In this document: in pieces, positions 1-64,000 of the stretch
Layout of the letters: every line of letters starts with the position of its first letter
How positions within the stretch are numbered: position 1 is the stretch's first letter
From: Thermoproteota archaeon
Lineage (GTDB): Archaea; Korarchaeota; Korarchaeia; Korarchaeales; Korarchaeaceae
Reading direction: 5' to 3'
DNA: 64,000 nucleotides
Assembly (NCBI GenBank): GCA_026986575.1
Contig: JALSOH010000004.1
Coordinates: forward strand, 372,001 to 436,000
Notes under the pieces: model-generated
Database searches by the model: none
The model's input: only the letters and a program-made list of their open reading frames with translations
Told to the model about the DNA's origin: nothing
Position numbers and translations under genes: made by a program

Positions 1-229
1 AGTAGACCGCGCAACTTATGCAGTAGTACCTAGTCTCGAGCCTCTTGGATATGTAAGCCCCCTGTCTCTCCAAATCCTTCCCGAGACTTCCACCAACGGG
101 CGACACCCATTTTGTCACCTTAACCGCCTTATCGGCCGGAACCGCTCTCCCACACTGATAGCACTGGACTATCCTCTCGTGACCAGAACCACCTAATTTC
201 CTACCTCTGTTTTTCCTCTTCTTAGGCAT
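1..229 (-). CDS. rps26e: Ribosomal protein S26e (3' end outside window)
   Basis: This is a small-subunit ribosomal protein of the archaeal/eukaryotic S26e family. The reading frame begins at ATG (229-227) with a basic N-terminus (MPKKRKNRGRK). It then shows a zinc-ribbon pair, CYQC, and later CISC close to the window edge, so all four expected zinc cysteines are visible. The family is about 100 residues long and about 76 are present; the C-terminus lies beyond base 1. A TATA-like CTTTATTTT on the minus strand near 265-273 would start transcription just before the ATG. S26e is found in TACK archaea and eukaryotes but not in most Euryarchaeota, which is the main taxonomic clue at this end. Confidence 0.9.
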   Translation of the reverse strand, partial: MPKKRKNRGRKLGGSGHERIVQCYQCGRAVPADKAVKVTKWVSPVGGSLGKDLERQGAYISKRLETRYYCISCAVY

Positions 230-367
230 ACATTTCCCTAGCGAACTGAGGTGATCCGTGAAAATAAAGGTTTCCTTCTGTGCCACCCAGCAACCACAAT
301 CAGTTGGCAAGGGATTTTGGAGATGAAGAAAGGAAATCAGAAGGAAAGGAGACCGGATGTTTGGCGA

Positions 368-1807
368 TCAGTAGGATCTTCCTATCCATGCCCTGTGTTT
401 CGCTTCTCTTCCACAGATGACGCACTTCTCCCCCCTGCCCTCCAGTGCGTTTTCCTCGTACCCCAATATGCCGTATCCAATCTCTTCCTCTACCTCGTGC
501 CCGCACTCCTCTAGACCGCACCAAGGGAACGACACGATCTTCTCACCCACGTTTTCCCTGATCTCCTCTACTGTTTCAGCATGAACTGTCCTCTTCTCAA
601 AGTATTCCCTGGTCTGCCTCCTCATCTCCTCCTCTATTTCACCGAAAAGGGATTCAATCCTGCTCCCGAGGTCATCAAATGGAACTAGAGACCTCTCCAT
701 CTTGTCCCTCCTGAAGAGGGTCAGAGTTCTCTCCTCGTACTCCTTCCTACCTACCTCAATCCTTACGGGGACGCCCTTCATCTCCCACTTGAAGAACTTG
801 TATCCAGGTCTCTCATCGGTATCATCCAGCTCGACCCTGTAATCACCGGCGAGAGCGTTGTAGACCTCCTTAGCGTACTCGAGCACCTTCTCCTCATACC
901 CCTTCGATGGTATGGGTACCACGACGATCTGAATTGGAGCAAGCTTAGGCGGGAGTTTCAATCCCCTATCGTCGCCATGGATAGCTATCAGGGCCGCTAG
1001 AGACCTCTCAGATATCCCGAAGGATGTAGTATTGACGTTCCTCTTCTGTCCGTTCTCATCCATGTACTCTAGGCCGTAGGTCCTAGCGAACAAATCACCG
1101 AAGTTTATGGCGCTTCCAAGTTCCAACGCTTTTCCGTCTGGCATTATGGTTATCAGATCGTAATTGTACTTGGCCCCAGGGAATGTGTCCCAAGGTGTGG
1201 TCTTCACCACCACATAGGGAACTAGGAGCTCCTCATAAAACTTCTTGTAGATCCACACCTCCAGCTCCACCTGCTTCACCGCATCCTCGTACGTGGCGTG
1301 GAATGTATGCCCCTCTTTAAAGAACACGATCTCCCTGACCCTCAGCATGGGCCTAGTGGCCTTAGTCTCGTATCTGTACACCGGGACGATCTGATAGATC
1401 CTAAGCGGTAAGTCCTTGTAGCTCGTTATCCACCTGTTCAGGACTTCGTACATAATGGCCTCGCTGGTTGGCCTTAATGCCAGCTTCTCCCTTATCTCCT
1501 GCTTACCCAGTCGAGTGATCCAGTAAATGGAATCCTCAAAGCCCTTGATGAATCTGAATTCCCTACTCAAAACTCCCTCCGGCACCACGCCCGGGAAGTA
1601 CACCCTCTTATGCCCAGTTTGTCTCATCAATCTCTCCATGACGTTCATCACGTTCTCCATAAGTTCATAGCCAAAGGGAAGCCATACGTACATCCCCTTG
1701 ACTGGATACCTCTCATCCAAGATTTCCGCCTTGAAGAGGACCTCATCGAACCATCTCGAGAAGTTCTCCCCCTTAGGAGTTAGTTCGAACGCTTCTCTTT
1801 CCGACAT
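368..1807 (-). CDS. proS: Prolyl-tRNA synthetase, archaeal/eukaryotic type
   Basis: This is a cytoplasmic class II aminoacyl-tRNA synthetase that charges tRNA-Pro. At 479 residues it has the usual length of the archaeal-type enzyme. The class II core is recognisable: the early YVWLPFGYELMENV segment, motif 2 (RYETKATRPMLRVREIVFFKEGHT) and motif 3 near residues 265-275 (SFGISERSLAALI). The anticodon-binding domain follows. The C-terminal zinc-binding extension keeps its cysteines (WCGLEECG and CVICG) and ends in the family's terminal Tyr. The start ATG at 1807 gives MSEREAFELTPKGENF, a normal archaeal N-terminus. It lies downstream of the TtuA-like gene on the same strand with a 38-base gap, so co-transcription is possible. 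Confidence 0.97.
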   Translation of the reverse strand: MSEREAFELTPKGENFSRWFDEVLFKAEILDERYPVKGMYVWLPFGYELMENVMNVMERLMRQTGHKRVYFPGVVPEGVLSREFRFIKGFEDSIYWITRLGKQEIREKLALRPTSEAIMYEVLNRWITSYKDLPLRIYQIVPVYRYETKATRPMLRVREIVFFKEGHTFHATYEDAVKQVELEVWIYKKFYEELLVPYVVVKTTPWDTFPGAKYNYDLITIMPDGKALELGSAINFGDLFARTYGLEYMDENGQKRNVNTTSFGISERSLAALIAIHGDDRGLKLPPKLAPIQIVVVPIPSKGYEEKVLEYAKEVYNALAGDYRVELDDTDERPGYKFFKWEMKGVPVRIEVGRKEYEERTLTLFRRDKMERSLVPFDDLGSRIESLFGEIEEEMRRQTREYFEKRTVHAETVEEIRENVGEKIVSFPWCGLEECGHEVEEEIGYGILGYEENALEGRGEKCVICGREAKHRAWIGRSY

Positions 1808-1845
1808 GTTCCCGCCTCGCCCTGCTCAACCTTCCGAGTAGGTCC

Positions 1846-2520
1846 CTATCTAAAAACTATGCCGATCGATCTGAGGAAGTCCTCCCTCTCAGACACCCTA
1901 AGCACATTGAATCTCATCCCAGGATTCTCCTCCTCCAACTTCCGCACGAGCTTAAGATAGATGTTCTCGAAGTCCGGCTTCATTTCCTCCAACTCCCCGA
2001 GAGCTAGCAATTCCTCCGCAGGGATCTCGACAAAAGGTGAAACATGGCCGAGGACTTCTCTCAAAGCGAGGAATACCTTGCCCTTCAGCACAAGGAGGGA
2101 CGGCGATCCCGTGAAAATGAACCTTAGAAGGAGACCCACGACATCATCCAAGAGCAGAGGGAGGACGACTTTACCTTTATCTTCTTCCCCCTCTTTTAAG
2201 AAGGCCAAGACAGCCTCCCACAAATCCTCGTGGGGTGGTAGTCTTTCCTCTCTGATCGAGACGGGGAATTCAGATTCAATCTCCGAGAAGAGATCCCACA
2301 GCAGATCATCTCGCTTGAGCCCTGACCTGATGAAGATGATGTTGTCGTCCCTTTTCAGGAGCTTGTACCTGCTTATAGTTCGTTTGATCCTGCTGAGTAG
2401 AGAATCTCTGAGGCAGCGACGGCATAGTGCCTCTCCGGAGTACCTCCTAACAATTAGCACATTGCTCGATCCGCACCTACTGCACCTGAGAGCATTTTTA
2501 GTGGACAGAGATCCATTCAT
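1846..2520 (-). CDS. Degenerate TtuA/Ncs6-like protein lacking the PP-loop
   Basis: The N-terminus has a zinc ribbon (C13, C16, C33, C36) followed by a basic helix, exactly as in the tRNA 2-thiolation enzymes TtuA/Ncs6. The following strand and loop (about residues 61-75) sit where those enzymes carry the ATP-binding SGGKDS motif. Here it reads RSGLKRDD, so the PP-loop is not conserved. Later segments still resemble the family: LPLLLDDVVGLLLRF corresponds to the family's 'NLDDEA' region, and LEEENPGMRFNVLR to the segment before the second zinc ribbon, which is absent. At 224 residues it is shorter than the usual ~300. It is probably not a working thiolase and may be a regulatory paralogue. 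The assignment is my reading of motifs. It is divergent from the nucleotidyltransferase with only 8 bases between the starts. Confidence 0.6.
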   Translation of the reverse strand: MNGSLSTKNALRCSRCGSSNVLIVRRYSGEALCRRCLRDSLLSRIKRTISRYKLLKRDDNIIFIRSGLKRDDLLWDLFSEIESEFPVSIREERLPPHEDLWEAVLAFLKEGEEDKGKVVLPLLLDDVVGLLLRFIFTGSPSLLVLKGKVFLALREVLGHVSPFVEIPAEELLALGELEEMKPDFENIYLKLVRKLEEENPGMRFNVLRVSEREDFLRSIGIVFR

Positions 2521-2528
2521 CAGATAAG

Positions 2529-3242
2529 GTGCACACGTTGCTCGATATAAAACCAGAAGCAGAAGTGATCTACGATCCTGAGAGATGGAGGATATTAGCT
2601 AGGAAGAGGAAAAGAGCGATAGAAGTGATGGAAGTGCTATACAGCAGGAGAACACCCGCTTATGTCTACGGGAGTGTGGCTCGTGGAGATGTTAGAGAGA
2701 GCAGCGACGTAGATGTGGTCGTACCTAGATACTCTCTCCCTCTTTCTCTCCTAGAAGGAATCCTGACAGACCGTCTAGGGGATCCTGTCTGCAGGGAGAT
2801 AGTTCAAGCCACCCCTAGAAGCACTCCTAAGTACTACATTCACTTCGATGGTAATACGACGGTCTCTATACCGATAGGGATTCTAAGGAAGAGGGAGGAG
2901 GAGTTCTACAAATTCGGCGGGAGGCTCGATTTAACAGGTCTTAGGAGAGGAAAGAGAGTACCAGGTGTGAACAAGGAATTGAGATTGATATTCCCGACGG
3001 AAAATGGCCACTTAGAGTTTCCTGTGCTCGGGTACGAGGAATACGTGGCCAAGGTACTGGGTGTGGATAAGGATGTAATTGAGGAGAGAGTGAGGGTCCT
3101 CACAAAGCGGAAATCCGTCGGTACAACGGGCCTTTACCTCACGTACCACCTGTTACCGGGAGAGAGTTTCGAAGAAGCCGTATCAAAGCTCAAAAAGGTG
3201 AAGAAGGGGTTCAGATCTAGATTGGCTGAGGATGGAATCTGA
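2529..3242 (+). CDS. Predicted nucleotidyltransferase
   Basis: This soluble protein of the DNA polymerase beta-like nucleotidyltransferase fold has the signature YGSVARGDVRESSDVDVVV near residues 47-65: the GS helix start followed by two aspartates that bind metal. The rest matches the archaeal 'predicted nucleotidyltransferase' group (COG1665-like), whose substrate I do not know. The start is GTG at 2529, or TTG at 2538; no ATG is available near the N-terminus. The start lies 8 bases from the start of the divergent TtuA-like gene, so the promoter of each must lie inside the other coding sequence. The 3' end is 4 bases from the convergent pelota gene. Confidence 0.75.
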   Translation: MHTLLDIKPEAEVIYDPERWRILARKRKRAIEVMEVLYSRRTPAYVYGSVARGDVRESSDVDVVVPRYSLPLSLLEGILTDRLGDPVCREIVQATPRSTPKYYIHFDGNTTVSIPIGILRKREEEFYKFGGRLDLTGLRRGKRVPGVNKELRLIFPTENGHLEFPVLGYEEYVAKVLGVDKDVIEERVRVLTKRKSVGTTGLYLTYHLLPGESFEEAVSKLKKVKKGFRSRLAEDGI

Positions 3243-3246
3243 TCGC

Positions 3247-4320
3247 TCACTCTATCTGATACCTAAGTTTAGCAGCAATGCCACCAAGGGACAACAACTT
3301 CTCACCGGGCTCGCTCTTCGCATCCACTATGTGAAACTCAGCTCTTGTGTCCTCACACATCTCCAATATCCTGAGCACATCGTCACGCGTCTCGGGATTG
3401 AAGAGGAGAGAGCTAGCTACCAAGACCTCGTCAGCTGCGCCGAACTGTACGGCCCTCATTACCTCCTTTAGCCCGTAAGTAACGAGCCTAGATTCCCTGC
3501 CAAGTAGCTCAAATATCTCATCCACCGCCCTCATGTCCTGCGCCAAAGTAAACTCCTTCACGACCCTTTCAACGTCACCACGCTTTATCATCTCTAGAAT
3601 GCCAGAGAAAGTGGAACTGGTGGCTCCACCCTCTCGAAGTTTCTTCCCGAGTTCTGGATTCCTTTCCTTCACGTAGGATGAGAACTTCTCCTTGGCGTAC
3701 CCAGGCCCTCCCACTACTATAGCCTGAGGTCTCATCCTAGAATCTATCTCCTCCAATAGGGATGAAAGCTCCGCGTAGTATTTCCTCTCTGCATCATCCC
3801 TCCTTTTTAGGTCCCCTCTCTTTGACGGGAGGTTGGATCTTACGTAAGCGATCTCCTCGGCCCTATATGCGTCCACCTTTGCAACGGTAGCACCCTCGTC
3901 ATCTATAGCCACTAGTATGACGTTTCCCTTACTTGAGGACTCCTCCGCCCTCCTCAATATGTCCAGATGAGATCTACTCCACTTCTTCTTCACGATCTTC
4001 AATGTGGACCCCTCTATGACGTTTAACGTGTGATGCTGACCCTGTATTCCAAACTTCTCCGGACCCACCCTTACTATGCCCGTGACCCTCAGCCTAGCGG
4101 AGTACTGATCCATCTTGACCTTCTCCACCTCTAAGGTGATGGTCATGGGGACTCTCTCTCCGCTGTCGGCCCTTATACCCTCCTGTTTCACTCTCCTACT
4201 AGTCCTCATGGTAACGAGGTCTCCCGGCTCTAGGATCGAGGAGAGCCAGTAGAGATCATCCAAGCTTTCAACTCTCAGTTTGATGAATCCCTTCTCGAGA
4301 TCCTGCTCTAGAATCTTCAA
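3247..4320 (-). CDS. pelA: Pelota / Dom34 mRNA surveillance protein
   Basis: Archaeal pelota recognises ribosomes stalled on mRNA and, with aEF1A and ABCE1, splits them. The 357-residue protein has the usual three-domain plan. The N-terminal Sm-like domain begins [19 protein letters not shown]. The central eRF1 domain 2-like region includes [14 protein letters not shown]. The C-terminal eRF1 domain 3-like part has the typical segment [19 protein letters not shown]. It lacks the GGQ tripeptide of release factors, as pelota should. It is immediately downstream of dnaG on the same strand with a 9-base gap, so the two are very likely one operon linking RNA quality control with DnaG, which in archaea associates with the exosome. 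Confidence 0.96.
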
Positions 4321-4329
4321 CTACGCCAC

Positions 4330-5565
4330 CTACTGTGCTGTATATATAGCCATTCCAATGGGCCTTCTCACGATATCCCTAGCGATTCCCCCGACTATGG
4401 CTCTAACACCAACCTCATAGGCCTTATCCACTATCCTCTGAGTAACTATCCTGTCATAGACGATGTACCTGACACCGCCGACCTCCGATAGGGCGTTGAG
4501 GAGATCAGACGTCGACACCTCCGCTATCAGTGAGAGGTTGTCATCCAGTAAGAGGACCTTATCGGTGCCCCTGATCCTCGCGTACTGCTCTCTGAATATC
4601 TCAGGTATTCTGAGTAGTCTCTCATCCTCCTCTCTCCCATGTCTCTGATGGGATACATGGGATGCGGCGGATCTTACGACCATAATCCTCCTCTCCTGAG
4701 GCGGAGATATCCCGAGCTCTTTCCTCACCTCATCGGCCGGGACAGCTGAGGAAAGGGCCCTCCTAATCTCTTTAGCTGTCAGCTCCTCGACCACCTTACC
4801 TTCCGGAGCTCTGGCCACGTAGTCTATGTCTGTCTGTTCAAGCAAAGTCCTGAGAACCATTTCTCCTCCTCTATCCCCATCGACGAAAGCTATAGCTTCC
4901 TTTTCCGAGATCAGCTTAACTAGAGATTTGGGAACCCTCTCCACAGCGCCACCCATCGCTATCACGTTATCGTAACCGTACTTCAGGAGATTCATGACAT
5001 CAGCCCTACCTTCTACGACTATTATCTCCTCAGCGTCCTCAATGCCCCTAGCAGCTGGCAGCTCCTCATCCCCATAGAGTACGAAGTTGGACTTCGCGCT
5101 TTCCCTCTGCACGAACTCTATAAGCTTCCTGAAGCTGTCTTCCCTCTCAACGGACCACTTCTTTAATATTTCGGCGGCCCTCTTGGCTATCTCATTTCGC
5201 CTCTCCTCTCTATCGTCGAGTATTCTAATCAACTTGAATTTCGCTGGATAGGGACCTACCTTATCAACGGTCTCCATCGCAGCGGCGAGTAATGCAGTTC
5301 TGACCTTATCCAGCCCGGAATATAGCTCAACAATTCCTCTGGACCTATCTCCCTCTCTCCTCATCCTTATGTTTATCCTCCCTATCTTCCCCGTTCTTTG
5401 GAGTTCCTTGAGCTCTAACTCAGGACCGAGTAGACCCTCTAACTGTCCGAAAATAGCTCCTATCACATCACTAGTCTCTACAACGCCGTTTACTATAACC
5501 TCCAATTTGGCAATATACTTATGATGGAAAGCGTCCCTTCTCGAATTATCTGCCAAGATAACCAT
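4330..5565 (-). CDS. dnaG: DnaG-type primase, archaeal (exosome-associated)
   Basis: Archaeal DnaG carries a Toprim domain and in several archaea is a stable exosome subunit that helps recruit poly(A)-containing RNA; a priming role is also reported. In this 411-residue protein the Toprim core is clear at about residues 170-270: EEIIVVEGRADVMNLLKYG with the catalytic Glu, then AFVDGDRGG with the DxD-type acidic pair. An N-terminal domain (GAIFGQLEGLLG) is also typical. The start is uncertain. ATG at 5565 directly abuts a GGGAGG element with no spacing, whereas the in-frame TTG at 5556 has a better 9-base spacing. It heads a probable dnaG-pelA operon and follows a structured RNA region at 5583-5668. 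Confidence 0.95.
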   Translation of the reverse strand: MVILADNSRRDAFHHKYIAKLEVIVNGVVETSDVIGAIFGQLEGLLGPELELKELQRTGKIGRINIRMRREGDRSRGIVELYSGLDKVRTALLAAAMETVDKVGPYPAKFKLIRILDDREERRNEIAKRAAEILKKWSVEREDSFRKLIEFVQRESAKSNFVLYGDEELPAARGIEDAEEIIVVEGRADVMNLLKYGYDNVIAMGGAVERVPKSLVKLISEKEAIAFVDGDRGGEMVLRTLLEQTDIDYVARAPEGKVVEELTAKEIRRALSSAVPADEVRKELGISPPQERRIMVVRSAASHVSHQRHGREEDERLLRIPEIFREQYARIRGTDKVLLLDDNLSLIAEVSTSDLLNALSEVGGVRYIVYDRIVTQRIVDKAYEVGVRAIVGGIARDIVRRPIGMAIYTAQ

Positions 5566-5582
5566 CCTCCCAAGGATACGAA

Positions 5583-5668
5583 TGTCCGCCCGCCAACTAA
5601 TCCCCGCGGGTCACAGGTCAGCCCACGCTTTCCTCCCTACCCACGGGGTCATGTAGTGGCGGGCGGCC
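5583..5668 (-). ncRNA. Candidate H/ACA-like guide RNA (or structured dnaG leader)
   Basis: On the minus strand a 9-bp stem (5658-5666 with 5586-5594) encloses an asymmetric internal loop (ACUACAUGA / AUUAGUU). Above it is a 10-bp stem (5639-5648 with 5602-5611) whose single non-Watson-Crick position is U-G on this strand but C-A on the other, so the RNA is read from the minus strand. The apical part contains AGG-GA...UGA-CCU, which can form tandem G-A pairs of a kink-turn. The lower stem is followed directly by ACA (5585-5583). Stem, pocket, stem, kink-turn and ACA is the archaeal H/ACA layout, with the pocket about 14-16 nt from ACA. A TATA box (5688-5697) lies 24 nt upstream of the 5' end. 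It could instead be a structured 5' leader of dnaG. Confidence 0.55.
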
Positions 5669-5687
5669 AATATACGACACTTGCCGC

Positions 5688-5697
5688 AAATATAATC
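5688..5697 (-). promoter_or_regulatory. TATA box for the H/ACA-like RNA / dnaG transcript
   Basis: On the minus strand the sequence reads GATTATATTT, an AT-rich box A. Its centre lies 24 nt upstream of the 5' end of the structured RNA at 5668, the spacing expected for archaeal TBP-directed initiation. The same transcript could continue into dnaG. The rest of the gap between dnaG and S17e (about 5698-5830) shows no convincing gene or further structured element. Confidence 0.55.
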
Positions 5698-5831
5698 TCT
5701 TCGGTCCACCGGAAGTCCCTATCACAGAGATGCCTAAAATCCCAGTGAAGGGCACCTAATTTACAAGTCCTATTAGAGAAGCTCACGCCCTTAGTCGCAT
5801 CCAACTAACCATGACCGTCCGGTAAAAAGAT

Positions 5832-5845
5832 CATAAAAGATTAAA
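5832..5845 (+). promoter_or_regulatory. TATA region upstream of rps17e
   Basis: The AT-rich stretch CATAAAAGATTAAA is the only TATA-like element before the S17e gene. It would place transcription initiation at roughly 5862-5870. That is downstream of the first in-frame ATG (5846) and just before the ATGs at 5873 and 5879, so it supports the shorter S17e start. Confidence 0.5.
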
Positions 5846-5878
5846 ATGGAGTGGTGTCGTTCCCCTCCGAGGATGGAT

Positions 5879-6082
5879 ATGGGAACAGTGAGGGAGAAGG
5901 TAATTAAGAGGACTGCGTATAAGCTTGTCAAGCAGTATCCAGACCTCTGGACCGAGGATTTCGAGCATAACAAGAGAATGCTCTCACAGATAGCTGAGAT
6001 AAAGTCCAAAGTCTACAGAAACAGGATAGCAGGATATATCACCAGACTGAAGGTCAGAGAAAGAGAAGGAACACTTGTCTGA
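5879..6082 (+). CDS. rps17e: Ribosomal protein S17e
   Basis: This small-subunit protein is specific to archaea and eukaryotes. The protein MGTVREKVIKRTAYKLV... followed by FEHNKRMLSQIAEIKSK and RNRIAGYITRL matches the S17e family over its whole length, about 67 residues. The frame is open from ATG 5846, but the family begins MG-x-V/I-R. A GAGG element (5869-5872) and the TATA position favour ATG 5879 (or 5873) as the start. It is divergent from the dnaG-pelA unit and stands alone on its strand. Confidence 0.92.
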   Translation: MGTVREKVIKRTAYKLVKQYPDLWTEDFEHNKRMLSQIAEIKSKVYRNRIAGYITRLKVREREGTLV

Positions 6083-6177
6083 TTCCCTCACATCATAATG
6101 GGCTCTTTTTCGTTCAATTTCATCCTTTTCAAGGCCATCCTTTTAGAAGCCAACATGCACTCACGAATCGAGGAAAA

Positions 6178-7557
6178 ATGAAGAGAATACTCTATGAAGA
6201 TCTAGAGACGGCTCTTAAAGCTAGAGAGGCCAAGATAGCTGTATTGGGCCAGGGCTACATAGGCCTTCCCACCTCACTTCTCATGGCGAGGGCGGGATTC
6301 ACTGTATATGGATTCGACGTGAACAGGAACCTGATAGATGAGCTCTCGAGGGGAGAGACCCGTCTCAAACAGGAGAAGGGAATAGCTGAATTGTTAGATG
6401 AGCTTAAAGAACGCAATTACTTTCCAACGGGAGATCTAAGCGAACTGTATGGGTCCGACGTGGTTCTAATAGCCGTTCCCACTCCAAGGGGAAGGGATGG
6501 GCCTAACCTCAGCATGGTACTGTCAGCCTTGGAGAGCGCCCTGAAGATAGTGAGGAGGGGCGGACTCATAGTGATAGAGAGCACACTACCCCCCAGAACG
6601 TTCTACGATCTGATAATCCCGACAGTCGAATCTAGGGGCCTAGAGGTAGGCAAGGATGTCTACCTAGCGTACTGCCCAGAGAGGGCTCTGCCAGGAAAGC
6701 TCCTCCAAGAGCTCGTCCAGAACTTCAGGATAATCGGTGCCATCGATGAGAAGTCAGGAACGCTAGCCAAGACACTCTACGAGTCCTTCGTTGAAGGTGG
6801 AATAGAGGTAGTAGACCCCCTCACGGCTGAGATGGTCAAATTGGTGGAGAATTCTTACAGGGATGTGAACATAGCATTCGCCAATGAGGTGGCGAGAATG
6901 TGTGAGGTCTTGGGTGTGGATGTTAGGAAGGTCAGGGAACTAGCGAATAAGCACCCCAGGGTAAACATGCTGATTCCCGGGGTGGGTGTGGGAGGAAGCT
7001 GCCTAACCAAGGACCCGTGGTTCCTGTTCTGGGCCTCACAGGAGAGGGGTTATCGACCCAACCTGATAAAGAGGGCCAGAGAACTCAACGCTGAGATGCC
7101 ATTCCATTACGCTGACCTCTTAGATGAAATAGTGAGACAACTTAGGGGCGGGAAGAGCGGTGTGATAGCCGTGCTGGGTTCTACATATAAAGGAGATGTT
7201 CCCGATCCCAGAGAGTCACCGGTAGAGCCCTTCGTGAAGGAATTGATTAAGAGAGGTCACGCAGTCAAGGTATATGATCCTCTCGTCAGATCTTCATTCG
7301 GCGGCGAGTATGTGCCTGACATACCGGATGCAGTCAAGGATGCCGATGCAATCGCCTTTGTGACCGATCACACTGAGTTCAAAATGCTCGACCTGAGAAA
7401 GCTGAGGAGAGCTGTTAAAAAAGATGGACCTGTGATACTATTCGATGGAAGACTCCTTTTCGATCCAGAAGAGGCTGAAGAAGCTGGTTTCATATACATC
7501 TCGGTGGGAAGACCTTACACGATCTTGGGGAGATCCCTCGTGACTATAGAGGATTGA
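6178..7557 (+). CDS. Nucleotide-sugar (UDP-glucose/UDP-HexNAc) dehydrogenase
   Basis: This is an NAD-dependent four-electron oxidase that turns a UDP-sugar alcohol into the uronic acid for surface polysaccharide or glycan synthesis. The Rossmann motif GQGYIGLP lies near residues 24-31. It is followed by the central dimer domain (MVKLVENSYRDVNIAFANE) and the catalytic-cysteine motif GVGVGGSCLTKDPWFL near residue 275. That motif is closest to WecC-type UDP-N-acetylmannosamine dehydrogenases, though it has Ser where WecC has His. The C-terminal domain contains the usual GSTYKGDVPDPRESP. No other sugar gene adjoins it; a DegT aminotransferase lies at 35 kb. The exact substrate is not decided by sequence alone. 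Confidence 0.88.
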   Translation: MKRILYEDLETALKAREAKIAVLGQGYIGLPTSLLMARAGFTVYGFDVNRNLIDELSRGETRLKQEKGIAELLDELKERNYFPTGDLSELYGSDVVLIAVPTPRGRDGPNLSMVLSALESALKIVRRGGLIVIESTLPPRTFYDLIIPTVESRGLEVGKDVYLAYCPERALPGKLLQELVQNFRIIGAIDEKSGTLAKTLYESFVEGGIEVVDPLTAEMVKLVENSYRDVNIAFANEVARMCEVLGVDVRKVRELANKHPRVNMLIPGVGVGGSCLTKDPWFLFWASQERGYRPNLIKRARELNAEMPFHYADLLDEIVRQLRGGKSGVIAVLGSTYKGDVPDPRESPVEPFVKELIKRGHAVKVYDPLVRSSFGGEYVPDIPDAVKDADAIAFVTDHTEFKMLDLRKLRRAVKKDGPVILFDGRLLFDPEEAEEAGFIYISVGRPYTILGRSLVTIED

Positions 7558-7581
7558 ATCGAAAAACATAAGAAATCCTAA

Positions 7582-8673
7582 TCAAGAGATATGATCTAAG
7601 AGGAACGAAGGGAGTGAAATTATCTTCATCCCTCTCACCTTATTTCTCCCCTCTAGGGCTTCGTAGATCATGGAGTAGCATGCAACTTCCTCGATAATTA
7701 CGTAGTCGGCATCCATGTTGCTCGCTATATCGAGCAGATTTCCTAGCCATCTGTCGAACTTCTCCGGCTCAGCTTGGTAGATGAGCGTTGCCCCGCAGTC
7801 GCAGCACACCCACTCCGGAATCTCCAACACGTTCGCATTCTTTATGGATCTCAGTATCCTCTCGGATGCGCCATTGCTCCTACATGAAGGCACCAAGAAT
7901 ACCTTGTTCTTCTTACCCTTCAGGCTCTTCGTCCTTATCTTCCCCTCCTCTAAAACCTCTTCTATGGTGGAGGCTAAGTCCTTCATGCCCAGATCCGTGA
8001 ACATGTTGGCACACAGCGAGCATCCTGATACCACGCGTTGCGGGGAGAGATCAGCCAAGAACCTCCTCAACTCATCCCTCGACTCTTCGGAACTGTCCTT
8101 CTCTCCAATCACGTACACGAGCCCTCCACAGCATGGCTCGTTTGTTCCCGCTGGGACTACCCTCTCCGAGATCTTCTGGAGGAGCTTGTTCGCTGCTAAC
8201 GCCACTTCAGGTACCGTGTGCACCCAGCATCCTGCAAAGAAGAGTAGATCTGCTCCCTTCTCGGGCTGGAAGTCAGGCGGCAGCCACACCCCCTTAGTTA
8301 TCCTGTCTCCGATCGGGCTGCCAGTCTTCCTCCTCACATCTCTCATGCCGACAGTGACTAAAGGGACGTATCCCATATCTATTAACGCCGATCTGGAACC
8401 GACGATCGCACGGAACACATCTATGCCCACAGGACAGAAGTTACTGCAGAGCCCGCAGTTCATGCAGGTGAACGTGTAACTGAGGAATTCCTCTGTTAAT
8501 TCGATCTTCCCGTAGCTTAGCATTGAGAGAAGCTTTATACGGGCCCTTGCACCTTCTGTCTCTCTAAGGTCCTCCACATGGAACATAGGGCAGGGTATAT
8601 TGCACGCTCCGCATCCAATGCATCTCCCGAGCTCTTTGACAAGCTGCTCTGGGAACTCCACCAAGGGATTCAC
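7582..8673 (-). CDS. GlcF/HdrD-like iron-sulfur oxidoreductase subunit
   Basis: This is the electron-accepting subunit of a glycolate or 2-hydroxyacid oxidase complex. Two N-terminal 4Fe-4S motifs are clear: CIGCGACNIPCP near residue 17 and CMNCGLCSNFCP near residue 70. Two cysteine-rich CCG domains follow, the first with FFAGCWVHT...EPCCGG and the second with VPSCRS...WVCCDCGA, as in HdrB/HdrD and GlcF. The length (363 residues) fits GlcF. Its start overlaps the stop of the upstream GlcD-like gene by 4 bases, so the two are translationally coupled and surely work together. Confidence 0.88.
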   Translation of the reverse strand: MNPLVEFPEQLVKELGRCIGCGACNIPCPMFHVEDLRETEGARARIKLLSMLSYGKIELTEEFLSYTFTCMNCGLCSNFCPVGIDVFRAIVGSRSALIDMGYVPLVTVGMRDVRRKTGSPIGDRITKGVWLPPDFQPEKGADLLFFAGCWVHTVPEVALAANKLLQKISERVVPAGTNEPCCGGLVYVIGEKDSSEESRDELRRFLADLSPQRVVSGCSLCANMFTDLGMKDLASTIEEVLEEGKIRTKSLKGKKNKVFLVPSCRSNGASERILRSIKNANVLEIPEWVCCDCGATLIYQAEPEKFDRWLGNLLDIASNMDADYVIIEEVACYSMIYEALEGRNKVRGMKIISLPSFLLDHIS

Positions 8674-10007
8674 CTCTCTATGAGCTTTCCGGGGTTCATG
8701 ATCCAGTTCGGATCGAGTGCTTCCTTCACCTTTGAGAATATGTTCACAAACCCCTCATCCATATCTGAGGTTATCCTGTTTACCCCGACCCCAGTTCCGA
8801 ACCCCACAGATCCTCCTAGCGATACCGTCCTGCTTATGACGTTTTGGGCCGCTTTTTCCGTCCTCTCCACCTCCTTCTCGTTGATGGGATCGTACAGGAA
8901 TATGGCCATGACCCAGCCCAAAGGCGGATCGAAGACAGTCACTACAGGGAGCTTCATCCTAGAACCTGTCCTATCTATCTCTTGGACGGCATCCCTGACT
9001 AGATGGGGATGAACTCTCATGCTCACGACCTTTATCGCAGACTCCCTGCTTCTTGCAATCTCGTATATGCCCTTCCTCTTGATCCATATATCGCTCGCAT
9101 CCTCCAAATCGGCTTCCTCATGCTGAATCTCCATACTATCCAATACTCCGCTTAACCTAGAGCTCCACAGATCCACGCACTCTTCCTTACCCGCCAGCTC
9201 TAGGTAGGCTATGGCCTCCGTCCCACCACCCTCAACCACCTCTCTGTAGTTGTGATACACCTCAAAGCCCGTCACACCCATACCCTCCTTCTCTATAGTG
9301 TTCTGGACGGTTATGGAATCAGATACGTCTGAGAACTCAATCATGAAAGCCCTTCTGCTTTCAGGTTTCAAGGGTAGTCTCAGGTAGGCGGATGTAAATA
9401 TCCCTAGGGTCCCCTCTGATCCCAACATTAGGCCTAGAGCGTTCCACTTACTGGGAGGTCCAGGCTGCTCCACTAAGACTACCTCTCCAGATGGGAGAAC
9501 CACCTCAACACCTATCACCAAGTCTTTCATAGTTCCATATTTGGCTGAGAGCGGAGAGGCTGCGTCTTCGGCTATCAGACCGCCAATGGTGGAAAATCCG
9601 GCTCCATCCGGGTTAATGGGCATGAACCTGTCGGGAAACACCTTGTTTAGCTCTAAAACTTTCACTCCAGCTTCCACCCTGATGAGACCGCTGTAATCAT
9701 CCCTGTCCAAGATACCGTTCATCATTTGCATGTCTACAACTATACCCCCCTCTATGGGTAACGGTCCTGCCACTAAAGATGTCCCTGAGCCCCTAGGAAT
9801 TACTGGGACGCCGTATCTATTTGCAGCCTCTACGATGAACGACACATCCTCCACATCAGACGGTCTAACCACGGCGGATGGGATCGCATGAATACCAGAA
9901 GCATCGTAAGAGTAGGCAGATCTGTCCAGATCCTCTAGAAGAACCCTATCCTCTCCTAGCTGGGAGGCGATCTCCTCCGCCGCTTTGACTGCTGGTTCCT
10001 CGGCCAT
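8670..10007 (-). CDS. GlcD-like FAD-linked glycolate/2-hydroxyacid dehydrogenase
   Basis: This flavoprotein oxidises glycolate, D-lactate or a similar 2-hydroxyacid. The PCMH-type FAD domain shows the hallmark VPVIPRGSGTSLVAG near residue 70. It is followed by GAGFSTIGGLIAEDAASP-like glycine-rich elements and the C-terminal FAD-oxidase domain, which ends in NWIMNPGKLIE; the N-P-G-K tail is typical of the GlcD/DLD family. It forms an overlapping pair with the iron-sulfur subunit. With the phosphoglycolate phosphatase at 13.4 kb and GcvT next door, a glycolate-to-glyoxylate-to-glycine route is an attractive inference, but D-lactate is an equally reasonable substrate. Confidence 0.88.
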   Translation of the reverse strand: MAEEPAVKAAEEIASQLGEDRVLLEDLDRSAYSYDASGIHAIPSAVVRPSDVEDVSFIVEAANRYGVPVIPRGSGTSLVAGPLPIEGGIVVDMQMMNGILDRDDYSGLIRVEAGVKVLELNKVFPDRFMPINPDGAGFSTIGGLIAEDAASPLSAKYGTMKDLVIGVEVVLPSGEVVLVEQPGPPSKWNALGLMLGSEGTLGIFTSAYLRLPLKPESRRAFMIEFSDVSDSITVQNTIEKEGMGVTGFEVYHNYREVVEGGGTEAIAYLELAGKEECVDLWSSRLSGVLDSMEIQHEEADLEDASDIWIKRKGIYEIARSRESAIKVVSMRVHPHLVRDAVQEIDRTGSRMKLPVVTVFDPPLGWVMAIFLYDPINEKEVERTEKAAQNVISRTVSLGGSVGFGTGVGVNRITSDMDEGFVNIFSKVKEALDPNWIMNPGKLIER

Positions 10008-10081
10008 ATTTAACCCCTAAGACCCATAAGAGCAGGAAAATGTAATAACCTTTCGTAGAGTAGGGGTATCGGTGGGATCAG

Positions 10082-11182
10082 GTGTTTAGACTTCCACTTG
10101 ACGGCCTTCACAGGGAGCTGGGAGCTAAGTTCTTCGAGTTCGCTGGTTGGGAAATGCCAATGAAGTACACGAACTCACTTAAGGAAACACTCTCGGTCAG
10201 AAATTCGGTCGGGATATTTGACACATCTCACATGGGGCGTTTCATACTACGGGGACCTCAAGCAGTTGACTTCCTCCAGAGAGCCACCTCAAACAACATC
10301 AGGATATCCAACGGGAGGACGAGGTACACCCTAACACTCAATCCCGAGGGGGGGATAAAGGACGATAATGTAGCCTTCAAGCTTTCAGACGAACTCGTCC
10401 TATTCATCGCGAATGCATCGAACAGAGAGAAGATACTGAAATGGTTCGAGGAATTAATATCGGAGTGGGGTATGGACGTGGAGTTGAGCGACGAGACCTT
10501 TAGGACCGTGATGATGGCCATCCAAGGACCTAAAGCCAGGGATCTCGTTCACGATGTATTAGGAATGACTTTTGACCTGAGGAAGTTCAGAGTAGAGGAG
10601 AGTACTCACGAGGGAATCAAGTTCATCGTAAGTAGGACGGGTTACACAGGGGAGGATGGCTACGAGATAGTAACATGGGATGTCCACTGGGCTGAATTCA
10701 TCTACAGGGAACTGGTGGACAAGGGAGCCGTACCCTGCGGACTGGTTGCGAGGGATATACTCAGGCTCGAGGCCGGGCTAGTTCTCTACGGGAACGACAT
10801 AGACGAGGAAACGAATCCATTTGAAGCAGGCCTAGATTTTGCCGTGAAACTAGATAAGGAGTTCTTCATAGGTAAAGAAGCCTTGATTAGAATGAAGGAG
10901 GAAGGTGTGAAGAGAAAGAGGGTCGGTCTGCTAAGCGAGACTAGAAACTCCCCAAGAAAGGGGGATAAGATATTCAAGGACGAGGAGGAAGTAGGTGTGG
11001 TCACCAGCGGCACCTTCAGCCCCACATTAGGGAGGGGAATAGGTATGGGATACATCCCACTAGAGTTAGCAAGGGAGGGAGAGGAATTCACTATCAAGGG
11101 AGCGAAGGAGTTCAAGGCGAGAGTTTCTAAAATGCCCTTCTACGACGAAAGTAAATACGGGTGGAGGAGGTCCTCTACCTGA
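10082..11182 (+). CDS. gcvT: Glycine cleavage system T protein (aminomethyltransferase)
   Basis: GcvT transfers the methylene group of glycine, held on lipoyl-H protein, to tetrahydrofolate or tetrahydromethanopterin and releases ammonia. The 366-residue protein has the expected N-terminal segment (FEFAGWEMPMKY), the SHMGRF element, the central SRTGYTGEDGYEI motif and the C-terminal barrel (GVVTSGTFSPTLGRGIGMGYI). The start is GTG at 10082. It is divergent from glcD and convergent with rps17, with an 8-base overlap of the 3' ends. The other glycine cleavage genes are not in this window. Confidence 0.95.
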   Translation: MFRLPLDGLHRELGAKFFEFAGWEMPMKYTNSLKETLSVRNSVGIFDTSHMGRFILRGPQAVDFLQRATSNNIRISNGRTRYTLTLNPEGGIKDDNVAFKLSDELVLFIANASNREKILKWFEELISEWGMDVELSDETFRTVMMAIQGPKARDLVHDVLGMTFDLRKFRVEESTHEGIKFIVSRTGYTGEDGYEIVTWDVHWAEFIYRELVDKGAVPCGLVARDILRLEAGLVLYGNDIDEETNPFEAGLDFAVKLDKEFFIGKEALIRMKEEGVKRKRVGLLSETRNSPRKGDKIFKDEEEVGVVTSGTFSPTLGRGIGMGYIPLELAREGEEFTIKGAKEFKARVSKMPFYDESKYGWRRSST

Positions 11183-11507
11183 CCTTCCCCAAGACCACAT
11201 GGCTGACGGTCTTCGCAAGCCTTCGAGTCTCGGCGATTTTAACTACATCCCCTTCCTTTATATCGAGACACGGTGGGAGGTGCGCGTGGATCTTACTCCT
11301 CCTCCTCTCATACCTCTTGTATTTCGGCCTGTAATGGAGGTACTCAACAAGCACGGTCACGGTACCCGTCATCTTGGTGCTGATGACCCTCCCCACCAAG
11401 GTCTTCCCCCTGATAGATATGCTCCCGTGCCAAGGGCACTTTTCATCGGAGCATTCCCTCTCAGGAGGGATCACATCTCCGATCAGAGCTTCAGATAGTC
11501 TCCTCAT
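11175..11507 (-). CDS. rps17: Ribosomal protein S17 (uS17)
   Basis: This primary 16S rRNA-binding protein has the family core SISIRGKTLVGRVISTKMTGTVTVLVEYLHYRPKYKRYERR and ends KTVSHVVLGKVR. An archaeal N-terminal extension carries a CSDEKCPWHG segment. It is the last gene of the L22-S3-L29-Rnp1-S17 block. Its start overlaps the stop of rnp1 by 4 bases, and its 3' end overlaps convergent gcvT. In most archaea L14 follows here; it is absent. Confidence 0.96.
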   Translation of the reverse strand: MRRLSEALIGDVIPPERECSDEKCPWHGSISIRGKTLVGRVISTKMTGTVTVLVEYLHYRPKYKRYERRRSKIHAHLPPCLDIKEGDVVKIAETRRLAKTVSHVVLGKVR

Positions 11508-11722
11508 GATCTTTTCACCCTCTCCTCAGGTCTTCCTACTATCTTATCACCTAGGACGATGACTCGTTTACCACTGGGCAACCTAAATAAAAACAACCTC
11601 TCCTCTTTCGGTACCATGACATCACCCTTGGAGGTCCTGATCACAAGCATGTTCTTGGTCTCGTAAATGACCTTCCCCCTGATCCCTAGCTCCGCCAGAT
11701 TGGGTGAGGACAACAGTTTCAC
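11504..11722 (-). CDS. rnp1: RNase P protein component 1 (Rpp29/Pop4)
   Basis: Rnp1 is a protein subunit of archaeal RNase P and pairs with Rpp21. The short Sm-like barrel is recognisable in IRGKVIYETKNMLVIRTSKGDVMVPKEERLFLFRLP, a typical Rpp29 core, and the gene is in the conserved position between L29 and S17. At 72 residues it is a compact version of the family. The annotated GTG start overlaps a full GGAGGTGA ribosome-binding sequence, so the in-frame TTG at 11713, five bases after that element, is a better start. Confidence 0.9.
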   Translation of the reverse strand: MKLLSSPNLAELGIRGKVIYETKNMLVIRTSKGDVMVPKEERLFLFRLPSGKRVIVLGDKIVGRPEERVKRS

Positions 11723-11772
11723 CTCCAGACCTATAAGCTCGTGATAAAGGAGATTAGAGGGTTTTATGGGGG

Positions 11773-11982
11773 CTATATCCTTATACCCCTCTCCCTAAGA
11801 ATGGTTAGGATCCTAGCCTTCTCTCTCCTCAGTTCTCTGTTAAGGTGGATCTTCTCAGCCGCCCCCATTAATCTCTTGGCCTCTAGAAGGAAGAATTCCT
11901 TCTCCACCTCTCTCAACCGCTCTAGGAGCTCCTCATTTGTCATACCTCTTAGCTCCTCAACCTTTCTCGTTGGCAACCTCAC
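11773..11982 (-). CDS. rpl29: Ribosomal protein L29 (uL29)
   Basis: This large-subunit helical-hairpin protein sits near the exit tunnel. The whole 69-residue protein matches the family: VEELRGMTNEELLERLREVEKEFF, then the second helix ending in REKARILTILRERGI. Its start lies 26 bases inside the end of rps3, so translation is coupled. The 50-base gap to rnp1 does not hold the SUI1/eIF1 gene that often lies here in other archaea. Confidence 0.95.
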   Translation of the reverse strand: MRLPTRKVEELRGMTNEELLERLREVEKEFFLLEAKRLMGAAEKIHLNRELRREKARILTILRERGIRI

Positions 11983-12841
11983 TCACCCCCTCAGCCTCCT
12001 CCGATTCTGATTCGGACTTCGACTCTGAACTCGACTCAGCCGATCCAGATTCCTCAACAACTGAACTTTCTTCTGCCTCCGCTTCAACCAGCTCAACTTC
12101 CTTGACTTCCTCAGATCCCTCGGAAGACTCCAAGGCTTCCGCTAACTCCTCAGGGACTTCTACCTCTACCTCGGTGGTAGACAACTCCTCTCTCTCAGCC
12201 TTCATCCTCTGCCTTATCTCCTCTATAACCTCCTCCCTTATTTTTACCATATCGGGGCTCTCGACGTCGGGCCTCACTATTCTAACTCTAACACCTATCA
12301 CTCCTTGGGGCATAAGCACGTGCTTTACCGCATAGTCGACCTTCTCTATCTGATCTTGCCCGCATCTGTAGATTACCCCGGCCCTAAACCTCTCTTCCCT
12401 AGCTCTCTGACTCCCAAATTTGCCTGCGAGCCTTATTTCCACTCCCTTAGCACCGGCCATCATGACCCTCCTGAGGGCGGAGAAGGCCACCCTCTTGTGC
12501 CTCTCTCCCCTAGCGATTCTCCTAGCTATGTAACTAGCTACGATCCTCGCGCTCAAGAAGGGTTCGTCCACCTTCCTGGCCTGAATATAGGGATTAGAGA
12601 TGCCTAGGGCCTCTTTTACCATTTCTCCTATCCTTTTGGATGCTCTCCCGCCTCTACCAATGATTATTCCGGGACGTTCGACGTAAACCGTAATGATGTC
12701 CCTCACCGGCGTGGAGGAAATGTCCACACCGTGAAAACCAGCCTTCTCAGCTACTTTCTCCATTAACTCATGCAGGGAGTATCTAATAATGCCCTCCTGA
12801 ACGAACTTCTTATAGTTAGGTAGGGTCTTCGTGGCGCTCAT
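11957..12841 (-). CDS. rps3: Ribosomal protein S3 (uS3) with long acidic Ser/Glu tail
   Basis: This small-subunit protein lines the mRNA entry tunnel. The KH domain is clear (VYVERPGIIIGRGGRASKRIG) and so is the C-terminal S3 domain (GVEIRLAGKFGSQRAREERFRAG). From about residue 228 to 294 an unusual tail follows, made almost wholly of Glu, Ser, Val and Ala. The tail seems genuine: rpl29 starts within its coding sequence and the frame is uninterrupted. Start ATG 12841 overlaps the end of rpl22 by 4 bases. Confidence 0.96.
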   Translation of the reverse strand: MSATKTLPNYKKFVQEGIIRYSLHELMEKVAEKAGFHGVDISSTPVRDIITVYVERPGIIIGRGGRASKRIGEMVKEALGISNPYIQARKVDEPFLSARIVASYIARRIARGERHKRVAFSALRRVMMAGAKGVEIRLAGKFGSQRAREERFRAGVIYRCGQDQIEKVDYAVKHVLMPQGVIGVRVRIVRPDVESPDMVKIREEVIEEIRQRMKAEREELSTTEVEVEVPEELAEALESSEGSEEVKEVELVEAEAEESSVVEESGSAESSSESKSESESEEAEGVSEVANEKG

Positions 12842-13308
12842 TCTTCCTCCTCCCTTTCCTCCAGCACTATTTCAACATGAACTAACTGCTCCACCTTGGG
12901 GGTAGCTCTACCGTAGGCCCTGGGGAAGATCCTCTTCAGCTTGGTTCCGGTTTGAGCAGCTGCGTGCTTCACATACAGGCGGTCAGGATCCAAGTCCTTA
13001 TTCGTGGCGTTATGTTCCGCACTCTTGAGTATCTTCTTGACGAGCTTCGCGGCCTTCACGGGGTACCTACCAGGTTTCCACCCGTTCAGCTCCCTCCTAT
13101 GGGGCACTCCCCTCTTAAACCTCTTGAAAGGTACAGCCCTCTTCAGAGCTATCACATCGTCTAGAATCTGGTAAGCTTCAGACAGTTTCTTGCCTCGGAT
13201 AGCTCTCAGCAACTCAACTGTCTCCTTGAACGATACCCTCAGGTCTCTCCCTGAAGCCATGGCTTCCCGCTCGCCTTTCGCGCTGTAGGAATATCCCCAC
13301 GATGGCAA
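12838..13308 (-). CDS. rpl22: Ribosomal protein L22 (uL22)
   Basis: This large-subunit protein of the exit tunnel begins PSWGYSYSAKGERE, the typical archaeal L22 N-terminus, and continues through AVPFKRFKRGVPHRRELNGWKPGRYPVKAA and the C-terminal RIFPRAYGRATPKVEQLVHVEIVL. The start is TTG at 13308, preceded by GGGAGG. That shows TTG starts are used for essential genes in this genome. It opens the ribosomal block; the usual upstream genes (S19, L2, L23, L4, L3) are absent and a phosphatase gene is divergent. Confidence 0.96.
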   Translation of the reverse strand: MPSWGYSYSAKGEREAMASGRDLRVSFKETVELLRAIRGKKLSEAYQILDDVIALKRAVPFKRFKRGVPHRRELNGWKPGRYPVKAAKLVKKILKSAEHNATNKDLDPDRLYVKHAAAQTGTKLKRIFPRAYGRATPKVEQLVHVEIVLEEREEEE

Positions 13309-13346
13309 CCTTCTTTACCTCCCTTCGGTTGGCATAGATCGGGGGC

Positions 13347-13356
13347 GTTTATAAAA
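13347..13356. promoter_or_regulatory. TATA box in the L22 / phosphatase divergent promoter
   Basis: GTTTATAAAA is near-symmetrical. Read on the minus strand it is TTTTATAAAC, and its centre is about 26 nt upstream of the inferred L22 transcript start near 13326, ahead of the GGGAGG ribosome-binding site and the TTG start. On the plus strand it abuts the ATG of the phosphoglycolate phosphatase gene at 13357, which is too close for that start. The phosphatase gene therefore either uses another promoter or starts differently. Confidence 0.5.
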
Positions 13357-14064
13357 ATGCTTGAGAAGCTGGACCTCGTAGCCGTCGATGTTGACGGCAC
13401 CATAACCCACGAGGAGCCGTACATTCACTTAGGAGCGGTTAAAGCTCTGAGATCTCTTGGGGAGAAGGTACCCATAGCCTTGGTGACGGGTAACCCCTTC
13501 CCCATCGCCTACGCTCTGTCGATTTACTTGAGACCAAGCTCGCAAGTGATTGGGATAGCCGAAAACGGAGGGGTAGTATACTTCGGAGGGAAGCACAGGC
13601 TACTTGGCAATCTGGATGTAATGAAAAAGGTAAAAAAATTTATAGAAAATAGTAATTACAGAAAATATATATCCGAAGATTCTAAGTTTAGATATGTTGA
13701 TTTGGCTTTGAGGATGGATCCTTCGACCCAAGAGAGGCTGATCAAAGAGATACTCTCGAGAGAGCTGGATGTGGAAATAACAACCAGCGGCTATGCTCTT
13801 CACATATTGCCCAAAGGGGTAAACAAGGGAACCGGACTCCTGTCCTTATGCGAGGAACTCGGCATAGATCCAAGACATGTGGCAGCTGTAGGCGACTCTC
13901 ACAATGATTTGGAGATGTTTTCTGTGGTAGGCCTCTCGATAGCCCTCCCCAACGCCCCAAGAAAGGTCAAAGAAAGAGCAGACGTAGTCGTGGGAGGACC
14001 TGGATATGGTTACAGCCTCCCACTTGCTATAAAAGTACTCAAGAACCTCCTTTCTCCTCTCTGA
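13357..14064 (+). CDS. Phosphoglycolate phosphatase, archaeal HAD type
   Basis: This HAD-superfamily phosphatase of the TA0175-like archaeal phosphoglycolate phosphatase family converts 2-phosphoglycolate to glycolate. The motifs are complete: DVDGTIT (nucleophile and acid Asp) at residues 10-16, VTGN (motif II Thr) near 43, a Lys at the C2-type cap/core boundary (PKGVNKGTGL) and GDSHNDLEM (motif III/IV) near 181. The length of 235 is typical. Its product would feed the GlcD/GlcF pair 4 kb away. The 3' end overlaps the convergent secreted-protein gene by 26 bases. Confidence 0.88.
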   Translation: MLEKLDLVAVDVDGTITHEEPYIHLGAVKALRSLGEKVPIALVTGNPFPIAYALSIYLRPSSQVIGIAENGGVVYFGGKHRLLGNLDVMKKVKKFIENSNYRKYISEDSKFRYVDLALRMDPSTQERLIKEILSRELDVEITTSGYALHILPKGVNKGTGLLSLCEELGIDPRHVAAVGDSHNDLEMFSVVGLSIALPNAPRKVKERADVVVGGPGYGYSLPLAIKVLKNLLSPL

Positions 14065-15022
14065 CTCCTCTCCTAGACTTCTCCATCCTGAACCTCCAGA
14101 AGAGATAGGCTCCGACAATCACCGGCGGGACTACTGCTAGGAGAATGAGCTGAGGGGGTACGTAAGGTTCGGCCTTCTGTATTATGACTACTAGGGATTT
14201 ACCATTCTCTTGAAGTTGGGGAACGAACTCCCAAAGGGCATCGTTCCATATGACCACCTTAGGTGCTGGGTTCCCTCCGAGTATTGAGATCTTTAGACTC
14301 GTGAAGTTGACCCATAGGTTGGCAGAGATGTCGTCCGGTAGTGCTGCCGTGAGAGGTGTCAGATCTATGTAGTAATAGCCGCTAGGACTTCTTCTGAGCT
14401 CCAACGGGAGGCTCTCTACCGTGAGATTGTAGTTCACTATCAAGGCGTGTGTTGCCATCTGCTCCTCGGTCCTGAAGGAGAGATGAAGTGACTTTATCTT
14501 GTCACTCTTCGCCGCTACGGAGGCGACTGAGACGATCCCCGTGTAGTTTATGTGCGGGGTGGACGCGTAAGTTACATTGACAAAGTTCCACCTTATTCCA
14601 TAGAGGAGGAGGAACCTGTCGCCATAGAAGAAGCTCATCATAGTGTGGACCGTTGTATTATCGAAGTAGCCCGCTGCTTCAGCCTTGGGGAAGAAACTTG
14701 CCCTCCTTGTAGGGTCTCCTGGTCTGGGGATAGCTATCAGGGTGTAAATCCCCCTAGGCCCAGCATTCGTCATGTTAATGGTGACGTTCCCCCTATAGCT
14801 TATCCAGTTGAGTATGGGAGCCTTGAGGACATTAGAGAAGTATCTGGTTTCAGGCTCGTGAATCAGCCTGAAGACCCGTGCCTTCATGGTGGCTGAGAGA
14901 TCCTCATGTATGACTATAGTAGCTACTGGCATCGGTCTCACAGCGGAGACGGAGAGGACAGCAGTGCCCAGGAGTAGGATGGCAGTTAGTAGGACTGCAG
15001 GACCCTTTCTCATGCTAGACAC
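14039..15022 (-). CDS. Secreted, C-terminally membrane-anchored protein of unknown function
   Basis: I do not recognise a family. The N-terminus has a hydrophobic signal or anchor segment (about residues 10-27, AVLLTAILLLGTAVLSV). The C-terminus has a transmembrane helix (about 291-311, LILLAVVPPVIVGAYLFWRF) followed by a basic cytoplasmic tail. About 260 residues between them would be extracellular, are predicted to be beta-rich, and contain several N-x-S/T sites suited to archaeal N-glycosylation. The start is GTG 15022 or ATG 15013; a TATA box at 15046-15056 fits both. It is divergent from polB and convergent with the phosphatase gene. Confidence 0.75.
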   Translation of the reverse strand: MSSMRKGPAVLLTAILLLGTAVLSVSAVRPMPVATIVIHEDLSATMKARVFRLIHEPETRYFSNVLKAPILNWISYRGNVTINMTNAGPRGIYTLIAIPRPGDPTRRASFFPKAEAAGYFDNTTVHTMMSFFYGDRFLLLYGIRWNFVNVTYASTPHINYTGIVSVASVAAKSDKIKSLHLSFRTEEQMATHALIVNYNLTVESLPLELRRSPSGYYYIDLTPLTAALPDDISANLWVNFTSLKISILGGNPAPKVVIWNDALWEFVPQLQENGKSLVVIIQKAEPYVPPQLILLAVVPPVIVGAYLFWRFRMEKSRRGVREEKGGS

Positions 15023-15045
15023 CTTTCGCCAAACCGAGATGGTAC

Positions 15046-15056
15046 CCTTTATTTAA
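15046..15056. promoter_or_regulatory. TATA box between polB and the divergent secreted-protein gene
   Basis: CTTTATTTAAA is the only clear box A in the 34-base gap. On the minus strand its centre is about 25 nt from the start of the secreted-protein gene, a normal distance. On the plus strand it would start transcription near 15071-15076. That is downstream of the first polB ATG (15057), so polB translation may begin at ATG 15069 or 15084. Confidence 0.5.
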
Positions 15057-17573
15057 ATGAGGGTCCTTATGGATGCGCTGGGTATGACGAATAGAAGGGG
15101 AATACTCCTCTCCGTCTTCTACTCAGGTGAGGATAAAGCTGCTGTGATGAAGTTCTACGATCCTGAGAGAGAGGAGGTCTTTCTGGTAAGAGATAATACT
15201 GGACATAAACCCTATCTGTTAACGGATGCACCAGCCGACTCATTAGAGGAAGTACTGTCCCCCAGCTTAGCTGCTAGGTTATTCAAGGTCTCCAAGGTGA
15301 GGAAGTACGATGTTCTGAGGGACAAGGAAGTTGAAGTGACGAAGGTAGAGGCCAAGGATCCGCTCGCCATAGGAGGATCCCCTAAGAACATTAGAGAGGA
15401 ATTGGCGAAGAAAGGGTTCAATGTGTGGGAAGCCAAGATAAAGTACTACGACTGCTACGTGTATGACAGAGGGCTGATACCCGGCTGCTCTTACGAGGTG
15501 GACGACTCAGGAAACGTGATTAGACCACACAAGGACAGCAAGATTCCCCAAGAGTTCAGGCATTTAGACGAGAGGACCAAGGAGATACTCTCTTCCATGA
15601 TACCCCTATTCGATGAACCTTCCCCGCACCTAAAGAGTGTTGCCGTCGATATAGAGGTACTCGCCACTCTAGACAGGATGCCCGATCCATCGAAGCCGGA
15701 TAAACCTGTAGCGGCAGTAGCATTAGTTGATAATGAGGGTAGGAAGGAGGTTCATGTGCTGCTGCGGGGCGGGGAGGTGCCAGATATCCTACCCAATGGA
15801 GCTCAATTGATCAAGTATGAGAACGAGGGTAGGTTGATCCGCTCCGTCCTAGACAGGATCTCACAATACCCTCTGGTCTTCACGTACAACGGCGATAACT
15901 TCGACATGCCCTACCTAGCTAGGAGGGCTAGGGAATTGGGAGTGAGGGACTGGCCAGTAAGGTTGGAGAGGGACAGAGCTCTTCTAGACACGGGAATGCA
16001 TGTGGATCTCTATAAGCTCTTTAGCAACAAGTCAATTCAGGTTTACGTGTTCAACAACAAGTACTTGGGTTACACGTTAGATGAGGTGGCTGAGGCCTTA
16101 CTTGGTGAGAGGAAGATTGAACTGGGCACTAGAGACTTTTACTCAGTTAGCGTCAGAGAATTAGCTGAATATTGCCTGCAAGATGCGGAATTGACCTTCA
16201 AGTTGGGGAATATAGGGGAGGGCGAGCTGATCAGGTTACTCTTCCTCCTCTCTAGGATAAGCAAGATGTCCTTGGAGGAGGTATCTAGGCAAGGAGTCTC
16301 CTCATGGATCAGGAACATGATATTCTTCGAATACAGGAGGAGGAACTGGCTCATACCGGAGCAGGATGAGATAAAGGCGGTCAGAGGGGAGAGGACCTAC
16401 TCACAGGCGATAATAAAGGGGAAAAAGTACATGGGAGCTATAGTGCTCGAGCCAGTTCCGGGCGTCCATTTCAATGTGGCAGTGATGGACTTCGCGAGCC
16501 TATATCCCTCCATAATTGGCAGGTGGAAGGTGAGCTTCGAGACGATAAATTGCCCACACGAGGACTGCAGGGAGAACAGACCGGTGGAGGAACTGCCCCA
16601 CTGGATATGTAGGAAGGGGCTTGGGATAGTCCCTTACCTCATACAGGCGCTGAGGGACATGAGGGTGAAGAGGTACAAGAAGAGGGCTAAAGAGGAGAAG
16701 AACGAGCACATGAGAAAATGGTTCGACACGGTTCAGAGGAGCTTGAAGGTCTTCCTTAACGCTAGCTACGGGGTGTTCGGGTATGAGAACTTCCCTCTGT
16801 ACTCTCCACCCGCCGCTGAGACCATTACTGCATTGGCCAGGAAGGCCATGCTCCTATCGATAGAGAAGGCTAGAAAAATGGGTTTGGAGGTCATTTACGG
16901 AGACACCGATTCTCTATTCATTAAGGGGGCAACTCAAGAGGAAATAGAACGGTTGGAGGAGGCAGTAGAATCCAAGTTGGGTATAGATCTGGAGCTGGAC
17001 AAGTGGTATCGGTATGTAGTCCTCTCTCGTCTGAAGAAGAACTACCTAGGAGTGACTGTGGACGGAGTAATTGATGTGAAGGGGCTCCTCGGGAAGAAGA
17101 GGAACATTCCTCTGTTCGTCAAGAAGGCGTTTGATGAAGTTCTGGAGATACTCAAAAAGGTGGAAACTCCCGATCAGTTCGAAGAGGCCAAGGAGAAGGT
17201 AGCTGAGACGATAAGGTCCTATGTGAAAAGGCTGGAGGCTGGAGAGTTCGATCTGGAGGAGCTGGCCTTCAAGACCATGCTGACTAGGAACTTGAACAGC
17301 TACAAGAAGACCACCCCTCAGCACGTCAAGGTGGCGAGGATGCTGGAGAGCATGGGAAGGAGGGTGGTGGCCGGTCAGGTGATCAGGTACGTGAAGGTGA
17401 GGGGTAGAGAAGGTGTAATGCCCCTAGAACTCGCCAGAAAGGCCCAGATAGATAAGGAAAAGTACTTGGAGATAATGAGGACCACATTCGAGCAGATACT
17501 CGATTCCCTAGACATGGATTTCGATGATATAGTGAAGGATAGGAAATCAACGAGCCTTGAGGAATTCTTCTAG
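15057..17573 (+). CDS. polB: Family-B DNA polymerase
   Basis: This replicative or repair DNA polymerase has 3'-5' proofreading. All catalytic motifs are present. Exo I is VDIEVLATL (DxE), Exo II is YNGDNFDMPYL and Exo III is YCLQDAELT. Polymerase motif A is MDFASLYPSII, motif B is KVFLNASYGVFGYENFPLY, and motif C is YGDTDSLF, followed by the KKNYLGV element. The length of about 838 residues is that of a full archaeal PolB without an intein. The true start may be ATG 15069 or 15084, because the TATA box lies at 15046-15056. The last 27 bases overlap convergent gatE. Confidence 0.96.
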   Translation: MRVLMDALGMTNRRGILLSVFYSGEDKAAVMKFYDPEREEVFLVRDNTGHKPYLLTDAPADSLEEVLSPSLAARLFKVSKVRKYDVLRDKEVEVTKVEAKDPLAIGGSPKNIREELAKKGFNVWEAKIKYYDCYVYDRGLIPGCSYEVDDSGNVIRPHKDSKIPQEFRHLDERTKEILSSMIPLFDEPSPHLKSVAVDIEVLATLDRMPDPSKPDKPVAAVALVDNEGRKEVHVLLRGGEVPDILPNGAQLIKYENEGRLIRSVLDRISQYPLVFTYNGDNFDMPYLARRARELGVRDWPVRLERDRALLDTGMHVDLYKLFSNKSIQVYVFNNKYLGYTLDEVAEALLGERKIELGTRDFYSVSVRELAEYCLQDAELTFKLGNIGEGELIRLLFLLSRISKMSLEEVSRQGVSSWIRNMIFFEYRRRNWLIPEQDEIKAVRGERTYSQAIIKGKKYMGAIVLEPVPGVHFNVAVMDFASLYPSIIGRWKVSFETINCPHEDCRENRPVEELPHWICRKGLGIVPYLIQALRDMRVKRYKKRAKEEKNEHMRKWFDTVQRSLKVFLNASYGVFGYENFPLYSPPAAETITALARKAMLLSIEKARKMGLEVIYGDTDSLFIKGATQEEIERLEEAVESKLGIDLELDKWYRYVVLSRLKKNYLGVTVDGVIDVKGLLGKKRNIPLFVKKAFDEVLEILKKVETPDQFEEAKEKVAETIRSYVKRLEAGEFDLEELAFKTMLTRNLNSYKKTTPQHVKVARMLESMGRRVVAGQVIRYVKVRGREGVMPLELARKAQIDKEKYLEIMRTTFEQILDSLDMDFDDIVKDRKSTSLEEFF

Positions 17574-19442
17574 CTTCTCTTTCACTCTCTTGCTGACTAT
17601 AGATCCGTCTATCTTCCCCCTGACCTCCCTCATCACCTCGCCCATGATCATGCCGTAAGCCCTCTCTCCCTTCTCCATCACCTTGGATGAGAGCTTCTCG
17701 AGGACCTGTTCTATCACCTTGTCCAGCTCATCGACCGACATGCGATGAGTCCTCACGTATTCCTCAACGCTGGAGTACTCTCCTCTAGATAGAGACCTCA
17801 GCACCTCTGGCACGGCCTCCTTCGCCAGTGATCCCTCCCCAAGCAACTTAGCTATCTCCTCAAAGTGCTTTTCTCTTAGATTTTCCACGGGTTCGCCTTC
17901 TCTTTTCAAGGATCTAACCATTGAGACAAGCATTGAAGCTAGAAATCTGGTAGGCACCCCGTACCTGCTTAACTTCTCGAAGAGCTCCACCTTCCCATCA
18001 TCGAATATCTCCCAAGCCAGCTCTTCAGTCAGGTCATATTTCTCCGTTAGCTCTCTGACCTGATCCTCTGGCATGGAGGGGAGTTCCCTTATCTTTTCCA
18101 GTATGGGCCTCACGTTCACAGGCATGACATCGGTTTCAGGGTACATCCTGGCGGAGCCAGGCATGGGTCTCATGAAGGCTGTGTTTCCGTCGGGAAGGGC
18201 CCTCCTAGTTTCACTAGGCACTCCTCTGAGGGCTTGCTTCAGCCTCTCCCTCACGGAGTCTAGAGCCAGTTTGGCGGCATCCTTCCTACCCAGAACGAGC
18301 ACAAAGGAATCACCTTCATCACATCCGAGCAGTTCCCTGACCCTATTCACCTCATCCTCTCCTATTCCATAGCCAGGTAGCTCGTCTCCGTGAAGGATGC
18401 CCTTAACTCCGCCGAAGACCTTGGCATAATCCGCTAGCTCTGTCCCGAATCTCCTTCCTGGCTGTAGCTCCTTGCCTAGTATACCACTGAAACCCTTAAC
18501 TTTGATGCCGTAGACCCTCTCGCCCTTGGACATGGCCTTCTTTATTAACTTCGACTCGGAGGATGAGAAAACGGAGGTCACATCGATGATGGGGACGTCT
18601 AGATCCTCCTCCCTCACCCCCCTACTTCTCAGCTCATCTCTTATACTGAGGAGGTTAAGCTGCCTCATAACCTCTCTTCTAATTATCTCCGGGATGAGAT
18701 CTAAGTCCTGAACGCCCTTTATCTCCTGTCTGGCGCCGCCCTCTATGGAAACGTTTATGTCCTGCCTGATGGTGCCCAACCCCCTCTGAACCCTGCCTGT
18801 CGCTCTAAGTATCCTCCCGAGCTTCAACGCCGCTTCTCTGGCCTGTTCGGGGTTCTTAATATCGGGCTCGGTCGCTAACTCTACCAAGGGAATGCCCAGT
18901 CTGTCGAGCCTGTACTTGGCTCTTTCGGGTTTACTTTCAACGATGTAGGCTGACTCCTCCTCCAGACAGAGGGTCGCCATCCTGACCCTGCCCCACTTAG
19001 TCTCTATTCCGCTGCCCTCCCCACCCAGTGCTACTAGGGCGGTTCTCTGGAATCCGGTGGTATTGCTCCCATCGACGACTATCTTCCTCATGATGTGGAC
19101 CTCGTCCACGGGCTCCATTCCTAACATCAGCGCTATGGTCAGGGAGATCTCCAAGGCCTCCTCGTTCATTGGGTGGGGAGGCGCCTCGTCAGCCTCCACC
19201 TCGCAGGTGGTGTCGTAGTAGATCCCGTAGAGGAAATCCCTCTTCCTCAACGACTCGAACCTAGCAGCTGGATCTACAGCACCTAACTCGCTGTAGGAGA
19301 CACTCAGTCTCCTCCTGATCCACTCATGGGGATCATCTTCTCTCATTATTGAGGGACAGCTACAAAACAACTTGTGCGTATCGAGCCTCTGATGGATCTC
19401 AAGCCCGACCTTGAGACCTATCCTTTCGTAATCGATGTCCAC
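17547..19442 (-). CDS. gatE: Glutamyl-tRNA(Gln) amidotransferase subunit E
   Basis: GatE binds Glu-tRNA(Gln), activates the glutamate with ATP and accepts ammonia from GatD, giving Gln-tRNA(Gln). The archaeal GatB/E family N-terminus (VGLEIHQRLDTHKLFCSCPS) is clear. So are the family zinc/ATP region, the inserted AspRS-like GAD domain of GatE, and the helical YqeY-like tail (EKGERAYGMIMGEVMRE...). The length of 631 residues is typical. It lies 4 bases downstream of gatD and forms an operon with it. Confidence 0.97.
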   Translation of the reverse strand: MDIDYERIGLKVGLEIHQRLDTHKLFCSCPSIMREDDPHEWIRRRLSVSYSELGAVDPAARFESLRKRDFLYGIYYDTTCEVEADEAPPHPMNEEALEISLTIALMLGMEPVDEVHIMRKIVVDGSNTTGFQRTALVALGGEGSGIETKWGRVRMATLCLEEESAYIVESKPERAKYRLDRLGIPLVELATEPDIKNPEQAREAALKLGRILRATGRVQRGLGTIRQDINVSIEGGARQEIKGVQDLDLIPEIIRREVMRQLNLLSIRDELRSRGVREEDLDVPIIDVTSVFSSSESKLIKKAMSKGERVYGIKVKGFSGILGKELQPGRRFGTELADYAKVFGGVKGILHGDELPGYGIGEDEVNRVRELLGCDEGDSFVLVLGRKDAAKLALDSVRERLKQALRGVPSETRRALPDGNTAFMRPMPGSARMYPETDVMPVNVRPILEKIRELPSMPEDQVRELTEKYDLTEELAWEIFDDGKVELFEKLSRYGVPTRFLASMLVSMVRSLKREGEPVENLREKHFEEIAKLLGEGSLAKEAVPEVLRSLSRGEYSSVEEYVRTHRMSVDELDKVIEQVLEKLSSKVMEKGERAYGMIMGEVMREVRGKIDGSIVSKRVKEKLEEFLKAR

Positions 19443-19446
19443 GTAA

Positions 19447-20775
19447 TCACCTCCAACATGGTGGAAATACGTTCAATCCTAGGTGAGCGCCCAGCTCTCC
19501 GGCGATGTTCGTCTGCATGATCCTCCTGATCTCCTCCATGTCGCTGGTATGACCTAAAGCGTACATCAGCTTTATCAAAGCTACTTCAGGGAGCATATCT
19601 CCTCCAGGAATCACACCAGCCACTAGGAGACGCCTTCCCGTCTCATAAACCTGGAGATCCACCCTCCCGAATAGGCATTGGGATGTTACGACTACGGGAA
19701 CTCCGCTGCTAACTATCTCCCCCACGGTAGGGATGAGCCAGCGAGGGACATGGCCCAATCCCGTCCCGGCTATTACTACGCCCTTGAACCTCTCACCAGC
19801 ATATCTCAGCATGTCCTCCGGCATACCGGGCCACACGTGGAGGAGAGCCACGTTGGGCTCAAGTCGATCGTCTAGCTCTACCTGACTTCTTCCCTCTCTT
19901 CTGGGGTTGAACTTGTTGGATAACAACTCTATCTTCTCTCTCGTCACTTTAGCAATTGGAGGTTCGTTTACTGGCTGGAAAGCATCTCTCCTAGATGTAT
20001 GAAGCTTCCTCGCCTTCACCCCCCTTATCACGAAGGCATAATCATCGTGTGGGCTCCCGTGCATCACAATGACGGACTCGGCAATGGGCCCTTGCGCCGC
20101 CATCCTTGCAGCAGCTATCAAGTTGAGGATAGCATCAGTAGATGGACGATCTATTGACCTTTGAGAACCGACCAGAATGACCGGCTTATCTAGGTTACGC
20201 AGCATGAATGCCAGGGCAGCCGCCGTGAAATGCATGGTGTCGGTGCCATGGGCTATTATGGCACCCTCTGCTCCCTTCCTTAACTCATCGTAAACTGCCT
20301 TGGCGATCTTCCTCCAATGATCTGGAGTTAAATTCTCGCTGAACTCAGCAAACAGAGGCACGTAATCTATGTTGACGATCTCAGCCAGCTCGGGTACTAT
20401 GTCAAGTAGCTCCTCTGGCTTCTCGTGAGATATAACCGCCCCCGTAGAGTAGTCGACCCTAGAAGTGATGGTTCCCCCGGTCACTATGAGGGGAACATAG
20501 GGTAGATCCTCCCTGAACCTGAGCGAGGGGATCTCTCTCCTCTGAATGGGCTTTCCCTTCTCCAGAACCTCTATCTCGACGCCATCTAGGTATATCCCAA
20601 CGTTATATCCACTGTCTAGCTTCAGGATCACATGCTCATCGTCGAAAATCTCTGGTCGCGGTATTACGATTCCCTCATATACTAGACTCCCTTTCCTTAT
20701 TCTGATCCTATCGTAGTCTTCCACACCTAGAGAAGAGAGGATACGCTTGGCCTTTCCCTTATAGTGGAGAGTCAT
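19447..20775 (-). CDS. gatD: Glutamyl-tRNA(Gln) amidotransferase subunit D
   Basis: This is the L-asparaginase-like glutaminase subunit of archaeal GatDE. Catalytic threonines lie in TGGTITSR and HGTDTMHF, with the family's Lys in LVGSQRSIDRPSTDA-type context, after an N-terminal SH3-like AMP domain of about 80 residues. The frame is open from TTG 20787. A TATA-like CTTTTTTACTG at about 20800-20810 would place initiation at about 20780, so leaderless ATG 20775 is preferred. Confidence 0.96.
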   Translation of the reverse strand: MTLHYKGKAKRILSSLGVEDYDRIRIRKGSLVYEGIVIPRPEIFDDEHVILKLDSGYNVGIYLDGVEIEVLEKGKPIQRREIPSLRFREDLPYVPLIVTGGTITSRVDYSTGAVISHEKPEELLDIVPELAEIVNIDYVPLFAEFSENLTPDHWRKIAKAVYDELRKGAEGAIIAHGTDTMHFTAAALAFMLRNLDKPVILVGSQRSIDRPSTDAILNLIAAARMAAQGPIAESVIVMHGSPHDDYAFVIRGVKARKLHTSRRDAFQPVNEPPIAKVTREKIELLSNKFNPRREGRSQVELDDRLEPNVALLHVWPGMPEDMLRYAGERFKGVVIAGTGLGHVPRWLIPTVGEIVSSGVPVVVTSQCLFGRVDLQVYETGRRLLVAGVIPGGDMLPEVALIKLMYALGHTSDMEEIRRIMQTNIAGELGAHLGLNVFPPCWR

Positions 20776-20820
20776 CGGTCCAGTCAACCGGTTCTACAGT
20801 AAAAAAGATTGGATGGAGGG

Positions 20821-21231
20821 TCAACCTAGAACAGGCCTGAACTTGTAGGAGTAGGCTATGAGGCCAGATTCACCGCTCACGCGCGTCTTCCTTATTACCA
20901 TCTCTACCTCCATTCCTTCCTTGACCTCTTCTGGATGCACATCCGTTAGCTGTGAGAAGACACGAGTACCATCCTCCAGCTCTATTAGGGCTACGACGTA
21001 AGGAGTGTAATACTCGTATCCTCTGGGGGCGTTCCAGATTACGGAGTAGTTGATGACCCTACCTCTTCTGGGCAGCGCCACTCTCTCAATGTTCCTAGAT
21101 CCGCACACAGGACATACTCCCTCCTCCGGCAGCGTTTTATGGCCGCAATCCTTGCACCTACCTCCCTCCAACCTGTATCTAGCCGGGAGTTCCCTCCAAT
21201 GGGCTGGGACACTTTGCCAATATGCCCACAT
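20821..21231 (-). CDS. DUF35 OB-fold zinc-ribbon acyl-CoA scaffold protein
   Basis: DUF35 proteins bridge the acetoacetyl-CoA thiolase and HMG-CoA synthase in the archaeal mevalonate pathway and let the intermediate pass between them. This 136-residue protein has the N-terminal helix (HWRELPARYRLEG), a rubredoxin-like zinc ribbon with C26, C29, C40 and C43, and an OB fold (RRGRVINYSVIWNAP... VVALIELEDGTRVFSQL). It lies 3 bases after the thiolase-like gene in the same order as in other archaea, which supports a three-protein complex. Confidence 0.92.
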   Translation of the reverse strand: MWAYWQSVPAHWRELPARYRLEGGRCKDCGHKTLPEEGVCPVCGSRNIERVALPRRGRVINYSVIWNAPRGYEYYTPYVVALIELEDGTRVFSQLTDVHPEEVKEGMEVEMVIRKTRVSGESGLIAYSYKFRPVLG

Positions 21232-21234
21232 AGA

Positions 21235-22368
21235 TCACACCCCCCTCACTAGGTGGACGACCGAATTGGCCCCTAGACCGCCTACACTGAGCAAGAGCCC
21301 GCCCTTGGCACCGGGAACCTGCCAACCCTCGGCCCTTCCAGTTATTTGTAGGAAAGCTTCTGCCATCTGGTAGACGCCGGTCGCACCCACGGGATTCCCT
21401 CGTGCCTTCAATCCTCCCTCCGGATTGATGGGTGTGGAACCATCTCTCCGGGCATCTCCATTACTGAAGAGTAACGATGCTTTCCCTCTCTCCGCCAGGC
21501 CGAGCTCTTCGACTTCAACGTATCCCATCACACTGGAGTAATCGTGGATCGCGTAGAAGTCTGGCTTGAAGTCTGGAGATGTCTCGAGAGCCCTCTTAAA
21601 AGCTGCGCGCACTGAGGGTAACTGAGTCAGATCATTCCTGCGGTAGATGGAGATGGTATCAGTTGCCTGACCGGATGAGACTATCTCGACGCTGCTCTCT
21701 TTACCTAGGTCCTTGGAAAGGACTACTGCCGCGGCTCCATCACTGATAGGAGCGAGATCTAGCATCGTAACTGGTTCCGCTATCACCGGAGATGATTCGT
21801 AACTTTGGGGCTTCAGCTTGAACCTGAGCTGGGCATGAGGGGTCGTCGACGCGTTCTCATGCATTAGCAGGGGTAAATGGGAGAACTCTTCCTTCGGAAC
21901 GTCATACTTCCTCATGTAGGCCCGCATCATCATGGCATGCATCGATTCCAGTGTCCCTCCTGGAAAGGCCTCGTACTCCGAGTCTATGAAGGTAGAGAGA
22001 GCCGATGTGGAGTCCTCTAGCGATGTGTAGTCGGTCATCTTCTCCACGCCCACTACCAGTACCTTCTCCGCGGTTCCGCTCGCCACCAACGACTTGGCGA
22101 GTAGTATAGCCGCTCCTCCCGAGGCCCCAGCCGCCTCCACCTTGACTGCGGGCGTGCCTACCATTCCCAGATGGGTAGCAACGTAGGATGCTAGGTTCTC
22201 TTGAGCGTTTACCACCCCAGACAGCGCATTGGCGACGACTAGGAAATCCACATCCTCGACCGATGCATCCTCCAAAGCGGAAAGAGCAGCTTCCACAGCT
22301 AGATGCCTCAAGGACCTATCCCAATGGTTGCCCACCTTAGTCAAACCCACACCTATCACGTAGACCAT
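21235..22368 (-). CDS. Thiolase-like protein (acetoacetyl-CoA thiolase position) lacking the usual nucleophilic Cys
   Basis: By context this is the acetyl-CoA C-acetyltransferase of the mevalonate pathway (SCP-x/archaeal thiolase family). The fold is complete: N-terminal VIGVGLTKVGNHWDRSLRHLA, the middle VLVVGVEKMTD, and the C-terminal INPEGGLKARGNPVGATG catalytic region. However, the family's ACASGG nucleophile loop reads AAGASGG here (Gly81). The start is taken at ATG 22368 because GGAGGGGTGAT precedes it; the longer frame from 22401 would overlap hmgS. It is the middle gene of the HMGS-thiolase-DUF35 operon. Confidence 0.88.
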   Translation of the reverse strand: MVYVIGVGLTKVGNHWDRSLRHLAVEAALSALEDASVEDVDFLVVANALSGVVNAQENLASYVATHLGMVGTPAVKVEAAGASGGAAILLAKSLVASGTAEKVLVVGVEKMTDYTSLEDSTSALSTFIDSEYEAFPGGTLESMHAMMMRAYMRKYDVPKEEFSHLPLLMHENASTTPHAQLRFKLKPQSYESSPVIAEPVTMLDLAPISDGAAAVVLSKDLGKESSVEIVSSGQATDTISIYRRNDLTQLPSVRAAFKRALETSPDFKPDFYAIHDYSSVMGYVEVEELGLAERGKASLLFSNGDARRDGSTPINPEGGLKARGNPVGATGVYQMAEAFLQITGRAEGWQVPGAKGGLLLSVGGLGANSVVHLVRGV

Positions 22369-22390
22369 GGCATCACCCCTCCAAAACACC

Positions 22391-23476
22391 TCAGTAGGCA
22401 CTGAAGTCGTGGAGCATGCGGATCATCCTCCTGTACCTAGCGTAGGTCGTGTAATCAACGTACTCCTTTCTGGAGACGTAATCCATAGTTTTGGGAGCCA
22501 ACTCTTGGACCTCCCCTATTCCCTCCTTCACCTCAATGTGGAACGCGTCACTCCCAGCTCCCGAACCGAACGATACGACAAGTATCTTCTGTCCGGGCTT
22601 AGCCTGATCCAAGACGGCCGCTAACCCGACCAAAGCCGATCCGCTGTAGGTATTTCCTATGTAAGGAGTTATTAGACCTGGCTTTATCTTGTCCGGTGTG
22701 AATCCAAGCCTCGTCCCTACCCTTAGGGGAAACTTCCCGTTCGGCTGATGGAATATGGCGTAATCGTAATCCTCGGGTGTGGTGCCCATGAGGGCCATGA
22801 GCTCCTTAGCTGCAGTCATTATATGCTTAAAGTAAGCTGGTTCTCCCGTGAAAGCCCTCGTGTGAGCCGGATAGCGTTCATGCTGTCTCCTCCAGAAGTC
22901 AGGGGTATCCGTTACGTGTGAAAGCGAGGCCTCTATCACCGCCACCGACTTGTCCGCTGGACCTAGGATGTATGCGGCACCGCCAGCGGAGGCCGTGTAC
23001 TCCAGCGCATCACCTGGAGCGCCCTGAGCCGTGTCCGCCCCCACGGCCAGCCCGTAATCGATCATTCCAGAGCCTATCAGCCCTAAAATTGATTGAATGG
23101 CCTCAGTTCCGGCCTTACAGGCGAACTCGTAGTCAGCACCGGTGGTGAGCCTGCCCTCACCCCCAGCACCTAGGGCATCGATCAGCATGGTGGCTGTTGT
23201 CTTAACCGCGTAGGGCTTGGACTCCGTCCCGACGTAAACTGCCCTTAGCTTCGACGCATCTATGCGCGCCCGTTTCAACGCATTGATCGACGCCTCGTAG
23301 GCTATAGTGAAGGTGTCCTCGTCGATGCCTGGAACGCTCTTTTCCTCAACCATGATACCCGCGGCATACCTGTTCCAGTCGCGCCCCCATCCTCTCGCAA
23401 GCTCCTCCGACTTGATGCGCCATTTGGGAACGTAAACTCCCCAGCCAACTATTCCAACCTTTCTACTCGCTCTCAT
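22391..23476 (-). CDS. hmgS: Hydroxymethylglutaryl-CoA synthase
   Basis: This enzyme condenses acetoacetyl-CoA and acetyl-CoA to HMG-CoA, the first committed step to mevalonate and archaeal isoprenoid lipids. The expected residues are present: Glu in [12 protein letters not shown], the acyl-accepting Cys in [11 protein letters not shown], and His in [11 protein letters not shown]. The length of 361 is that of archaeal enzymes. Start ATG 23476 is preceded by GGTGATC, and TATA-like TTTTAATATT lies about 85 bases upstream. It is the first gene of the three-gene mevalonate operon. Confidence 0.96.
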
Positions 23477-23597
23477 ATGATCACCTTATCAGCTAGATGG
23501 AACATAGCTGTCTAATCGAGGTCTATAGCTTTGATCAGGAGGCTCCCTCGTCGAAATATTAAAAGTTAGTATGTTACGAGCCGGAAATAAACAAGAA

Positions 23598-23674
23598 TTA
23601 TATAAACGGGGACATGCGAATTCCTACGTTAATCTTGGCGAGAGTCGACGATCCTTTCATTAACTAACGTAGGA
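23598..23674 (+). repeat. TATA-preceded 10-bp inverted repeat, possible small structured RNA or terminator
   Basis: TCCTACGTTA (23622-23631) is followed after 33 bases by its exact reverse complement (23665-23674). An inner TTAAT/ATTAA pair can extend or compete with the stem. On the plus strand ATTATATAAAC (23598-23607) precedes it. The element lies between the 3' end of the QueT-like gene and the hmgS promoter, in a 222-base gap with no other gene. I see no C/D or ACA box, so its role is unknown. Confidence 0.4.
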
Positions 23675-23698
23675 GTGAATGTAAAAAGAGGAGGTCTA

Positions 23699-24202
23699 TC
23701 AGGACACTTGACCGCGGTAGACCCTCTCTACCGCCTTCAACAGAGCGAATCCGATCACATCGATGGCTATTACAGATCCTATCAGTATGTAGACAAAGGT
23801 TATGAGGAAAGGCTGGTTGAACAGCTGATATAGATAGGCGGAGACTATCAGGGAGACCGTGACGGGCATCTGACCTAGGGCGAGTAGGGGTCTATCCCTC
23901 AACTTCCAAGCTATGGCCGTTGCGATGAGATTCGCCGCTGAACCTCCTAGGGCATCAACTACCCCGAATGGCCCGAGCATGTTCGCTATGAAGCAGCCTA
24001 AAGTCGTTCCCAGTATAGTTGGGGGACCCATCAGCACTGATAGCGCCAGCAAAGCATCGGCTACCCTCACCTGAACCGCGTAGAAGGATATCGGAGCCAG
24101 CACAAGGGTCAGCACAGCGTACGCAGCCGCTATCACCGCGAGCATGGCGACATCACTACTCAGGTTCCTCATTCTCATCCACCCCGAACGCGTGCTCACC
24201 AA
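23699..24202 (-). CDS. QueT-family membrane transporter (queuosine/archaeosine precursor)
   Basis: This integral membrane protein of about 167 residues has five or six hydrophobic helices. The sequence after the first helix (YAVQVRVADALLALSVLMGPPTILGTTLGCFIANMLGPFGVVDALGGSAANL) carries the G-x-x-x-A-N and P-x-G small-residue signature of the QueT/ECF-S-like family. Members are linked to uptake of preQ1 or related deazaguanines by their riboswitch context in bacteria. In archaea the likely use would be archaeosine synthesis, which is inference. The start is uncertain: TTG 24202, ATG 24178, or ATG 24172 after GGGGTGG. It is directly downstream of ogg. Confidence 0.78.
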   Translation of the reverse strand: MVSTRSGWMRMRNLSSDVAMLAVIAAAYAVLTLVLAPISFYAVQVRVADALLALSVLMGPPTILGTTLGCFIANMLGPFGVVDALGGSAANLIATAIAWKLRDRPLLALGQMPVTVSLIVSAYLYQLFNQPFLITFVYILIGSVIAIDVIGFALLKAVERVYRGQVS

Positions 24203-24203
24203 C

Positions 24204-24845
24204 CTATTTAAGAACCTTCCCCGTTTCCATGTACCAGAGATAGAGATCGAGTTCTCCCAAAGCTAAGCCTGTCTTCTCAGCTATTTTCTCGAGTATCGAT
24301 TCTATCTCCAAGTACTTCCTCCTCGTAAGGGACTTGGGCTTCTCTATGATCCCATACCTCACCAGTACATCCACTATGTGGTAATCGATTATTGCCACAT
24401 TCTTGTACCCTATATTCCTCAGGAAATGGCTGGCTTCCTTGTATCCTAGACCTCTCACATTCTTGACTAACCACTCTCTGAGACTCTTCTCATCCTTGAA
24501 GCTGCTTAGGATGTCCTTCAACTTGGGTAAGAGTTTTCTGGCTTCGACGATGTACTCAGCTCTGGCCTTGGGGAAGCGGTGACCGAGCTCCCTCAATCTC
24601 CTCTCCAGTTCCTCCTTGGGAAGCGTTATGAATCCATCTCCTATAGCTCTCTGTATCCTTATCCCGCCTTCAGCGCTGTAGTTGGCAGTTAAGAGGCAAA
24701 AAGCCAGCTCTTTGAATATCTCCTCTGCACTGCTCTTCCCCAGCCGCTCGAACTCCCTCATCCTGATAGCAATTAGCTTGGAGACCTCCTTACTTCTCAG
24801 CCCGTTCACTTCCCTAATCAGTTCCTCCATTCCCACTACTATCAC
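24204..24845 (-). CDS. ogg: 8-oxoguanine DNA glycosylase / AP lyase (Ogg2-like)
   Basis: This HhH-GPD base-excision repair enzyme removes 8-oxoguanine. The helix-hairpin-helix and catalytic region are clear: VRGLGYKEASHFLRNIGYKNVAIIDYHIVDVL, with the catalytic Lys in GLGYKEASHFL and the conserved Asp in IIDYH. The N-terminal FKELAFCLLTANYSAEGGIRIQRAIG is typical of the archaeal Ogg2 group. The length of 213 is right. The 5' end overlaps the superoxide-reductase-like gene by 32 bases, so the two oxidative-damage genes are probably co-translated. Confidence 0.93.
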   Translation of the reverse strand: MIVVGMEELIREVNGLRSKEVSKLIAIRMREFERLGKSSAEEIFKELAFCLLTANYSAEGGIRIQRAIGDGFITLPKEELERRLRELGHRFPKARAEYIVEARKLLPKLKDILSSFKDEKSLREWLVKNVRGLGYKEASHFLRNIGYKNVAIIDYHIVDVLVRYGIIEKPKSLTRRKYLEIESILEKIAEKTGLALGELDLYLWYMETGKVLK

Positions 24846-25488
24846 CCAGCCTGTACGTTACCACCGCCCCATCCTCGAACTCGTCTATCTCCACTGTTCT
24901 CGCCTTCACTCCTGAATCCACTAGCGCAAGCCTGAAATCTTCGAAGTAGTCGTAGAAACCGCATGTTCTGCAGAAGTTACCTGTAAACTCGACCTTGACA
25001 AGATCGCCCCTTATTTCCAGCAACACTGCCTTGGCTTCCGGACTTCTAAGCGAGTTGAACCTCTCAACTGCCCGTTCCACAGCCTGCCGAAGGTCTTCGC
25101 TGGCCTGCTTGAAGTCAAACTTCCAGATTCCATGCTTCGAGCAGAGGATTCTCACCTCAAAGTCACCTCTAGGTCTATCGAACGCGGTTCCAGGCACTTC
25201 GCCCGACAGGTACTTCCTTACCCTGCCGTCCGCGCTTACTATCTCGATCCAGATTATTCTCGAGTCTTGGGTCATCTCATGGGGGACCACTCCCACCTCC
25301 ACATAGATCCTCCCGTCCTCATCGAATATGCTGGGTTCATGCTCTTCAGCGCCGTCATCACCCTCTCCCTTGAACTCCATGGGGACCATTGGCTTGCCAT
25401 GGCACATAAGAGGCTCGCTTCTCGAGCTCGAGTAGGATTCGACGATCCTCCCGCACACAGCGCACCTGTAGAATTCCCCGCCATTCAT
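24814..25488 (-). CDS. Superoxide-reductase-like (desulfoferrodoxin) protein with altered metal sites and extra C-terminal domain
   Basis: The first 40 residues match a desulforedoxin centre, with C9, C12 and C29, but the fourth ligand is His30 instead of Cys. Residues 48-125 match the superoxide reductase domain: H50 (EEHEP), H70 (VVPHEM), C116 and H119 (CSKHGIW). The third family His, normally in H-Y-I-x-W, is replaced (SRIIW, Ser76). A further domain of about 90 residues contains a CxxC (C173, C176). Iron binding may persist with altered chemistry, or the protein may have another role. It overlaps ogg, fitting an oxidative-stress unit. Confidence 0.7.
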   Translation of the reverse strand: MNGGEFYRCAVCGRIVESYSSSRSEPLMCHGKPMVPMEFKGEGDDGAEEHEPSIFDEDGRIYVEVGVVPHEMTQDSRIIWIEIVSADGRVRKYLSGEVPGTAFDRPRGDFEVRILCSKHGIWKFDFKQASEDLRQAVERAVERFNSLRSPEAKAVLLEIRGDLVKVEFTGNFCRTCGFYDYFEDFRLALVDSGVKARTVEIDEFEDGAVVTYRLGDSSGNGGTD

Positions 25489-25521
25489 CGACCTTTCTCG
25501 AGAACCTGGGTAAATAAAGGT

Positions 25522-26201
25522 TCAAGACCGGGGAGTGAGTGGCTTGAAGGGGGAGGAATCTTCGAGTATCCTCATTGACTTCAGGACAAACCTCAAAACC
25601 AGCAGCATGAGCGGAATTCCAAGTAGTAGGAATGAGCCGGGATCCACGAACAGGAGGAAATCGTAGGTGCCGTGAAGTAATACCGGAAATGCCAGCGCCT
25701 TCGCCAGACCCCCCTGGATCCCATAATCTTCGCCCTCCCCAAGTACACTCCCATGACAGCACCATCCAGCGCGTGGCTCGGAACTGCCAGCACTGCCCTC
25801 ACTAAACCCACCAGAACCCCACCTTCCAGCACGTAAAACAGGTTCTCCAATGTGGCAAATCCCAAGGAGGAAGCTACAGAGTAAACTACTCCATCAAAGG
25901 GCTCATTGAATTCTTTCGAGTTGTAGGCCAGCAATAATACCGCCAAGAACTTCACGAGCTCCTCCGGAAATCCTATACCGAGGTAACTCATGTAAATTAG
26001 GAGCGAAATGTCCCTCAACCTAGGGGATAGGTTAGAAAGTAGTAGGTCCTCAAGGAGTACTGCTGGAAAAACGGCCAGCACCCCAGCGAGGAACACCTTT
26101 CCAACTAGTGACAAAGATTCCCTTTCATATTTATCCTTTAGATAGAAAATCATCAGCAGAAACAACCCAGGGGCCACTGAGAGCGCTAACAGATGTAACA
26201 T
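25522..26201 (-). pseudogene. PrsW-family membrane protease, broken by a one-base frameshift
   Basis: Eight or so hydrophobic helices and the PrsW motifs are seen: FPEELVKFLAV (EExxK), GFATLEN and VPSHALDGAVMG. The uninterrupted frame ends at 25593 with an unrelated tail. If one G is restored in the G6 tract (plus strand C6, 25709-25714), the other frame continues as LAKALAFPVLLHGTYDF and further helices to a TGA at 25522-25524. This supplies the missing H-G-x-Y-D motif. The reconstructed protein has about 226 residues, normal for the family. The cause may be a genuine mutation, tract slippage during expression or a sequencing error. Confidence 0.82.
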
Positions 26202-26218
26202 GATCCTCCTCCCACTCT

Positions 26219-26280
26219 GGGGGGTCGGGACTCGGCAAAGTCATCACCCGTCAGCCGGTTGATCCTACCTCATTCCCCCT
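26219..26280 (-). ncRNA. Box C/D guide sRNA targeting 16S 5' end and 23S rRNA
   Basis: Read on the minus strand: 5' stem GGGGG; box C AATGAGG (26274-26268); 13-nt spacer TAGGATCAACCGG; box D' CTGA (26254-26251); 3 nt; box C' GTGATGA (26247-26241); 12-nt spacer CTTTGCCGAGTC; box D CCGA (26228-26225); 3' stem CCCCC pairing with the 5' stem. This is the canonical archaeal dual-guide layout. The first spacer is complementary to CCGGTTGATCCT, the start of archaeal 16S rRNA. The second is complementary to GACTCGGCAAAG, a conserved 23S segment as I recall it. Boxes C and D are slightly degenerate. A TATA box lies 25 nt upstream. Confidence 0.8.
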
Positions 26281-26299
26281 AGAGCCTTGGGGTAATCAA

Positions 26300-26309
26300 C
26301 CTAATAAAG
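26300..26309 (-). promoter_or_regulatory. TATA box of the box C/D sRNA
   Basis: On the minus strand CTTTATTAGG is centred about 25 nt upstream of the first stem base of the sRNA at 26280. This is the normal archaeal spacing and supports independent transcription of the RNA. Confidence 0.6.
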
Positions 26310-26372
26310 GGATCAGCCATCAACCCAGCTTCAATCAGCCAGTCAAAAGAGGAGGGTAGGGAAGGAAAGCAA

Positions 26373-27245
26373 TCACCCCTCCTTCTCCGCCTTGACCTTG
26401 GCAGGAAGGGCCTCAGCTGGCTTATGCGGCTTGAGACCAAACTTCCTCTTTATCAAGAGCTTCTTTAAGAGCTGTATTCCTTGGGCAGGATCAACCCCTC
26501 TTGGACAGACATCTGAGCAGGAGGCAGCGAAGTGACAGCGCCAGCACCCATGCTCGGTATCCACGATGGGTATCCTGACATCTAGACCGTCATCCCTAGT
26601 ATCAACTATGTACCTGTACGCCTGAGCTAGGGCTTGAGGTCCTAGGTACTCGTAATCTGTTGCTGCGGTTGGGCAGGCGGAAAGACATGCACCGCACTTT
26701 ATACAATCGGTGAACTGGTAGTACCTAGCATACTCATCAACTGTCTGCTTGTAAGGGCCAGTAGGATTGTTCAGCTCGACCTCATCGTTCCTTATTATCC
26801 AAGGCTTCACAGCCCTGTGCTTTTCGAAGAAGGATGTGAAATCAGCAGCTAGGTCTCTCTCAACGGGGAAGTTATCCAAGGGTCTCAACTCGACGACATC
26901 ACCGCTTCCAGCAGCCTCCAGAACTCTAGTCTGACAGGCCAGCATCTGTTTGCCGTTTATCATCATGGCGCACGATCCACAAAGTCCCATCCTGCAGGAG
27001 TACCTTATTCCAAGGGAATGATCCGTCTCCCCCTTTATTATAAGGAGGGCATCTAAGACGGTCATTCCTCTAGAAACTTCCAGTTCGTGTTCCTCCCAAT
27101 GTGGAGCGTAATCTTTCCTCGGGTTGTATTTGTAGATCCTGAACTTTATCTTCCTCACAGGCTTCCAGAGCTCCTCGGAGGCCTTCACGGTCTCCTCAAG
27201 TACCTCAGGCGGAAGAACATATTCCTTAGCTTCCTCTGAAGCCAT
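26373..27245 (-). CDS. sdhB: Succinate dehydrogenase iron-sulfur subunit
   Basis: SdhB carries electrons from the flavin subunit to the membrane quinone. A 2Fe-2S ferredoxin domain shows CRMGLCGSCAMM and a distal Cys (LACQTRV). The C-terminal domain has CIKCGACLSACP for the 4Fe-4S cluster and CWRCHFAASCSDVCPRGVDP for the remaining clusters. The length of 290 residues is slightly longer than average because of N- and C-terminal extensions. It is the last gene of the sdhACDB operon. About 90 bases separate it from the sRNA promoter. Confidence 0.95.
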   Translation of the reverse strand: MASEEAKEYVLPPEVLEETVKASEELWKPVRKIKFRIYKYNPRKDYAPHWEEHELEVSRGMTVLDALLIIKGETDHSLGIRYSCRMGLCGSCAMMINGKQMLACQTRVLEAAGSGDVVELRPLDNFPVERDLAADFTSFFEKHRAVKPWIIRNDEVELNNPTGPYKQTVDEYARYYQFTDCIKCGACLSACPTAATDYEYLGPQALAQAYRYIVDTRDDGLDVRIPIVDTEHGCWRCHFAASCSDVCPRGVDPAQGIQLLKKLLIKRKFGLKPHKPAEALPAKVKAEKEG

Positions 27246-27257
27246 AAAACCACCCCC

Positions 27258-27587
27258 TCATGCGAACCCAAGTGCGACCATCAGCACTTGCAGGCCCACG
27301 GCGTACGTGACTATACCCACTATCAGGATGGCCCAGCTGATCCACTTGGTCCAGCACCTGTCGGGTACCATCTCAATAAGGATTACCCTGACTCCATTAA
27401 AGGCGTGGTAAAGGAGGGCAGCCAAGAATATCGCCATGTTACCGAGGTAGAGGACTGGGCTCGCCTTTATGGCCGCGCCTATGACCGGGTCATTGTTCGC
27501 GAGCAGGTGTATTAAACCAGTAATCATTATCAGGACGGCAGCAACATAGTGAAGAAACATGATAGTGGATTCTCTCATGTCAATCAC
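27258..27587 (-). CDS. sdhD: Succinate dehydrogenase membrane anchor subunit (SdhD-like)
   Basis: This 109-residue protein has three hydrophobic helices (about residues 9-27, 45-65 and 82-105). The second ends YHAFNGVRVILIEM, the family motif with His ligand potential and the quinone-side Arg. It starts 4 bases inside the end of the other anchor gene and is followed after 12 bases by sdhB. With its partner it forms the two-subunit membrane anchor of complex II. Confidence 0.87.
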   Translation of the reverse strand: MIDMRESTIMFLHYVAAVLIMITGLIHLLANNDPVIGAAIKASPVLYLGNMAIFLAALLYHAFNGVRVILIEMVPDRCWTKWISWAILIVGIVTYAVGLQVLMVALGFA

Positions 27588-28012
27588 CCCATCATCGGCT
27601 GAACTATGAGCGCGTAATAGGCCCAGATAGCTGCGAGGACGACGAACAGTACCAAGGCAAACACCACCACGTATCTCTGAACTCCCTCTATCGATACCGG
27701 TCTCTGAGAGGGCTTCTTAATTAGAAGAGGCTTCCCTACAGCGAATCCCAGCTCGGCCAATATTAGCCTTATCCCGTTGGCCGTGTGGAAGGTCACGATG
27801 ATGCCGAGCAGAGCATCCCACCACAGCCCAGGATGCCATCCAGTGCTGTAGAAGTGGGCCAGCACAAACAGAACTATTAGGATTCCAGTTATCCTGTGAG
27901 CAGCGTAAAGCCACCTCTCAATCGTATAGGCCCTATTGAACCAGCCGGAAATACCCCTCATGTTTTTCGCATAATACTCCTTAAACTCGCTCTCAGCCTC
28001 CATAACCCTCAC
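27584..28012 (-). CDS. sdhC: Succinate dehydrogenase cytochrome b subunit (SdhC-like)
   Basis: This 142-residue membrane protein has three helices. The second helix region reads AAHRITGILIVLFVLAHFY, the S/A-H-R-x-T-G motif with a downstream His characteristic of SdhC haem b ligation and quinone binding; HTANGIRLILAELG follows in the next helix. It overlaps sdhD by 4 bases and is separated from sdhA by one base. Confidence 0.9.
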   Translation of the reverse strand: MRVMEAESEFKEYYAKNMRGISGWFNRAYTIERWLYAAHRITGILIVLFVLAHFYSTGWHPGLWWDALLGIIVTFHTANGIRLILAELGFAVGKPLLIKKPSQRPVSIEGVQRYVVVFALVLFVVLAAIWAYYALIVQPMMG

Positions 28013-28013
28013 C

Positions 28014-29732
28014 TCAATACTTCCTCTCAGTGGGAGGCCACTTGGTTATCACAACCGGGATGTAGCTGAACTGAGGTTCCCCATCGGCTCCCCTAGCTAT
28101 CATCGTATGCTTGAGCCAGTTCTCATCATCTCTCTTGGGATAATCTAGTCTGGTGTGAGCCCCTCTGGTTTCTGTCCTGTTAAGCGCAGCCCTCGCTACG
28201 ACGTAGGCTATCTCCAGCATTGCGTCCAGCTCCAGTACGTGTATCAGGTTTATGTTATACTCTCTGTCCTTATCGGCTACATGTCCCTCTCCAAATCTCT
28301 GCCTGAGCTCTTTGAGCTTACTTATTGCCTCTTTCAGGCCTTTTTCGTCCCTGAACACGTAAACGTACTTGCCCATCGTGTCCTGCATCTCCCTCCTTAT
28401 GTGATAGGGGTTTTCACCGGTGGACCCCCTGAGTATGCGATCGAATATCCTCTTCTCCTCCTCACTAACCTTATCCATTGGGACATCTCTCAGACCTACT
28501 TTCATGGCGTAATCGGCCGCCTGCCTGCCAGTCAGCATACCGTACACTAGGCAGTCGGAAGAAGAGTTAGTTCCCAACCTATTAGCTCCATGGAGACTCA
28601 CGCACGCGACCTCCCCGGCCGCCCACAGTCCTTTGGCTGGAGTGGCCCCGTAAATGTTCGTATGCACGCCTCCCATGCTGTAGTGAGCAACAGGTCTGAC
28701 GGGCATCGGCTCCTCAACCGGGTCGACGCCTGCGAACCTTATAGCTAGCTCCCTTATATGTGGCAGTCTCTCATCGATCTTATCCTCCCCCAAGTGTCTT
28801 AGATCTAAGAGCACGTAGTCAAGCCCTCCTGGACCCTTAAACCCTCTACCCTCCAAGATTTCGGTCATTTCCGCCTTGGATACCACGTCCCTAGGTGCTA
28901 GCTCCATTCTCTCGGGAGCGTAGTTCTTCATGAATCTCTCTCCCTTGTTGTTTATCAGGTAGCCTCCCTCTCCTCTAGCAGCCTCCGATATCAAGATGCC
29001 AGATGGCACCAGACCGGTCGGATGGAACTGGAAGAACTCCATGTCTTTCAGCGATAACCCAGCCCTGTAAGCCATGGCCATCCCATCGGCGGTGGATGAA
29101 TGCGAGTAGGTAGTGAACGGATAGAGCCTACCTGCGCCTCCCGTGGCGAGCACTCCAGCTTTGGCTTTGAAGACGTAGAAATCACCGGTCTTAAGCTCTA
29201 TGGCGGTGACTCCTCTGAATTCGCCGTTCTCGATGATAAGAGAGGTAACATAGAATTCGTGGTAGAACTTTATGTTATCATACTTCAGGGCTGTGTCGTA
29301 TAAGGTTTGCATCGCATAGAGCCCAGTCTTATCCGCAGCGAAGCAGGCTCTCGGAAAGCTGTGACCTCCGAACTTCCTTTGAGCTATTCTACCATCGGGT
29401 CTCCTGGCCCAGGGCATCCCCCAATGTTCGAGCTGGTAGATCTCTTGGGGAGCCAGCCTAACGAAGAGTTCCACCGCATCCTGATCGGCTAGCCAGGCAG
29501 CGCCCTTTATGGTATCATAAGCGTGCAGATCGTAACTATCACCCTCATCATGATATAGGGCCGCACCGGTTCCCCCCGCATATGCAACAGAGTGAGATCT
29601 CATCGCATGAACTTTCGTCAATACAGCTATGTCCAGTTTACCTTCACTCCTCCTAGCAGCTTCAATAGAAGCTCTGAGACCCGCTAAGCCTGATCCGATA
29701 ACAACTACATCCGTAGTCACTATCTCAGCCAA
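28014..29732 (-). CDS. sdhA: Succinate dehydrogenase flavoprotein subunit
   Basis: This is the catalytic subunit that oxidises succinate to fumarate. The FAD dinucleotide motif (VVIGSGLAGLRASIEAARR), the SHSVAYAGGTGAAL region for covalent FAD attachment, the HPTGLVPSGILISEAARGEGGYL active-site block and the C-terminal RGAHTRLDYPKRDDENWLKH are all present. The 572-residue length is normal. The start is TTG 29732 with GGGAGG 8-13 bases upstream. A 14-bp palindrome and TATA elements lie upstream in the intergenic region. Confidence 0.97.
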   Translation of the reverse strand: MAEIVTTDVVVIGSGLAGLRASIEAARRSEGKLDIAVLTKVHAMRSHSVAYAGGTGAALYHDEGDSYDLHAYDTIKGAAWLADQDAVELFVRLAPQEIYQLEHWGMPWARRPDGRIAQRKFGGHSFPRACFAADKTGLYAMQTLYDTALKYDNIKFYHEFYVTSLIIENGEFRGVTAIELKTGDFYVFKAKAGVLATGGAGRLYPFTTYSHSSTADGMAMAYRAGLSLKDMEFFQFHPTGLVPSGILISEAARGEGGYLINNKGERFMKNYAPERMELAPRDVVSKAEMTEILEGRGFKGPGGLDYVLLDLRHLGEDKIDERLPHIRELAIRFAGVDPVEEPMPVRPVAHYSMGGVHTNIYGATPAKGLWAAGEVACVSLHGANRLGTNSSSDCLVYGMLTGRQAADYAMKVGLRDVPMDKVSEEEKRIFDRILRGSTGENPYHIRREMQDTMGKYVYVFRDEKGLKEAISKLKELRQRFGEGHVADKDREYNINLIHVLELDAMLEIAYVVARAALNRTETRGAHTRLDYPKRDDENWLKHTMIARGADGEPQFSYIPVVITKWPPTERKY

Positions 29733-29962
29733 AATAATTACCTCCCTTCCTTAAGGGACCTCCTAGAGGAGGCGGGTCAATAAGATAAATGTTCCCTAGG
29801 CTTTTCTCATATATAAGCCTTAGACAACGGGTAATATTTGATTAAATATATAACAAGACAATAGTTATATATAAGTGAACATCACCAGATAAATAACAGA
29901 AATTTTATTTATTTTTAGGGAACTCAGAGAACGAGGTCTCTCTTGAGAAAGGGTGTGTATCT
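29733..29962. promoter_or_regulatory. Divergent sdhA / bc-complex promoter region
   Basis: This AT-rich 230-base gap holds several boxes. For sdhA (minus) there is ATTTATCTTATT (29779-29790). A perfect 14-bp palindrome CCTCCTAGAGGAGG (29759-29772) sits at the predicted initiation point, so it could be an operator or a leader hairpin. For the plus side there are CATATATAAG (about 29808-29817), TTATATATAAG (about 29864-29874) and AATTTTATTTATTT (29901-29914). The last is best spaced for the small membrane ORF at 29963. No further gene is seen in the gap. Confidence 0.45.
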
Positions 29963-30136
29963 ATGGGGGTGCTGATCTCCGGAATAGTTTCTGGTGCTCA
30001 AAGTCTACTACAGACCACATTCAATCAAATAACTCAACTGTGGGTCTTGGCAGGCTTAATAGCTATGTTTGTGATAGGCCTAGTGATTTACACCTGCTAT
30101 TCTAGGAGCTTAGGTATACCGGAGGGTGAGGAATGA
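29963..30136 (+). CDS. Small single-span membrane protein of the bc-type complex operon
   Basis: This 57-residue frame starts at ATG 29963 and encodes a protein with one hydrophobic helix (WVLAGLIAMFVIGLVIYTCY, about residues 28-47) and a short polar tail ending PEGEE. Its stop codon overlaps the Rieske start as ATGA (30133-30136), the translational-coupling arrangement typical of real operon genes. I do not recognise the family. It may be a small subunit of the quinol-oxidising complex encoded downstream, which is inference from position. Confidence 0.65.
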   Translation: MGVLISGIVSGAQSLLQTTFNQITQLWVLAGLIAMFVIGLVIYTCYSRSLGIPEGEE

Positions 30137-30639
30137 TGGTAGATGTGAGTAGGAGGGACTTCATAAAAGGAGGACTGTTAGCCTCCATTGCATTAGCAGC
30201 AGCCGCTGCTGGAGCCCCGCTCATTCAGTATCTCACCTCAGAGAGGGTAGTCGTTGGTAAAGTTAGTGGTGGGGAGAAGAGCAAGCTTCCGATGAAAATA
30301 GCGAATAAAAATGATCTTCAACCGGATTCTCAAATACAGTTCATGATGCCCCTCAATCCAGATGGGAGTAGGGGGCAACACCCATCTATCCTAATAAGGC
30401 TGAGATCGGAGCTAGCCCAGAAAGCGGGAACGGAGTTCAAGGCCTTCAGTGCCATATGCACTCACTTGGGATGCATAGTCCATCTGGAGCCCGGTGATGA
30501 TATCTACTGCCCGTGCCACGCTGGATACTTCGATCCTGTGACCGGTAATGTTCTAGCCGGTCCTCCTAAGAAGCCGCTCCCAGAGATAGAGCTGAAGATA
30601 GACGAAAATGGTGATATTTACGCGGTAGGGTGGAAATGA
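30133..30639 (+). CDS. Rieske iron-sulfur protein
   Basis: This is the Rieske 2Fe-2S subunit of a cytochrome bc-type complex. The N-terminus has a twin-arginine signal (SRRDFIKGG) followed by a hydrophobic anchor, so the folded cluster domain is exported by Tat. The cluster motifs CTHLGC and CPCHAGYF are intact, with the P-P-K-K-P-L-P loop afterwards. It overlaps the small ORF upstream and cytochrome b downstream by 4 bases each. Confidence 0.95.
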   Translation: MMVDVSRRDFIKGGLLASIALAAAAAGAPLIQYLTSERVVVGKVSGGEKSKLPMKIANKNDLQPDSQIQFMMPLNPDGSRGQHPSILIRLRSELAQKAGTEFKAFSAICTHLGCIVHLEPGDDIYCPCHAGYFDPVTGNVLAGPPKKPLPEIELKIDENGDIYAVGWK

Positions 30640-32054
30640 TGACCAAATGTGGTAAGGAAGAGAAGAGCTGCCTATCGTGGTTAGTTAACTGGTTTATTGA
30701 CAGGCTCGGGATGGAGGAGTTCACCTCCACCATGGTCTGGAGACACACTCTACACCCAGTCTACAGCCTCGGCGGCCTAACGACCCTCATGTTCATTATT
30801 CAGGCGATTACTGGACTATTGCTCCTCATGTTCTACGTACCAGTGTTCGGAGAGACCAACATGGCCTACGACAGTGTTCTAAGGATAACCGAGGAGGTGG
30901 CATACGGTTCGATCATAAGGGGGTTGCATTTCTACGGGGCCAACCTGATGGTACTCATAGCGATACTCCACTTCCTCAGGGTTTACTTCATGGGAAGCTA
31001 CAAGAAGCCTCACGAGGTGACGTACATAATCGGAATGATAACCGGTTTGCTAGCGATCGTTGCGGGTGTAACTGGCTACTCCTTGAGAATGGACCATGTA
31101 GCTGGGGAGGCCATAAGGATAGGAAACACTTTGGTTACGGGCATGCCTGGAGGTAAAATGATCGCCCAGATAATATATGGGACGGGAACGTTCGACGAGA
31201 TAGTCGGCAGGTACTTGGCGTTCCACATCATGCTGGCTGGCCTGATATTCATCCTGATGCTCGTCCACTTTTTCTCAATTCATCAGCATCACGTGTCACC
31301 CCCTTACGACGGATCCGACCCTGAGCCAGCAGTACCTTTCTTCCCGAACCACATACTGACCGAGGCAGCCGCTGCCTTCGTGATGATAGGCGCCTTAACA
31401 GTTGTATCAGCAGTGTTCCCGGCAGAGCTAGGTCAGAAGTTCCTTCCAACGAAGGAATTGCCGGTAGGTCAGCCTGAATGGTACTTAATGGCTGTTTACG
31501 CAGGGATAAAGACGGGAGTAGATCCAGTCTTCGCTGGCATGGTAGTCCCGGGTGTGCTCCTACTGATATTCGTCCTGATGCCTTGGATTGATCCGGCCTA
31601 CAGCAGGCACCCAAGGAACAGAAGGATAGCCACTATCTACGGCGCCATAATGGTCGGGGAGTTCGTGGTCTTCACAGTGTACGGGATGATTACACCCGGA
31701 GAGCAAATCCCCTTGGTAAACGCGCTGGCCGTCGCGTTCGTTGTCGCATTAATCACCGGAATACCAGCAGCTAGATACACATCCAAGCCCGTCCCCCCGG
31801 TTAGGAGGACTCCGATGAAAAGGGTAAGGCACACACCACTCGTCCTAGAATGGGGCAAGTATATATTCCTGATACTCCTGATAATCCAGTTGATCACCAC
31901 CGCCCTCGGAATCCAAGCCCATCTCGATGAGATGTACACCTTGGCTGGTTTCTACTTCGGCATATCTGTGATAGCCTTTGGATGGGCCCTATTCGTGGCC
32001 AAGGTCGTACTCCTAGACGTTAAATACATAACGAAGCCTGTTCCCTCCTCTTAA
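30636..32054 (+). CDS. Cytochrome b (b6/subunit-IV-like) of quinol-oxidising complex
   Basis: This is the membrane core of the bc-type complex that oxidises quinol and passes electrons to Rieske protein and haem b. Several long helices are visible. Haem-ligand histidines appear in GSIIRGLHFYGANLMVLIAILHFLRVYF and in YLAFHIMLAGLIFILMLVHFFSIHQHH. The quinol-site PEWY motif appears in LPVGQPEWYLMAVY. At about 472 residues it includes the C-terminal subunit IV part and two extra helices. The start is taken as ATG 30636 (ATGA overlap with the Rieske stop). No cytochrome c1 or terminal oxidase is encoded nearby. Confidence 0.95.
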   Translation: MMTKCGKEEKSCLSWLVNWFIDRLGMEEFTSTMVWRHTLHPVYSLGGLTTLMFIIQAITGLLLLMFYVPVFGETNMAYDSVLRITEEVAYGSIIRGLHFYGANLMVLIAILHFLRVYFMGSYKKPHEVTYIIGMITGLLAIVAGVTGYSLRMDHVAGEAIRIGNTLVTGMPGGKMIAQIIYGTGTFDEIVGRYLAFHIMLAGLIFILMLVHFFSIHQHHVSPPYDGSDPEPAVPFFPNHILTEAAAAFVMIGALTVVSAVFPAELGQKFLPTKELPVGQPEWYLMAVYAGIKTGVDPVFAGMVVPGVLLLIFVLMPWIDPAYSRHPRNRRIATIYGAIMVGEFVVFTVYGMITPGEQIPLVNALAVAFVVALITGIPAARYTSKPVPPVRRTPMKRVRHTPLVLEWGKYIFLILLIIQLITTALGIQAHLDEMYTLAGFYFGISVIAFGWALFVAKVVLLDVKYITKPVPSS

Positions 32055-32131
32055 CATTTTTCTCCACCGCCTCCTTCCAGATCGACGTTAGCCCACAAAC
32101 CCTTTTTACATTGGAGCCGCCACACGTAACG

Positions 32132-32947
32132 ATGAACAGGGACAGTTTGGTGATTGTGGGAGTCATGCTGATAACTCTGATTGTACTTGGGTCCGCTTAC
32201 ACGGCAGTTTCAAAGGGTGTAGCTCCCTCTTTGCTGGAAAAGGGAACTTCCAGCGGATCTAAACAGAGCAGCACGGGATCTTCTCAAGTAACATCGGGAA
32301 AGACCGGTACTACTCAGACAAAGAAGACAACAACACAAAAAACAACGACCCAGAAGGCACCATTTGACTTCAAGAGCGTATTTCTTAAGAAGACCGAGTT
32401 CTCAATCACTTACGATTACTATCAAGATATGAAGAAGAAAGGCAACGGCGCCCTTTACGTCAAAGGAGATAATAGGAGAATGGATTTCAAGTTCGTTCAG
32501 GGACAGACTATACTCATAAACAAAGGAGATTTGACCATATACTGCTTCAAACAAGCTCAAAGCGACTGGCAATGCTTCCAATCGAAAAACAAGGAATCCA
32601 TTAAGAAGAAGATGGGAGGTGGAAGAGCAAATGATCCGGTGGAGGAAGGTCAGGAGGAGTTCGACAAACCAGTATACAACGGCACTAGGACCTATGCGGG
32701 GAAGACATGCTACTGTTACTACGTTAGCAAGAGCGCGAAGGAAACCGTGAATGGCGTGGACAAGGCGGGAACTCAGCGGGTGGAGATATGTTTAACTCAA
32801 GACGGGATACCGGCCTACTACCTCTACCTATGGAAATCCTCTGATGGAAAGAACATGATTAGAACCGAAATAATAGCCAAGACGATATCGTATAATGTTC
32901 CAGATACCGTCTTCAACCCACCTGTTGAACCGACCAGCATTCCATAA
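32132..32947 (+). CDS. Membrane-anchored extracellular protein of unknown function
   Basis: An N-terminal helix (LVIVGVMLITLIVLGSAYTAV) is followed by a low-complexity Ser/Thr/Gly/Lys linker with Thr-Thr-Gln-Lys repeats (about residues 40-75), then a globular domain of about 190 residues with four cysteines that could form disulfides. The architecture resembles archaeal lipoprotein-like solute or sensor domains, but no Cys lipobox is present. TATA-like CCTTTTTACA (32101-32110) favours leaderless ATG 32132 over the upstream TTG. It follows cytochrome b after a T-rich stretch and may still be linked to that operon. Confidence 0.72.
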   Translation: MNRDSLVIVGVMLITLIVLGSAYTAVSKGVAPSLLEKGTSSGSKQSSTGSSQVTSGKTGTTQTKKTTTQKTTTQKAPFDFKSVFLKKTEFSITYDYYQDMKKKGNGALYVKGDNRRMDFKFVQGQTILINKGDLTIYCFKQAQSDWQCFQSKNKESIKKKMGGGRANDPVEEGQEEFDKPVYNGTRTYAGKTCYCYYVSKSAKETVNGVDKAGTQRVEICLTQDGIPAYYLYLWKSSDGKNMIRTEIIAKTISYNVPDTVFNPPVEPTSIP

Positions 32948-33067
32948 TTGAACCATTTTTCATAATATATTTTAACATCAAAGTTCGAAGTATACCTTTC
33001 CAAGAGGGACATTTCGCAGTAATATTTAACTGCTAGGAGGCCCCTACAATAATGGGGGTGAAAGGGA

Positions 33068-33331
33068 ATGGCTCACCTTAGACTATCGCCAGATTTCGAG
33101 CATGTTTACAACGCCATAATGACCGAGTTGAGGGGTTACATACATGGTTCCGAGTGTCACATGGATAAGATAAAAGAGTGGCTATCTACCCTGCCTCCTG
33201 AGGGAGTGAACTCCCTTCTGGAGCAGCTTAGAAGGAATTTGGAGACTTGGAAGAATATGGGTTCCATAACTGAGGAGCAGTATAAGAGGGCCCTCCAGAA
33301 ACTTGAGGAGATAAGAGACCTAGCTAAGTAA
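33068..33331 (+). CDS. Small helical protein of unknown function
   Basis: This 87-residue soluble protein is predicted to be all-helical, with regularly spaced Leu and charged residues (for example PPEGVNSLLEQLRRNLETW and QYKRALQKLEEIRDLAK), one Cys and several His. It has no transmembrane segment. ATG 33068 is preceded by a GGGGTGAAAGGG element, and a TATA-like AATATTTAAC lies about 45 bases upstream, so it looks expressed. I recognise no family. Confidence 0.6.
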   Translation: MAHLRLSPDFEHVYNAIMTELRGYIHGSECHMDKIKEWLSTLPPEGVNSLLEQLRRNLETWKNMGSITEEQYKRALQKLEEIRDLAK

Positions 33332-33353
33332 CCTGCTGACTCACATTATCCTT

Positions 33354-33397
33354 CCCACCTGCGCACACGCACTTGGCAGGTGGGGTTCTAAGTTTTT
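33354..33397 (+). terminator. 9-bp hairpin with T-run between small ORF and pyrG
   Basis: CCCACCTGC (33354-33362) and GCAGGTGGG (33376-33384) form a perfect 9-bp stem with a 13-base loop, followed by a GTTCTAAGTTTTT run. This resembles an intrinsic terminator for the small upstream gene. The TTTTTATG end also serves as the presumed TATA box of pyrG, which would start at about 33420. Confidence 0.45.
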
Positions 33398-33423
33398 ATG
33401 TTAGATCGACTCGACCCCAATAC

Positions 33424-35046
33424 GTGGACTTCAAGCTGATCATCGTAACCGGAGGAGTCATAAGCGGACTTGGGAAGGGTGTAATAGCTGCTTCTATCGG
33501 AAAACTCCTCCAATCTAGAGGGTTCTCCATCTCCATGATAAAAATAGATCCCTACCTGAATCCAGATCCTGGGACCCTGAATCCTATAGAGCACGGCGAG
33601 GTCTTCATAACGGAGGAAGTATGGCACTTCAAACCGGGTCGTGGCGTAGAATTCAAGATAGCCGAGATCGATGAGGACTTCGGTCACTACGAGAGGTTCC
33701 TCGATGTGAACATGCATCCCTCCAACAATATAACTAGCGGTCAGATAATGCTAAGCGTTATCTTAGGTGAGAGAAAAGGGAGGTACTTAGGCCAGACGAT
33801 AAGGCTGATACCTCACGTGACTCAAGCCATAAAGGAGAGGATATATGAGGTAGCGAGGAGGGAAGAGCCCGATATACTGATAGTGGAGCTAGGAGGGACG
33901 GTAGGAGATTACGAGGCCATGGCATTCGTTGAGGCACTCAGACAGCTCAGACTTGAAGTGGGAACAGAGAATTCGGTGCACATCCATGTCACCTATGTCC
34001 CCTTTGTTGAGACCGTCGGTGAGTTCAAGACGAAGCCAGCTCAACTCTTCTTCAGGGAAGTGCTGGCTGCTGGCCTCCCGCCGGACTTCGTCATAGCTAG
34101 GACGCAGTCCTCCCTTCCAGACGCGGTCAAGGCGAAACTTGCATTGTATGCAAGCGTTCCGGGAGATGCTGTGTTTGAAGACCCGGATCTAGACGTAGTT
34201 TACGAACTTCCCCTCTATCTGGAGGAAAGGGGTCTGGGCATGAAGCTGGAGGAGAAACTCGGCATCAGGGGAAAGCCCGACATGGAGGAATGGAGAGGGA
34301 TAGTGGAGAAGTTCAAGCGAGGTGAGCCCAAGAAAATAGCTATGATAGGCAAGTACTGGAGGATGTCCGACGTCTACATCTCCATAGTGGAGGCTATCAA
34401 GCACGCAGGAGCTGATTTGGGGATAAAGCCAGAGATACTAGCTGTCGACTCGGAGGAGCTGGAGAGAGGGATCGGGTGGGAACTACTGGAAGAAGCGGAT
34501 GGGATCCTCTCCACTCCGGGTTTCGGCTCTAGGGGAACTGAGGGGATGATCAAGGCTGCGGGATGGGCATTGAAAGAGGGTAAACCGTTCCTAGGCATAT
34601 GCTTCGGGGCCCAGCTCGCGACCGTGGCCTTCGCTAGGGAGGTCATGGGATGGGAGGGAGCGCACTCCACGGAGATAGACCCCAATACCCCTTGGCCTGT
34701 CATAGATCTCCTCCCCGAGCAGAGGCAGATTGAGGAGGTGGGGGGTACAATGAGGCTCGGTGGACATGAGGTGGTCCTCTTGGAAGGCATACTCAGGAGG
34801 GCCTATGGCAAGGAGAGAGTGGTCGAGAGGTTCAGACACAGGTACCACATAATTAGGGAGTTTGCAGAGAGGATGGAGGAGAGGGGGTATAAGATAACGG
34901 CCGTGGATACAAGTGGTAGGATAATAAATGCGTTCGAGGTGGAGGGGCACCCCTACTACGTGGGCGTCCAGTTCCACCCGGAGTTCAAATCGAGGCCGGG
35001 GAGGCCCAGCCCCACATATAGGTCGTTCTTGGAGTCCCTCAGATAG
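33424..35046 (+). CDS. pyrG: CTP synthase
   Basis: CTP synthase makes CTP from UTP, ATP and glutamine. The amidoligase domain shows VTGGVISGLGKGVIAASIGKLL, KIDPYLNPDPGTLNPIEHGEV and GGTVGDYE. The C-terminal class I glutaminase has the nucleophile in FLGICFGAQLA and the His/Glu pair in GVQFHPEF. The frame opens at 33373, but a TATA-like AGTTTTTATG lies near 33390-33400, so leaderless GTG 33424 is preferred; it gives the family N-terminus (FKLIIVTGG). The 3' end overlaps the convergent aminotransferase by 8 bases. Confidence 0.96.
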   Translation: MDFKLIIVTGGVISGLGKGVIAASIGKLLQSRGFSISMIKIDPYLNPDPGTLNPIEHGEVFITEEVWHFKPGRGVEFKIAEIDEDFGHYERFLDVNMHPSNNITSGQIMLSVILGERKGRYLGQTIRLIPHVTQAIKERIYEVARREEPDILIVELGGTVGDYEAMAFVEALRQLRLEVGTENSVHIHVTYVPFVETVGEFKTKPAQLFFREVLAAGLPPDFVIARTQSSLPDAVKAKLALYASVPGDAVFEDPDLDVVYELPLYLEERGLGMKLEEKLGIRGKPDMEEWRGIVEKFKRGEPKKIAMIGKYWRMSDVYISIVEAIKHAGADLGIKPEILAVDSEELERGIGWELLEEADGILSTPGFGSRGTEGMIKAAGWALKEGKPFLGICFGAQLATVAFAREVMGWEGAHSTEIDPNTPWPVIDLLPEQRQIEEVGGTMRLGGHEVVLLEGILRRAYGKERVVERFRHRYHIIREFAERMEERGYKITAVDTSGRIINAFEVEGHPYYVGVQFHPEFKSRPGRPSPTYRSFLESLR

Positions 35047-36169
35047 AGTTCAGTACCACCTTCACCTCTTTAATCACCATGTCAACCTCTTCGTCCTTCA
35101 TGCAGTGGAATATAGGTAGATAAAGCACCTCCTTCGTCAGCCTCTCTGCGTTCGGAGTCTTCACGTTTGAGTAATTTACTCCCCCAAAGAGAACGTGCAA
35201 GTAGTTGTATTCCCTCTCAGAGAGCCTAGACATGACTGGTTGTCTCTGGAGAGGCATTGGATACGCAGGTCTAGCTAGCACACCTCTTTCCCTGAGCATC
35301 CTCACGACCTCATCCCTCTTCGATCCAACCCTTATGGGATAGAGGTGCCAGACCGGTTCGGCCCAATCCGCGCTGGCCGGCGTCTCCACAATCCCAGAGA
35401 GCTCCTCTGTATATCTGGAGGCGATCTCTCTCCTTCTATAATTAAATTCATCAAGTTTTCGCAGCTGGACCAGACCTATTGCTGCATTCATCTCGGTCAT
35501 CCTGTAATTGAAACCCACGTAGTGATGCTCGTATTTCGAGACTTGGCCTTGGTCCCTTATGACCTTGGCCCTCTGATACACGTACTCGTCATCTGTGGTT
35601 ATGATTCCTCCCTCCCCCGTTGTCATGTTCTTGGTAGGATAGAAACTGAAGGCCCCGGCCTCCCCTATGCTCCCCACCTTCCTCCCCTTGTAGAGGGCTC
35701 CGTGGGCTTGGGCGGCGTCCTCCAACAGGAACACCTCTCTATCCCCTATGGCCTCCCTGATCGAATCTAGATCAGCGGGATGACCGTGGATGTGGACGGG
35801 AATGACTGCCCTGACTTTCGAGGTGAGTTTCCTTCTCAGATCTTCAGGGTCCATTGTTCCCGTCTTGGGATCCACATCAACGAATACAGGTTTTGCCCCA
35901 CTAAGTATCACAGAGGAGGCTGTCGCATAGAAGGTGTAGCTGGGAACGGCCACCTCATCTCCAGGACCTATTCCAAGTGAGATGAGAGCTACATGAAGGG
36001 CTGCGGTTCCGTTCGATACCGCTACAGCGTACTTGCTACCGACGTAAGATGCAAACTCGTTCTCGAACTCCTCAACTAGCTTACCTTGGGCTAACATTCC
36101 TGACCTAAGCACTTCGACAACTCGGCTTATCTCTTCCTCCCCTATACAAGGTCTCGCTATCGGTATCAT
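35039..36169 (-). CDS. DegT/DnrJ/EryC1 family sugar aminotransferase
   Basis: This PLP-dependent enzyme transfers an amino group to a nucleotide keto-sugar. The family features are complete: the N-terminal IPIARPCIGEEEI, SNGTAALHVAL, the PLP-stacking and Asp region LLEDAAQAHGA, and the Schiff-base Lys in FSFYPTKNMTTGEGG. The length of 376 is standard. It could belong with the nucleotide-sugar dehydrogenase at 6 kb in surface glycan synthesis, but no neighbour confirms this. Confidence 0.93.
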   Translation of the reverse strand: MIPIARPCIGEEEISRVVEVLRSGMLAQGKLVEEFENEFASYVGSKYAVAVSNGTAALHVALISLGIGPGDEVAVPSYTFYATASSVILSGAKPVFVDVDPKTGTMDPEDLRRKLTSKVRAVIPVHIHGHPADLDSIREAIGDREVFLLEDAAQAHGALYKGRKVGSIGEAGAFSFYPTKNMTTGEGGIITTDDEYVYQRAKVIRDQGQVSKYEHHYVGFNYRMTEMNAAIGLVQLRKLDEFNYRRREIASRYTEELSGIVETPASADWAEPVWHLYPIRVGSKRDEVVRMLRERGVLARPAYPMPLQRQPVMSRLSEREYNYLHVLFGGVNYSNVKTPNAERLTKEVLYLPIFHCMKDEEVDMVIKEVKVVLNSI

Positions 36170-36214
36170 GGAAACACCTTCGGCTTATAGCCTCGACTCG
36201 AAAAACATAAGAGT

Positions 36215-37390
36215 ATGCTGCTAGCGCTGGGGGTCACGATACCAGGCTTGGATCCCTTTCTAGGTGAGGAGGTAAAGGAGCTACTGGGTAGAGATGTCAG
36301 GGGAGTGGTACCTGGAAAAGTGGAGTTTCTAGCGACTCCTGAAGAGATCTTGAGGTTGAACTATACCTCTAGAACCGCGATCAGGTTCTTGATACTGGTG
36401 AGCAAGGAAATACTCGATCCCATAAATCTAGAGTCGGTGAAGAAGTCTGCCTCCTCAATTGAGTGGTCCTCCTTCTTCAGTCCTTCTTCCACGTTTGCAG
36501 TGAGAGCTGAGAGGGTGGGTTATCACGATTTCACCAGCGTGGAGGTGGCAGCCACCGTGGGAGAAGCCGTAGTGGAGCACTTCTCCTCTCTGGGCACTAG
36601 AATAAGGGCCAACCTAAAGAGGCCTGATGTAGTAATCAGAGCTTACGTGAGCGGAAATATCCTCCTTTTAGGATTGGATGCAACTGGGGAGAGCCTTCAC
36701 AAACGAGGATACAGGGTGTTCGAGCACAGGACGGCCCTTAATCCCGTGATAGCCTATTCATTGGTCAAGCTCAGTGGCTGGCTTGATTCTCTTCCCTCTG
36801 ATCCAAGCTCGGTTCTCGTAGATCCAATGTGTGGTGGTGGGACAATTCCCATCGAGGGAGTGTTGGCCGCCTTGAGGATACCTCCTGGGAGGTGGAGGAG
36901 GAATTACCCTGTGGATCACCTCTCCCTCTTCCAAGGCATCTCTCAGGAGGAGATATTCAATCGGGAGGATTCGTACATTGTAGATAGGGATCTGAACGTC
37001 TTATGCTTCGACATAAGCCCAAAAAGCATAAGGGGGGCCATGGAGAACGCCAAGTCGGCTGGCGTCTACGACAAGATAGAGTTCGATGTGAGGGACGCAA
37101 GCGAGCTGATCTCCCTCAATAGAATAAGCTCCGTGGCCACGGATCCACCATATGAGTTAAGGACTGGGAGGAACAGGAGAATAGGTGAGACCTTCCATAG
37201 AATGGCCTCCGCCCTCGAGGAGAAGCTCGAGCATAGGTTCTCAGCCATATGCGCTGGCCCAGCCCTTCCCAAACTCATGGCGGCTATGCGAAACCTTAAG
37301 CTGGTGTTCAAAAGGAGGATCCTCTATGGCGGGATTGAGGCTAGGTTGCTAGCCTACGAGAGGAGGGGCACCGGACAAGAAGGCCACTAA
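36215..37390 (+). CDS. THUMP-domain tRNA (guanine-N2)-methyltransferase (Trm14/Trm11-like)
   Basis: The N-terminal ~170 residues match a THUMP/NFLD tRNA-binding module (including EVAATVGEAVVEHFS and RPDVVIRAYVSGNILLLGLDATGESLHKRGYR). The latter motif is typical of the RlmL/Trm14 branch that makes m2G in tRNA. The Rossmann methyltransferase domain has VDPMCGGGTIPIEG (motif I) and ATDPPYELRTG (motif IV DPPY). Trm14 (m2G6) fits better than Trm11 (m2G10), but not with certainty. The 3' end overlaps the convergent dolichol-kinase-like gene by 42 bases. Confidence 0.85.
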   Translation: MLLALGVTIPGLDPFLGEEVKELLGRDVRGVVPGKVEFLATPEEILRLNYTSRTAIRFLILVSKEILDPINLESVKKSASSIEWSSFFSPSSTFAVRAERVGYHDFTSVEVAATVGEAVVEHFSSLGTRIRANLKRPDVVIRAYVSGNILLLGLDATGESLHKRGYRVFEHRTALNPVIAYSLVKLSGWLDSLPSDPSSVLVDPMCGGGTIPIEGVLAALRIPPGRWRRNYPVDHLSLFQGISQEEIFNREDSYIVDRDLNVLCFDISPKSIRGAMENAKSAGVYDKIEFDVRDASELISLNRISSVATDPPYELRTGRNRRIGETFHRMASALEEKLEHRFSAICAGPALPKLMAAMRNLKLVFKRRILYGGIEARLLAYERRGTGQEGH

Positions 37391-37993
37391 AGTACTCACT
37401 ATAGGGACTGCTATGTTGTCCTCACCCCCGTACAACTCCGCCACCGAGGAGGAGATAGATACCAATGCCGCAAGGTAGGGGTCTCCAGTTAAGCTCACTA
37501 ACAAGGCTAGGTAAGAGATAAGACCTGCAGCCGTACCCTCCACGGTCCCATCAGCCATCGGGATCTTGACCCTGCCCACTGATATTCCCACTATCGAGGA
37601 AAGTCCATCGGTTAATATGAGGGCGAATATGCCGTAAGAGGCAAGTGAGCCGAAGAGGAAGTAGGAAGAAGAGACGCCAATCAATCCAGACAAGGCACCA
37701 AGCCAACCAGCCCTCCTTTCATAGTCCCTCTCAACGAGACTCACCAACCTGTTGAATGATTCGAGGACAATCTCCACCCCCTTAGGTTGAGGGATCTGCA
37801 TCCCCGACCTGAGCCATTGAGGGAGGCCCTTCACCTGAACTGAGTAGATCCACCCGCCGACAGCGAGGGCCGCAGCGTATACGAGTTTAGGATCTATCAG
37901 ATCCCCAAACATCATCGGAGCGAGGAGGATCGAGGAGAACAGGATGTGGATCGCTTTCCTGAGCAACTCATTCCTCTTGAAATTTACTACCAA
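37349..37993 (-). CDS. Dolichol-kinase / phosphatidate cytidylyltransferase-like membrane protein (copy 2)
   Basis: This 214-residue polytopic protein has about six helices. It carries the SEC59/CdsA-like signature near the middle: ALILTDGLSSIVGISVGRVKIPMADGTVEGTAAGL (Asp-Gly followed by the K-x-x-x-G-T-x-E-G motif), with a C-terminal ELYGGEDNIAVPIVS. Such proteins phosphorylate or cytidylate polyprenol-type lipids. It overlaps its paralogue upstream by 7 bases. Confidence 0.75.
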   Translation of the reverse strand: MVVNFKRNELLRKAIHILFSSILLAPMMFGDLIDPKLVYAAALAVGGWIYSVQVKGLPQWLRSGMQIPQPKGVEIVLESFNRLVSLVERDYERRAGWLGALSGLIGVSSSYFLFGSLASYGIFALILTDGLSSIVGISVGRVKIPMADGTVEGTAAGLISYLALLVSLTGDPYLAALVSISSSVAELYGGEDNIAVPIVSTLVAFLSGAPPLVG

Positions 37994-38673
37994 AGGACAT
38001 CCCCCAGTACCATCACCACGGCCGATACTATGGGTACCGTAAGATTATCGTCTAACTTCGGCCACCTCTCCACCAGAGTGGCCACGATAGCGGCTATAGC
38101 ACCAATGTACCCCTTGTAAAAGAATCCTATAGGCAGAGAGACTAGAAGCATGGCCACGCTACCCGCAGCTCCCTTACTCCACCTCTTATAGACGATGCTC
38201 CTGACTATACCAGTTACTCCATCGCCCACCGACATGAACAGCGCTGCAGCAACGCCCGCGCTCAGGTCTACGTACCAAAGTCCCACTATAACCAGTGTCC
38301 ATGTGATGCAGAAGTAAACCTCTCCCAGATTGCCCTCCACTTGGAACCAGTCGAACCTCTCCCCCCTTAGCCTAGGAATCAGAGTTAGCACGATCATCCC
38401 GACACCGCCTATAAGTGGTATCGCCGGGGACTTGAAGAGATAAGGTGTCAGAACAGCCACTAGCCCGCCAGACAGTATGTGTATAACTTTCCTAGCTACG
38501 TAGAGGTTTTGCCATCCGGCTACCTTCTTGGATATCCAGAACACTACTACAGAAATCCAGACGACCAAGATGAACAACCAGAGAATCTCGTCAATGCTGG
38601 GACTCCAATACCAAAGAGCTATGGTCGACACGAGCAGTGACGCCAGCAGGATGATGGGTATCTCCGCTCTCAT
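37987..38673 (-). CDS. Dolichol-kinase / phosphatidate cytidylyltransferase-like membrane protein (copy 1)
   Basis: This paralogue of the following gene is about 229 residues with six or seven helices. It keeps the family landmarks ARKVIHILSGG, MSVGDGVTGIVRS (Asp in a membrane-edge motif), KGAAGSVAML and PKLDDNLTVPIVS. The frame is open from 38715, but a TATA box (about 38696-38707) lies inside that part, so leaderless ATG 38673 is the likely start. The tandem pair may have divided lipid substrates, which is inference. Confidence 0.75.
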   Translation of the reverse strand: MRAEIPIILLASLLVSTIALWYWSPSIDEILWLFILVVWISVVVFWISKKVAGWQNLYVARKVIHILSGGLVAVLTPYLFKSPAIPLIGGVGMIVLTLIPRLRGERFDWFQVEGNLGEVYFCITWTLVIVGLWYVDLSAGVAAALFMSVGDGVTGIVRSIVYKRWSKGAAGSVAMLLVSLPIGFFYKGYIGAIAAIVATLVERWPKLDDNLTVPIVSAVVMVLGDVLW

Positions 38674-38695
38674 CCACGAGGGTCCGGTTGACTCT

Positions 38696-38707
38696 ATACT
38701 ATAAAGT
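38696..38707 (-). promoter_or_regulatory. TATA box of the dolichol-kinase-like pair
   Basis: On the minus strand ACTTTATAGTAT is centred 29 nt upstream of ATG 38673. It decides the start of the first membrane protein, because the longer open frame begins upstream of this box. Confidence 0.55.
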
Positions 38708-38873
38708 CCCCGCACGATCAGTCGATCGAATGAAGGGGGTCAGGGGAGGACCACATCATCATCGCCTCCGGGGAGCTCAAAAGGGTAAGGTAAGCCGGCC
38801 GGCCCTCATCCCCCCTGTTGAGTGTGCGTCCTCTTATGTAATCTTTATCGCTTGAAAAAGAAGTGGATGTATC

Positions 38874-39254
38874 ATGGCTGAGGAGTCCCTCCCACCAAGT
38901 CTGGGGAAAGTGCTTAAAAAGCTCGACAGAGGAGAGGAAGTGAGCGATAAGGAGTTATCTAATGCCTTCGCTGAGCTCAGGAGAGATTTCTTCAAAGTAG
39001 GAGAAGTTCTACTCTCTACGAGATTATCCCTATATGAGATGATCAGGTTGGGCATAGAGACGGCGGACGAGGACCTATTTCTCGCATGCGAAGAGCACGA
39101 TTCCCTGAGGAGGATCGTCTACAAGGTCGTGAGGATGATGAGCGGGGAGAGTTTGGAGAAGGCATCCAAGGAGATACTCTCCAAGGACTTGGAAAGGACC
39201 CTCTTGGGTGCGTTCATAATGAGAAGATTGGGTGGTCGGGGCGGGGGGACTTGA
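38874..39254 (+). CDS. Helical protein of unknown function overlapping the tRNA-Tyr gene
   Basis: This 126-residue soluble protein is mainly helical (for example LSNAFAELRRDFFKVGEVLLST and SLRRIVYKVVRMMSGES). The start ATG 38874 has TATA-like TAATCTTTATC about 28-36 bases upstream. Its last seven codons, encoding a Gly/Arg tail, lie antisense within the 3' end of tRNA-Tyr (39233-39254). I recognise no family. Confidence 0.65.
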   Translation: MAEESLPPSLGKVLKKLDRGEEVSDKELSNAFAELRRDFFKVGEVLLSTRLSLYEMIRLGIETADEDLFLACEEHDSLRRIVYKVVRMMSGESLEKASKEILSKDLERTLLGAFIMRRLGGRGGGT

Positions 39255-39352
39255 ACCCCCGACCTGCCGGTATCTGTGAGAGCGGGCCGCTGACGGAGCG
39301 CCGCCCGGCGCCCTCTACAGCCGGCCGCTCTGCCAGGCTGAGCTACGCCCCG
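39233..39352 (-). tRNA. tRNA-Tyr (GTA) with a 43-nt intron
   Basis: Acceptor stem CGGGGCG/CGCCCCG has the C1-G72 pair diagnostic of archaeal tRNA-Tyr. The D arm is GCTCAGCCTGGCAGAGC, the T arm is GGGGGTTCAAGTCCCCC and CCA is encoded (39235-39233). The anticodon stem GCCGG/CCGGC encloses loop C-T-GTA-G-A, giving anticodon 39318-39316. The intron occupies 39314-39272, after position 37 as usual in archaea, and folds through a GCGCC/GGCGC hairpin. A TATA box (about 39376-39388) precedes the 5' end by about 30 nt. Confidence 0.93.
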
Positions 39353-39409
39353 CCACCTAGATGAGTGCAACCCCTCTATATTAATTTTACAGTCCGAGCT
39401 GCGCGACAG

Positions 39410-39931
39410 TCACGACAACTCTCCGAGGGAGACCTCTATGTCCATCTGAGCTGCGACCCTCTGGAAGATCTCAAAGTCCTCGTTGCTCCAAGCGACCAGC
39501 ACTACCTCCTCCAGACTAGATTTAAGGGCCTTCTCTAGTATTACCCTCACCGCCACCTCTACGGGTACCCCTCCGACTCCCGCTCCCATGGCTGGAAATG
39601 CCACGCTCTTAAGGCCCAGCTCCTCAGCCTTCTCAAGTGCAGCCCTCACGGCCTTCCTCACGAACTCAGGACTGCTCTTCCCACCTGGAGACTCCACTGT
39701 GGGCGCATGGATGACGTATTTGGCCTTGAGCTTTCCGGCCGAAGTCTCCACAGCCTCACCGATCCTTACAGGGGCTTTTTTCAGGGCCTCCTCTTGGATC
39801 TCTTCACCACCCTTCCTTCTTATCGCACCGGCAACGCCTCCGCCCATGACGAGCTGGACATTGGCCGGATTCACCAAAGCGTCAACCTCCACCTCGGTGA
39901 TGTCGCCATGCACTATCATTATTCTCGGCAT
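39410..39931 (-). CDS. Macro-domain protein (ADP-ribose / O-acetyl-ADP-ribose hydrolase-like)
   Basis: This single macro domain of 173 residues has HGDITEVEVDALVNPANVQLVMGGGVAGAIRR, the ADP-ribose-binding loops with the N-A-N region and GGGVAGAI, and VAFPAMGAGVGGVPVE. It is likely to remove or bind ADP-ribose derivatives. It lies downstream of the Trm112-like gene on the same strand, 37 bases after it. Confidence 0.92.
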   Translation of the reverse strand: MPRIMIVHGDITEVEVDALVNPANVQLVMGGGVAGAIRRKGGEEIQEEALKKAPVRIGEAVETSAGKLKAKYVIHAPTVESPGGKSSPEFVRKAVRAALEKAEELGLKSVAFPAMGAGVGGVPVEVAVRVILEKALKSSLEEVVLVAWSNEDFEIFQRVAAQMDIEVSLGELS

Positions 39932-39968
39932 GGGACTATACCCCTAGTATAGTCAGGGAATGAGAAAT

Positions 39969-40262
39969 TTAGAGATTGAGCTCCCCAGGCCTTAGCATCC
40001 GGGGGACACCTGCTTCTATCGGGTATTCTGCACCACAGTTCTCGCAGATTAGCTTGCCGGACACCACCTCCTTACTCATGCACTCCATGCACAGGGATGG
40101 ATCACTAGGCTCACCTCCCGAGAAAGCGCACCATTTCTCGCAGAGGGGCTTCTCTGGTTTACTGGGCAATCCCTCCACCGATTCCTCCCTCTCAACAACC
40201 AGCTTCAGGGGGAAGTGATGGCATTCCGGGCATGCCAAGAGGTCCAGCAATCTCCTCCTCAA
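39969..40262 (-). CDS. Trm112-like zinc-binding protein with cysteine-rich insertion
   Basis: Trm112 activates several tRNA, rRNA and protein methyltransferases by forming a heterodimer. The protein begins LLDLLACPECHHFPLKL and ends LICENCGAEYPIEAGVPRML, the two halves of the Trm112/UPF0434 fold with C-P-x-C and C-x-x-C. Between them is an insert of about 30 residues containing four extra cysteines, giving 97 residues in total instead of about 60-70. The start overlaps the upstream HAD gene by 4 bases. Confidence 0.82.
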   Translation of the reverse strand: MRRRLLDLLACPECHHFPLKLVVEREESVEGLPSKPEKPLCEKWCAFSGGEPSDPSLCMECMSKEVVSGKLICENCGAEYPIEAGVPRMLRPGELNL

Positions 40263-40948
40263 GCGATCACCTTCAGGAGATCAGGTAACTCCTCTAGGCT
40301 TTTAATCATGCCATCCGCCTCGGGTCTCTGGACGCCCTCTCTCACGACCCATATCGCCCTCATACCGGCCTTCTTGGCACCCTCGATGTCCTCATAGGGG
40401 GAATCTCCGATCATCACAGCTTCCTCGGGTCGGGCACCCATCACCTCCAGTGCGCGCATGAATATATCTCTGATAGGCTTCCTGACCCCGACCCTGTGCG
40501 ATGAAACGATGACTTGGAAGAAGTCGAGTAGACCGTCCCTCCTTAACCTCTCCATCACCATGTCGTGGTAGGGTGTGTTGGATACTACCGCCAACTCGTA
40601 TCTCGAGGACAGCTCATTCAATACCTCCCTAGCCCCCGGTTTCAAGGTGGTTAAATCCAACATCGGTGAAGCGTACGCCCTCAGGTGCTCATCTCTCACA
40701 TCCTCAACCCCCAAGAAACTCAAGAAGGATTCTAGCTCCAGAGTAGCGGGTATTTCAATGCAACTGGCCCTCCTCCTACTGTCGAATGCGTTGAAGAGCC
40801 TCCTGTAGAAATTGAAGGCTTTCTCCTCGATGTCAGGATCCTCTATGCCCTCCACTCTCAGTATGTTCCTGACCCTATACCTGTAGTAGAGATCCAAGTC
40901 CGGAGGATCGATGATAGTCCTCCAGAAATCGAAGAGGAGGTAAAGCAT
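40259..40948 (-). CDS. HAD-superfamily hydrolase
   Basis: This 229-residue haloacid-dehalogenase-type hydrolase has motif I as FDFWRTIID (the usual second Asp is replaced by Arg-Thr context), motif II VVSNTPYHD, a Lys in VRKPIRDIF and motif III IGDSPYEDIEGAKKAGM. It belongs to the group near archaeal GPP/phosphoglycolate-type HADs; the substrate is unknown. The altered D-x-D position deserves caution about phosphatase activity. It heads an operon with the Trm112-like gene. Confidence 0.82.
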   Translation of the reverse strand: MLYLLFDFWRTIIDPPDLDLYYRYRVRNILRVEGIEDPDIEEKAFNFYRRLFNAFDSRRRASCIEIPATLELESFLSFLGVEDVRDEHLRAYASPMLDLTTLKPGAREVLNELSSRYELAVVSNTPYHDMVMERLRRDGLLDFFQVIVSSHRVGVRKPIRDIFMRALEVMGARPEEAVMIGDSPYEDIEGAKKAGMRAIWVVREGVQRPEADGMIKSLEELPDLLKVIA

Positions 40949-40996
40949 ATTACTTCGAGGGAGTGGAGGATAATAACTTGGCGGCGAGGTGTTCGA

Positions 40997-41257
40997 ATGT
41001 CAGATCACAAGTACGAATTACAGGTAGTGAAACTGCAGAGGGCAATGAGGGTCCCCAAGGACTACAAGGAGAAACTGAAGGAGCTGTACGGTAACAAAGT
41101 GATATCCAAGTTCTCCAAGGATGCGGTGGACTGCCCGGTGCGAGGCGAGAGGGTGAGCTTCCTCATATGCATGGGGTGTCCCAACTACGTCAGGAGGTTC
41201 AAGGGGTACGTTCACTGCAAGGGAGAACCTCTCGACGAAGGACCAGGAGAGCAATGA
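40997..41257 (+). CDS. Small cysteine-containing protein of unknown function
   Basis: This 86-residue basic protein has a C-terminal cluster of four cysteines (CPVRGERVSFLICMGCPNY and YVHCKG) that could bind zinc or an iron-sulfur cluster. It is divergent from the HAD gene, with TATA-like sequence in the 48-base gap. Its last 59 bases overlap the 3' end of the convergent HTH gene, which is unusual but possible. I recognise no named family. Confidence 0.6.
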   Translation: MSDHKYELQVVKLQRAMRVPKDYKEKLKELYGNKVISKFSKDAVDCPVRGERVSFLICMGCPNYVRRFKGYVHCKGEPLDEGPGEQ

Positions 41258-41864
41258 GTAGAGCTGTGAGAATCGATGAGGCCAAGGCGAGCATCAGGAG
41301 AGTCATCCAATCAGCCCCCGTAATCCCCTGTGGTCTCCTAACTTCGGGCATCCCTCCTTTCTCAGTTCCAGCTGGTTTTTCCGGGTAGAGGGGAACTGCA
41401 ACTGTTGTGGTTCTCTCCTCCGTCGGTATTGCAGCTGGTCTCGGTCCCATGAGATACCAAGGCATACCAACCATGAATATAGCTACGAGCACGCTAATTA
41501 CTAGACTTTTCACCAATATCTCCTTGGGAGGAAGCGCCCTTCCCAGAATGCTCCTCAAATAACTATCTTTGTCCTCCCTAGTCGTGGGGACGACTAAGAA
41601 GGCCGATGAAGACAGAGTGTAGAGGGTCTTCCTGCCTCTCCTCCCGGCCATCGTTCCTACGGCTCTGATAATGCCCGCCTCCAAGAGCTTGTCGATGTGG
41701 AAAACCACCGTGGTCAGTGGTTGATTCAGCTCCTTGGCCAGATCGTTTGGACTCTTAGGATACTCCCTGAGTGAGGCGATGATCCTCCTTCCCAGCTCAT
41801 TAGCTATCTCCTGTCCGAAGAGCCTCACCCTATCATCATCCAGCGTGAAGATCTCCCAGTCCAT
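41199..41864 (-). CDS. ArsR-like HTH regulator with C-terminal membrane helices
   Basis: The N-terminal ~85 residues form a winged helix (RRIIASLREYPKSPNDLAKELNQPLTTVVFHIDKLLEAG). After this come a hydrophobic helix (LVISVLVAIFMVGMPWYL), an extracytoplasmic loop of about 50 residues and a second helix (LMLALASSILTALLIALLVL). It is thus a membrane-tethered one-component regulator. The frame opens at 41909, but a TATA box at about 41886-41894 puts initiation at ATG 41864 (MDWEIFTLDDD), which is leaderless. The HAD gene ends upstream. Confidence 0.78.
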   Translation of the reverse strand: MDWEIFTLDDDRVRLFGQEIANELGRRIIASLREYPKSPNDLAKELNQPLTTVVFHIDKLLEAGIIRAVGTMAGRRGRKTLYTLSSSAFLVVPTTREDKDSYLRSILGRALPPKEILVKSLVISVLVAIFMVGMPWYLMGPRPAAIPTEERTTTVAVPLYPEKPAGTEKGGMPEVRRPQGITGADWMTLLMLALASSILTALLIALLVLRREVLPCSERTP

Positions 41865-41885
41865 CCGAACAAGCGGGCGGGGACC

Positions 41886-41896
41886 GGATATAAATG
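41886..41896 (-). promoter_or_regulatory. TATA box of the membrane HTH regulator
   Basis: CATTTATATCC on the minus strand is centred about 26 nt upstream of ATG 41864. It lies within the 3' region of the preceding gene's neighbourhood and inside the longer open frame, so it fixes the start at 41864. Confidence 0.6.
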
Positions 41897-41902
41897 GTTG
41901 AG

Positions 41903-42562
41903 TTAACATTCAATACAAGTCGAACCTTTCCACTCTACGAGAATGTCCGCAGCTTCCGAGAGGCTGTCGACCACGTGATCAGCCAGAGACATTATAACCT
42001 CCGATCTAGGCCTAAAAGCGATCTTCTTCCCTATATCCATGCGGAAGACCGATAGATCGCTCTCACCATCCCCCACAAAGGCCACCCTGCGAAGGGGAAC
42101 CCCAAACCTCTTGGCTACATCAGCAAGCTCCTCGGACTTCCTCCCCGGATCCAACTCCCTCAGAATTCCCATAACTCTGCCACCGACAATCTTCAATTCG
42201 GCGGATCTGCAGAAGTCCATCCTCAGCAGGTTGCAGAGTCTCTTGGCAATCACATCTAGACCGGAGCTGATGAGCCCCACCACAAACCCCTCCTCCCTCA
42301 ACCTCCTCACCGCATCCTCCGCGTCCTCAATGGGCCTCAGATTCTCCACCTCTCTCAGCACTATGGAGAAGTCCCTGTCCATCCACGAGGAGACATCCAG
42401 CTCGGCCCATCTCCTGTAGTCGATCTCACCCCTCTCGTACATCCTCCTATACTTGGAGGCGATCTCCTCAGTACCCAGAAGCTTATGTACGAACTCCCAT
42501 GAGCTGTTTATGGGGAGGAGGGTCCCATCCATGTCGAATGCCACCAAATAGATCTCACTCAA
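41903..42562 (-). CDS. HAD phosphatase, SerB-like
   Basis: This 219-residue phosphatase of the phosphoserine-phosphatase branch of HAD enzymes has motif I FDMDGTLL, motif II ISSGLDVIAKRL (Ser), the Lys in DPGRKSEEL and motif III VGDGESDLSVFR. SerB is possible, but this branch also includes other small-molecule phosphatases, so the substrate is left open. It overlaps the small upstream ORF by 8 bases. Confidence 0.85.
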   Translation of the reverse strand: MSEIYLVAFDMDGTLLPINSSWEFVHKLLGTEEIASKYRRMYERGEIDYRRWAELDVSSWMDRDFSIVLREVENLRPIEDAEDAVRRLREEGFVVGLISSGLDVIAKRLCNLLRMDFCRSAELKIVGGRVMGILRELDPGRKSEELADVAKRFGVPLRRVAFVGDGESDLSVFRMDIGKKIAFRPRSEVIMSLADHVVDSLSEAADILVEWKGSTCIEC

Positions 42563-42809
42563 TACCCAGCACCTCCCTTATCAGGGAGACCGGTACCAAG
42601 AGGAAGTCCCCCTCGACCCTGCAACCCCTCCACTCGAATCCCTCCATGTGATTCATCAGCCTATCATCCCTGCTCTCCCTCTCATAGTATCTGAATAACG
42701 CTCTGAGCTCTATCCTAACGATCTCTTGGTCTCCCACGTTGGAGAGTATTTTAGGACCGTGCACTTTAAGGTATCTCGTCAGCGCATCGATCACGCGCTC
42801 CCTTCCCAT
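42555..42809 (-). CDS. Small protein of unknown function
   Basis: An 84-residue frame from ATG 42809, with a GGTGGT element just upstream, encodes a mixed alpha/beta protein with no recognisable family. A longer open frame on this strand runs into the deoxyhypusine synthase gene and is only its shadow. The real part is the C-terminal 84 residues, supported by ribosome-binding spacing and the short overlap with the following HAD gene. Confidence 0.5.
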   Translation of the reverse strand: MGRERVIDALTRYLKVHGPKILSNVGDQEIVRIELRALFRYYERESRDDRLMNHMEGFEWRGCRVEGDFLLVPVSLIREVLGIE

Positions 42810-42854
42810 CGACACCACCTTATTTACGTGGACCATCCCATCTGCTCGATAGGT

Positions 42855-43817
42855 ATGAGGAGGGTCGAGGATATTACCCTGCGCCCCGGAATGACTGCCT
42901 CGGATATAATCAGGGAGATGGAGAAGGCCGGCGGTTTCACCGCTAAATTCGTGGTAGAGGGAGTCAACATCTTGGAGGAAATGGTGATGGACCCCAAGTC
43001 GGTGAACTTTCTCTCCTTCCCTGCGGATGTGGTTTCTACAGGGGTGAGAGGGATACTGGTCGACATGCTGAGGAGGAACCTGTTCGACGTTGTAATAACT
43101 ACTGGGGGCACGATAGACCACGACATCGCTAGGTGCTTCGCTGATTACTACCACGGGAGCTTCGATGCTGACGACTCCGAACTTTACGAGAGGAGGATAC
43201 ACAGGCTGGGGAATGTGTTCATACCCTTCGATAACTACGGGCCCGTGGTGGAGAGGTTCGTGAGGGAAGAGGTACCGAAGATCTTGAGGGAGCCCGGAGG
43301 GAGGATATCCCCCAGCGAGCTGCTCCATAATCTAGGCGAGAAGACGTGTCCTAACTCCATCTTGAGGACGGCCTACGAGGCTAAGGTCCCCATATTCTCC
43401 CCGGGACTCTTGGATTCGTCGTTCGGCACTGCTTTGAGCTTCCTATCCCAAGAAATGGACTTTCACTTAGACTTCATAAGGGACATGCTGAAACTGGCGG
43501 ACCTCTCCTTCACCATGGAGGTGAGCGGGGCCCTAGTCTTAGGAGGCGGCATCTCTAAGCACCACACGATATGGTGGAATCAGTTCAAGGGAGGGCTCGA
43601 CTACGTCGTGTATCTGACCACAGCAGTGGAGTGGGACGGGAGTCTCAGTGGGGCGAGGGAGAGGGAGGCCATAAGCTGGGGCAAGGTCTCCAAGAGGGCG
43701 GCGAGGACATTTATACCTGGAGAAGTGACTGCTCTCCTCCCGCTCATGTACGCGGCGCTCCTCGACAGGATCAGCGACTTCCAGAGGGAAGGAAGGCAAT
43801 TAATCGGGAAGCTTTAA
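42855..43817 (+). CDS. dys: Deoxyhypusine synthase
   Basis: This enzyme transfers the aminobutyl group of spermidine to a lysine of aIF5A, the first step to hypusine or deoxyhypusine. The family core is unmistakable: VVITTGGTIDHDIAR (NAD site), FDADDSELYE, SLLDSSFGTALSF-type loops, and LGGGISKHHTIWWNQFKGGLDYVVYLTTA with the catalytic Lys in GGGISKHH. The frame opens at 42726, but homologues start at about MRRVEDITLRPGMTASDI, and TATA-like TTATTTACG near 42818-42826 supports ATG 42855. It ends 42 bases before the DUF1512 gene. Confidence 0.95.
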   Translation: MRRVEDITLRPGMTASDIIREMEKAGGFTAKFVVEGVNILEEMVMDPKSVNFLSFPADVVSTGVRGILVDMLRRNLFDVVITTGGTIDHDIARCFADYYHGSFDADDSELYERRIHRLGNVFIPFDNYGPVVERFVREEVPKILREPGGRISPSELLHNLGEKTCPNSILRTAYEAKVPIFSPGLLDSSFGTALSFLSQEMDFHLDFIRDMLKLADLSFTMEVSGALVLGGGISKHHTIWWNQFKGGLDYVVYLTTAVEWDGSLSGAREREAISWGKVSKRAARTFIPGEVTALLPLMYAALLDRISDFQREGRQLIGKL

Positions 43818-43859
43818 AACGGGGTAGCCTCGGGTTGGTCCCGTGAGGAGGGTGGTGCA

Positions 43860-44996
43860 TTGAATCAAGAGCTAGGAATAAAGCTCATGCAGACCAACCA
43901 GAGTGACTGGTTCTCATGGATCTTCTTCCTGATATTCATAACCATCATGCAGTTCTACGCTAGCAAGCTCCAAGCCCAACTATGGATCAACGAGATCAGG
44001 AAAGCCCTAGCCAAGCTCGAAGAGTACACTAATGATGCGACCAAGAAGTTCGTTGAAGAGGCATCCAAGTACGGCCGCCCCAAGGAGGAGGTAGAATCCC
44101 TCTTCAAGAGGATCAAAGGGTTCTTCGTGATACAGCCCGTCACCTTAGATCCATTCGGTGCTGTTAAAAGGTTGGAGCACCTGCTAGAGAGCTCTAGAGA
44201 TCACCTCAACAAGTTCATGGTCGAAATAGCCCCCAAAGCTGACGAGTGGAAGAGATCCAACCTGAGGGATCAGATGTCTGGCGTCTTGGCCTTGGACATG
44301 ATATACAGAATCGTCCGCCACTACTTCATACTGGGTAGGAGGACCCAGAACCTCATATACATCGCCCAGATCCAGATGCTGCTCCCTGAGATCCTCAGGA
44401 TAGCCAAGGCATACTGGAAGGCGGGTGAGGCTTTCAGGAGGGGCATCCCCATAGGGGACAGCATAGGTCCGATGGTGGCTTTGAGGCTCATGAACGGCGC
44501 GGAGCCCAAGGAGGTGGCCGAGAATATAGTCGGAGCGGAGGTGGACATAGAGGGGAGGAGAGTCTTTATTATAAAGGCGAAAGGTCCGGGATCGGAGGTA
44601 GGAAGGCCCGGAGTGGCTATCGAGAGGATAGTCGAGAGCAGGGAGGGTAATGTCTCCCTCATCATCATGATAGACGCGGCCGCCAAGTTGGAGGGCGAGC
44701 CGACAGCTGAGGTGGTCGAGGGAATAGGGGCGGCGATAGGAGATCCAGGACCAGAGAAGCTGAGGATAGAGGAGGTCGCCACCAAGTACAAGATACCACT
44801 TCACGCCATAGCCATTAAGGAGGATCCGCTCGACGCCATAACCTCCATGAGGGAGGAGATAGCCAAGTCGGTGGATGAGGTCATAGAGAGAGTGAAAATG
44901 GCGATAAGATCCAAGACCCTCCCGGGAGACTTCGTGCTCATAGCGGGGATAGGGAACACTGTGGGGGTTGGCAACACGATGGGAGGTGCTTCATGA
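43860..44996 (+). CDS. DUF1512-family membrane-anchored protein
   Basis: This archaea-specific protein family has unknown function. One N-terminal helix (WIFFLIFITIMQFYASKL) is followed by a long cytoplasmic region of about 340 residues with helical segments. The glycine-rich C-terminal signature (LIAGIGNTVGVGNTMG) is what I use to recognise DUF1512. The start codon is TTG (tied to the GGTGCATTGAAT context) at 43860. The next gene, a membrane protein with a zinc ribbon, begins with the base after its stop. Confidence 0.78.
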   Translation: MNQELGIKLMQTNQSDWFSWIFFLIFITIMQFYASKLQAQLWINEIRKALAKLEEYTNDATKKFVEEASKYGRPKEEVESLFKRIKGFFVIQPVTLDPFGAVKRLEHLLESSRDHLNKFMVEIAPKADEWKRSNLRDQMSGVLALDMIYRIVRHYFILGRRTQNLIYIAQIQMLLPEILRIAKAYWKAGEAFRRGIPIGDSIGPMVALRLMNGAEPKEVAENIVGAEVDIEGRRVFIIKAKGPGSEVGRPGVAIERIVESREGNVSLIIMIDAAAKLEGEPTAEVVEGIGAAIGDPGPEKLRIEEVATKYKIPLHAIAIKEDPLDAITSMREEIAKSVDEVIERVKMAIRSKTLPGDFVLIAGIGNTVGVGNTMGGAS

Positions 44997-45428
44997 ATGT
45001 CCCCCAACAACTCCAACAAGAAGGGGGCTCCGACAGGGTTCTACCTGTTCTGGATAGCCTCAATGGTTGGCATAGTGCTGATATCGATTCTTTTCTTCTA
45101 CATGGGGTTCTCCTCTCTTCAGGAAGGGAACACCAACGACGCGATCCTGAATATAGTGATGGGAGTGGCTGGCATGGGCATAGCCGTCAAAGTAGCCTAT
45201 GACATGGCCAAGGCAAGGCTAGCCTATCAGGAGGAGCACCAGGAGATCTTCACCGAATTGCACTGCGCGAATTGCGGGAGGAAGATGCTAAGGACATTCA
45301 GGGAGGGAGACTTCGTAGGGAAGCTCTCCACCGAAGACAAGTGTCCCAAATGCGGCTCTCCAATGCTCATAGTCTCGATATTCGCCAAAACTCCCAAGCA
45401 AAAGGCTAAAGAGAAGGCCTTACAATGA
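44997..45428 (+). CDS. Membrane protein with C-terminal zinc ribbon
   Basis: This 143-residue protein has two N-terminal helices (FYLFWIASMVGIVLISILFFYM and ILNIVMGVAGMGIAVKVAY). A cytoplasmic helix and a zinc ribbon with CANCGRKM and CPKCGSPM follow. It starts directly after the DUF1512 stop codon, so the two are translationally coupled and probably partners in the membrane. The function is unknown. Confidence 0.75.
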   Translation: MSPNNSNKKGAPTGFYLFWIASMVGIVLISILFFYMGFSSLQEGNTNDAILNIVMGVAGMGIAVKVAYDMAKARLAYQEEHQEIFTELHCANCGRKMLRTFREGDFVGKLSTEDKCPKCGSPMLIVSIFAKTPKQKAKEKALQ

Positions 45429-45441
45429 GCGGTGACCGGCT

Positions 45442-45918
45442 TTGAAGAAGACTAAGATCCATGTGGTGCCTTGTGTGGTGATATTCAATAGAGAGGGTAA
45501 GGTACTGCTGCTCAAGAGGGCTAGAAGCAAGAGAAACGGTGGCAGATGGGAGGTACCGGGCGGCAGCCTGAGGTACGGTGAGTCGCCGAGACGAGGTGCT
45601 TTAAGGGAGTTGAGGGAGGAGACGGGCTTCAAACTAACTCCTTTGGACCTCAGACCTGTGGACACGTTCGGAGTCATATACCCAGAGATGAGGGTGGAGT
45701 TCATAATTCCGCTGTACACGGCCGTCGTCGACAACGGGGTGGATCCCGTGATAAGGCCAGAGGAGCACGACGACTGGGGTTGGTTCACCATAGAACAGAT
45801 AAAAGAGATGGAATTGAGGGACGAGACCATGAAGGGAGCCTACATAATGGTTAAGGCGGCCAAAAAGCTGCTCGACTCCCTAAACGAAGGGAAAATAGGG
45901 GGGAATGTGTCTAGCTGA
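45442..45918 (+). CDS. Nudix hydrolase
   Basis: This 158-residue pyrophosphohydrolase has a complete Nudix box: GGSLRYGESPRRGALRELREETGF, matching G-x5-E-x7-R-E-U-x-E-E-x-G-U. The start is TTG 45442, 13 bases after the zinc-ribbon membrane gene, so it may belong to the same operon. The substrate cannot be told from sequence. Confidence 0.92.
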   Translation: MKKTKIHVVPCVVIFNREGKVLLLKRARSKRNGGRWEVPGGSLRYGESPRRGALRELREETGFKLTPLDLRPVDTFGVIYPEMRVEFIIPLYTAVVDNGVDPVIRPEEHDDWGWFTIEQIKEMELRDETMKGAYIMVKAAKKLLDSLNEGKIGGNVSS

Positions 45919-45927
45919 TTTATGGTC

Positions 45928-47103
45928 TCAGGAGACCTCCACGCCCAGCTTGCTCACGGGCCACCTCCTTATCATGGCCATCATGACTTCCATTCCCTTC
46001 CAGCCTACCTCCTCCCTAGAGATAGCGCTGAATCCAAGCACTCTCTTCGTGCTCTTCTCATAGACTAGGTAGGCGTAGTCACCCCAACCGTCTCCGCTGA
46101 GGTACACCCTGTCAGCCTCGAACCCCTCGTTCTCAGCCTCAACGCTAGTCAGCCCAACTGAGGCCATGTGGATCCCGCCGAAGAAGACATCCTTCTGGAA
46201 CCTAGGCACCCTATAAGCTGCCTTGAACCCCGTGAGCGCTTTAGCCGCGTTAAGGGCCATTATGCTAGCGGCAGTGCCTATCCCCATGTATATGGGCTTG
46301 TTGGTGAATATGTCTATGACGGTCGCGTTGTCCCCGACGGCGAATATGTCGGGATCCGAGGTCCTCCCCTGCTGGTCCGTCTTTATGACCCAACCATCTA
46401 GGAGCTCGAGGCCTGCCTCCTTAGCCAGCGTTATCTCAGGGCTTACACCCGTGGCCACGAAGGTCATCTCCGAGCTGACCTCCTTGTCCCCATCCACAAT
46501 GACCTTGGAGTCCCTCACCTCCTTGGGTTTACCGTGGACGAATTCCACCCCTCTCTCGGCTAGGAACTCCTCTAGCTTAGCGGAAAGCTCAGGCTCCAAG
46601 CTCCTCCTGATGAGTCTCGACCTCACTATGACCTTGGGCTTGGCCCCTATGGCCCTAGCAGCGTCGGCCACGTGGAGGGCCACGAAGCTGGCGCCGATTA
46701 TGGCCACCTCATTCGGTTTCTCGTCTATCAGCTTCTGGACATCCTCCAATCTCCTGAAAACTGCGCAGTTCTCCCCACCCCTCAGTCTAGAGGGGATGGT
46801 GGGGTTAGATCCGGTAGCTAGTATGAGATAGTCGTACGGAATGGTCTTACCATCCGAGAGGACAACTTCCTTCTGCTCCCTCTTTATCTTAGTCACCTTG
46901 TCCAAAATTATCTCTACATCCTTGGACTCCAAGTGCTTGGTGCTCACCCAGAGGTCCATCCCCTGCGTGACGAGCCTCAGCTTATGTCTCACGTACGGTC
47001 TCTCATCACCGATAACCGTGATCTTAGCGTCAGGAACCTGCTCGGCAACATGCCAAGCAGAGCCCAGTCCTCCCAGCCCAAATCCGACGACAACAACCTT
47101 CAC
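45928..47103 (-). CDS. FAD-dependent pyridine nucleotide-disulfide oxidoreductase (NADH oxidase-like)
   Basis: This 391-residue flavoprotein has two Rossmann domains. An FAD motif opens the protein (VVVGFGLGGLGSAWHVAE), an NAD motif lies near residue 145 (VAIIGASFVALHVADAARA), and ATG plus FAVGDNATV complete FAD binding. The redox-active Cys of coenzyme-A disulfide reductases is not seen at the usual place, so rubredoxin/ferredoxin reductase- or NADH oxidase-type roles are more likely. The start is GTG 47103, with TATA-like TTTAACTTTTTC upstream. Confidence 0.85.
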   Translation of the reverse strand: MKVVVVGFGLGGLGSAWHVAEQVPDAKITVIGDERPYVRHKLRLVTQGMDLWVSTKHLESKDVEIILDKVTKIKREQKEVVLSDGKTIPYDYLILATGSNPTIPSRLRGGENCAVFRRLEDVQKLIDEKPNEVAIIGASFVALHVADAARAIGAKPKVIVRSRLIRRSLEPELSAKLEEFLAERGVEFVHGKPKEVRDSKVIVDGDKEVSSEMTFVATGVSPEITLAKEAGLELLDGWVIKTDQQGRTSDPDIFAVGDNATVIDIFTNKPIYMGIGTAASIMALNAAKALTGFKAAYRVPRFQKDVFFGGIHMASVGLTSVEAENEGFEADRVYLSGDGWGDYAYLVYEKSTKRVLGFSAISREEVGWKGMEVMMAMIRRWPVSKLGVEVS

Positions 47104-47159
47104 TCAGAACACCGCGCAGGGTGGGGGAGGGTAATTGAAAAAGTTAAACGAAAGGTCCC

Positions 47160-48464
47160 TCAACTGAAGATCACGGACTCCCTCCCGAACATCTTTGCAC
47201 TTAACCATAAGAATACAACTAGATAGAGGATCGAAGCGGCGAGGGAAGTTGCTATTGCCCCCAGATCTCCGGGGTTTACTATCATATCCCTGGCGAACAT
47301 CGCGAGGCTGGATATGGGCAGGGCCCTCAATACGGGGTGGAAGGACTGAGGAGCGTAGGGGATGGCGACCATAGGCACCACCAGTATCAGAGTGAGGAAA
47401 CCTACGTACTGTTGTGCCTCCTTGAAGGTCTTGGCGAAGGAAGCGGCGGTTATCATGACCGCATTCCCAGTCAATCCACCCAAGGCTACCGTGATCAAGA
47501 TCCCCAAGGTGAGGTACAGAAGCCTCGATGGTTCCATCAGCTGCGGCACGGACCCGGATGATAGCGACTCGCTCATCGATGTGACGGCGAATCCCACCCC
47601 TATCAAAGCGGAGAACAGGGTTGCCAGACCGCTTATAAGGGATAACAGGGTGAGAGCACCGAACTTCCCCAGCAGGAGCTGCCCTCTACTGACCGGGTTG
47701 GTGAAGAGGGCTTCCAGCGTCTTCCTCTCCCTTTCGCCCGCTATCATGTCTATAGCGAATGTGCCGGCGCCCGTTATCGCGATGAGTCCGACCATCATCG
47801 GGAGAACCATGGCCGTCACCACCTCTCCAGTGGTGGCCCCCTCTCCCGTGCTGGTAACCTGAACCGCCACGGACACTATAGGCCTTATGTACTCCTCAGA
47901 GAGGTTTATGGCTTCAAGCCTCCTCCTTAACACCTCTTCGGAGTACTCGCTCACTACCCTCTGAACCACTCCCATAGCCACGGAGGATCTGGCCCCATAG
48001 GGATCGTAATAGTAGATTAGCTGGCCCGTCCTCCCAGAGCTGAGGTTCTGATAGAATCCCTCAGGGATCTCAACGATGAGATCGTAATCTCCACCTAGTA
48101 CTAAGCCCGTATAGTTACCTCCATCCGTAACGATCGAAACCAGGGCTTTAGACGTATCCTCTAAAGCCTCAATCTCCTTGGCGAGGTCCATTCCACGTGG
48201 ATCCTCCACGACCACCATGATCCTCGGGGGGATTGCCTTAGGGCTCAGCATGAGGGTGGGAAGGGATATGACCAGGGGCATGAGGATCATGGGGAGGAGT
48301 ACCACATTAAGCATGGTCCTCCTATCCCTAAACGCCTCCAGCACCTCCTTCCACGCCACAACCAGCCAAGGCTTTGGAGGGAGGGAATAGCCTTTCTGCC
48401 CGAATCCCTTAGAGAGCTTTACCACGCCAGAAGATCCCTTAAACAGCTTTCTCAATGACCTCAC
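47160..48464 (-). CDS. ABC-2 type exporter permease (NatB-like)
   Basis: This 434-residue permease has one helix near residues 55-75, a large extracytoplasmic domain of about 170 residues, and five or six helices at the C-terminus. The segment AGERERKTLEALFTNPVSRGQLLLGKF is the typical NatB/ABC-2 coupling motif. It overlaps the ATPase gene by 26 bases. NatAB exports sodium in some bacteria, but the substrate here is unknown. Confidence 0.88.
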   Translation of the reverse strand: MRSLRKLFKGSSGVVKLSKGFGQKGYSLPPKPWLVVAWKEVLEAFRDRRTMLNVVLLPMILMPLVISLPTLMLSPKAIPPRIMVVVEDPRGMDLAKEIEALEDTSKALVSIVTDGGNYTGLVLGGDYDLIVEIPEGFYQNLSSGRTGQLIYYYDPYGARSSVAMGVVQRVVSEYSEEVLRRRLEAINLSEEYIRPIVSVAVQVTSTGEGATTGEVVTAMVLPMMVGLIAITGAGTFAIDMIAGERERKTLEALFTNPVSRGQLLLGKFGALTLLSLISGLATLFSALIGVGFAVTSMSESLSSGSVPQLMEPSRLLYLTLGILITVALGGLTGNAVMITAASFAKTFKEAQQYVGFLTLILVVPMVAIPYAPQSFHPVLRALPISSLAMFARDMIVNPGDLGAIATSLAASILYLVVFLWLSAKMFGRESVIFS

Positions 48465-49176
48465 CCCTCACCAGCCTCACGAATATATCCTCGAACTCCC
48501 TCCTCCCGGCGACCCTCTTCAGATCCTCTTTGCTCCCTTCGTACCTTAATGTTCCCTCACTGATGATCGCTATGCGATCGCAGAGCCTCTCCACCTCCCA
48601 CATGTTATGCGTGGAGAGTATCACGGTCTTGCCGGAGCTGGCGTACTCCTCTATCATCTTCCTTATCTCCCGAGCGCTCATCACGTCCACGCCGAGCGTG
48701 GGCTCGTCCAGAAGGAGAACGGGAGGCTCATCGAGAATGGCCCTAGCGAACGCTAATTTCTGCTTCTGTCCTCTAGACAGCTTATCAGCTATTATAAACC
48801 TCTTCTCAGTGAGGTTTAAGACCTCAAGGAGCTCCTCTACCCTCTTCCGGAGCTTCCTTTCATCCATCCCCCTCAGTTTACCGAAATACACCAAATTCTC
48901 CTCTGTGGTAAGTCTAGGGTACACGCCGGTGTCCTCTGGAAGTACACCCATCTTTCTCTTAGCCTCTATAGGATTCTCCCTCACATCCACCCCCATCACT
49001 TTTGCCGTCCCAGATGTGGGCTTCAGAACCCCGTAGATCATTCTCAGAGTCGTGGTCTTCCCGGCCCCGTTTGGCCCCAGCAATCCGAATATGGTCCCTT
49101 CCTCCACCTTGAAACTGAGTTCTCTGACCGCCAAGAGATCACCGAAGGCTTTAGTCAATGATATAGCCTCCACCGC
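48439..49176 (-). CDS. ABC transporter ATP-binding protein (NatA-like)
   Basis: This ATPase partner of the permease has Walker A GLLGPNGAGKTTTLRM, the Q-like segment VLPEDTGVYPRLTTEENL, signature LSRGQKQKLAFARA, Walker B VLLLDEPTLGVD and a downstream His in ILSTHNMWEVE. The frame is open from 49188. The shared TATA box at 49195-49202 would start transcription near 49173-49176, making GTG 49176 (VEAISLTKAFG) a leaderless start. ATG 49182 is the alternative. Confidence 0.92.
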   Translation of the reverse strand, partial: AVEAISLTKAFGDLLAVRELSFKVEEGTIFGLLGPNGAGKTTTLRMIYGVLKPTSGTAKVMGVDVRENPIEAKRKMGVLPEDTGVYPRLTTEENLVYFGKLRGMDERKLRKRVEELLEVLNLTEKRFIIADKLSRGQKQKLAFARAILDEPPVLLLDEPTLGVDVMSAREIRKMIEEYASSGKTVILSTHNMWEVERLCDRIAIISEGTLRYEGSKEDLKRVAGRREFEDIFVRLVRGEVIEKAV

Positions 49177-49194
49177 GACCATCAACACACCCCG

Positions 49195-49202
49195 TTTATA
49201 TA
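49195..49202. promoter_or_regulatory. Bidirectional TATA box for two leaderless genes
   Basis: TTTATATA is the only box A in the gap between the ABC ATPase (minus) and the secreted protein gene (plus). Its centre is 26 nt from ATG 49224 on the plus strand and 22 nt from GTG 49176 on the minus strand. One near-symmetrical element could therefore serve both leaderless genes. Confidence 0.55.
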
Positions 49203-49223
49203 TTCAAGCCGCGAGAACTCCTG

Positions 49224-50438
49224 ATGAAGTACACAGCCGCTGCATCGCTTATAATGATGGTGATGCTGCTAGCGATACCCTCCCCGCAACTCACACAAGC
49301 TCAGATAGCATTGCTGGGCGTATCGGACACCGAAGTGGTCGCTGGCGGTTTCTTCTATGCCTTCATAAACGTGACATCTACCGGGACTAGGCCCATAGTC
49401 GAGTTCAAACTGTCCATCTCAGCTCCGTCCAGCTGGAAGGTCGAACCCTATGGGGCCAGCGGGATAAACGCGGAGGGTAACAAGATAGATGTAAGGTGGG
49501 ATGGAAACACGGCCGTTTATCAGGGGGACGGTGCTACGACGGCTCATGTGGCCTTCATAGTCCAAGTCCCCCTCCAAGACATGGAGGTCAGCAGGACCAT
49601 ATCGGCTAGAGGGTACCTCCTAGTCAAGGAGGGAGAACGCCTCGTTAAGTACGCGGTGACGGGCAGTAAGCAGATCTATGTCCACAAGTGGGAGCCGATG
49701 GTGTTCTTGAACCTTAGCAGGACGGAGGTAGTGCCACCCTCCGTAATAGTAGCTAATGTGACCGTCCTCACTGGACCGCCCCTGTACCCCACGGCCATGA
49801 GGAATGTCGTGATCAAGGTGGAGGACAGCATCTCAGGTCTTCTCTATAATGAAACCGTCGAGTACTGGAGCTATCACAGGGCATTATTCGCCAGAATACC
49901 GATAAAGATACCAATGGACGCTCCTGGGGGCCAGCAGAAAGTATCAGTGACCGTCGAGTATGAGGTGGCTGGTAGGAGGCTGAGAACCTACGTGGATTAC
50001 CCATACGAGGTGATGAAGCCCTCAAGCGTTAAAATAGAGAAGATAGAGGTCCCCAAAGAGGTAAAACTGGGGCGGCAGTTCAAGCTCAACGCTACAATTG
50101 TCAACCCATCCTCATTCAGCGCTTTAGATGTGGAACTCCATGTTAAGTTCTTGGGCAAGCATGAGGTTGTTAAAATAGGGGATCTGGGCCCGGGGAACTT
50201 CTCATTCGTCAGCATACCTCTGAGGCCGGAGAAGGAAGGGAATCACTCTGTAGTGGCTTGGATCGCTTGGGTCCAAGAGTATCCCAAGGAGCTGAGGAGG
50301 TCTAACGAGACGACTCGGATGATTTATATAGCGAGAGAGGAGCCACCATACTGGATCACAGTTCCCGTTTTACTTCTGGTGATCATGATTGCGGCAGTTA
50401 AGTACATTGCTAAGAGGAGAGGAGCTAGAGAACCTTAA
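49224..50438 (+). CDS. Secreted, membrane-anchored beta-sandwich protein beside NatAB
   Basis: A signal peptide (YTAAASLIMMVMLLAIPSPQLTQA) is followed by about 340 extracellular residues with several beta-sandwich (NEW3/CARDB-like) stretches, such as KLGRQFKLNATIVNPSSFSALDVELHVKF. A C-terminal helix (ITVPVLLLVIMIAAVKYI) and a basic tail KRRGAREP come last. N-glycosylation sites are frequent. It is divergent from the NatAB-like exporter and may act with it at the cell surface. The start at ATG 49224 fits leaderless transcription. Confidence 0.78.
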   Translation: MKYTAAASLIMMVMLLAIPSPQLTQAQIALLGVSDTEVVAGGFFYAFINVTSTGTRPIVEFKLSISAPSSWKVEPYGASGINAEGNKIDVRWDGNTAVYQGDGATTAHVAFIVQVPLQDMEVSRTISARGYLLVKEGERLVKYAVTGSKQIYVHKWEPMVFLNLSRTEVVPPSVIVANVTVLTGPPLYPTAMRNVVIKVEDSISGLLYNETVEYWSYHRALFARIPIKIPMDAPGGQQKVSVTVEYEVAGRRLRTYVDYPYEVMKPSSVKIEKIEVPKEVKLGRQFKLNATIVNPSSFSALDVELHVKFLGKHEVVKIGDLGPGNFSFVSIPLRPEKEGNHSVVAWIAWVQEYPKELRRSNETTRMIYIAREEPPYWITVPVLLLVIMIAAVKYIAKRRGAREP

Positions 50439-51102
50439 GGGTCAGGTTATGAAGGAGGGGGGAAGGGTCCTCCCCCCCAAGAGTAGATGGGAGCTCTTCA
50501 GGTTCGAAGTGCTTGACTACAAGGGAGTGGCCTATTCAAGCGGTAAAGTGGTGTACCACGAGCCCCTCATTCCTCTGATAGAGAAATCCCTGATAGAACG
50601 ACTCGGGATAGAAATAGGGTCCGATGAGGCTGGGAAAGGTGAGAGATCAGGTCCCATAGTGGTCGCTGCCGTCGCACTGGACCAGGACGACAGGAGGTTC
50701 CTCAGAGCTGGGGGGCTACTGGAATCGAAATCTCTATCCAAGCACAGGCTCTTGGAGCTCGCTGATATGGTAGAGGGGAGGGCGCTGGCGTTGAGTTACA
50801 AAGTCGTGACTCCAAATCAACTGATGGGCATGTGGAAGAGGGGGAAACTGAACGATCTACTGACTGAATGGCACCTACAAGTAGTTTCAGACGTCTTCGA
50901 TGAGGTAGAAGCCTCTAGAATAATTGTAGATTCCTTCGACGAGGTTAGGCTCAGGGAAGCTTTCTCATTCTTCGAGAGTAGAGGGGTAGAGGTTGTAATC
51001 GAGTCAGGAGCCGATCTCAAGTATCCCTCAGTCGCCGCCGCTAGCGTCGTAGCAAGGAGGATTTATCTAGAAAAGATGGATGAAGGGATCAAGTGGGCGT
51101 GA
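50389..51102 (+). CDS. rnhC: Ribonuclease HIII-like (type 2 RNase H)
   Basis: This enzyme cleaves RNA in RNA-DNA hybrids. The catalytic motif IGSDEAGKGERSGPIVVAAVAL has the D-E-x-G of RNases HII/HIII with the HIII-like G-S-D-E. A further Asp lies in RIIVDSFDE, and ADLKYPSVAAASVVAR is the family C-terminal motif. The N-terminal ~60 residues (RWELFRFEVLDYKGVAYSSGKVVYHEP) resemble the TBP-like substrate-binding domain of RNase HIII. The start is uncertain: ATG 50389, TTG 50407 or ATG 50449; the first two overlap the upstream gene. Confidence 0.85.
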   Translation: MRQLSTLLRGEELENLKGQVMKEGGRVLPPKSRWELFRFEVLDYKGVAYSSGKVVYHEPLIPLIEKSLIERLGIEIGSDEAGKGERSGPIVVAAVALDQDDRRFLRAGGLLESKSLSKHRLLELADMVEGRALALSYKVVTPNQLMGMWKRGKLNDLLTEWHLQVVSDVFDEVEASRIIVDSFDEVRLREAFSFFESRGVEVVIESGADLKYPSVAAASVVARRIYLEKMDEGIKWA

Positions 51103-51603
51103 TCACCCGGGGAAGGGATGCTTATAGCCTATCTTTCTCAGAAACTCCATCCTCTCCCTTACATCCTCATCGGATTCTACTCCCGTAGGAGTACCTCCAT
51201 CTATCACTCCTAGTATCCCCCTACCATCACCCACATCAGCCACCACAACCTTCAACGGGTTAGCAGTAGCTGCGTAAATGGTAACTATCTCCGGTAACTG
51301 CTTCAGGCGGGGAAGTACGTTTATGGGCCAGGCATCTCTCATGATTATGACTAGGCAGTGGCCCGCGGCTATCTTCTTGGCCCTCTCTACAGCCGCCTCG
51401 ATCAGCTCGGGATCATTACCCGCCTTTCTTATGAGTCTGGGTCCGGATGACTCGCAGAAAGCAAATCCGAACTTAATACTTGAGCAAGAATCGGCTAAAG
51501 CTTCGTAAACGTCCTCAACGGTCTTAATGAAGTGAGAGGTCGCTATTATGATGTTAGTACCCTCAGGTGGAGTGACATCCACGACTTCCAGCTTCAGATC
51601 CAA
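51103..51603 (-). CDS. Adenosine-specific kinase (DUF355)
   Basis: This 166-residue protein of the COG1839 family was described as an adenosine-specific kinase from a hyperthermophilic archaeon. The match covers the full length, including IIIATSHFIKTVEDVYEAL, FCESSGPRLIR, AAGHCLVIIMRDAWPINVL and the C-terminal GVIDGGTPTGVES. The start is TTG 51603 after a GGGGTGATCC element. It is 4 bases downstream of the ArsR gene and probably co-transcribed. Confidence 0.9.
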   Translation of the reverse strand: MDLKLEVVDVTPPEGTNIIIATSHFIKTVEDVYEALADSCSSIKFGFAFCESSGPRLIRKAGNDPELIEAAVERAKKIAAGHCLVIIMRDAWPINVLPRLKQLPEIVTIYAATANPLKVVVADVGDGRGILGVIDGGTPTGVESDEDVRERMEFLRKIGYKHPFPG

Positions 51604-51607
51604 GGGA

Positions 51608-51988
51608 TCACCCCTTCACTATGGACCCTATCCTATTGAATAAATCTAACAGGGCATCCTTCTGGAGCTTGTATACCCTGAACTTACCTTTCACCGTTTC
51701 CTTGACTAGCCCGGCTGTCTTGAGGTCGGACAGATGGTGGGAGATAAGCGACTGGTCTTTCTCCAGTATGTAGGATATCAGGCAGACAGGCATCTCGGAC
51801 GCTGACAGCAGTAATATGATGTCTAACTTTGTTGTATTAGACAAAGCCTTGAAAGCCCAAGCCATCCTTTCCTTGTCCTCTAGCTTCTCTAGATTGTCTA
51901 AAGCCCTGTCAATCTTCTCCACGTATTCCCTGATGTCCTCTATACATCTTCGGGGGACTCTCTTCAGTACCTCCTCGGCTCTACTCAT
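51608..51988 (-). CDS. ArsR-family winged-helix regulator
   Basis: This 126-residue regulator has a typical ArsR fold: FKALSNTTKLDIILLLSASEMPVCLISYILEKDQSLISHHLSDLKTAGLV, then the wing VKGKFRVYKL. Only isolated cysteines are present (PRRCIED and PVCLI), so a metal site of the ELCVCDL type is not evident. A perfect GAACA-CT-TGTTC palindrome sits at its predicted transcription start, indicating autoregulation. Confidence 0.88.
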   Translation of the reverse strand: MSRAEEVLKRVPRRCIEDIREYVEKIDRALDNLEKLEDKERMAWAFKALSNTTKLDIILLLSASEMPVCLISYILEKDQSLISHHLSDLKTAGLVKETVKGKFRVYKLQKDALLDLFNRIGSIVKG

Positions 51989-52002
51989 AATTTAACACCG
52001 TT

Positions 52003-52014
52003 GAACACTTGTTC
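52003..52014. promoter_or_regulatory. Palindromic operator of the ArsR gene
   Basis: GAACACTTGTTC is a perfect 5+2+5 palindrome. On the minus strand it lies between the TATA box (AAAATATATAT, 52023-52033) and the ATG of the ArsR gene, over the expected initiation site. ArsR binding there would block its own transcription. The divergent flavoprotein gene starts at 52077 and could also be affected. Confidence 0.5.
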
Positions 52015-52076
52015 TTTCATTAGATATATATTTTCCCTCGCAGTTTTAAAGGACCATTTGGGGCGACAATGGGAAA

Positions 52077-53171
52077 ATGTGGGACGTTGCCATAGTCGGA
52101 GCTGGACCCTCGGGATCAACTGCGGCTTACCTGCTAGCTAAGATGGGTTTCAAGACATTACTCTTGGATATGAGGAGCTTTCCTCGACCTAAACCTTGCG
52201 GTGGAGGAATAACTTTGAAGGCAGCTAGGCTACTCGAGGAGCTGGGCCTGCCTCTGGAGCCGGTGGAGGCCATTCACAGGGAAGTTGTAGTTGCCGGCTT
52301 CGGACGTGAGATAACGGTCAGCACTTCACCGGGCGAGTTCGCCATAGCTCTGGTGAAGAGGGAACTCTTCGATCATCGACTCCTCGAAAGCGCTATAGGG
52401 GTGGGAGCCGAATTCATCAGGGCCAAAGTGAACGCCGTCAAGGTATCAGACAGCGGTGCGAAACTGATCGGACTTGGGGAGGAGGCCAAGTTTGTGATTG
52501 GAGCTGACGGCGCGAACTCCGTCGTGGCCCTAACGTCGGGGGTTAGGAGCGGCTGGAGGAGGGAGGATGTGATCGTGGCCATGGAGGGAAGCGCTCCCCT
52601 GCAGGACAGATTGATTTTCATGGTAGATGCGGCGCCCTACGGGTACGGCTGGATATTTCCGAGGAGCGAGGACTCCAATGCCGGAGTGGGAGGAATGTCC
52701 GAGAAGTCCCGGGAGATAATGGAGGCCTTCAGGGAATTCTCATCCAGATTCAATGTCAGAATGAACGGGTCCTGGATAATACCCGCTGGCGGTCACGGCA
52801 AGCCCATCGCGAAGGATCGCGTGCTTTTAGTCGGTGATGCGGCCGGTCTAGCGGATCCTCTCACCGGAGAGGGTCTTTATTACGCATTTAGAAGCTCGTT
52901 AGAGGCAAGTAAGGCTCTTGAAAGCGAATCTCCGGCTGAAAACTACAGCGAGAGGATGAAACCAATCTTAGAGGAGTTAAAGGCGAAGAGAAGGGCTGCT
53001 CGCCTAATAATGCCCAGGATGAAGTTCTTCTTCGAGCTGTTCGTCTCATATCCAGAGATAGCTAGGAGGTACATGCTCTCATCCATCGGCAAGGTCGAGT
53101 TCAGGGATTTCTGGAGGTGGGCGATCTCAAGGGTGCCTAGAGCCCTCATAAAGAGCAAGCTGGGGATATAA
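52077..53171 (+). CDS. Geranylgeranyl reductase family flavoprotein
   Basis: This FAD-dependent reductase family saturates isoprenoid chains of archaeal membrane lipids, and sometimes of quinones. The FAD motif VAIVGAGPSGSTAAYLLAKMGF opens the protein, then PKPCGGGIT (the conserved Cys-Gly motif of the family), VIGADGANSVV and the second FAD motif LLVGDAAGLADPLTGEGLYYAFRS. The length of 364 is a little short but in range. It is divergent from the ArsR gene. Confidence 0.9.
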   Translation: MWDVAIVGAGPSGSTAAYLLAKMGFKTLLLDMRSFPRPKPCGGGITLKAARLLEELGLPLEPVEAIHREVVVAGFGREITVSTSPGEFAIALVKRELFDHRLLESAIGVGAEFIRAKVNAVKVSDSGAKLIGLGEEAKFVIGADGANSVVALTSGVRSGWRREDVIVAMEGSAPLQDRLIFMVDAAPYGYGWIFPRSEDSNAGVGGMSEKSREIMEAFREFSSRFNVRMNGSWIIPAGGHGKPIAKDRVLLVGDAAGLADPLTGEGLYYAFRSSLEASKALESESPAENYSERMKPILEELKAKRRAARLIMPRMKFFFELFVSYPEIARRYMLSSIGKVEFRDFWRWAISRVPRALIKSKLGI

Positions 53172-54389
53172 TTACTCCAGAAACCCCTCCAATGAGGTCC
53201 ACCTCCTCACGAATCTCAAAAGCCGAGAACTCCGGAGGACCGGGGTTAGATCGAACCTCACCTTACCCCTGAGGAATCTGAGCGCTTCATCCAGCTCGCC
53301 GAACCTCGCGGGCTCCGAAGAGAGCGCTATCCTCATCCCTTCCCTCACCTGCCAGACTCCCACTGGAGCGTAATACTCCGGTCCCACCTCTCTGATGGCT
53401 AGAACTGATGCCTGCCTCCTCATTGACTGTAGCTTCTCCAGAACGGCGATTCTCATGGCGTAGTGACCTCCATCCATGTAATCCAAACCCATGCGGGTGT
53501 GCTCCCTGTTGATCAGTACGTGAGCTTCTCCAGAGGACTGAGTCCACAGACCTCTAGGCAGCCAGGCCTCCACGATCTCCAGAATGTAGGGACCGGGAAC
53601 GATCAACACGAAGTACCTGTTCCCCTCATAACTACTCCGGAAAAGTAGTATGTCCCCAGCGTAAGGAGACATCTGCTCGAGGAGCCTCCTCAACCAGTTC
53701 CCGACCATGGAATCTACCGCGGTTATCGCCCATCTCGTGGGAACCAACCTCCTCCTTCCCCGAACACCCAAGGAGCCTAAGGAGAGGACCTTGGAGATGG
53801 AATGGACATCTACGCCCTTCTCGTAGAGCTCTACGATACCCTCGGCGGCGCTCAGATCCCTGTCGTAAACGCTCCTCTCTATCGGAGTCGGTATCTTCGG
53901 CTCTTCGGCGAGTTTTACCCTTTCTACAGGGGCTGTCGGGCCTAGTGGTGTGAGGAGACCGTCGAAGGAGATCCTAGGAGTCGGAGGTCTCTTAAGCCTA
54001 GCCTCCATTTCGATGGGAACCTCGCTTAGAAGGGCCCATCTGACCTCCTCGACCTGCGGTTCATCCACCCTCCTCACATCCATTCTAAAGTGAGCGTAAA
54101 CTTGCGAGGAGAACCTAGAAATCATGTAACTGAGGGACCTCCTTATCCACAGGGCAGGGCGCTCAGGGAGATCCAGCTCTCTTAGAGCTACCATGGGACC
54201 CACGGACACCTTTGGATATCCCCTCTCACCCACGAGGGCCGAAGGGGGTGAGGGACCCTCCACCAAGTTGGTCTTAGGGACCTTCGCCTGAGACTTGACT
54301 CTCTCCAGAATGGGGCACTTGGACAGGCCGCATAGCAGCTTGGTTCCCTTGCACCTGACGCAAAGGGATGGGTCTATCCTAGAGGGCAC
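53172..54389 (-). CDS. nreA: DNA repair protein NreA-like
   Basis: Archaeal Nre proteins help protect against DNA damage and bind PCNA. The N-terminus has a zinc-binding pattern (CVRCKGTKLLCGLSKCP) and the family segment EGPSPPSALVGERGYPKVSVGPMVAL. The C-terminus ends WTSLEGFLE, which resembles a degenerate PCNA-interacting motif, as in the family. The length of 405 is normal. Its stop adjoins the stop of the convergent reductase gene. Confidence 0.9.
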   Translation of the reverse strand: MPSRIDPSLCVRCKGTKLLCGLSKCPILERVKSQAKVPKTNLVEGPSPPSALVGERGYPKVSVGPMVALRELDLPERPALWIRRSLSYMISRFSSQVYAHFRMDVRRVDEPQVEEVRWALLSEVPIEMEARLKRPPTPRISFDGLLTPLGPTAPVERVKLAEEPKIPTPIERSVYDRDLSAAEGIVELYEKGVDVHSISKVLSLGSLGVRGRRRLVPTRWAITAVDSMVGNWLRRLLEQMSPYAGDILLFRSSYEGNRYFVLIVPGPYILEIVEAWLPRGLWTQSSGEAHVLINREHTRMGLDYMDGGHYAMRIAVLEKLQSMRRQASVLAIREVGPEYYAPVGVWQVREGMRIALSSEPARFGELDEALRFLRGKVRFDLTPVLRSSRLLRFVRRWTSLEGFLE

Positions 54390-54419
54390 AAATAAGAGTT
54401 ACATGGGGGAAATTAATCA

Positions 54420-54824
54420 TTAATCGTTGATTTCAATACCTGGCTTAACCCTGTAGACCTTCCCCCTCCCGTCCACCCTCTCCACGAACCCTCTCTCCTC
54501 GAGGATCCTCAATCTCTCCGATATTATCCTCCTAGAGGCCGATCCCCTTAGCTTCCTGACCTCTTTCGTGAGCTGGGATATGTTGAGCGGCCCCTTCGTG
54601 GCAAGGGCCCTGATTATGCTCCTATCTATGTCTCCCGTCACCAGCTGGGCCATTCTCTCCACCTTCGCGACGCTTCCCAGTATCGAGGCGTACGCCCTCA
54701 GGAGTGACTTGTACACCTCCAAGCTTCTCAGGTCAGCTTCCGCGGATTCCATCCTGCTCTCAAGCCTGTCGAGCCGCTCTATTATCTTGAACAGCAATTC
54801 TTTGATCTCATCGAGTTCCCCCAT
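54420..54824 (-). CDS. Winged-helix protein with N-terminal coiled coil
   Basis: About 134 residues from ATG 54824; the longer frame from 54875 overlaps the previous gene further. The N-terminal half is a coiled coil (IKELLFKIIERLDRLESRMES). The C-terminal half is a winged helix (DRSIIRALATKGPLNISQLTKEVRKLRG... ERGFVERVDGRGKVYRV). It is the last gene of a three-gene set divergent from an ABC-2 exporter and is likely its regulator, which is inference. Confidence 0.75.
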   Translation of the reverse strand: MGELDEIKELLFKIIERLDRLESRMESAEADLRSLEVYKSLLRAYASILGSVAKVERMAQLVTGDIDRSIIRALATKGPLNISQLTKEVRKLRGSASRRIISERLRILEERGFVERVDGRGKVYRVKPGIEIND

Positions 54825-55039
54825 CCTACAACTCCTCCTATATCGGGGACGATTATCTCCAAGAGCTCTCGACATACTCCCTCGCTGAGACCCGATGATC
54901 TGAGTTCTTTCAGAGCCGATCTCCTAGCTAGACTCTTCCTCACCTTATAGGCTCCTAGGAGGTAGAGGACCCTCAGGGCCAGCGGCGACAGCGATCCTAT
55001 CAGCAATAGAAGCTCTATCGCGGCCCTGAGGCGCCTCAA
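54782..55039 (-). CDS. Small membrane-associated protein of the regulator cassette
   Basis: This 85-residue protein begins with a basic stretch and a hydrophobic segment (AIELLLLIGSLSPLALRVLYLLGAY), followed by a basic helix and a short tail. It overlaps the upstream gene by 4 bases and the winged-helix gene by about 43. I know no family; it may tether or sense at the membrane. Confidence 0.6.
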   Translation of the reverse strand: MRRLRAAIELLLLIGSLSPLALRVLYLLGAYKVRKSLARRSALKELRSSGLSEGVCRELLEIIVPDIGGVVGWGNSMRSKNCCSR

Positions 55040-55356
55040 TCCCCTTCCCCTTTCATTACGGACTTGAGCACGGACATCGGGTTGATGAAGTGCTCCTTGG
55101 TGAGCTTGAGGGCCAGATCCTCAGGTATGCCCTGATCCACGAGCTCCTTGTAGAAGGAAGCTATGGCCCTAGCCCTCTCCCTCGCCCTCTCAGGGTTGTA
55201 GGTGAGGTCCATTATCTCCTTAAGGGGTTCGATCAGGCCCTGTAACAGCCTAGGAACCTCGCTCCTGAGGACCGAGAATATCTCCCTGAGCTCCTCTACA
55301 TCTTCATCGATTGAGAGTTTCCTCCCCTTTTTCGCAACCTCCTTATCCTCGTCCAT
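55036..55356 (-). CDS. Helical protein of the regulator cassette, unknown function
   Basis: This 106-residue acidic, helical protein includes REIFSVLRSEVPRLLQGLIEPLKEIMDLTYNPE, and its C-terminal half FYKELVDQGIPEDLALKLTKEHF looks like a small helical interaction module. It is the first gene of the three-gene set, with a TATA-like CCTTATAGG near 55390 and an inverted-repeat region just upstream. I recognise no function. Confidence 0.65.
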   Translation of the reverse strand: MDEDKEVAKKGRKLSIDEDVEELREIFSVLRSEVPRLLQGLIEPLKEIMDLTYNPERARERARAIASFYKELVDQGIPEDLALKLTKEHFINPMSVLKSVMKGEGD

Positions 55357-55410
55357 TATCTACCACCAACTCTAATCCCTGATCACGACCTATAAGGTGA
55401 TTGCAAATAT

Positions 55411-55437
55411 GTGAGCACTATGTGATCGCTCACGATC
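55411..55437. promoter_or_regulatory. Inverted-repeat operator between divergent regulator cassette and ABC exporter
   Basis: GTGAGC (55411-55416) pairs with GCTCAC (55428-55433), and an overlapping palindrome GATCG-CTCA-CGATC covers 55424-55437. The site lies between the TATA box of the minus-strand cassette (about 55393) and that of the ABC genes (TTTTATA, 55464-55470). It is thus well placed for coordinated control by the winged-helix protein of the cassette. Confidence 0.5.
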
Positions 55438-55493
55438 GCTAAGGGTTATTTCAAATTATGTAATTTTATACCTGTGAAGTTCAGGTGACCCTG

Positions 55494-56441
55494 ATGCTCA
55501 AAACCCAAAGATTGGAAGAGCAGCCAGAGCTGGCAGTGGAAGCTAAGAATCTAACCAAGAGATTCGGCAAATTCGTTGCTGTCGATCACATAAGCTTGGA
55601 GATAAGGCGGGGGGAGAACTTCGGTCTTTTGGGGCCAAACGGGGCCGGGAAGACCACGACTATAAGGATGATAACTGGGGTCATAAAACCTTCAGAGGGC
55701 TACGTGAAGGTCTTTGGCATAGATGTGGCCAAAGAGAGGAAGAAGGTCCTAAAGTACATAGGGTACATGCCCCAGAAGTTCAGCCTGTACGAAGATCTAA
55801 CGGTCGAGGAGAACATAAGGCTATATGGACGCCTCCAAGGGTTGACCGGATCTCTACTCAAGGATAGAGTTAAGGAACTGCTGGAGAGATTCTACCTCTG
55901 GGAATTCAGAAGAAGGCTCGCCGGAAAACTCAGTGGGGGAATGAAACAGAGGTTGGCGCTTGCTACAGCGCTTGTACACGACCCGACCCTCCTGATTCTG
56001 GACGAGCCCACTGCAGGAGTTGATCCTCCCCTCAGGCGGAAGTTCTGGGAGCACTTCAGGGAGCTGAACAGGGAGGGCAAGACGATACTCGTGACGACCC
56101 ACTACATGGACGAGGCGGAGAACTGCGACAGGCTGGCATTAATGAACAGGGGCAGAATAATTGCGGAAGGTACGCCCAGAGAGATAAAGAGGAGGGCTTT
56201 GGGAGGGGACCTAGTGGAAATAGTCTTCGAGGGGAATCTGGATCCGGCTGCCCTTCCAGGGGTCAAGTCGGTCATGGAGGACTCGAGCGAGAGGTACCTC
56301 CTAGTAGTGGAGGACGCTGGGAGGGATCTCCCTAGGATCGTGAAAAAAGCAGAGGAACTGGGAGCTAAGATACTGGTGGCGTCGCCTGTTCATGTGAGCT
56401 TGGAGGAAGCATTCATCAGGTTCATGGGTGAATCCGAATGA
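55494..56441 (+). CDS. ABC-2 exporter ATP-binding protein
   Basis: This ATPase of about 315 residues has Walker A GLLGPNGAGKTTTIRM, signature LSGGMKQRLALATAL, Walker B LLILDEPTAGVDPP and switch His in LVTTHYMDEAENC. A DrrA-like C-terminal extension of about 90 residues follows. The frame is open from GTG 55485, but TATA TTTTATA (55464-55470) is 27 nt before ATG 55494, so that leaderless start is preferred. It overlaps its permease gene by 4 bases. Confidence 0.94.
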   Translation: MLKTQRLEEQPELAVEAKNLTKRFGKFVAVDHISLEIRRGENFGLLGPNGAGKTTTIRMITGVIKPSEGYVKVFGIDVAKERKKVLKYIGYMPQKFSLYEDLTVEENIRLYGRLQGLTGSLLKDRVKELLERFYLWEFRRRLAGKLSGGMKQRLALATALVHDPTLLILDEPTAGVDPPLRRKFWEHFRELNREGKTILVTTHYMDEAENCDRLALMNRGRIIAEGTPREIKRRALGGDLVEIVFEGNLDPAALPGVKSVMEDSSERYLLVVEDAGRDLPRIVKKAEELGAKILVASPVHVSLEEAFIRFMGESE

Positions 56442-57571
56442 TCGAACTAGAGGAGGGAATAAGGAAGGGCTTCAGGATAATACCGATAGTGGACAAGGAG
56501 ATAAGGCAGCTTGTTAGAGATCCCAAGACAATTCTAATGGTCCTCCTGATGCCGATAACAGTTACCATCCTCTTTGGATACGGGTATGGTGGCAAGGGAG
56601 CCGGGAAGTATCCTATAACAGTAGTGGACCTAGATGGGGGAGATGGAGCCTTCAAGTTCATACAGGAGCTCAGAAACTCCAAGATGTTTCAGATAAAAGC
56701 CATATACAAGTCCAAGGGGCAGGGCTTCTCCTCCGTGTACTCAGGTGAGGTTTACGCGAGCCTGATAATTCCTGAGACCTTCACCGAGGATCTCATGATG
56801 GGCAGACCGACTAGGGTGGAACTGTACTACGATGCTAGCAATCCGTCCGTGGCTCAGATGATAATGCAGGCCGTCGGGGTGGTCACTCAACAGTTTCAGG
56901 AGTGGGCCGCAGCCCGGTTCGGTACCTTCGCCATAACTCCCATGTTCTACACGGTCTATGGACCCGAGATAAAAAAGATAGAGAGCTTCATTCCGACACT
57001 CATGGCGATGATACTGCAGATGGTCCCAACCAGCCTAATATCCGTCTCAATCTGTAGAGAGAGGGAAAAGGGGACCTTTGAGCAGTTTATCATGACGCCT
57101 GTCAGCGTCTTCGACATAATATTCGGTAAGCTGGCTGCCTATTTCTTCGCGACAATATCTGATGCCATACTGAGCCTTTTCACGGCTATACTGCTCTTCG
57201 ATGTGAAGCTTAAGGGCACCTTCTTGGACATGATTATCGTGTCTACGGTGTTCCTCCTGAATTCGCTAAGCTTGGGTCTGCTGATATCGGTCTTCTCTAG
57301 GAATCAACTTCAGGCCTATCAGGCGAGCATATTCTCATTCATCATATTCATGCTCTTCAGCGGCGTTTTCATTCCAGTGGATGTCCTCAGTTCGGAGGCA
57401 AAGCTGATCGCATCCTTCGTTCCGATGTACTATTTCGTGACGGCCTTCAGGAACGTTTCCCTCAAAGGATGGAACTACCTCATGGTCCTGGATCAGCTAA
57501 CAGTGATTAGTATGTTCACATTCGCTTTTCTCGCCCTCTCTCTGAGGTTCCTGAGGATGGAGGTGACGTGA
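56438..57571 (+). CDS. ABC-2 exporter permease
   Basis: This 377-residue permease has an N-terminal helix (MVLLMPITVTILFGYGYG), an extracytoplasmic domain of about 140 residues, then five helices. The motif REREKGTFEQFIMTPVSVFDIIFGKL is characteristic of YhhJ/DrrB-type ABC-2 permeases. It is the second gene of a coupled ATPase-permease-ectodomain operon. The substrate is unknown. Confidence 0.92.
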   Translation: MIELEEGIRKGFRIIPIVDKEIRQLVRDPKTILMVLLMPITVTILFGYGYGGKGAGKYPITVVDLDGGDGAFKFIQELRNSKMFQIKAIYKSKGQGFSSVYSGEVYASLIIPETFTEDLMMGRPTRVELYYDASNPSVAQMIMQAVGVVTQQFQEWAAARFGTFAITPMFYTVYGPEIKKIESFIPTLMAMILQMVPTSLISVSICREREKGTFEQFIMTPVSVFDIIFGKLAAYFFATISDAILSLFTAILLFDVKLKGTFLDMIIVSTVFLLNSLSLGLLISVFSRNQLQAYQASIFSFIIFMLFSGVFIPVDVLSSEAKLIASFVPMYYFVTAFRNVSLKGWNYLMVLDQLTVISMFTFAFLALSLRFLRMEVT

Positions 57572-60069
57572 TGAGGAGGATCGCACCGATAATCTCGATG
57601 ATCCTCGTATTGCTACCTATCCTCTCAGCAGGAGTGAACGGCTCTCCTTCCCCTTACTTGAAGGTAGAAGATTCGTACTGGAGCGGCCTCCTAGTGTTGG
57701 GGGCGACGAATACCTTCACCGTGGAACTGAAGAGCCTCTACTCTGGATCCATAAGCGGAATTTCCGCCACCTTGACCGTCCACGACATGGCTGGATCTGA
57801 TTACTCGGGAACCTTCTCCTACCCCGGCTCCCTCTTCGAAGGGCAGGTGCTGGTCATGGACTTCGGAATATTCGTACCAGCGAACGCGGATGCATCTCAT
57901 TATAGGGCTACCTTGGAGGTGAGCTTCACAGCGGATGGCACTCCTGAAACGGAGACGTTCGATCTCTACGTGACAATCCAGGGCACTCCTCAAGTGAAGT
58001 GCTCCCTCTCCGCCACCGCCAAGCCAGGGAGACCTGCTACCGCTCAACTCACACTATTCAACAACGGAGATGGCGTCGCTAGGAGGGTAAGGGCCGTAAT
58101 AAACCCTACATCACCTAATGTACAGGTTTCCTCCCCGGTGGAGGCAGGTATCATCGATCCGGGTGAAAGTAAGACGTTCCCCGTCACCATATATGTTGGC
58201 GACGCCGCTGATGAGGCGGTGACCTTAACGGTTACCGTCACTTGGGAATCTCAGGTGGGAGCTGGGGGTCAGTATACATGCACGCAAAATGTGGCGATCT
58301 CGGAGATGCCGCCTCGCGGCCTATTCGTGACCACAAACACCACGACCTTGGAACCGGGCAAGGTTAATAGGATATACCTCTTCGTTGAGAACAGAGGGGA
58401 AGATGCATTCAGAGCCACGTTAACCGTCCAATCACCCCCGAATACGGCTGTACGTGGGTCTAACAAGGTAGACTTGGGGAACATATCCTCAGGGAATGTA
58501 GTGTGTGTTCCCATAGACCTCTTCGTGGATCCGTCAATTAGGGGGCCCTTGCAGTTATCGACCAACGTTGAATGGTTTGATTCTGGATCTGAGCGCCACA
58601 CCAATCCTGCGAACTTAGGATTTTACGTGGAAACGATCCCGGGGCCCTATCTCGTGGCCTACACGGATAGGAAGGTGCTGACTCCGGGAGAGCAGGACAT
58701 GGTGAACATAGTCCTGAGGAACGAAGGGGAGGAAACTGCTAAGTCCGTCAGGGTGAACTTTGTTCCCTCCAAGGATTTGGCGCTTCTATCCCCAAGTGGA
58801 GTCGAGGTAGGGGACTTGGAGCCTGGGCAGGGAGCTGAGATGACGGTACTGGTATCCGCGCCGAACGTGAGTTATGGGAGCCTGGCGATGACCCTCCAAA
58901 TCTCCTACTTCGATGAACATGATAGATCTAGGGAGCAGGTTATACCCCTCTCCTTCATAACTGAGAGTCCAGATACCCCATTGATCTCCGTGTCACCGTT
59001 AGATACGGAGCTGACGGTGGATGAGGTAAACAGCATTAGGGTGAAGGTAACGAACGAGGGAGGGATAGCTAGAGACTTGGTAGTGAAGTTGGCCCTGCCC
59101 TCCCCGGAGTTGGGTGCTATAGTAGGTGAGGACTACGCCTACATAGAGCAGCTCGATCCCGGGAAATCGGTGATAAGAGAATTCTCCGTTTATTTATCGC
59201 CTCAAGCATACGGAGCAGTCCAACTCTTGGTTCACGCTAGCTACGAGGACGAGGCCGGCATTGCTCACAATGATCTGCTCTCATTCGGTGTGAGAGCCGT
59301 GGGAAAACCCCAGATAGAGGTGGCTCATGTATCTACAGCCCCCTCTTCCGTATATCCCGGTGATACCAATGTGAAGCTGGTTGTGGTCCTGACCAATGTA
59401 GGCAATTACGTGGCGAAGGATCTGAGAGTCGTCCTCAAGCCCATCCCCGGTGTGATGAAACCCTCATCTCCGGGAACCGACACGTTCCTCATACCGGCAC
59501 TGCCACCTAACCAAGCAATGGATGTTACATTCCTCGTCGATATAGAGGAAAACGCCAAGCCAGGCAGGTACGAAGCCACACTGGTGTCCAAGCTCGGAAA
59601 CACAACCATACCCGTCCAAATAGATGAGAAGGCGAAGTTCAAGCTGCTCGAGTTCTCCATACCGGGTAGGCCCAAACCTGGAGACAGGGGGGTGAAGCTG
59701 ACAGTTGTAATAAAGAACGAGGCCAGGGTGACGGCTAAAGACGTTGTCCTAGAGGTCATAACCCCTTACTTGGTGGGAACGACATCCTTGGCGCTGGGAG
59801 AAGTACCCTCGAAGTCCAACGCCTCCGCCATAATGGAAGTGGATATAGATGAGAACGCTCCCGAGAAGGTGCCAGTGGATATCAAGATCTCTTGGAAGCA
59901 GGACGGTCGCTCGCTCTATCAGACAATCCATACGGAGGTGAAACTGGAGGCCGCTGGAGGAAAGTGGTGGGGAGGGAACTACTTAGGTCTCATAGCGATA
60001 TCGATCATAGCGGTCGGAGTCTTGGCATCCCTCCCAATGATAAAGAAGTTCATCTCGGGAGGTTCTTAG
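57568..60069 (+). CDS. Large secreted protein with CARDB-like repeats, membrane-anchored
   Basis: An 833-residue protein has a signal peptide (about residues 4-25, with SMILVLLPILSAGV), then six or so tandem beta-sandwich units of about 100-120 residues. Each unit has the CARDB/NEW3 pattern: a conserved V-x-N-x-G step (for example VVVLTNVGNYVAKDLRV and IVLRNEGEETAKSVRV) and a late G-D-L-x-P-G step. A C-terminal helix (YLGLIAISIIAVGVLASLPMI) and basic tail end it. It overlaps the permease gene by 4 bases and is likely the exporter's surface partner. The 3' end overlaps convergent acdA by 20 bases. Confidence 0.85.
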   Translation: MMRRIAPIISMILVLLPILSAGVNGSPSPYLKVEDSYWSGLLVLGATNTFTVELKSLYSGSISGISATLTVHDMAGSDYSGTFSYPGSLFEGQVLVMDFGIFVPANADASHYRATLEVSFTADGTPETETFDLYVTIQGTPQVKCSLSATAKPGRPATAQLTLFNNGDGVARRVRAVINPTSPNVQVSSPVEAGIIDPGESKTFPVTIYVGDAADEAVTLTVTVTWESQVGAGGQYTCTQNVAISEMPPRGLFVTTNTTTLEPGKVNRIYLFVENRGEDAFRATLTVQSPPNTAVRGSNKVDLGNISSGNVVCVPIDLFVDPSIRGPLQLSTNVEWFDSGSERHTNPANLGFYVETIPGPYLVAYTDRKVLTPGEQDMVNIVLRNEGEETAKSVRVNFVPSKDLALLSPSGVEVGDLEPGQGAEMTVLVSAPNVSYGSLAMTLQISYFDEHDRSREQVIPLSFITESPDTPLISVSPLDTELTVDEVNSIRVKVTNEGGIARDLVVKLALPSPELGAIVGEDYAYIEQLDPGKSVIREFSVYLSPQAYGAVQLLVHASYEDEAGIAHNDLLSFGVRAVGKPQIEVAHVSTAPSSVYPGDTNVKLVVVLTNVGNYVAKDLRVVLKPIPGVMKPSSPGTDTFLIPALPPNQAMDVTFLVDIEENAKPGRYEATLVSKLGNTTIPVQIDEKAKFKLLEFSIPGRPKPGDRGVKLTVVIKNEARVTAKDVVLEVITPYLVGTTSLALGEVPSKSNASAIMEVDIDENAPEKVPVDIKISWKQDGRSLYQTIHTEVKLEAAGGKWWGGNYLGLIAISIIAVGVLASLPMIKKFISGGS

Positions 60070-61492
60070 CCCTCCCGAACTCCACGAGAGCCTTCATGGC
60101 TCTCACAGCTCTTTCTGACTCAGGGTATGCTGGTATGCCCTCCCTCTCGAAGAGCTCCCTGAACTCCCTAGCGTACTGAGAGGACCCCACATCCATAGCC
60201 ACCACCGGCTTGTCGTACTCCCTAGCCAATCTGGCCAATTTGCTGGGAAGCTCTGCACTCACGCCGGGGACATGGTGGAGCGCTAGGACTATAATCCCGT
60301 CTACATTCTCGTCTTCCAGTAGGATCTTCATCGATTCAACGAATGAATCGTCAGTCGCACTTCCAGTGAGATCCACTGGATTACCTGTGGCAGCTATAGG
60401 AGGTATTATCCTCCTCTCTTTGAGCTCTTGGAACTTCCTCTGACTCTCTTCAGTTAGATTGGACAGTCTGAGACCTAGCGCTTCAGTTTCGTCGGCGGCC
60501 ATCACCCCTACCCCACCCCCATCGGTGAGTATGGCTATCCTGTTACCCTTCGCGGGTGGCTGCATCACGAGGGCCTTGGCGGCGTCGAACAGTTCCTCCA
60601 TATCCCTGACCCTTATCACCCCCGCTTGCTTGAACGCCGCGTCGTAAACCGAATCGCTCCCAGCCATCGCGGCGGTATGGGAGCTGGCGGCCCTAGCTCC
60701 GGCGCTCGTCCTCCCTGCCTTGAAGACCACGATAGGTTTCTCTCTAGTTATCTCCTTAGCGAGCTCGAGGAATTCCCTTCCCCTGTCGATGGATTCGGCG
60801 TAGATGAGGATGACCTTGGTCTCCTCATCTTCTTTCAGGTACTCCAGCACATCCACCTCATCAACATCTAGCTTGTTCCCGTAGCTCACAAACTTAGCCA
60901 GTCCTATACCCTCTCCATGCATGTAGTCCAAGCAAGCGACCCCGAAAGCGCCTGACTGGGTGCTTAGGGATATGTTCCCAGGCTTGGGCCTGGGGGACGA
61001 GGTGTACTTCCTCCCCAAGAATTCCTTCTCGACGGGCAGGAACATGGTGTCCACGCCTGTGGAGGGGACCACCACTCCCACACAGTTGGGTCCAATGACC
61101 CTCATCCCGTATCTCTCCCTGATGCTCTCAAGCATCTTCTGGAGCTCCACTCCCTCCCCTCCCACCTCGGCGAATCCCCCGCTTATCACTATGACGTTCT
61201 TTATGCCCTTCTTCCCACATTCCTCCATAGCTGGTGGTGTATATTTGGCGGGAGTTACCAAGACGGCCAGGTCAGGGGTCTCGGGAATATCCAACACCGA
61301 TTTGTATGTAGGAACACCCAGAATCATCTCATCAGATTTCGGATTGACCGCGTAGAGCTTGCCCTTGTAGACCCCTCTTTGAGAATTCTCCACCATGATC
61401 CTCAGCAGCTCGTACCCTATCTTACCTGGAGTCCTCGATGCTCCCACGATCACCATAGATTTTGGATTGAAGAAGCTCTCTATCGAAGACAC
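60050..61492 (-). CDS. acdA: ADP-forming acyl-CoA synthetase, alpha subunit
   Basis: This is the catalytic alpha subunit of archaeal acetyl/acyl-CoA synthetase (ADP-forming), which makes ATP from acyl-CoA in peptide or sugar fermentation. The CoA-binding domain starts VIVGASRTPGKIGYEL. The succinyl-CoA-ligase-like part holds STQSGAFGVACLDYM, and the phosphorylated His is in RAASSHTAAMAGSD. It is 480 residues long with no ATP-grasp domain, so it needs a separate beta subunit, not found here. TATA CTTTATTATG lies about 30-37 bases upstream. Confidence 0.93.
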   Translation of the reverse strand: MSSIESFFNPKSMVIVGASRTPGKIGYELLRIMVENSQRGVYKGKLYAVNPKSDEMILGVPTYKSVLDIPETPDLAVLVTPAKYTPPAMEECGKKGIKNVIVISGGFAEVGGEGVELQKMLESIRERYGMRVIGPNCVGVVVPSTGVDTMFLPVEKEFLGRKYTSSPRPKPGNISLSTQSGAFGVACLDYMHGEGIGLAKFVSYGNKLDVDEVDVLEYLKEDEETKVILIYAESIDRGREFLELAKEITREKPIVVFKAGRTSAGARAASSHTAAMAGSDSVYDAAFKQAGVIRVRDMEELFDAAKALVMQPPAKGNRIAILTDGGGVGVMAADETEALGLRLSNLTEESQRKFQELKERRIIPPIAATGNPVDLTGSATDDSFVESMKILLEDENVDGIIVLALHHVPGVSAELPSKLARLAREYDKPVVAMDVGSSQYAREFRELFEREGIPAYPESERAVRAMKALVEFGRAKNLPR

Positions 61493-61622
61493 CCTACTTC
61501 ACCAAGCCTCCCTCTAGTGTCATAATAAAGAGGTTTCACGGTATACTCCTATCGAATAGGAGGGCCGGATATGCCTGATATTAAGAAAAAGGAAAGGCCC
61601 GGGCGGAAAAAGGGCCGGAGAC

Positions 61623-61847
61623 TTATGTCTTCCAGACAGCTCTAACGGCCAGCTCGATGTCGTCGCCGGTTACGGTCTTCCTATTAGCATGCTTGGCGAG
61701 GCTGACTGCGTGCTTGCTCACTTCCATGGCAAACTTCTCCATGTAATGCTCAAGCCTCTCAACAGCAGCGTCACTAACCCTCTCAGCACCGGCCTCCCGG
61801 ATTATCCTCCCGATGGGAGCTAAAGGTAGATACCTCGTCTTGGGCAT
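61623..61847 (-). CDS. Archaeal histone
   Basis: This 74-residue protein has a single histone fold: LAPIGRIIREAGAERVSDAAVERLEHYMEKFAMEVSKHAVSLAKHANRKTVTGDDIELAVRA. The R-x-T/V-x-x-D-D dimer motif near the end and the paired helices match HMf-type histones. A strong TATA (TTTTTTATTTAA) lies about 28-40 bases before the ATG, and T-rich stretches follow the stop. Confidence 0.97.
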   Translation of the reverse strand: MPKTRYLPLAPIGRIIREAGAERVSDAAVERLEHYMEKFAMEVSKHAVSLAKHANRKTVTGDDIELAVRAVWKT

Positions 61848-62037
61848 AAGATAAGGGATCCCAGGTTAAATAAAAAATTTCCCCTTCAAAGCTATGAGAG
61901 GGCTCTACTCAGGAGAGTAGCTTATAACTTCGACATCATCATCTTTACACTGAAATCCATTTAATTTAACATCTGGGATCTTAGGAAGTAGGGAAATTAC
62001 AAGTTCACTTGGAATAAATGGAGAGGTGTTATTAATT

Positions 62038-62591
62038 ATGGCGAGGAGAGTAAGAATTAGCAAATTGGTATCGCTACTACTGAGGCATAGACCGGACTTA
62101 GGTGGATTGTTGCCAAATGAGAGAGGGTTTGTCCCACTAGACGATCTCCTAGACTCCGTAGTTAAAATCATGAGGGAAGAATGCTCTAAGGAGGAGTCCT
62201 AGATGTCATAATGAGCGATGAGGAGAGATTCGAGATAGTGGACGGGATGGTGAGGGCCAGATACGGCCACAGTTTTACGGTCAAATACAATAGGCCCCTC
62301 CAGCCGGAGGAGGTCCCTGAGATACTATATCACGGGACCACCCTCGACTCCCTAGGATCGATACTGAGGGAGGGGCTCAAGCCGATGGGTAGGAGATATG
62401 TCCACCTCTCCCTCACCAAGGAGAGAGCCTTGAAAGTGGCAAAAAGGAGAAAAGGACCTCACGTCATTCTCAGAATAAGGGCTAGAGATCTCGCCAATGA
62501 TGTGCCGCTATACAGACCATCGCGCCTTACCTTCTTGGTGGAGAGGGTTCCCTCGGAATATATAGAAGTGGAGGAGGTAGTCAGGGGGTAA
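62038..62591 (+). pseudogene. kptA: tRNA 2'-phosphotransferase (KptA/Tpt1), split by a -1 frameshift
   Basis: Two frames together make one KptA, which removes the 2'-phosphate left by tRNA splicing and related ligation by transfer to NAD. The first (62038-62202) holds the N-terminal domain: ISKLVSLLLRHRPDL and GFVPLDDLLDSV. The second (62211-62591) holds ERFEIVDGMVRARYGHS, LYHGTTLDSLGSIL and VHLSLTKERA. Adding one base within 62188-62196 joins them as SKEGVLDVIMSDEERFEI. Catalytic Arg-His and His-Gly residues are intact on both parts. They could be two separate polypeptides, but the second lacks a well-spaced ribosome-binding site. TATA AATAAAT lies about 22 bases before ATG 62038. Confidence 0.85.
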
Positions 62592-62592
62592 T

Positions 62593-63461
62593 TTGGATCC
62601 GGCCATAATAGTGCACGGTGGGGCTTGGGACATACCTCCAGACCTTTTGGAACCCAGCGTTCTCGGTGTGGAGAGGGCAGCTCGTGAGGGATTCAAGTTA
62701 CTGCAGGAAGGATATTCGGCCTTAGATGCTGTTGAGCAAGCAGTTGCGATAATGGAGGACGATCCAACGTTCGATGCAGGTGTGGGGTCAGTTCTCAACT
62801 TGGAGGGATACGTCGAACTGGATGCCATAATAGTGGACGGGGCTTCCCTTAGGTTCGGTTCTGTCGCGGCTGTTAGGCGCATTAGGAACCCCGTCTCTTT
62901 AGCTAGAGCCGTAATGGAGGAGATGAAGGAGATGATGTTCGTCTCCGAGGGCGCCGAGAGAGTTGCCTTGGAGTTGGGGTTCGAACTGATAGATCCCGAG
63001 GAGTTAATCGTGGAGAGAGAGCGCGAGGCTTGGAAGAGGAGGATATCTAGGGCAAGGGGGACCGTTGGCGCCGTCGCCCTAGATACAAATGGCAGGATAG
63101 CGGCTGCCACCTCCACAGGAGGCGTGCCCCTCAAGAGGCCAGGCAGGGTGGGGGATACTCCACTCATAGGGTGTGGGGCCTACGCTAACGAGCTAGGTGG
63201 GGCAAGCTCCACTGGGCAGGGGGAACCAATAATGAGGGTAATGCTGTCCAAACTCGCTGTGGATTTTCTGGCTAGGGGGTTACACCCCACAGAGGCCGCT
63301 CAGAGGCCCTCTCCTTCATGGCCGATAGGACGGGAGGTTGGGGTGGCTTAATAGTCCTAGATAATAAGGGGAGAGTAGGATACGCTCACACCTCGAGGAG
63401 GATGGCGGTCGCCTACTCCATAGACGGGGATGTAGTGGCGAAGATCAGCTCACTCGAGTGA
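62593..63461 (+). pseudogene. Isoaspartyl peptidase / plant-type L-asparaginase, broken by a -1 frameshift
   Basis: This is an Ntn-hydrolase precursor that self-cleaves to expose a Thr nucleophile and hydrolyses beta-aspartyl peptides or asparagine. IIVHGGAW opens it, the central VGSVLNLEGYVELDA is typical, and the cleavage site is in RARGTVGAVALD with Thr. The open frame ends at 63351 with an unrelated tail. One added base between about 63295 and 63308 restores ALSFMADRTGGWGGLIVLD and a normal C-terminus to TGA 63459-63461. The start is TTG 62593. The reconstructed length is about 289 residues, normal for the family. Confidence 0.85.
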
Positions 63462-64000
63462 GATCAGGATAGGGATCCCTAACCTCCTCAGGGCTTGGAA
63501 ATTCCTTCACTTCCCCTCCTACGACAAGCTCCCTCCCCTCTTTCTTGAGCTCACCTATCATACTCACGGAGAATCCGTGGGATTCCATGAGGTCTTTGAG
63601 GAAACCCAAGGGTAGGTTGCCCGGAATGGCGGCCAGCACCACGCCTGAGCTGGAGGCAGCCATAGGATCGAACCCCATCTCCCGGCCCAGTCTCAGGAGC
63701 TCCGGTGGGAAGGGAATAAGGTCCTTGTTCACGGTGAAGCCTAGCTCAGCAGCATCTGCAAAGTCGTTCAGGAGCCTTATAAGTCCGCCTTCTGCCCCGT
63801 CCTTCATTCCATTTACTCTAGAGAATAGAGCTAGATCCCTAGCCGAATCAACGGCTGTTAACATCCACCTAGCCCTTCTCCATCTCTTCACAGTTCTCTT
63901 ACCGAACCTCTCCTCTAGGAGCGTCGGATTGAAGTGAGCAACGCCGTAAAGTAACTCAGCTCCAGGTATGCCCACTAAGAGGAGCCTATCTCCGATCCTC
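63445..64000 (-). CDS. PurM/HypE/ThiL-like (AIR synthase-related) protein, 5' end outside window
   Basis: The visible C-terminal ~185 residues contain the AIR-synthase C-domain pattern: GDRLLLVGIPG at the window edge, VNGMKDGAEGGLIRLLNDFADAAELGFTV (D-x-A/G-E-G-G-L), and FDPMAASSSGVVLAAIP. These are shared by PurM, ThiL, SelD and HypE. The frame continues open through base 64000, so GTG 63975 is not the real start. Which family member it is cannot be decided from this part. The 3' end overlaps the restored asparaginase gene by 17 bases. Confidence 0.8.
   Translation of the reverse strand, partial: RIGDRLLLVGIPGAELLYGVAHFNPTLLEERFGKRTVKRWRRARWMLTAVDSARDLALFSRVNGMKDGAEGGLIRLLNDFADAAELGFTVNKDLIPFPPELLRLGREMGFDPMAASSSGVVLAAIPGNLPLGFLKDLMESHGFSVSMIGELKKEGRELVVGGEVKEFPSPEEVRDPYPDLTRVS

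Follow-up and report, generated by a model that had tools for sequence, protein, structure and literature searches.

The minus strand at positions 26220-26279 of the 64,000-nt stretch of DNA analyzed here (the window) very probably carries a dual-guide archaeal box C/D sRNA, a two-site methylation guide that would also delay the folding of 16S helix 1 and the central pseudoknot. Such an sRNA, compact and with two guides, had been proposed at this place from the letters of the DNA, and our analysis supports this original prediction as the best reading of the locus. Read from 26279 to 26220, the 60 nt from stem to stem run GGGGG-A-ATGAGGT-AGGATCAACCGG-CTGA-CGG-GTGATGA-CTTTGCCGAGTC-CCGA-CCCCC, and the predicted stem, the boxes C, D', C' and D and the two guides were all located. 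The 5' strand of the closing stem, GGGGG (26275-26279), pairs with its 3' strand, CCCCC (26220-26224). Box C (ATGAGGT, 26267-26273) is followed by guide 1, the D' guide AGGATCAACCGG (26255-26266), whose predicted target is U8 of 16S rRNA. This guide has 12 nt; the 13 nt originally predicted are reached only by including the final T of box C. Box D' (CTGA, 26251-26254) is separated by CGG from box C' (GTGATGA, 26241-26247), and guide 2, the D guide CTTTGCCGAGTC (26229-26240) with C1834 of 23S rRNA as its predicted target, leads to box D (CCGA, 26225-26228). Both box C and box D are degenerate, relative to RUGAUGA and CUGA, respectively. Box C supplies sheared pairs through G26271 and A26270, and its G26269 (position 3b) pairs with C26227 of box D (3n); the degeneracy of each box compensates that of the other.

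Boxes of this quality in a GC-rich gap might have arisen by chance or might be the remains of a decayed pseudogene, and the degeneracy of boxes C and D could be read that way. So could the Rfam results, in which a scan of the whole window at gathering thresholds did not report the sRNA. A permissive Infernal scan of 26150-26350 (201 bases) gave three Rfam matches with E <= 1 (0.016, 0.25 and 0.57), all of them to archaeal C/D families, on the sRNA strand, within 26222-26277 and below gathering. These weak covariance-model likenesses are to sR14 (RF01145), snoPyro_CD (RF00095) and sR36 (RF01124), with 16.7, 15.5 and 13.6 bits against gathering thresholds of 38, 45 and 55, and the sRNA is not a member of any of the three. 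We then applied a descriptor with relaxed boxes and spacing, using 300 first-order random windows as a control. The descriptor finds a single candidate in the window, the sRNA at 26279-26220 with its 5-pair stem and guides of 12 and 10 nt. The random windows contain four candidates by boxes, none of which has guides pairing over at least 11 and at least 9 nt through position 5. Chance origin is refuted by these random windows together with the conservation and covariation of 18 family sequences described below, in which the degenerate box positions compensate each other, and we give the chance or pseudogene explanation next to no credence.

Both guides fit the rRNA of the same genome, which holds one 16S match and one 23S match. 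The 16S gene lies at G000:C4:144535-146041 and starts AGACCGGTTGATCCTGCC (also given as AGACCGGTTGATCCTGCCGG). Guide 1 pairs with all 12 of 12 nucleotides at positions 4-15 of this 16S (Rfam-aligned count), and its fifth position faces U8, in agreement with the predicted complementarity to the 16S start and the predicted U target. We take U8 to correspond to E. coli U13. For guide 2, the predicted 23S complementarity and the C at the fifth position both stand, with 10 paired nucleotides rather than 12: the 23S reads GGAACTCGGCAAATTGG, guide positions 2-11 pair with ACTCGGCAAA, leaving mismatches at positions 1 and 12. Opposite the fifth position stands C1834 (Rfam-aligned 23S count). At 37 C, the duplex of guide 1 has an energy of -22.1 kcal/mol and that of guide 2 an energy of -16.1 kcal/mol. 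The original prediction was to fail if the spacers showed less than 10 nt of complementarity to the organism's own rRNA; they pair over 12 nt (16S) and 10 nt (23S). Both guides thus have the at least 9 consecutive Watson-Crick pairs including position 5 that are used as a target criterion in the available text of PMC4644070.

The sRNA lies entirely inside the gap between an SdhB-like iron-sulfur protein gene (named by sequence; 26373-27245, minus strand), its upstream neighbor, and a PrsW-family protease gene (PF13367; 25593-26201, minus strand), its downstream neighbor. As had been proposed, this gap is free of frames across the sRNA, with no listed open reading frame of at least 60 aa covering it. 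A TATA-like element, TTTATTAG, stands on the same strand at 26301-26308, about 25 nt upstream, where a TATA box had been placed. A T-rich element at a similar upstream distance was read by eye in most relatives and is absent from G001, G002 and G013. In the genus, 15 genomes hold the sRNA, and in 13 of them the SdhB gene stands upstream of it.

About 20 nt separate the end of the sRNA from the start codon of PrsW at 26201. The k-turn might therefore belong to the 5' leader of PrsW, with L7Ae controlling PrsW translation, and a role of L7Ae in translational regulation has been suggested (PMC5539422, in the portion available to us). We regard this as very improbable. PrsW adjoins the sRNA, downstream, in seven genomes, whereas the other compared loci (up to about 1.5 kb per side) keep the sRNA without it, which is evidence against a leader element; SdhB and PrsW are both absent from the sRNA loci of genera g2, g3 and g4 over the same flanks of up to about 1.5 kb. 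Moreover, a leader k-turn does not need conserved guides that match rRNA, as both guides do here. The PrsW gene is also interrupted in the genome under study. It had been described as broken, and its frame indeed leaves that of its relatives at about residue 165-172, which puts the final ~36 residues in another frame, through either a real frameshift or an assembly error.

Some observations concern the surroundings of sRNA genes more generally. In G010 (L034:4364-5542, minus strand; L024; L006), two contigs differ in what follows the sRNA: a tyrosine recombinase (PF00589) and an RHH protein in one, PrsW in the other. They have exactly 119 bases in common, a stretch that ends at the 3' stem of the sRNA. 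This looks like an integrative element that uses the 3' end of the sRNA gene as its attachment site in part of the population; the length of the shared stretch may have been set by the assembler k-mer. A second conserved C/D sRNA family has the D guide GATCTTGAGTC (G000:C4:545522-545584, L153; also L155-L157 and L150), the fifth position of which would presumably face C34 of tRNA-Leu(CAA), which we take to be a known archaeal target. In G003, a recombinase-like stretch (L154:918-1277; 28% identity over 143 aa) also lies about 200 bases from another C/D sRNA locus of the organism's family. Elsewhere in the window, a tRNA at 39236-39352 (minus strand) carries a long, probably intronic insertion in its anticodon region and was not reported by ARAGORN as run.

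We searched the 101-base sRNA region as DNA in 24 genomes of the family. It matches in 15 of the 23 other genomes (E <= 2e-7), with the matches centered on the sRNA; most span the sRNA and little more, those in G011, G012 and G016 extending downstream and that in G006 upstream. Reading the loci for the motif adds G007 and G015, giving an alignment of 18 sequences, one per genome. The covariance model made from this alignment, which by construction matches its own 18, adds G020 and G021, both with guide 2. Guide 2 is accordingly present in 20 of the 24 family genomes, the exceptions being G009, G019, G022 and G023 (71-78% complete). Its first position is C in 18 of 18 aligned sequences, although it faces an A of the 23S. 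An exact pattern detected the 23S target core in 11 of the 24 genomes; the remainder may hold gaps or variants. In G024, which belongs to another family of the same order and is 66% complete, the covariance model has no match.

Guide 1 is present in 15 of the 18 aligned sequences and in G020. In G022 and G023, the 16S guide sits inside a C/D sRNA with a different second guide, and the guide for the 16S 5' end is carried by 18 of the 24 family genomes in all. It is replaced in G003, G007, G015 and G021, and the 16S target is therefore dispensable. Guides are thus swapped as modules in the family. The replacement guides of G003 and G007 have no exact complement of at least 7 nt in the partial rRNA of these genomes plus the whole rRNA of the genome under study; in the same rRNA set, that of G015 has only 7-nt matches and one 9-nt match outside the 23S gene of the genome under study. 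As candidates for a second sRNA with the 16S guide, two of three sites in G003 and both sites in G015 (those with loci) were unlike C/D sRNAs by eye, and G007 has no GATCAACC..CYGA site. The start of the 16S is identical, ACCGGTTGATCCTGCC, in all 16 family genomes with a 16S locus, and because of this invariance guide-target covariation is uninformative as a test of guide 1. Separately, the main piece of the 16S genes of G001, G003, G006, G007 and G016 (L073-L077) matches Rfam only to model position 828, possibly through an intron or an assembly break.

Covariation was scored on the 18 sequences with the k-turn written explicitly and with 500 shuffles. Paired cells amount to 88.9% (80.1% in shuffles), cells changed on both sides to 15 (4.4 in shuffles), and the covariation score is 0.312, compared with 0.142 in shuffles and 0.037-0.170 when columns are slid by 1-3. 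Two further counts stay within the shuffles: four pairs have a change on both sides, as high in 46 of 500, and there are ten further pair types, as high in 75 of 500. The closing stem has 92.2% of its cells paired across the 18 sequences and both-side changes in three of its five pairs. For the C'/D' pairs, only 69.4% are standard, U-U not being counted as such.

Within the k-turn, the sheared G/A positions are invariant and the 4b:4n pair is G-C in 18 of 18 sequences. The 3b:3n pair, formed by box C position 5 and box D position 2, is standard in all 18 (GC in 10, AU in five and GU in three), and G020 and G021 have U-U there. Box D is CTGA in relatives in which box C position 5 is A, and in some in which it is G. 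In archaeal box C/D k-turns, a U-U at 3b:3n is strongly preferred (PMC5689011, as far as the excerpt goes), and a Watson-Crick pair there is reported, in the accessible part of PMC4382518, to prevent folding of the k-turn in metal ions alone. Therefore, the k-turn described here should need L7Ae. The box C/D k-turn can thus exchange U-U for compensating pairs. A finder described in PMC7994747 demands at least one U at 3b:3n and would reject G-C versions such as the sRNA of the window.

The genome encodes fibrillarin and Nop5 as adjacent genes. We propose that L7Ae would fold and bend the terminal C/D k-turn and the C'/D' motif, and that Nop5 and fibrillarin would assemble on the L7Ae-bound sRNA. 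The D' guide would then pair with 16S nucleotides 4-15 and direct 2'-O-methylation to the U five positions from box D', while the D guide would pair with 10 nt of 23S and direct methylation to a C. Guide 1 covers what we take to be the CCGG of helix 1 and the UCCU of the central-pseudoknot strand. Its binding and the formation of helix 1 and the pseudoknot should thus exclude each other, judging from the sequences involved. Since the bound guide would mask the 5' strands of both structures, the particle should slow the formation of both and so serve as a folding chaperone besides a modifier.

We asked how far the 16S-5'-end guide extends among archaea with the pattern TGATGA-N(0-8)-GATCAAC-N(0-8)-CTGA, taking the reversed pattern as a control. 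Among 14 genomes reached through named loci, 13 of them outside the family as judged by title and SdhB identity, four contain the pattern (three Geocrenenecus species and the Nitrososphaerales MAG KUA_Bin06); it is absent from 9 of the 13 out-of-family genomes, and the control gives 0. Among 398 genomes of another phylum (that of G030), the pattern occurs at 33 places in 32 genomes and the control at five places; the other 366 have no match at consensus-box stringency. One 22-nt register, TGATGA-N-GGATCAAC-NNN-CTGA, is shared by 25 of these places in 24 of the 398 genomes, which include the four from the 14-genome run. Since the pattern accepts consensus boxes only, the 24 of 398 should be read as a minimum. 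A run over 29 genomes of the organism's own phylum, probably Korarchaeota, gives only two places, one of which (G018, L171) is in a chance-like register, and this run also misses the sRNA at 26279-26220 itself; consensus-box patterns have no match in G024-G028.

A second C/D sRNA half, which the pattern does not require, adjoins the guide in 22 of the 22 same-register loci examined (of the 25 places). Conversely, none of the nine matches in other registers has one (eight from the 398-genome run and one from the 29-genome run), and of 64,000 random positions drawn from these loci, 509 pass the second-half test. L172 (G020), in the same register, failed the scripted test owing to a longer spacer and is a C/D sRNA by eye. 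The 16S guide occupies the D position in 17 of the 22 loci and the D' position in five.

The partner guides fall into several sets. In seven loci (L182-L187 and L195), the partner holds TTCAGCCTTG, which is complementary to CAAGGCTGAA at 863-872 of the 16S of the genome under study, on which the fit of the seven guides was measured. We take this segment to be h27. A wobble-allowing scan of the same rRNA with three variants scores 25, 24 and 23 at 23S 1270 and 25, 25 and 26 at the 16S site. In L195 (G263), the RNase P RNA and the 3' end of the 23S gene lie upstream of the sRNA that combines 16S-5'-end and h27 guides, in the same orientation. In group B (L190-L194 and L176), the partner may be a guide for 16S near position 775 or 284 of the 16S of the genome under study. 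In group C (L196-L198, L200 and L201), the D guide GGGAGGTGAAGA or ...AGG (GGGAGGTGAAGR) can pair with 9 nt at the 3' end of 16S and may simply be a Shine-Dalgarno sequence. The partners of L175, L177, L178 and L202 have no convincing site in the rRNA of the genome under study.

The position of guide 1 on the 16S recalls U3 snoRNA. The letters of U3 box A are, we assume, similar to those of guide 1. Like U3, the sRNA is a C/D-class RNA with an antisense element over the 5' end of the small-subunit rRNA, where it would block h1 and the central pseudoknot. Unlike U3, it is 60 nt long, has methylation-guide geometry and lacks the hinge and the B/C and C'/D elements, and its second guide fits 23S rather than h27. 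Dennis is said to have raised, in 1997, the idea of a U3-like copy acting in cis in the 5' ETS. We looked for such a copy in the 500 nt upstream of the 16S of the genome under study and rejected it, AGGATC being absent there; in the same 500 nt, the sRNA has at most 9 complementary nucleotides in a row, which belong to its stem and box C.

In eukaryotes, U3 box A' and box A pair with and hold H1 and H27 of 18S rRNA near the central pseudoknot (PMC9196750, in the part available to us). By analogy, the main job of the sRNA could be chaperoning as by U3, the 16S 5' end being held open up to the time at which helix 1 and the central pseudoknot are to form, and methylation being secondary or absent. 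The coverage by guide 1 of helix 1 and the pseudoknot strand, the retention of a single register across phyla and the seven genomes that join the 16S-5'-end guide to one fitting h27 would all agree with such a role; in these seven, the two guides together would cover the 18S-type sites H1 and H27 held by U3. However, the fifth-position register is retained in 22 loci, which suits methylation, the partner guide of the sRNA in the window targets 23S and not h27, and the 500 nt upstream of the 16S offer no pairing like that of the U3 hinge. For some of the seven h27 guides, moreover, a wobble-paired 23S site scores equally (25 and 25 for L182). We therefore consider chaperoning as the main job possible and rather unlikely, and prefer the two-site methylation guide with an additional delaying effect on 16S folding.

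The sRNA has the boxes, archaeal spacing, two guides of about 12 nt, k-turn and closing stem of an archaeal box C/D sRNA, and its belonging to this known kind is well supported. It is like the sRNAs of Dennis et al. 2015 (PMC4644070) and PMC7994747, to the extent covered by the available passages of both, in its length of about 60 nt, its C-guide-D'-C'-guide-D order and k-turn, its two 12-nt guides, the fifth-nucleotide rule, its rRNA targets and its intergenic or gene-adjacent location. It differs from them in a 3b:3n pair that is Watson-Crick or wobble instead of U-U, in a box C of RTGA[AG]G with a box D of CYGA, and in that one RNA targets both ribosomal subunits. The survey in PMC4644070, in its available part, covers seven species and no korarchaeon, and the nearest sites reported in that part are 16S C34-G36. 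In the passages compared, which come from outside Lui et al. 2018 (Pyrobaculum) and the supplementary site list of PMC4644070, we found no C/D sRNA for the 16S 5' end.

A U3-like RNA in archaea has been claimed before. Potter et al. 1995 described a Sulfolobus 'U3-like' RNA for the 16S 5' end, which Russell et al. 1997 later judged an artefact (both as told in an extract of PMC3879963). According to the accessible passages of three sources, archaea are not known to possess U3 or modification-independent folding snoRNPs (PMC8339473), they apparently lack U3-like sRNAs (PMC3608112), and an archaeal small RNA working like U3 'is awaited' (PMC3879963). Tentatively, archaea may have a working counterpart of U3 box A, a recurrent fixed-register C/D guide that would clamp the 16S 5' end and to which some lineages would add an h27 guide, with U3 derived from it or converged on it. 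If so, both contacts of U3 with 18S rRNA would be reproduced in about 60 nt where 16S-5'-end and h27 guides are joined, and U3 would derive from, or converge on, an archaeal methylation-guide sRNA. With a 16S-5'-end guide that keeps a single register in two archaeal phyla and is in some cases joined to a partner fitting h27, the U3 question becomes testable in small, simple RNAs.
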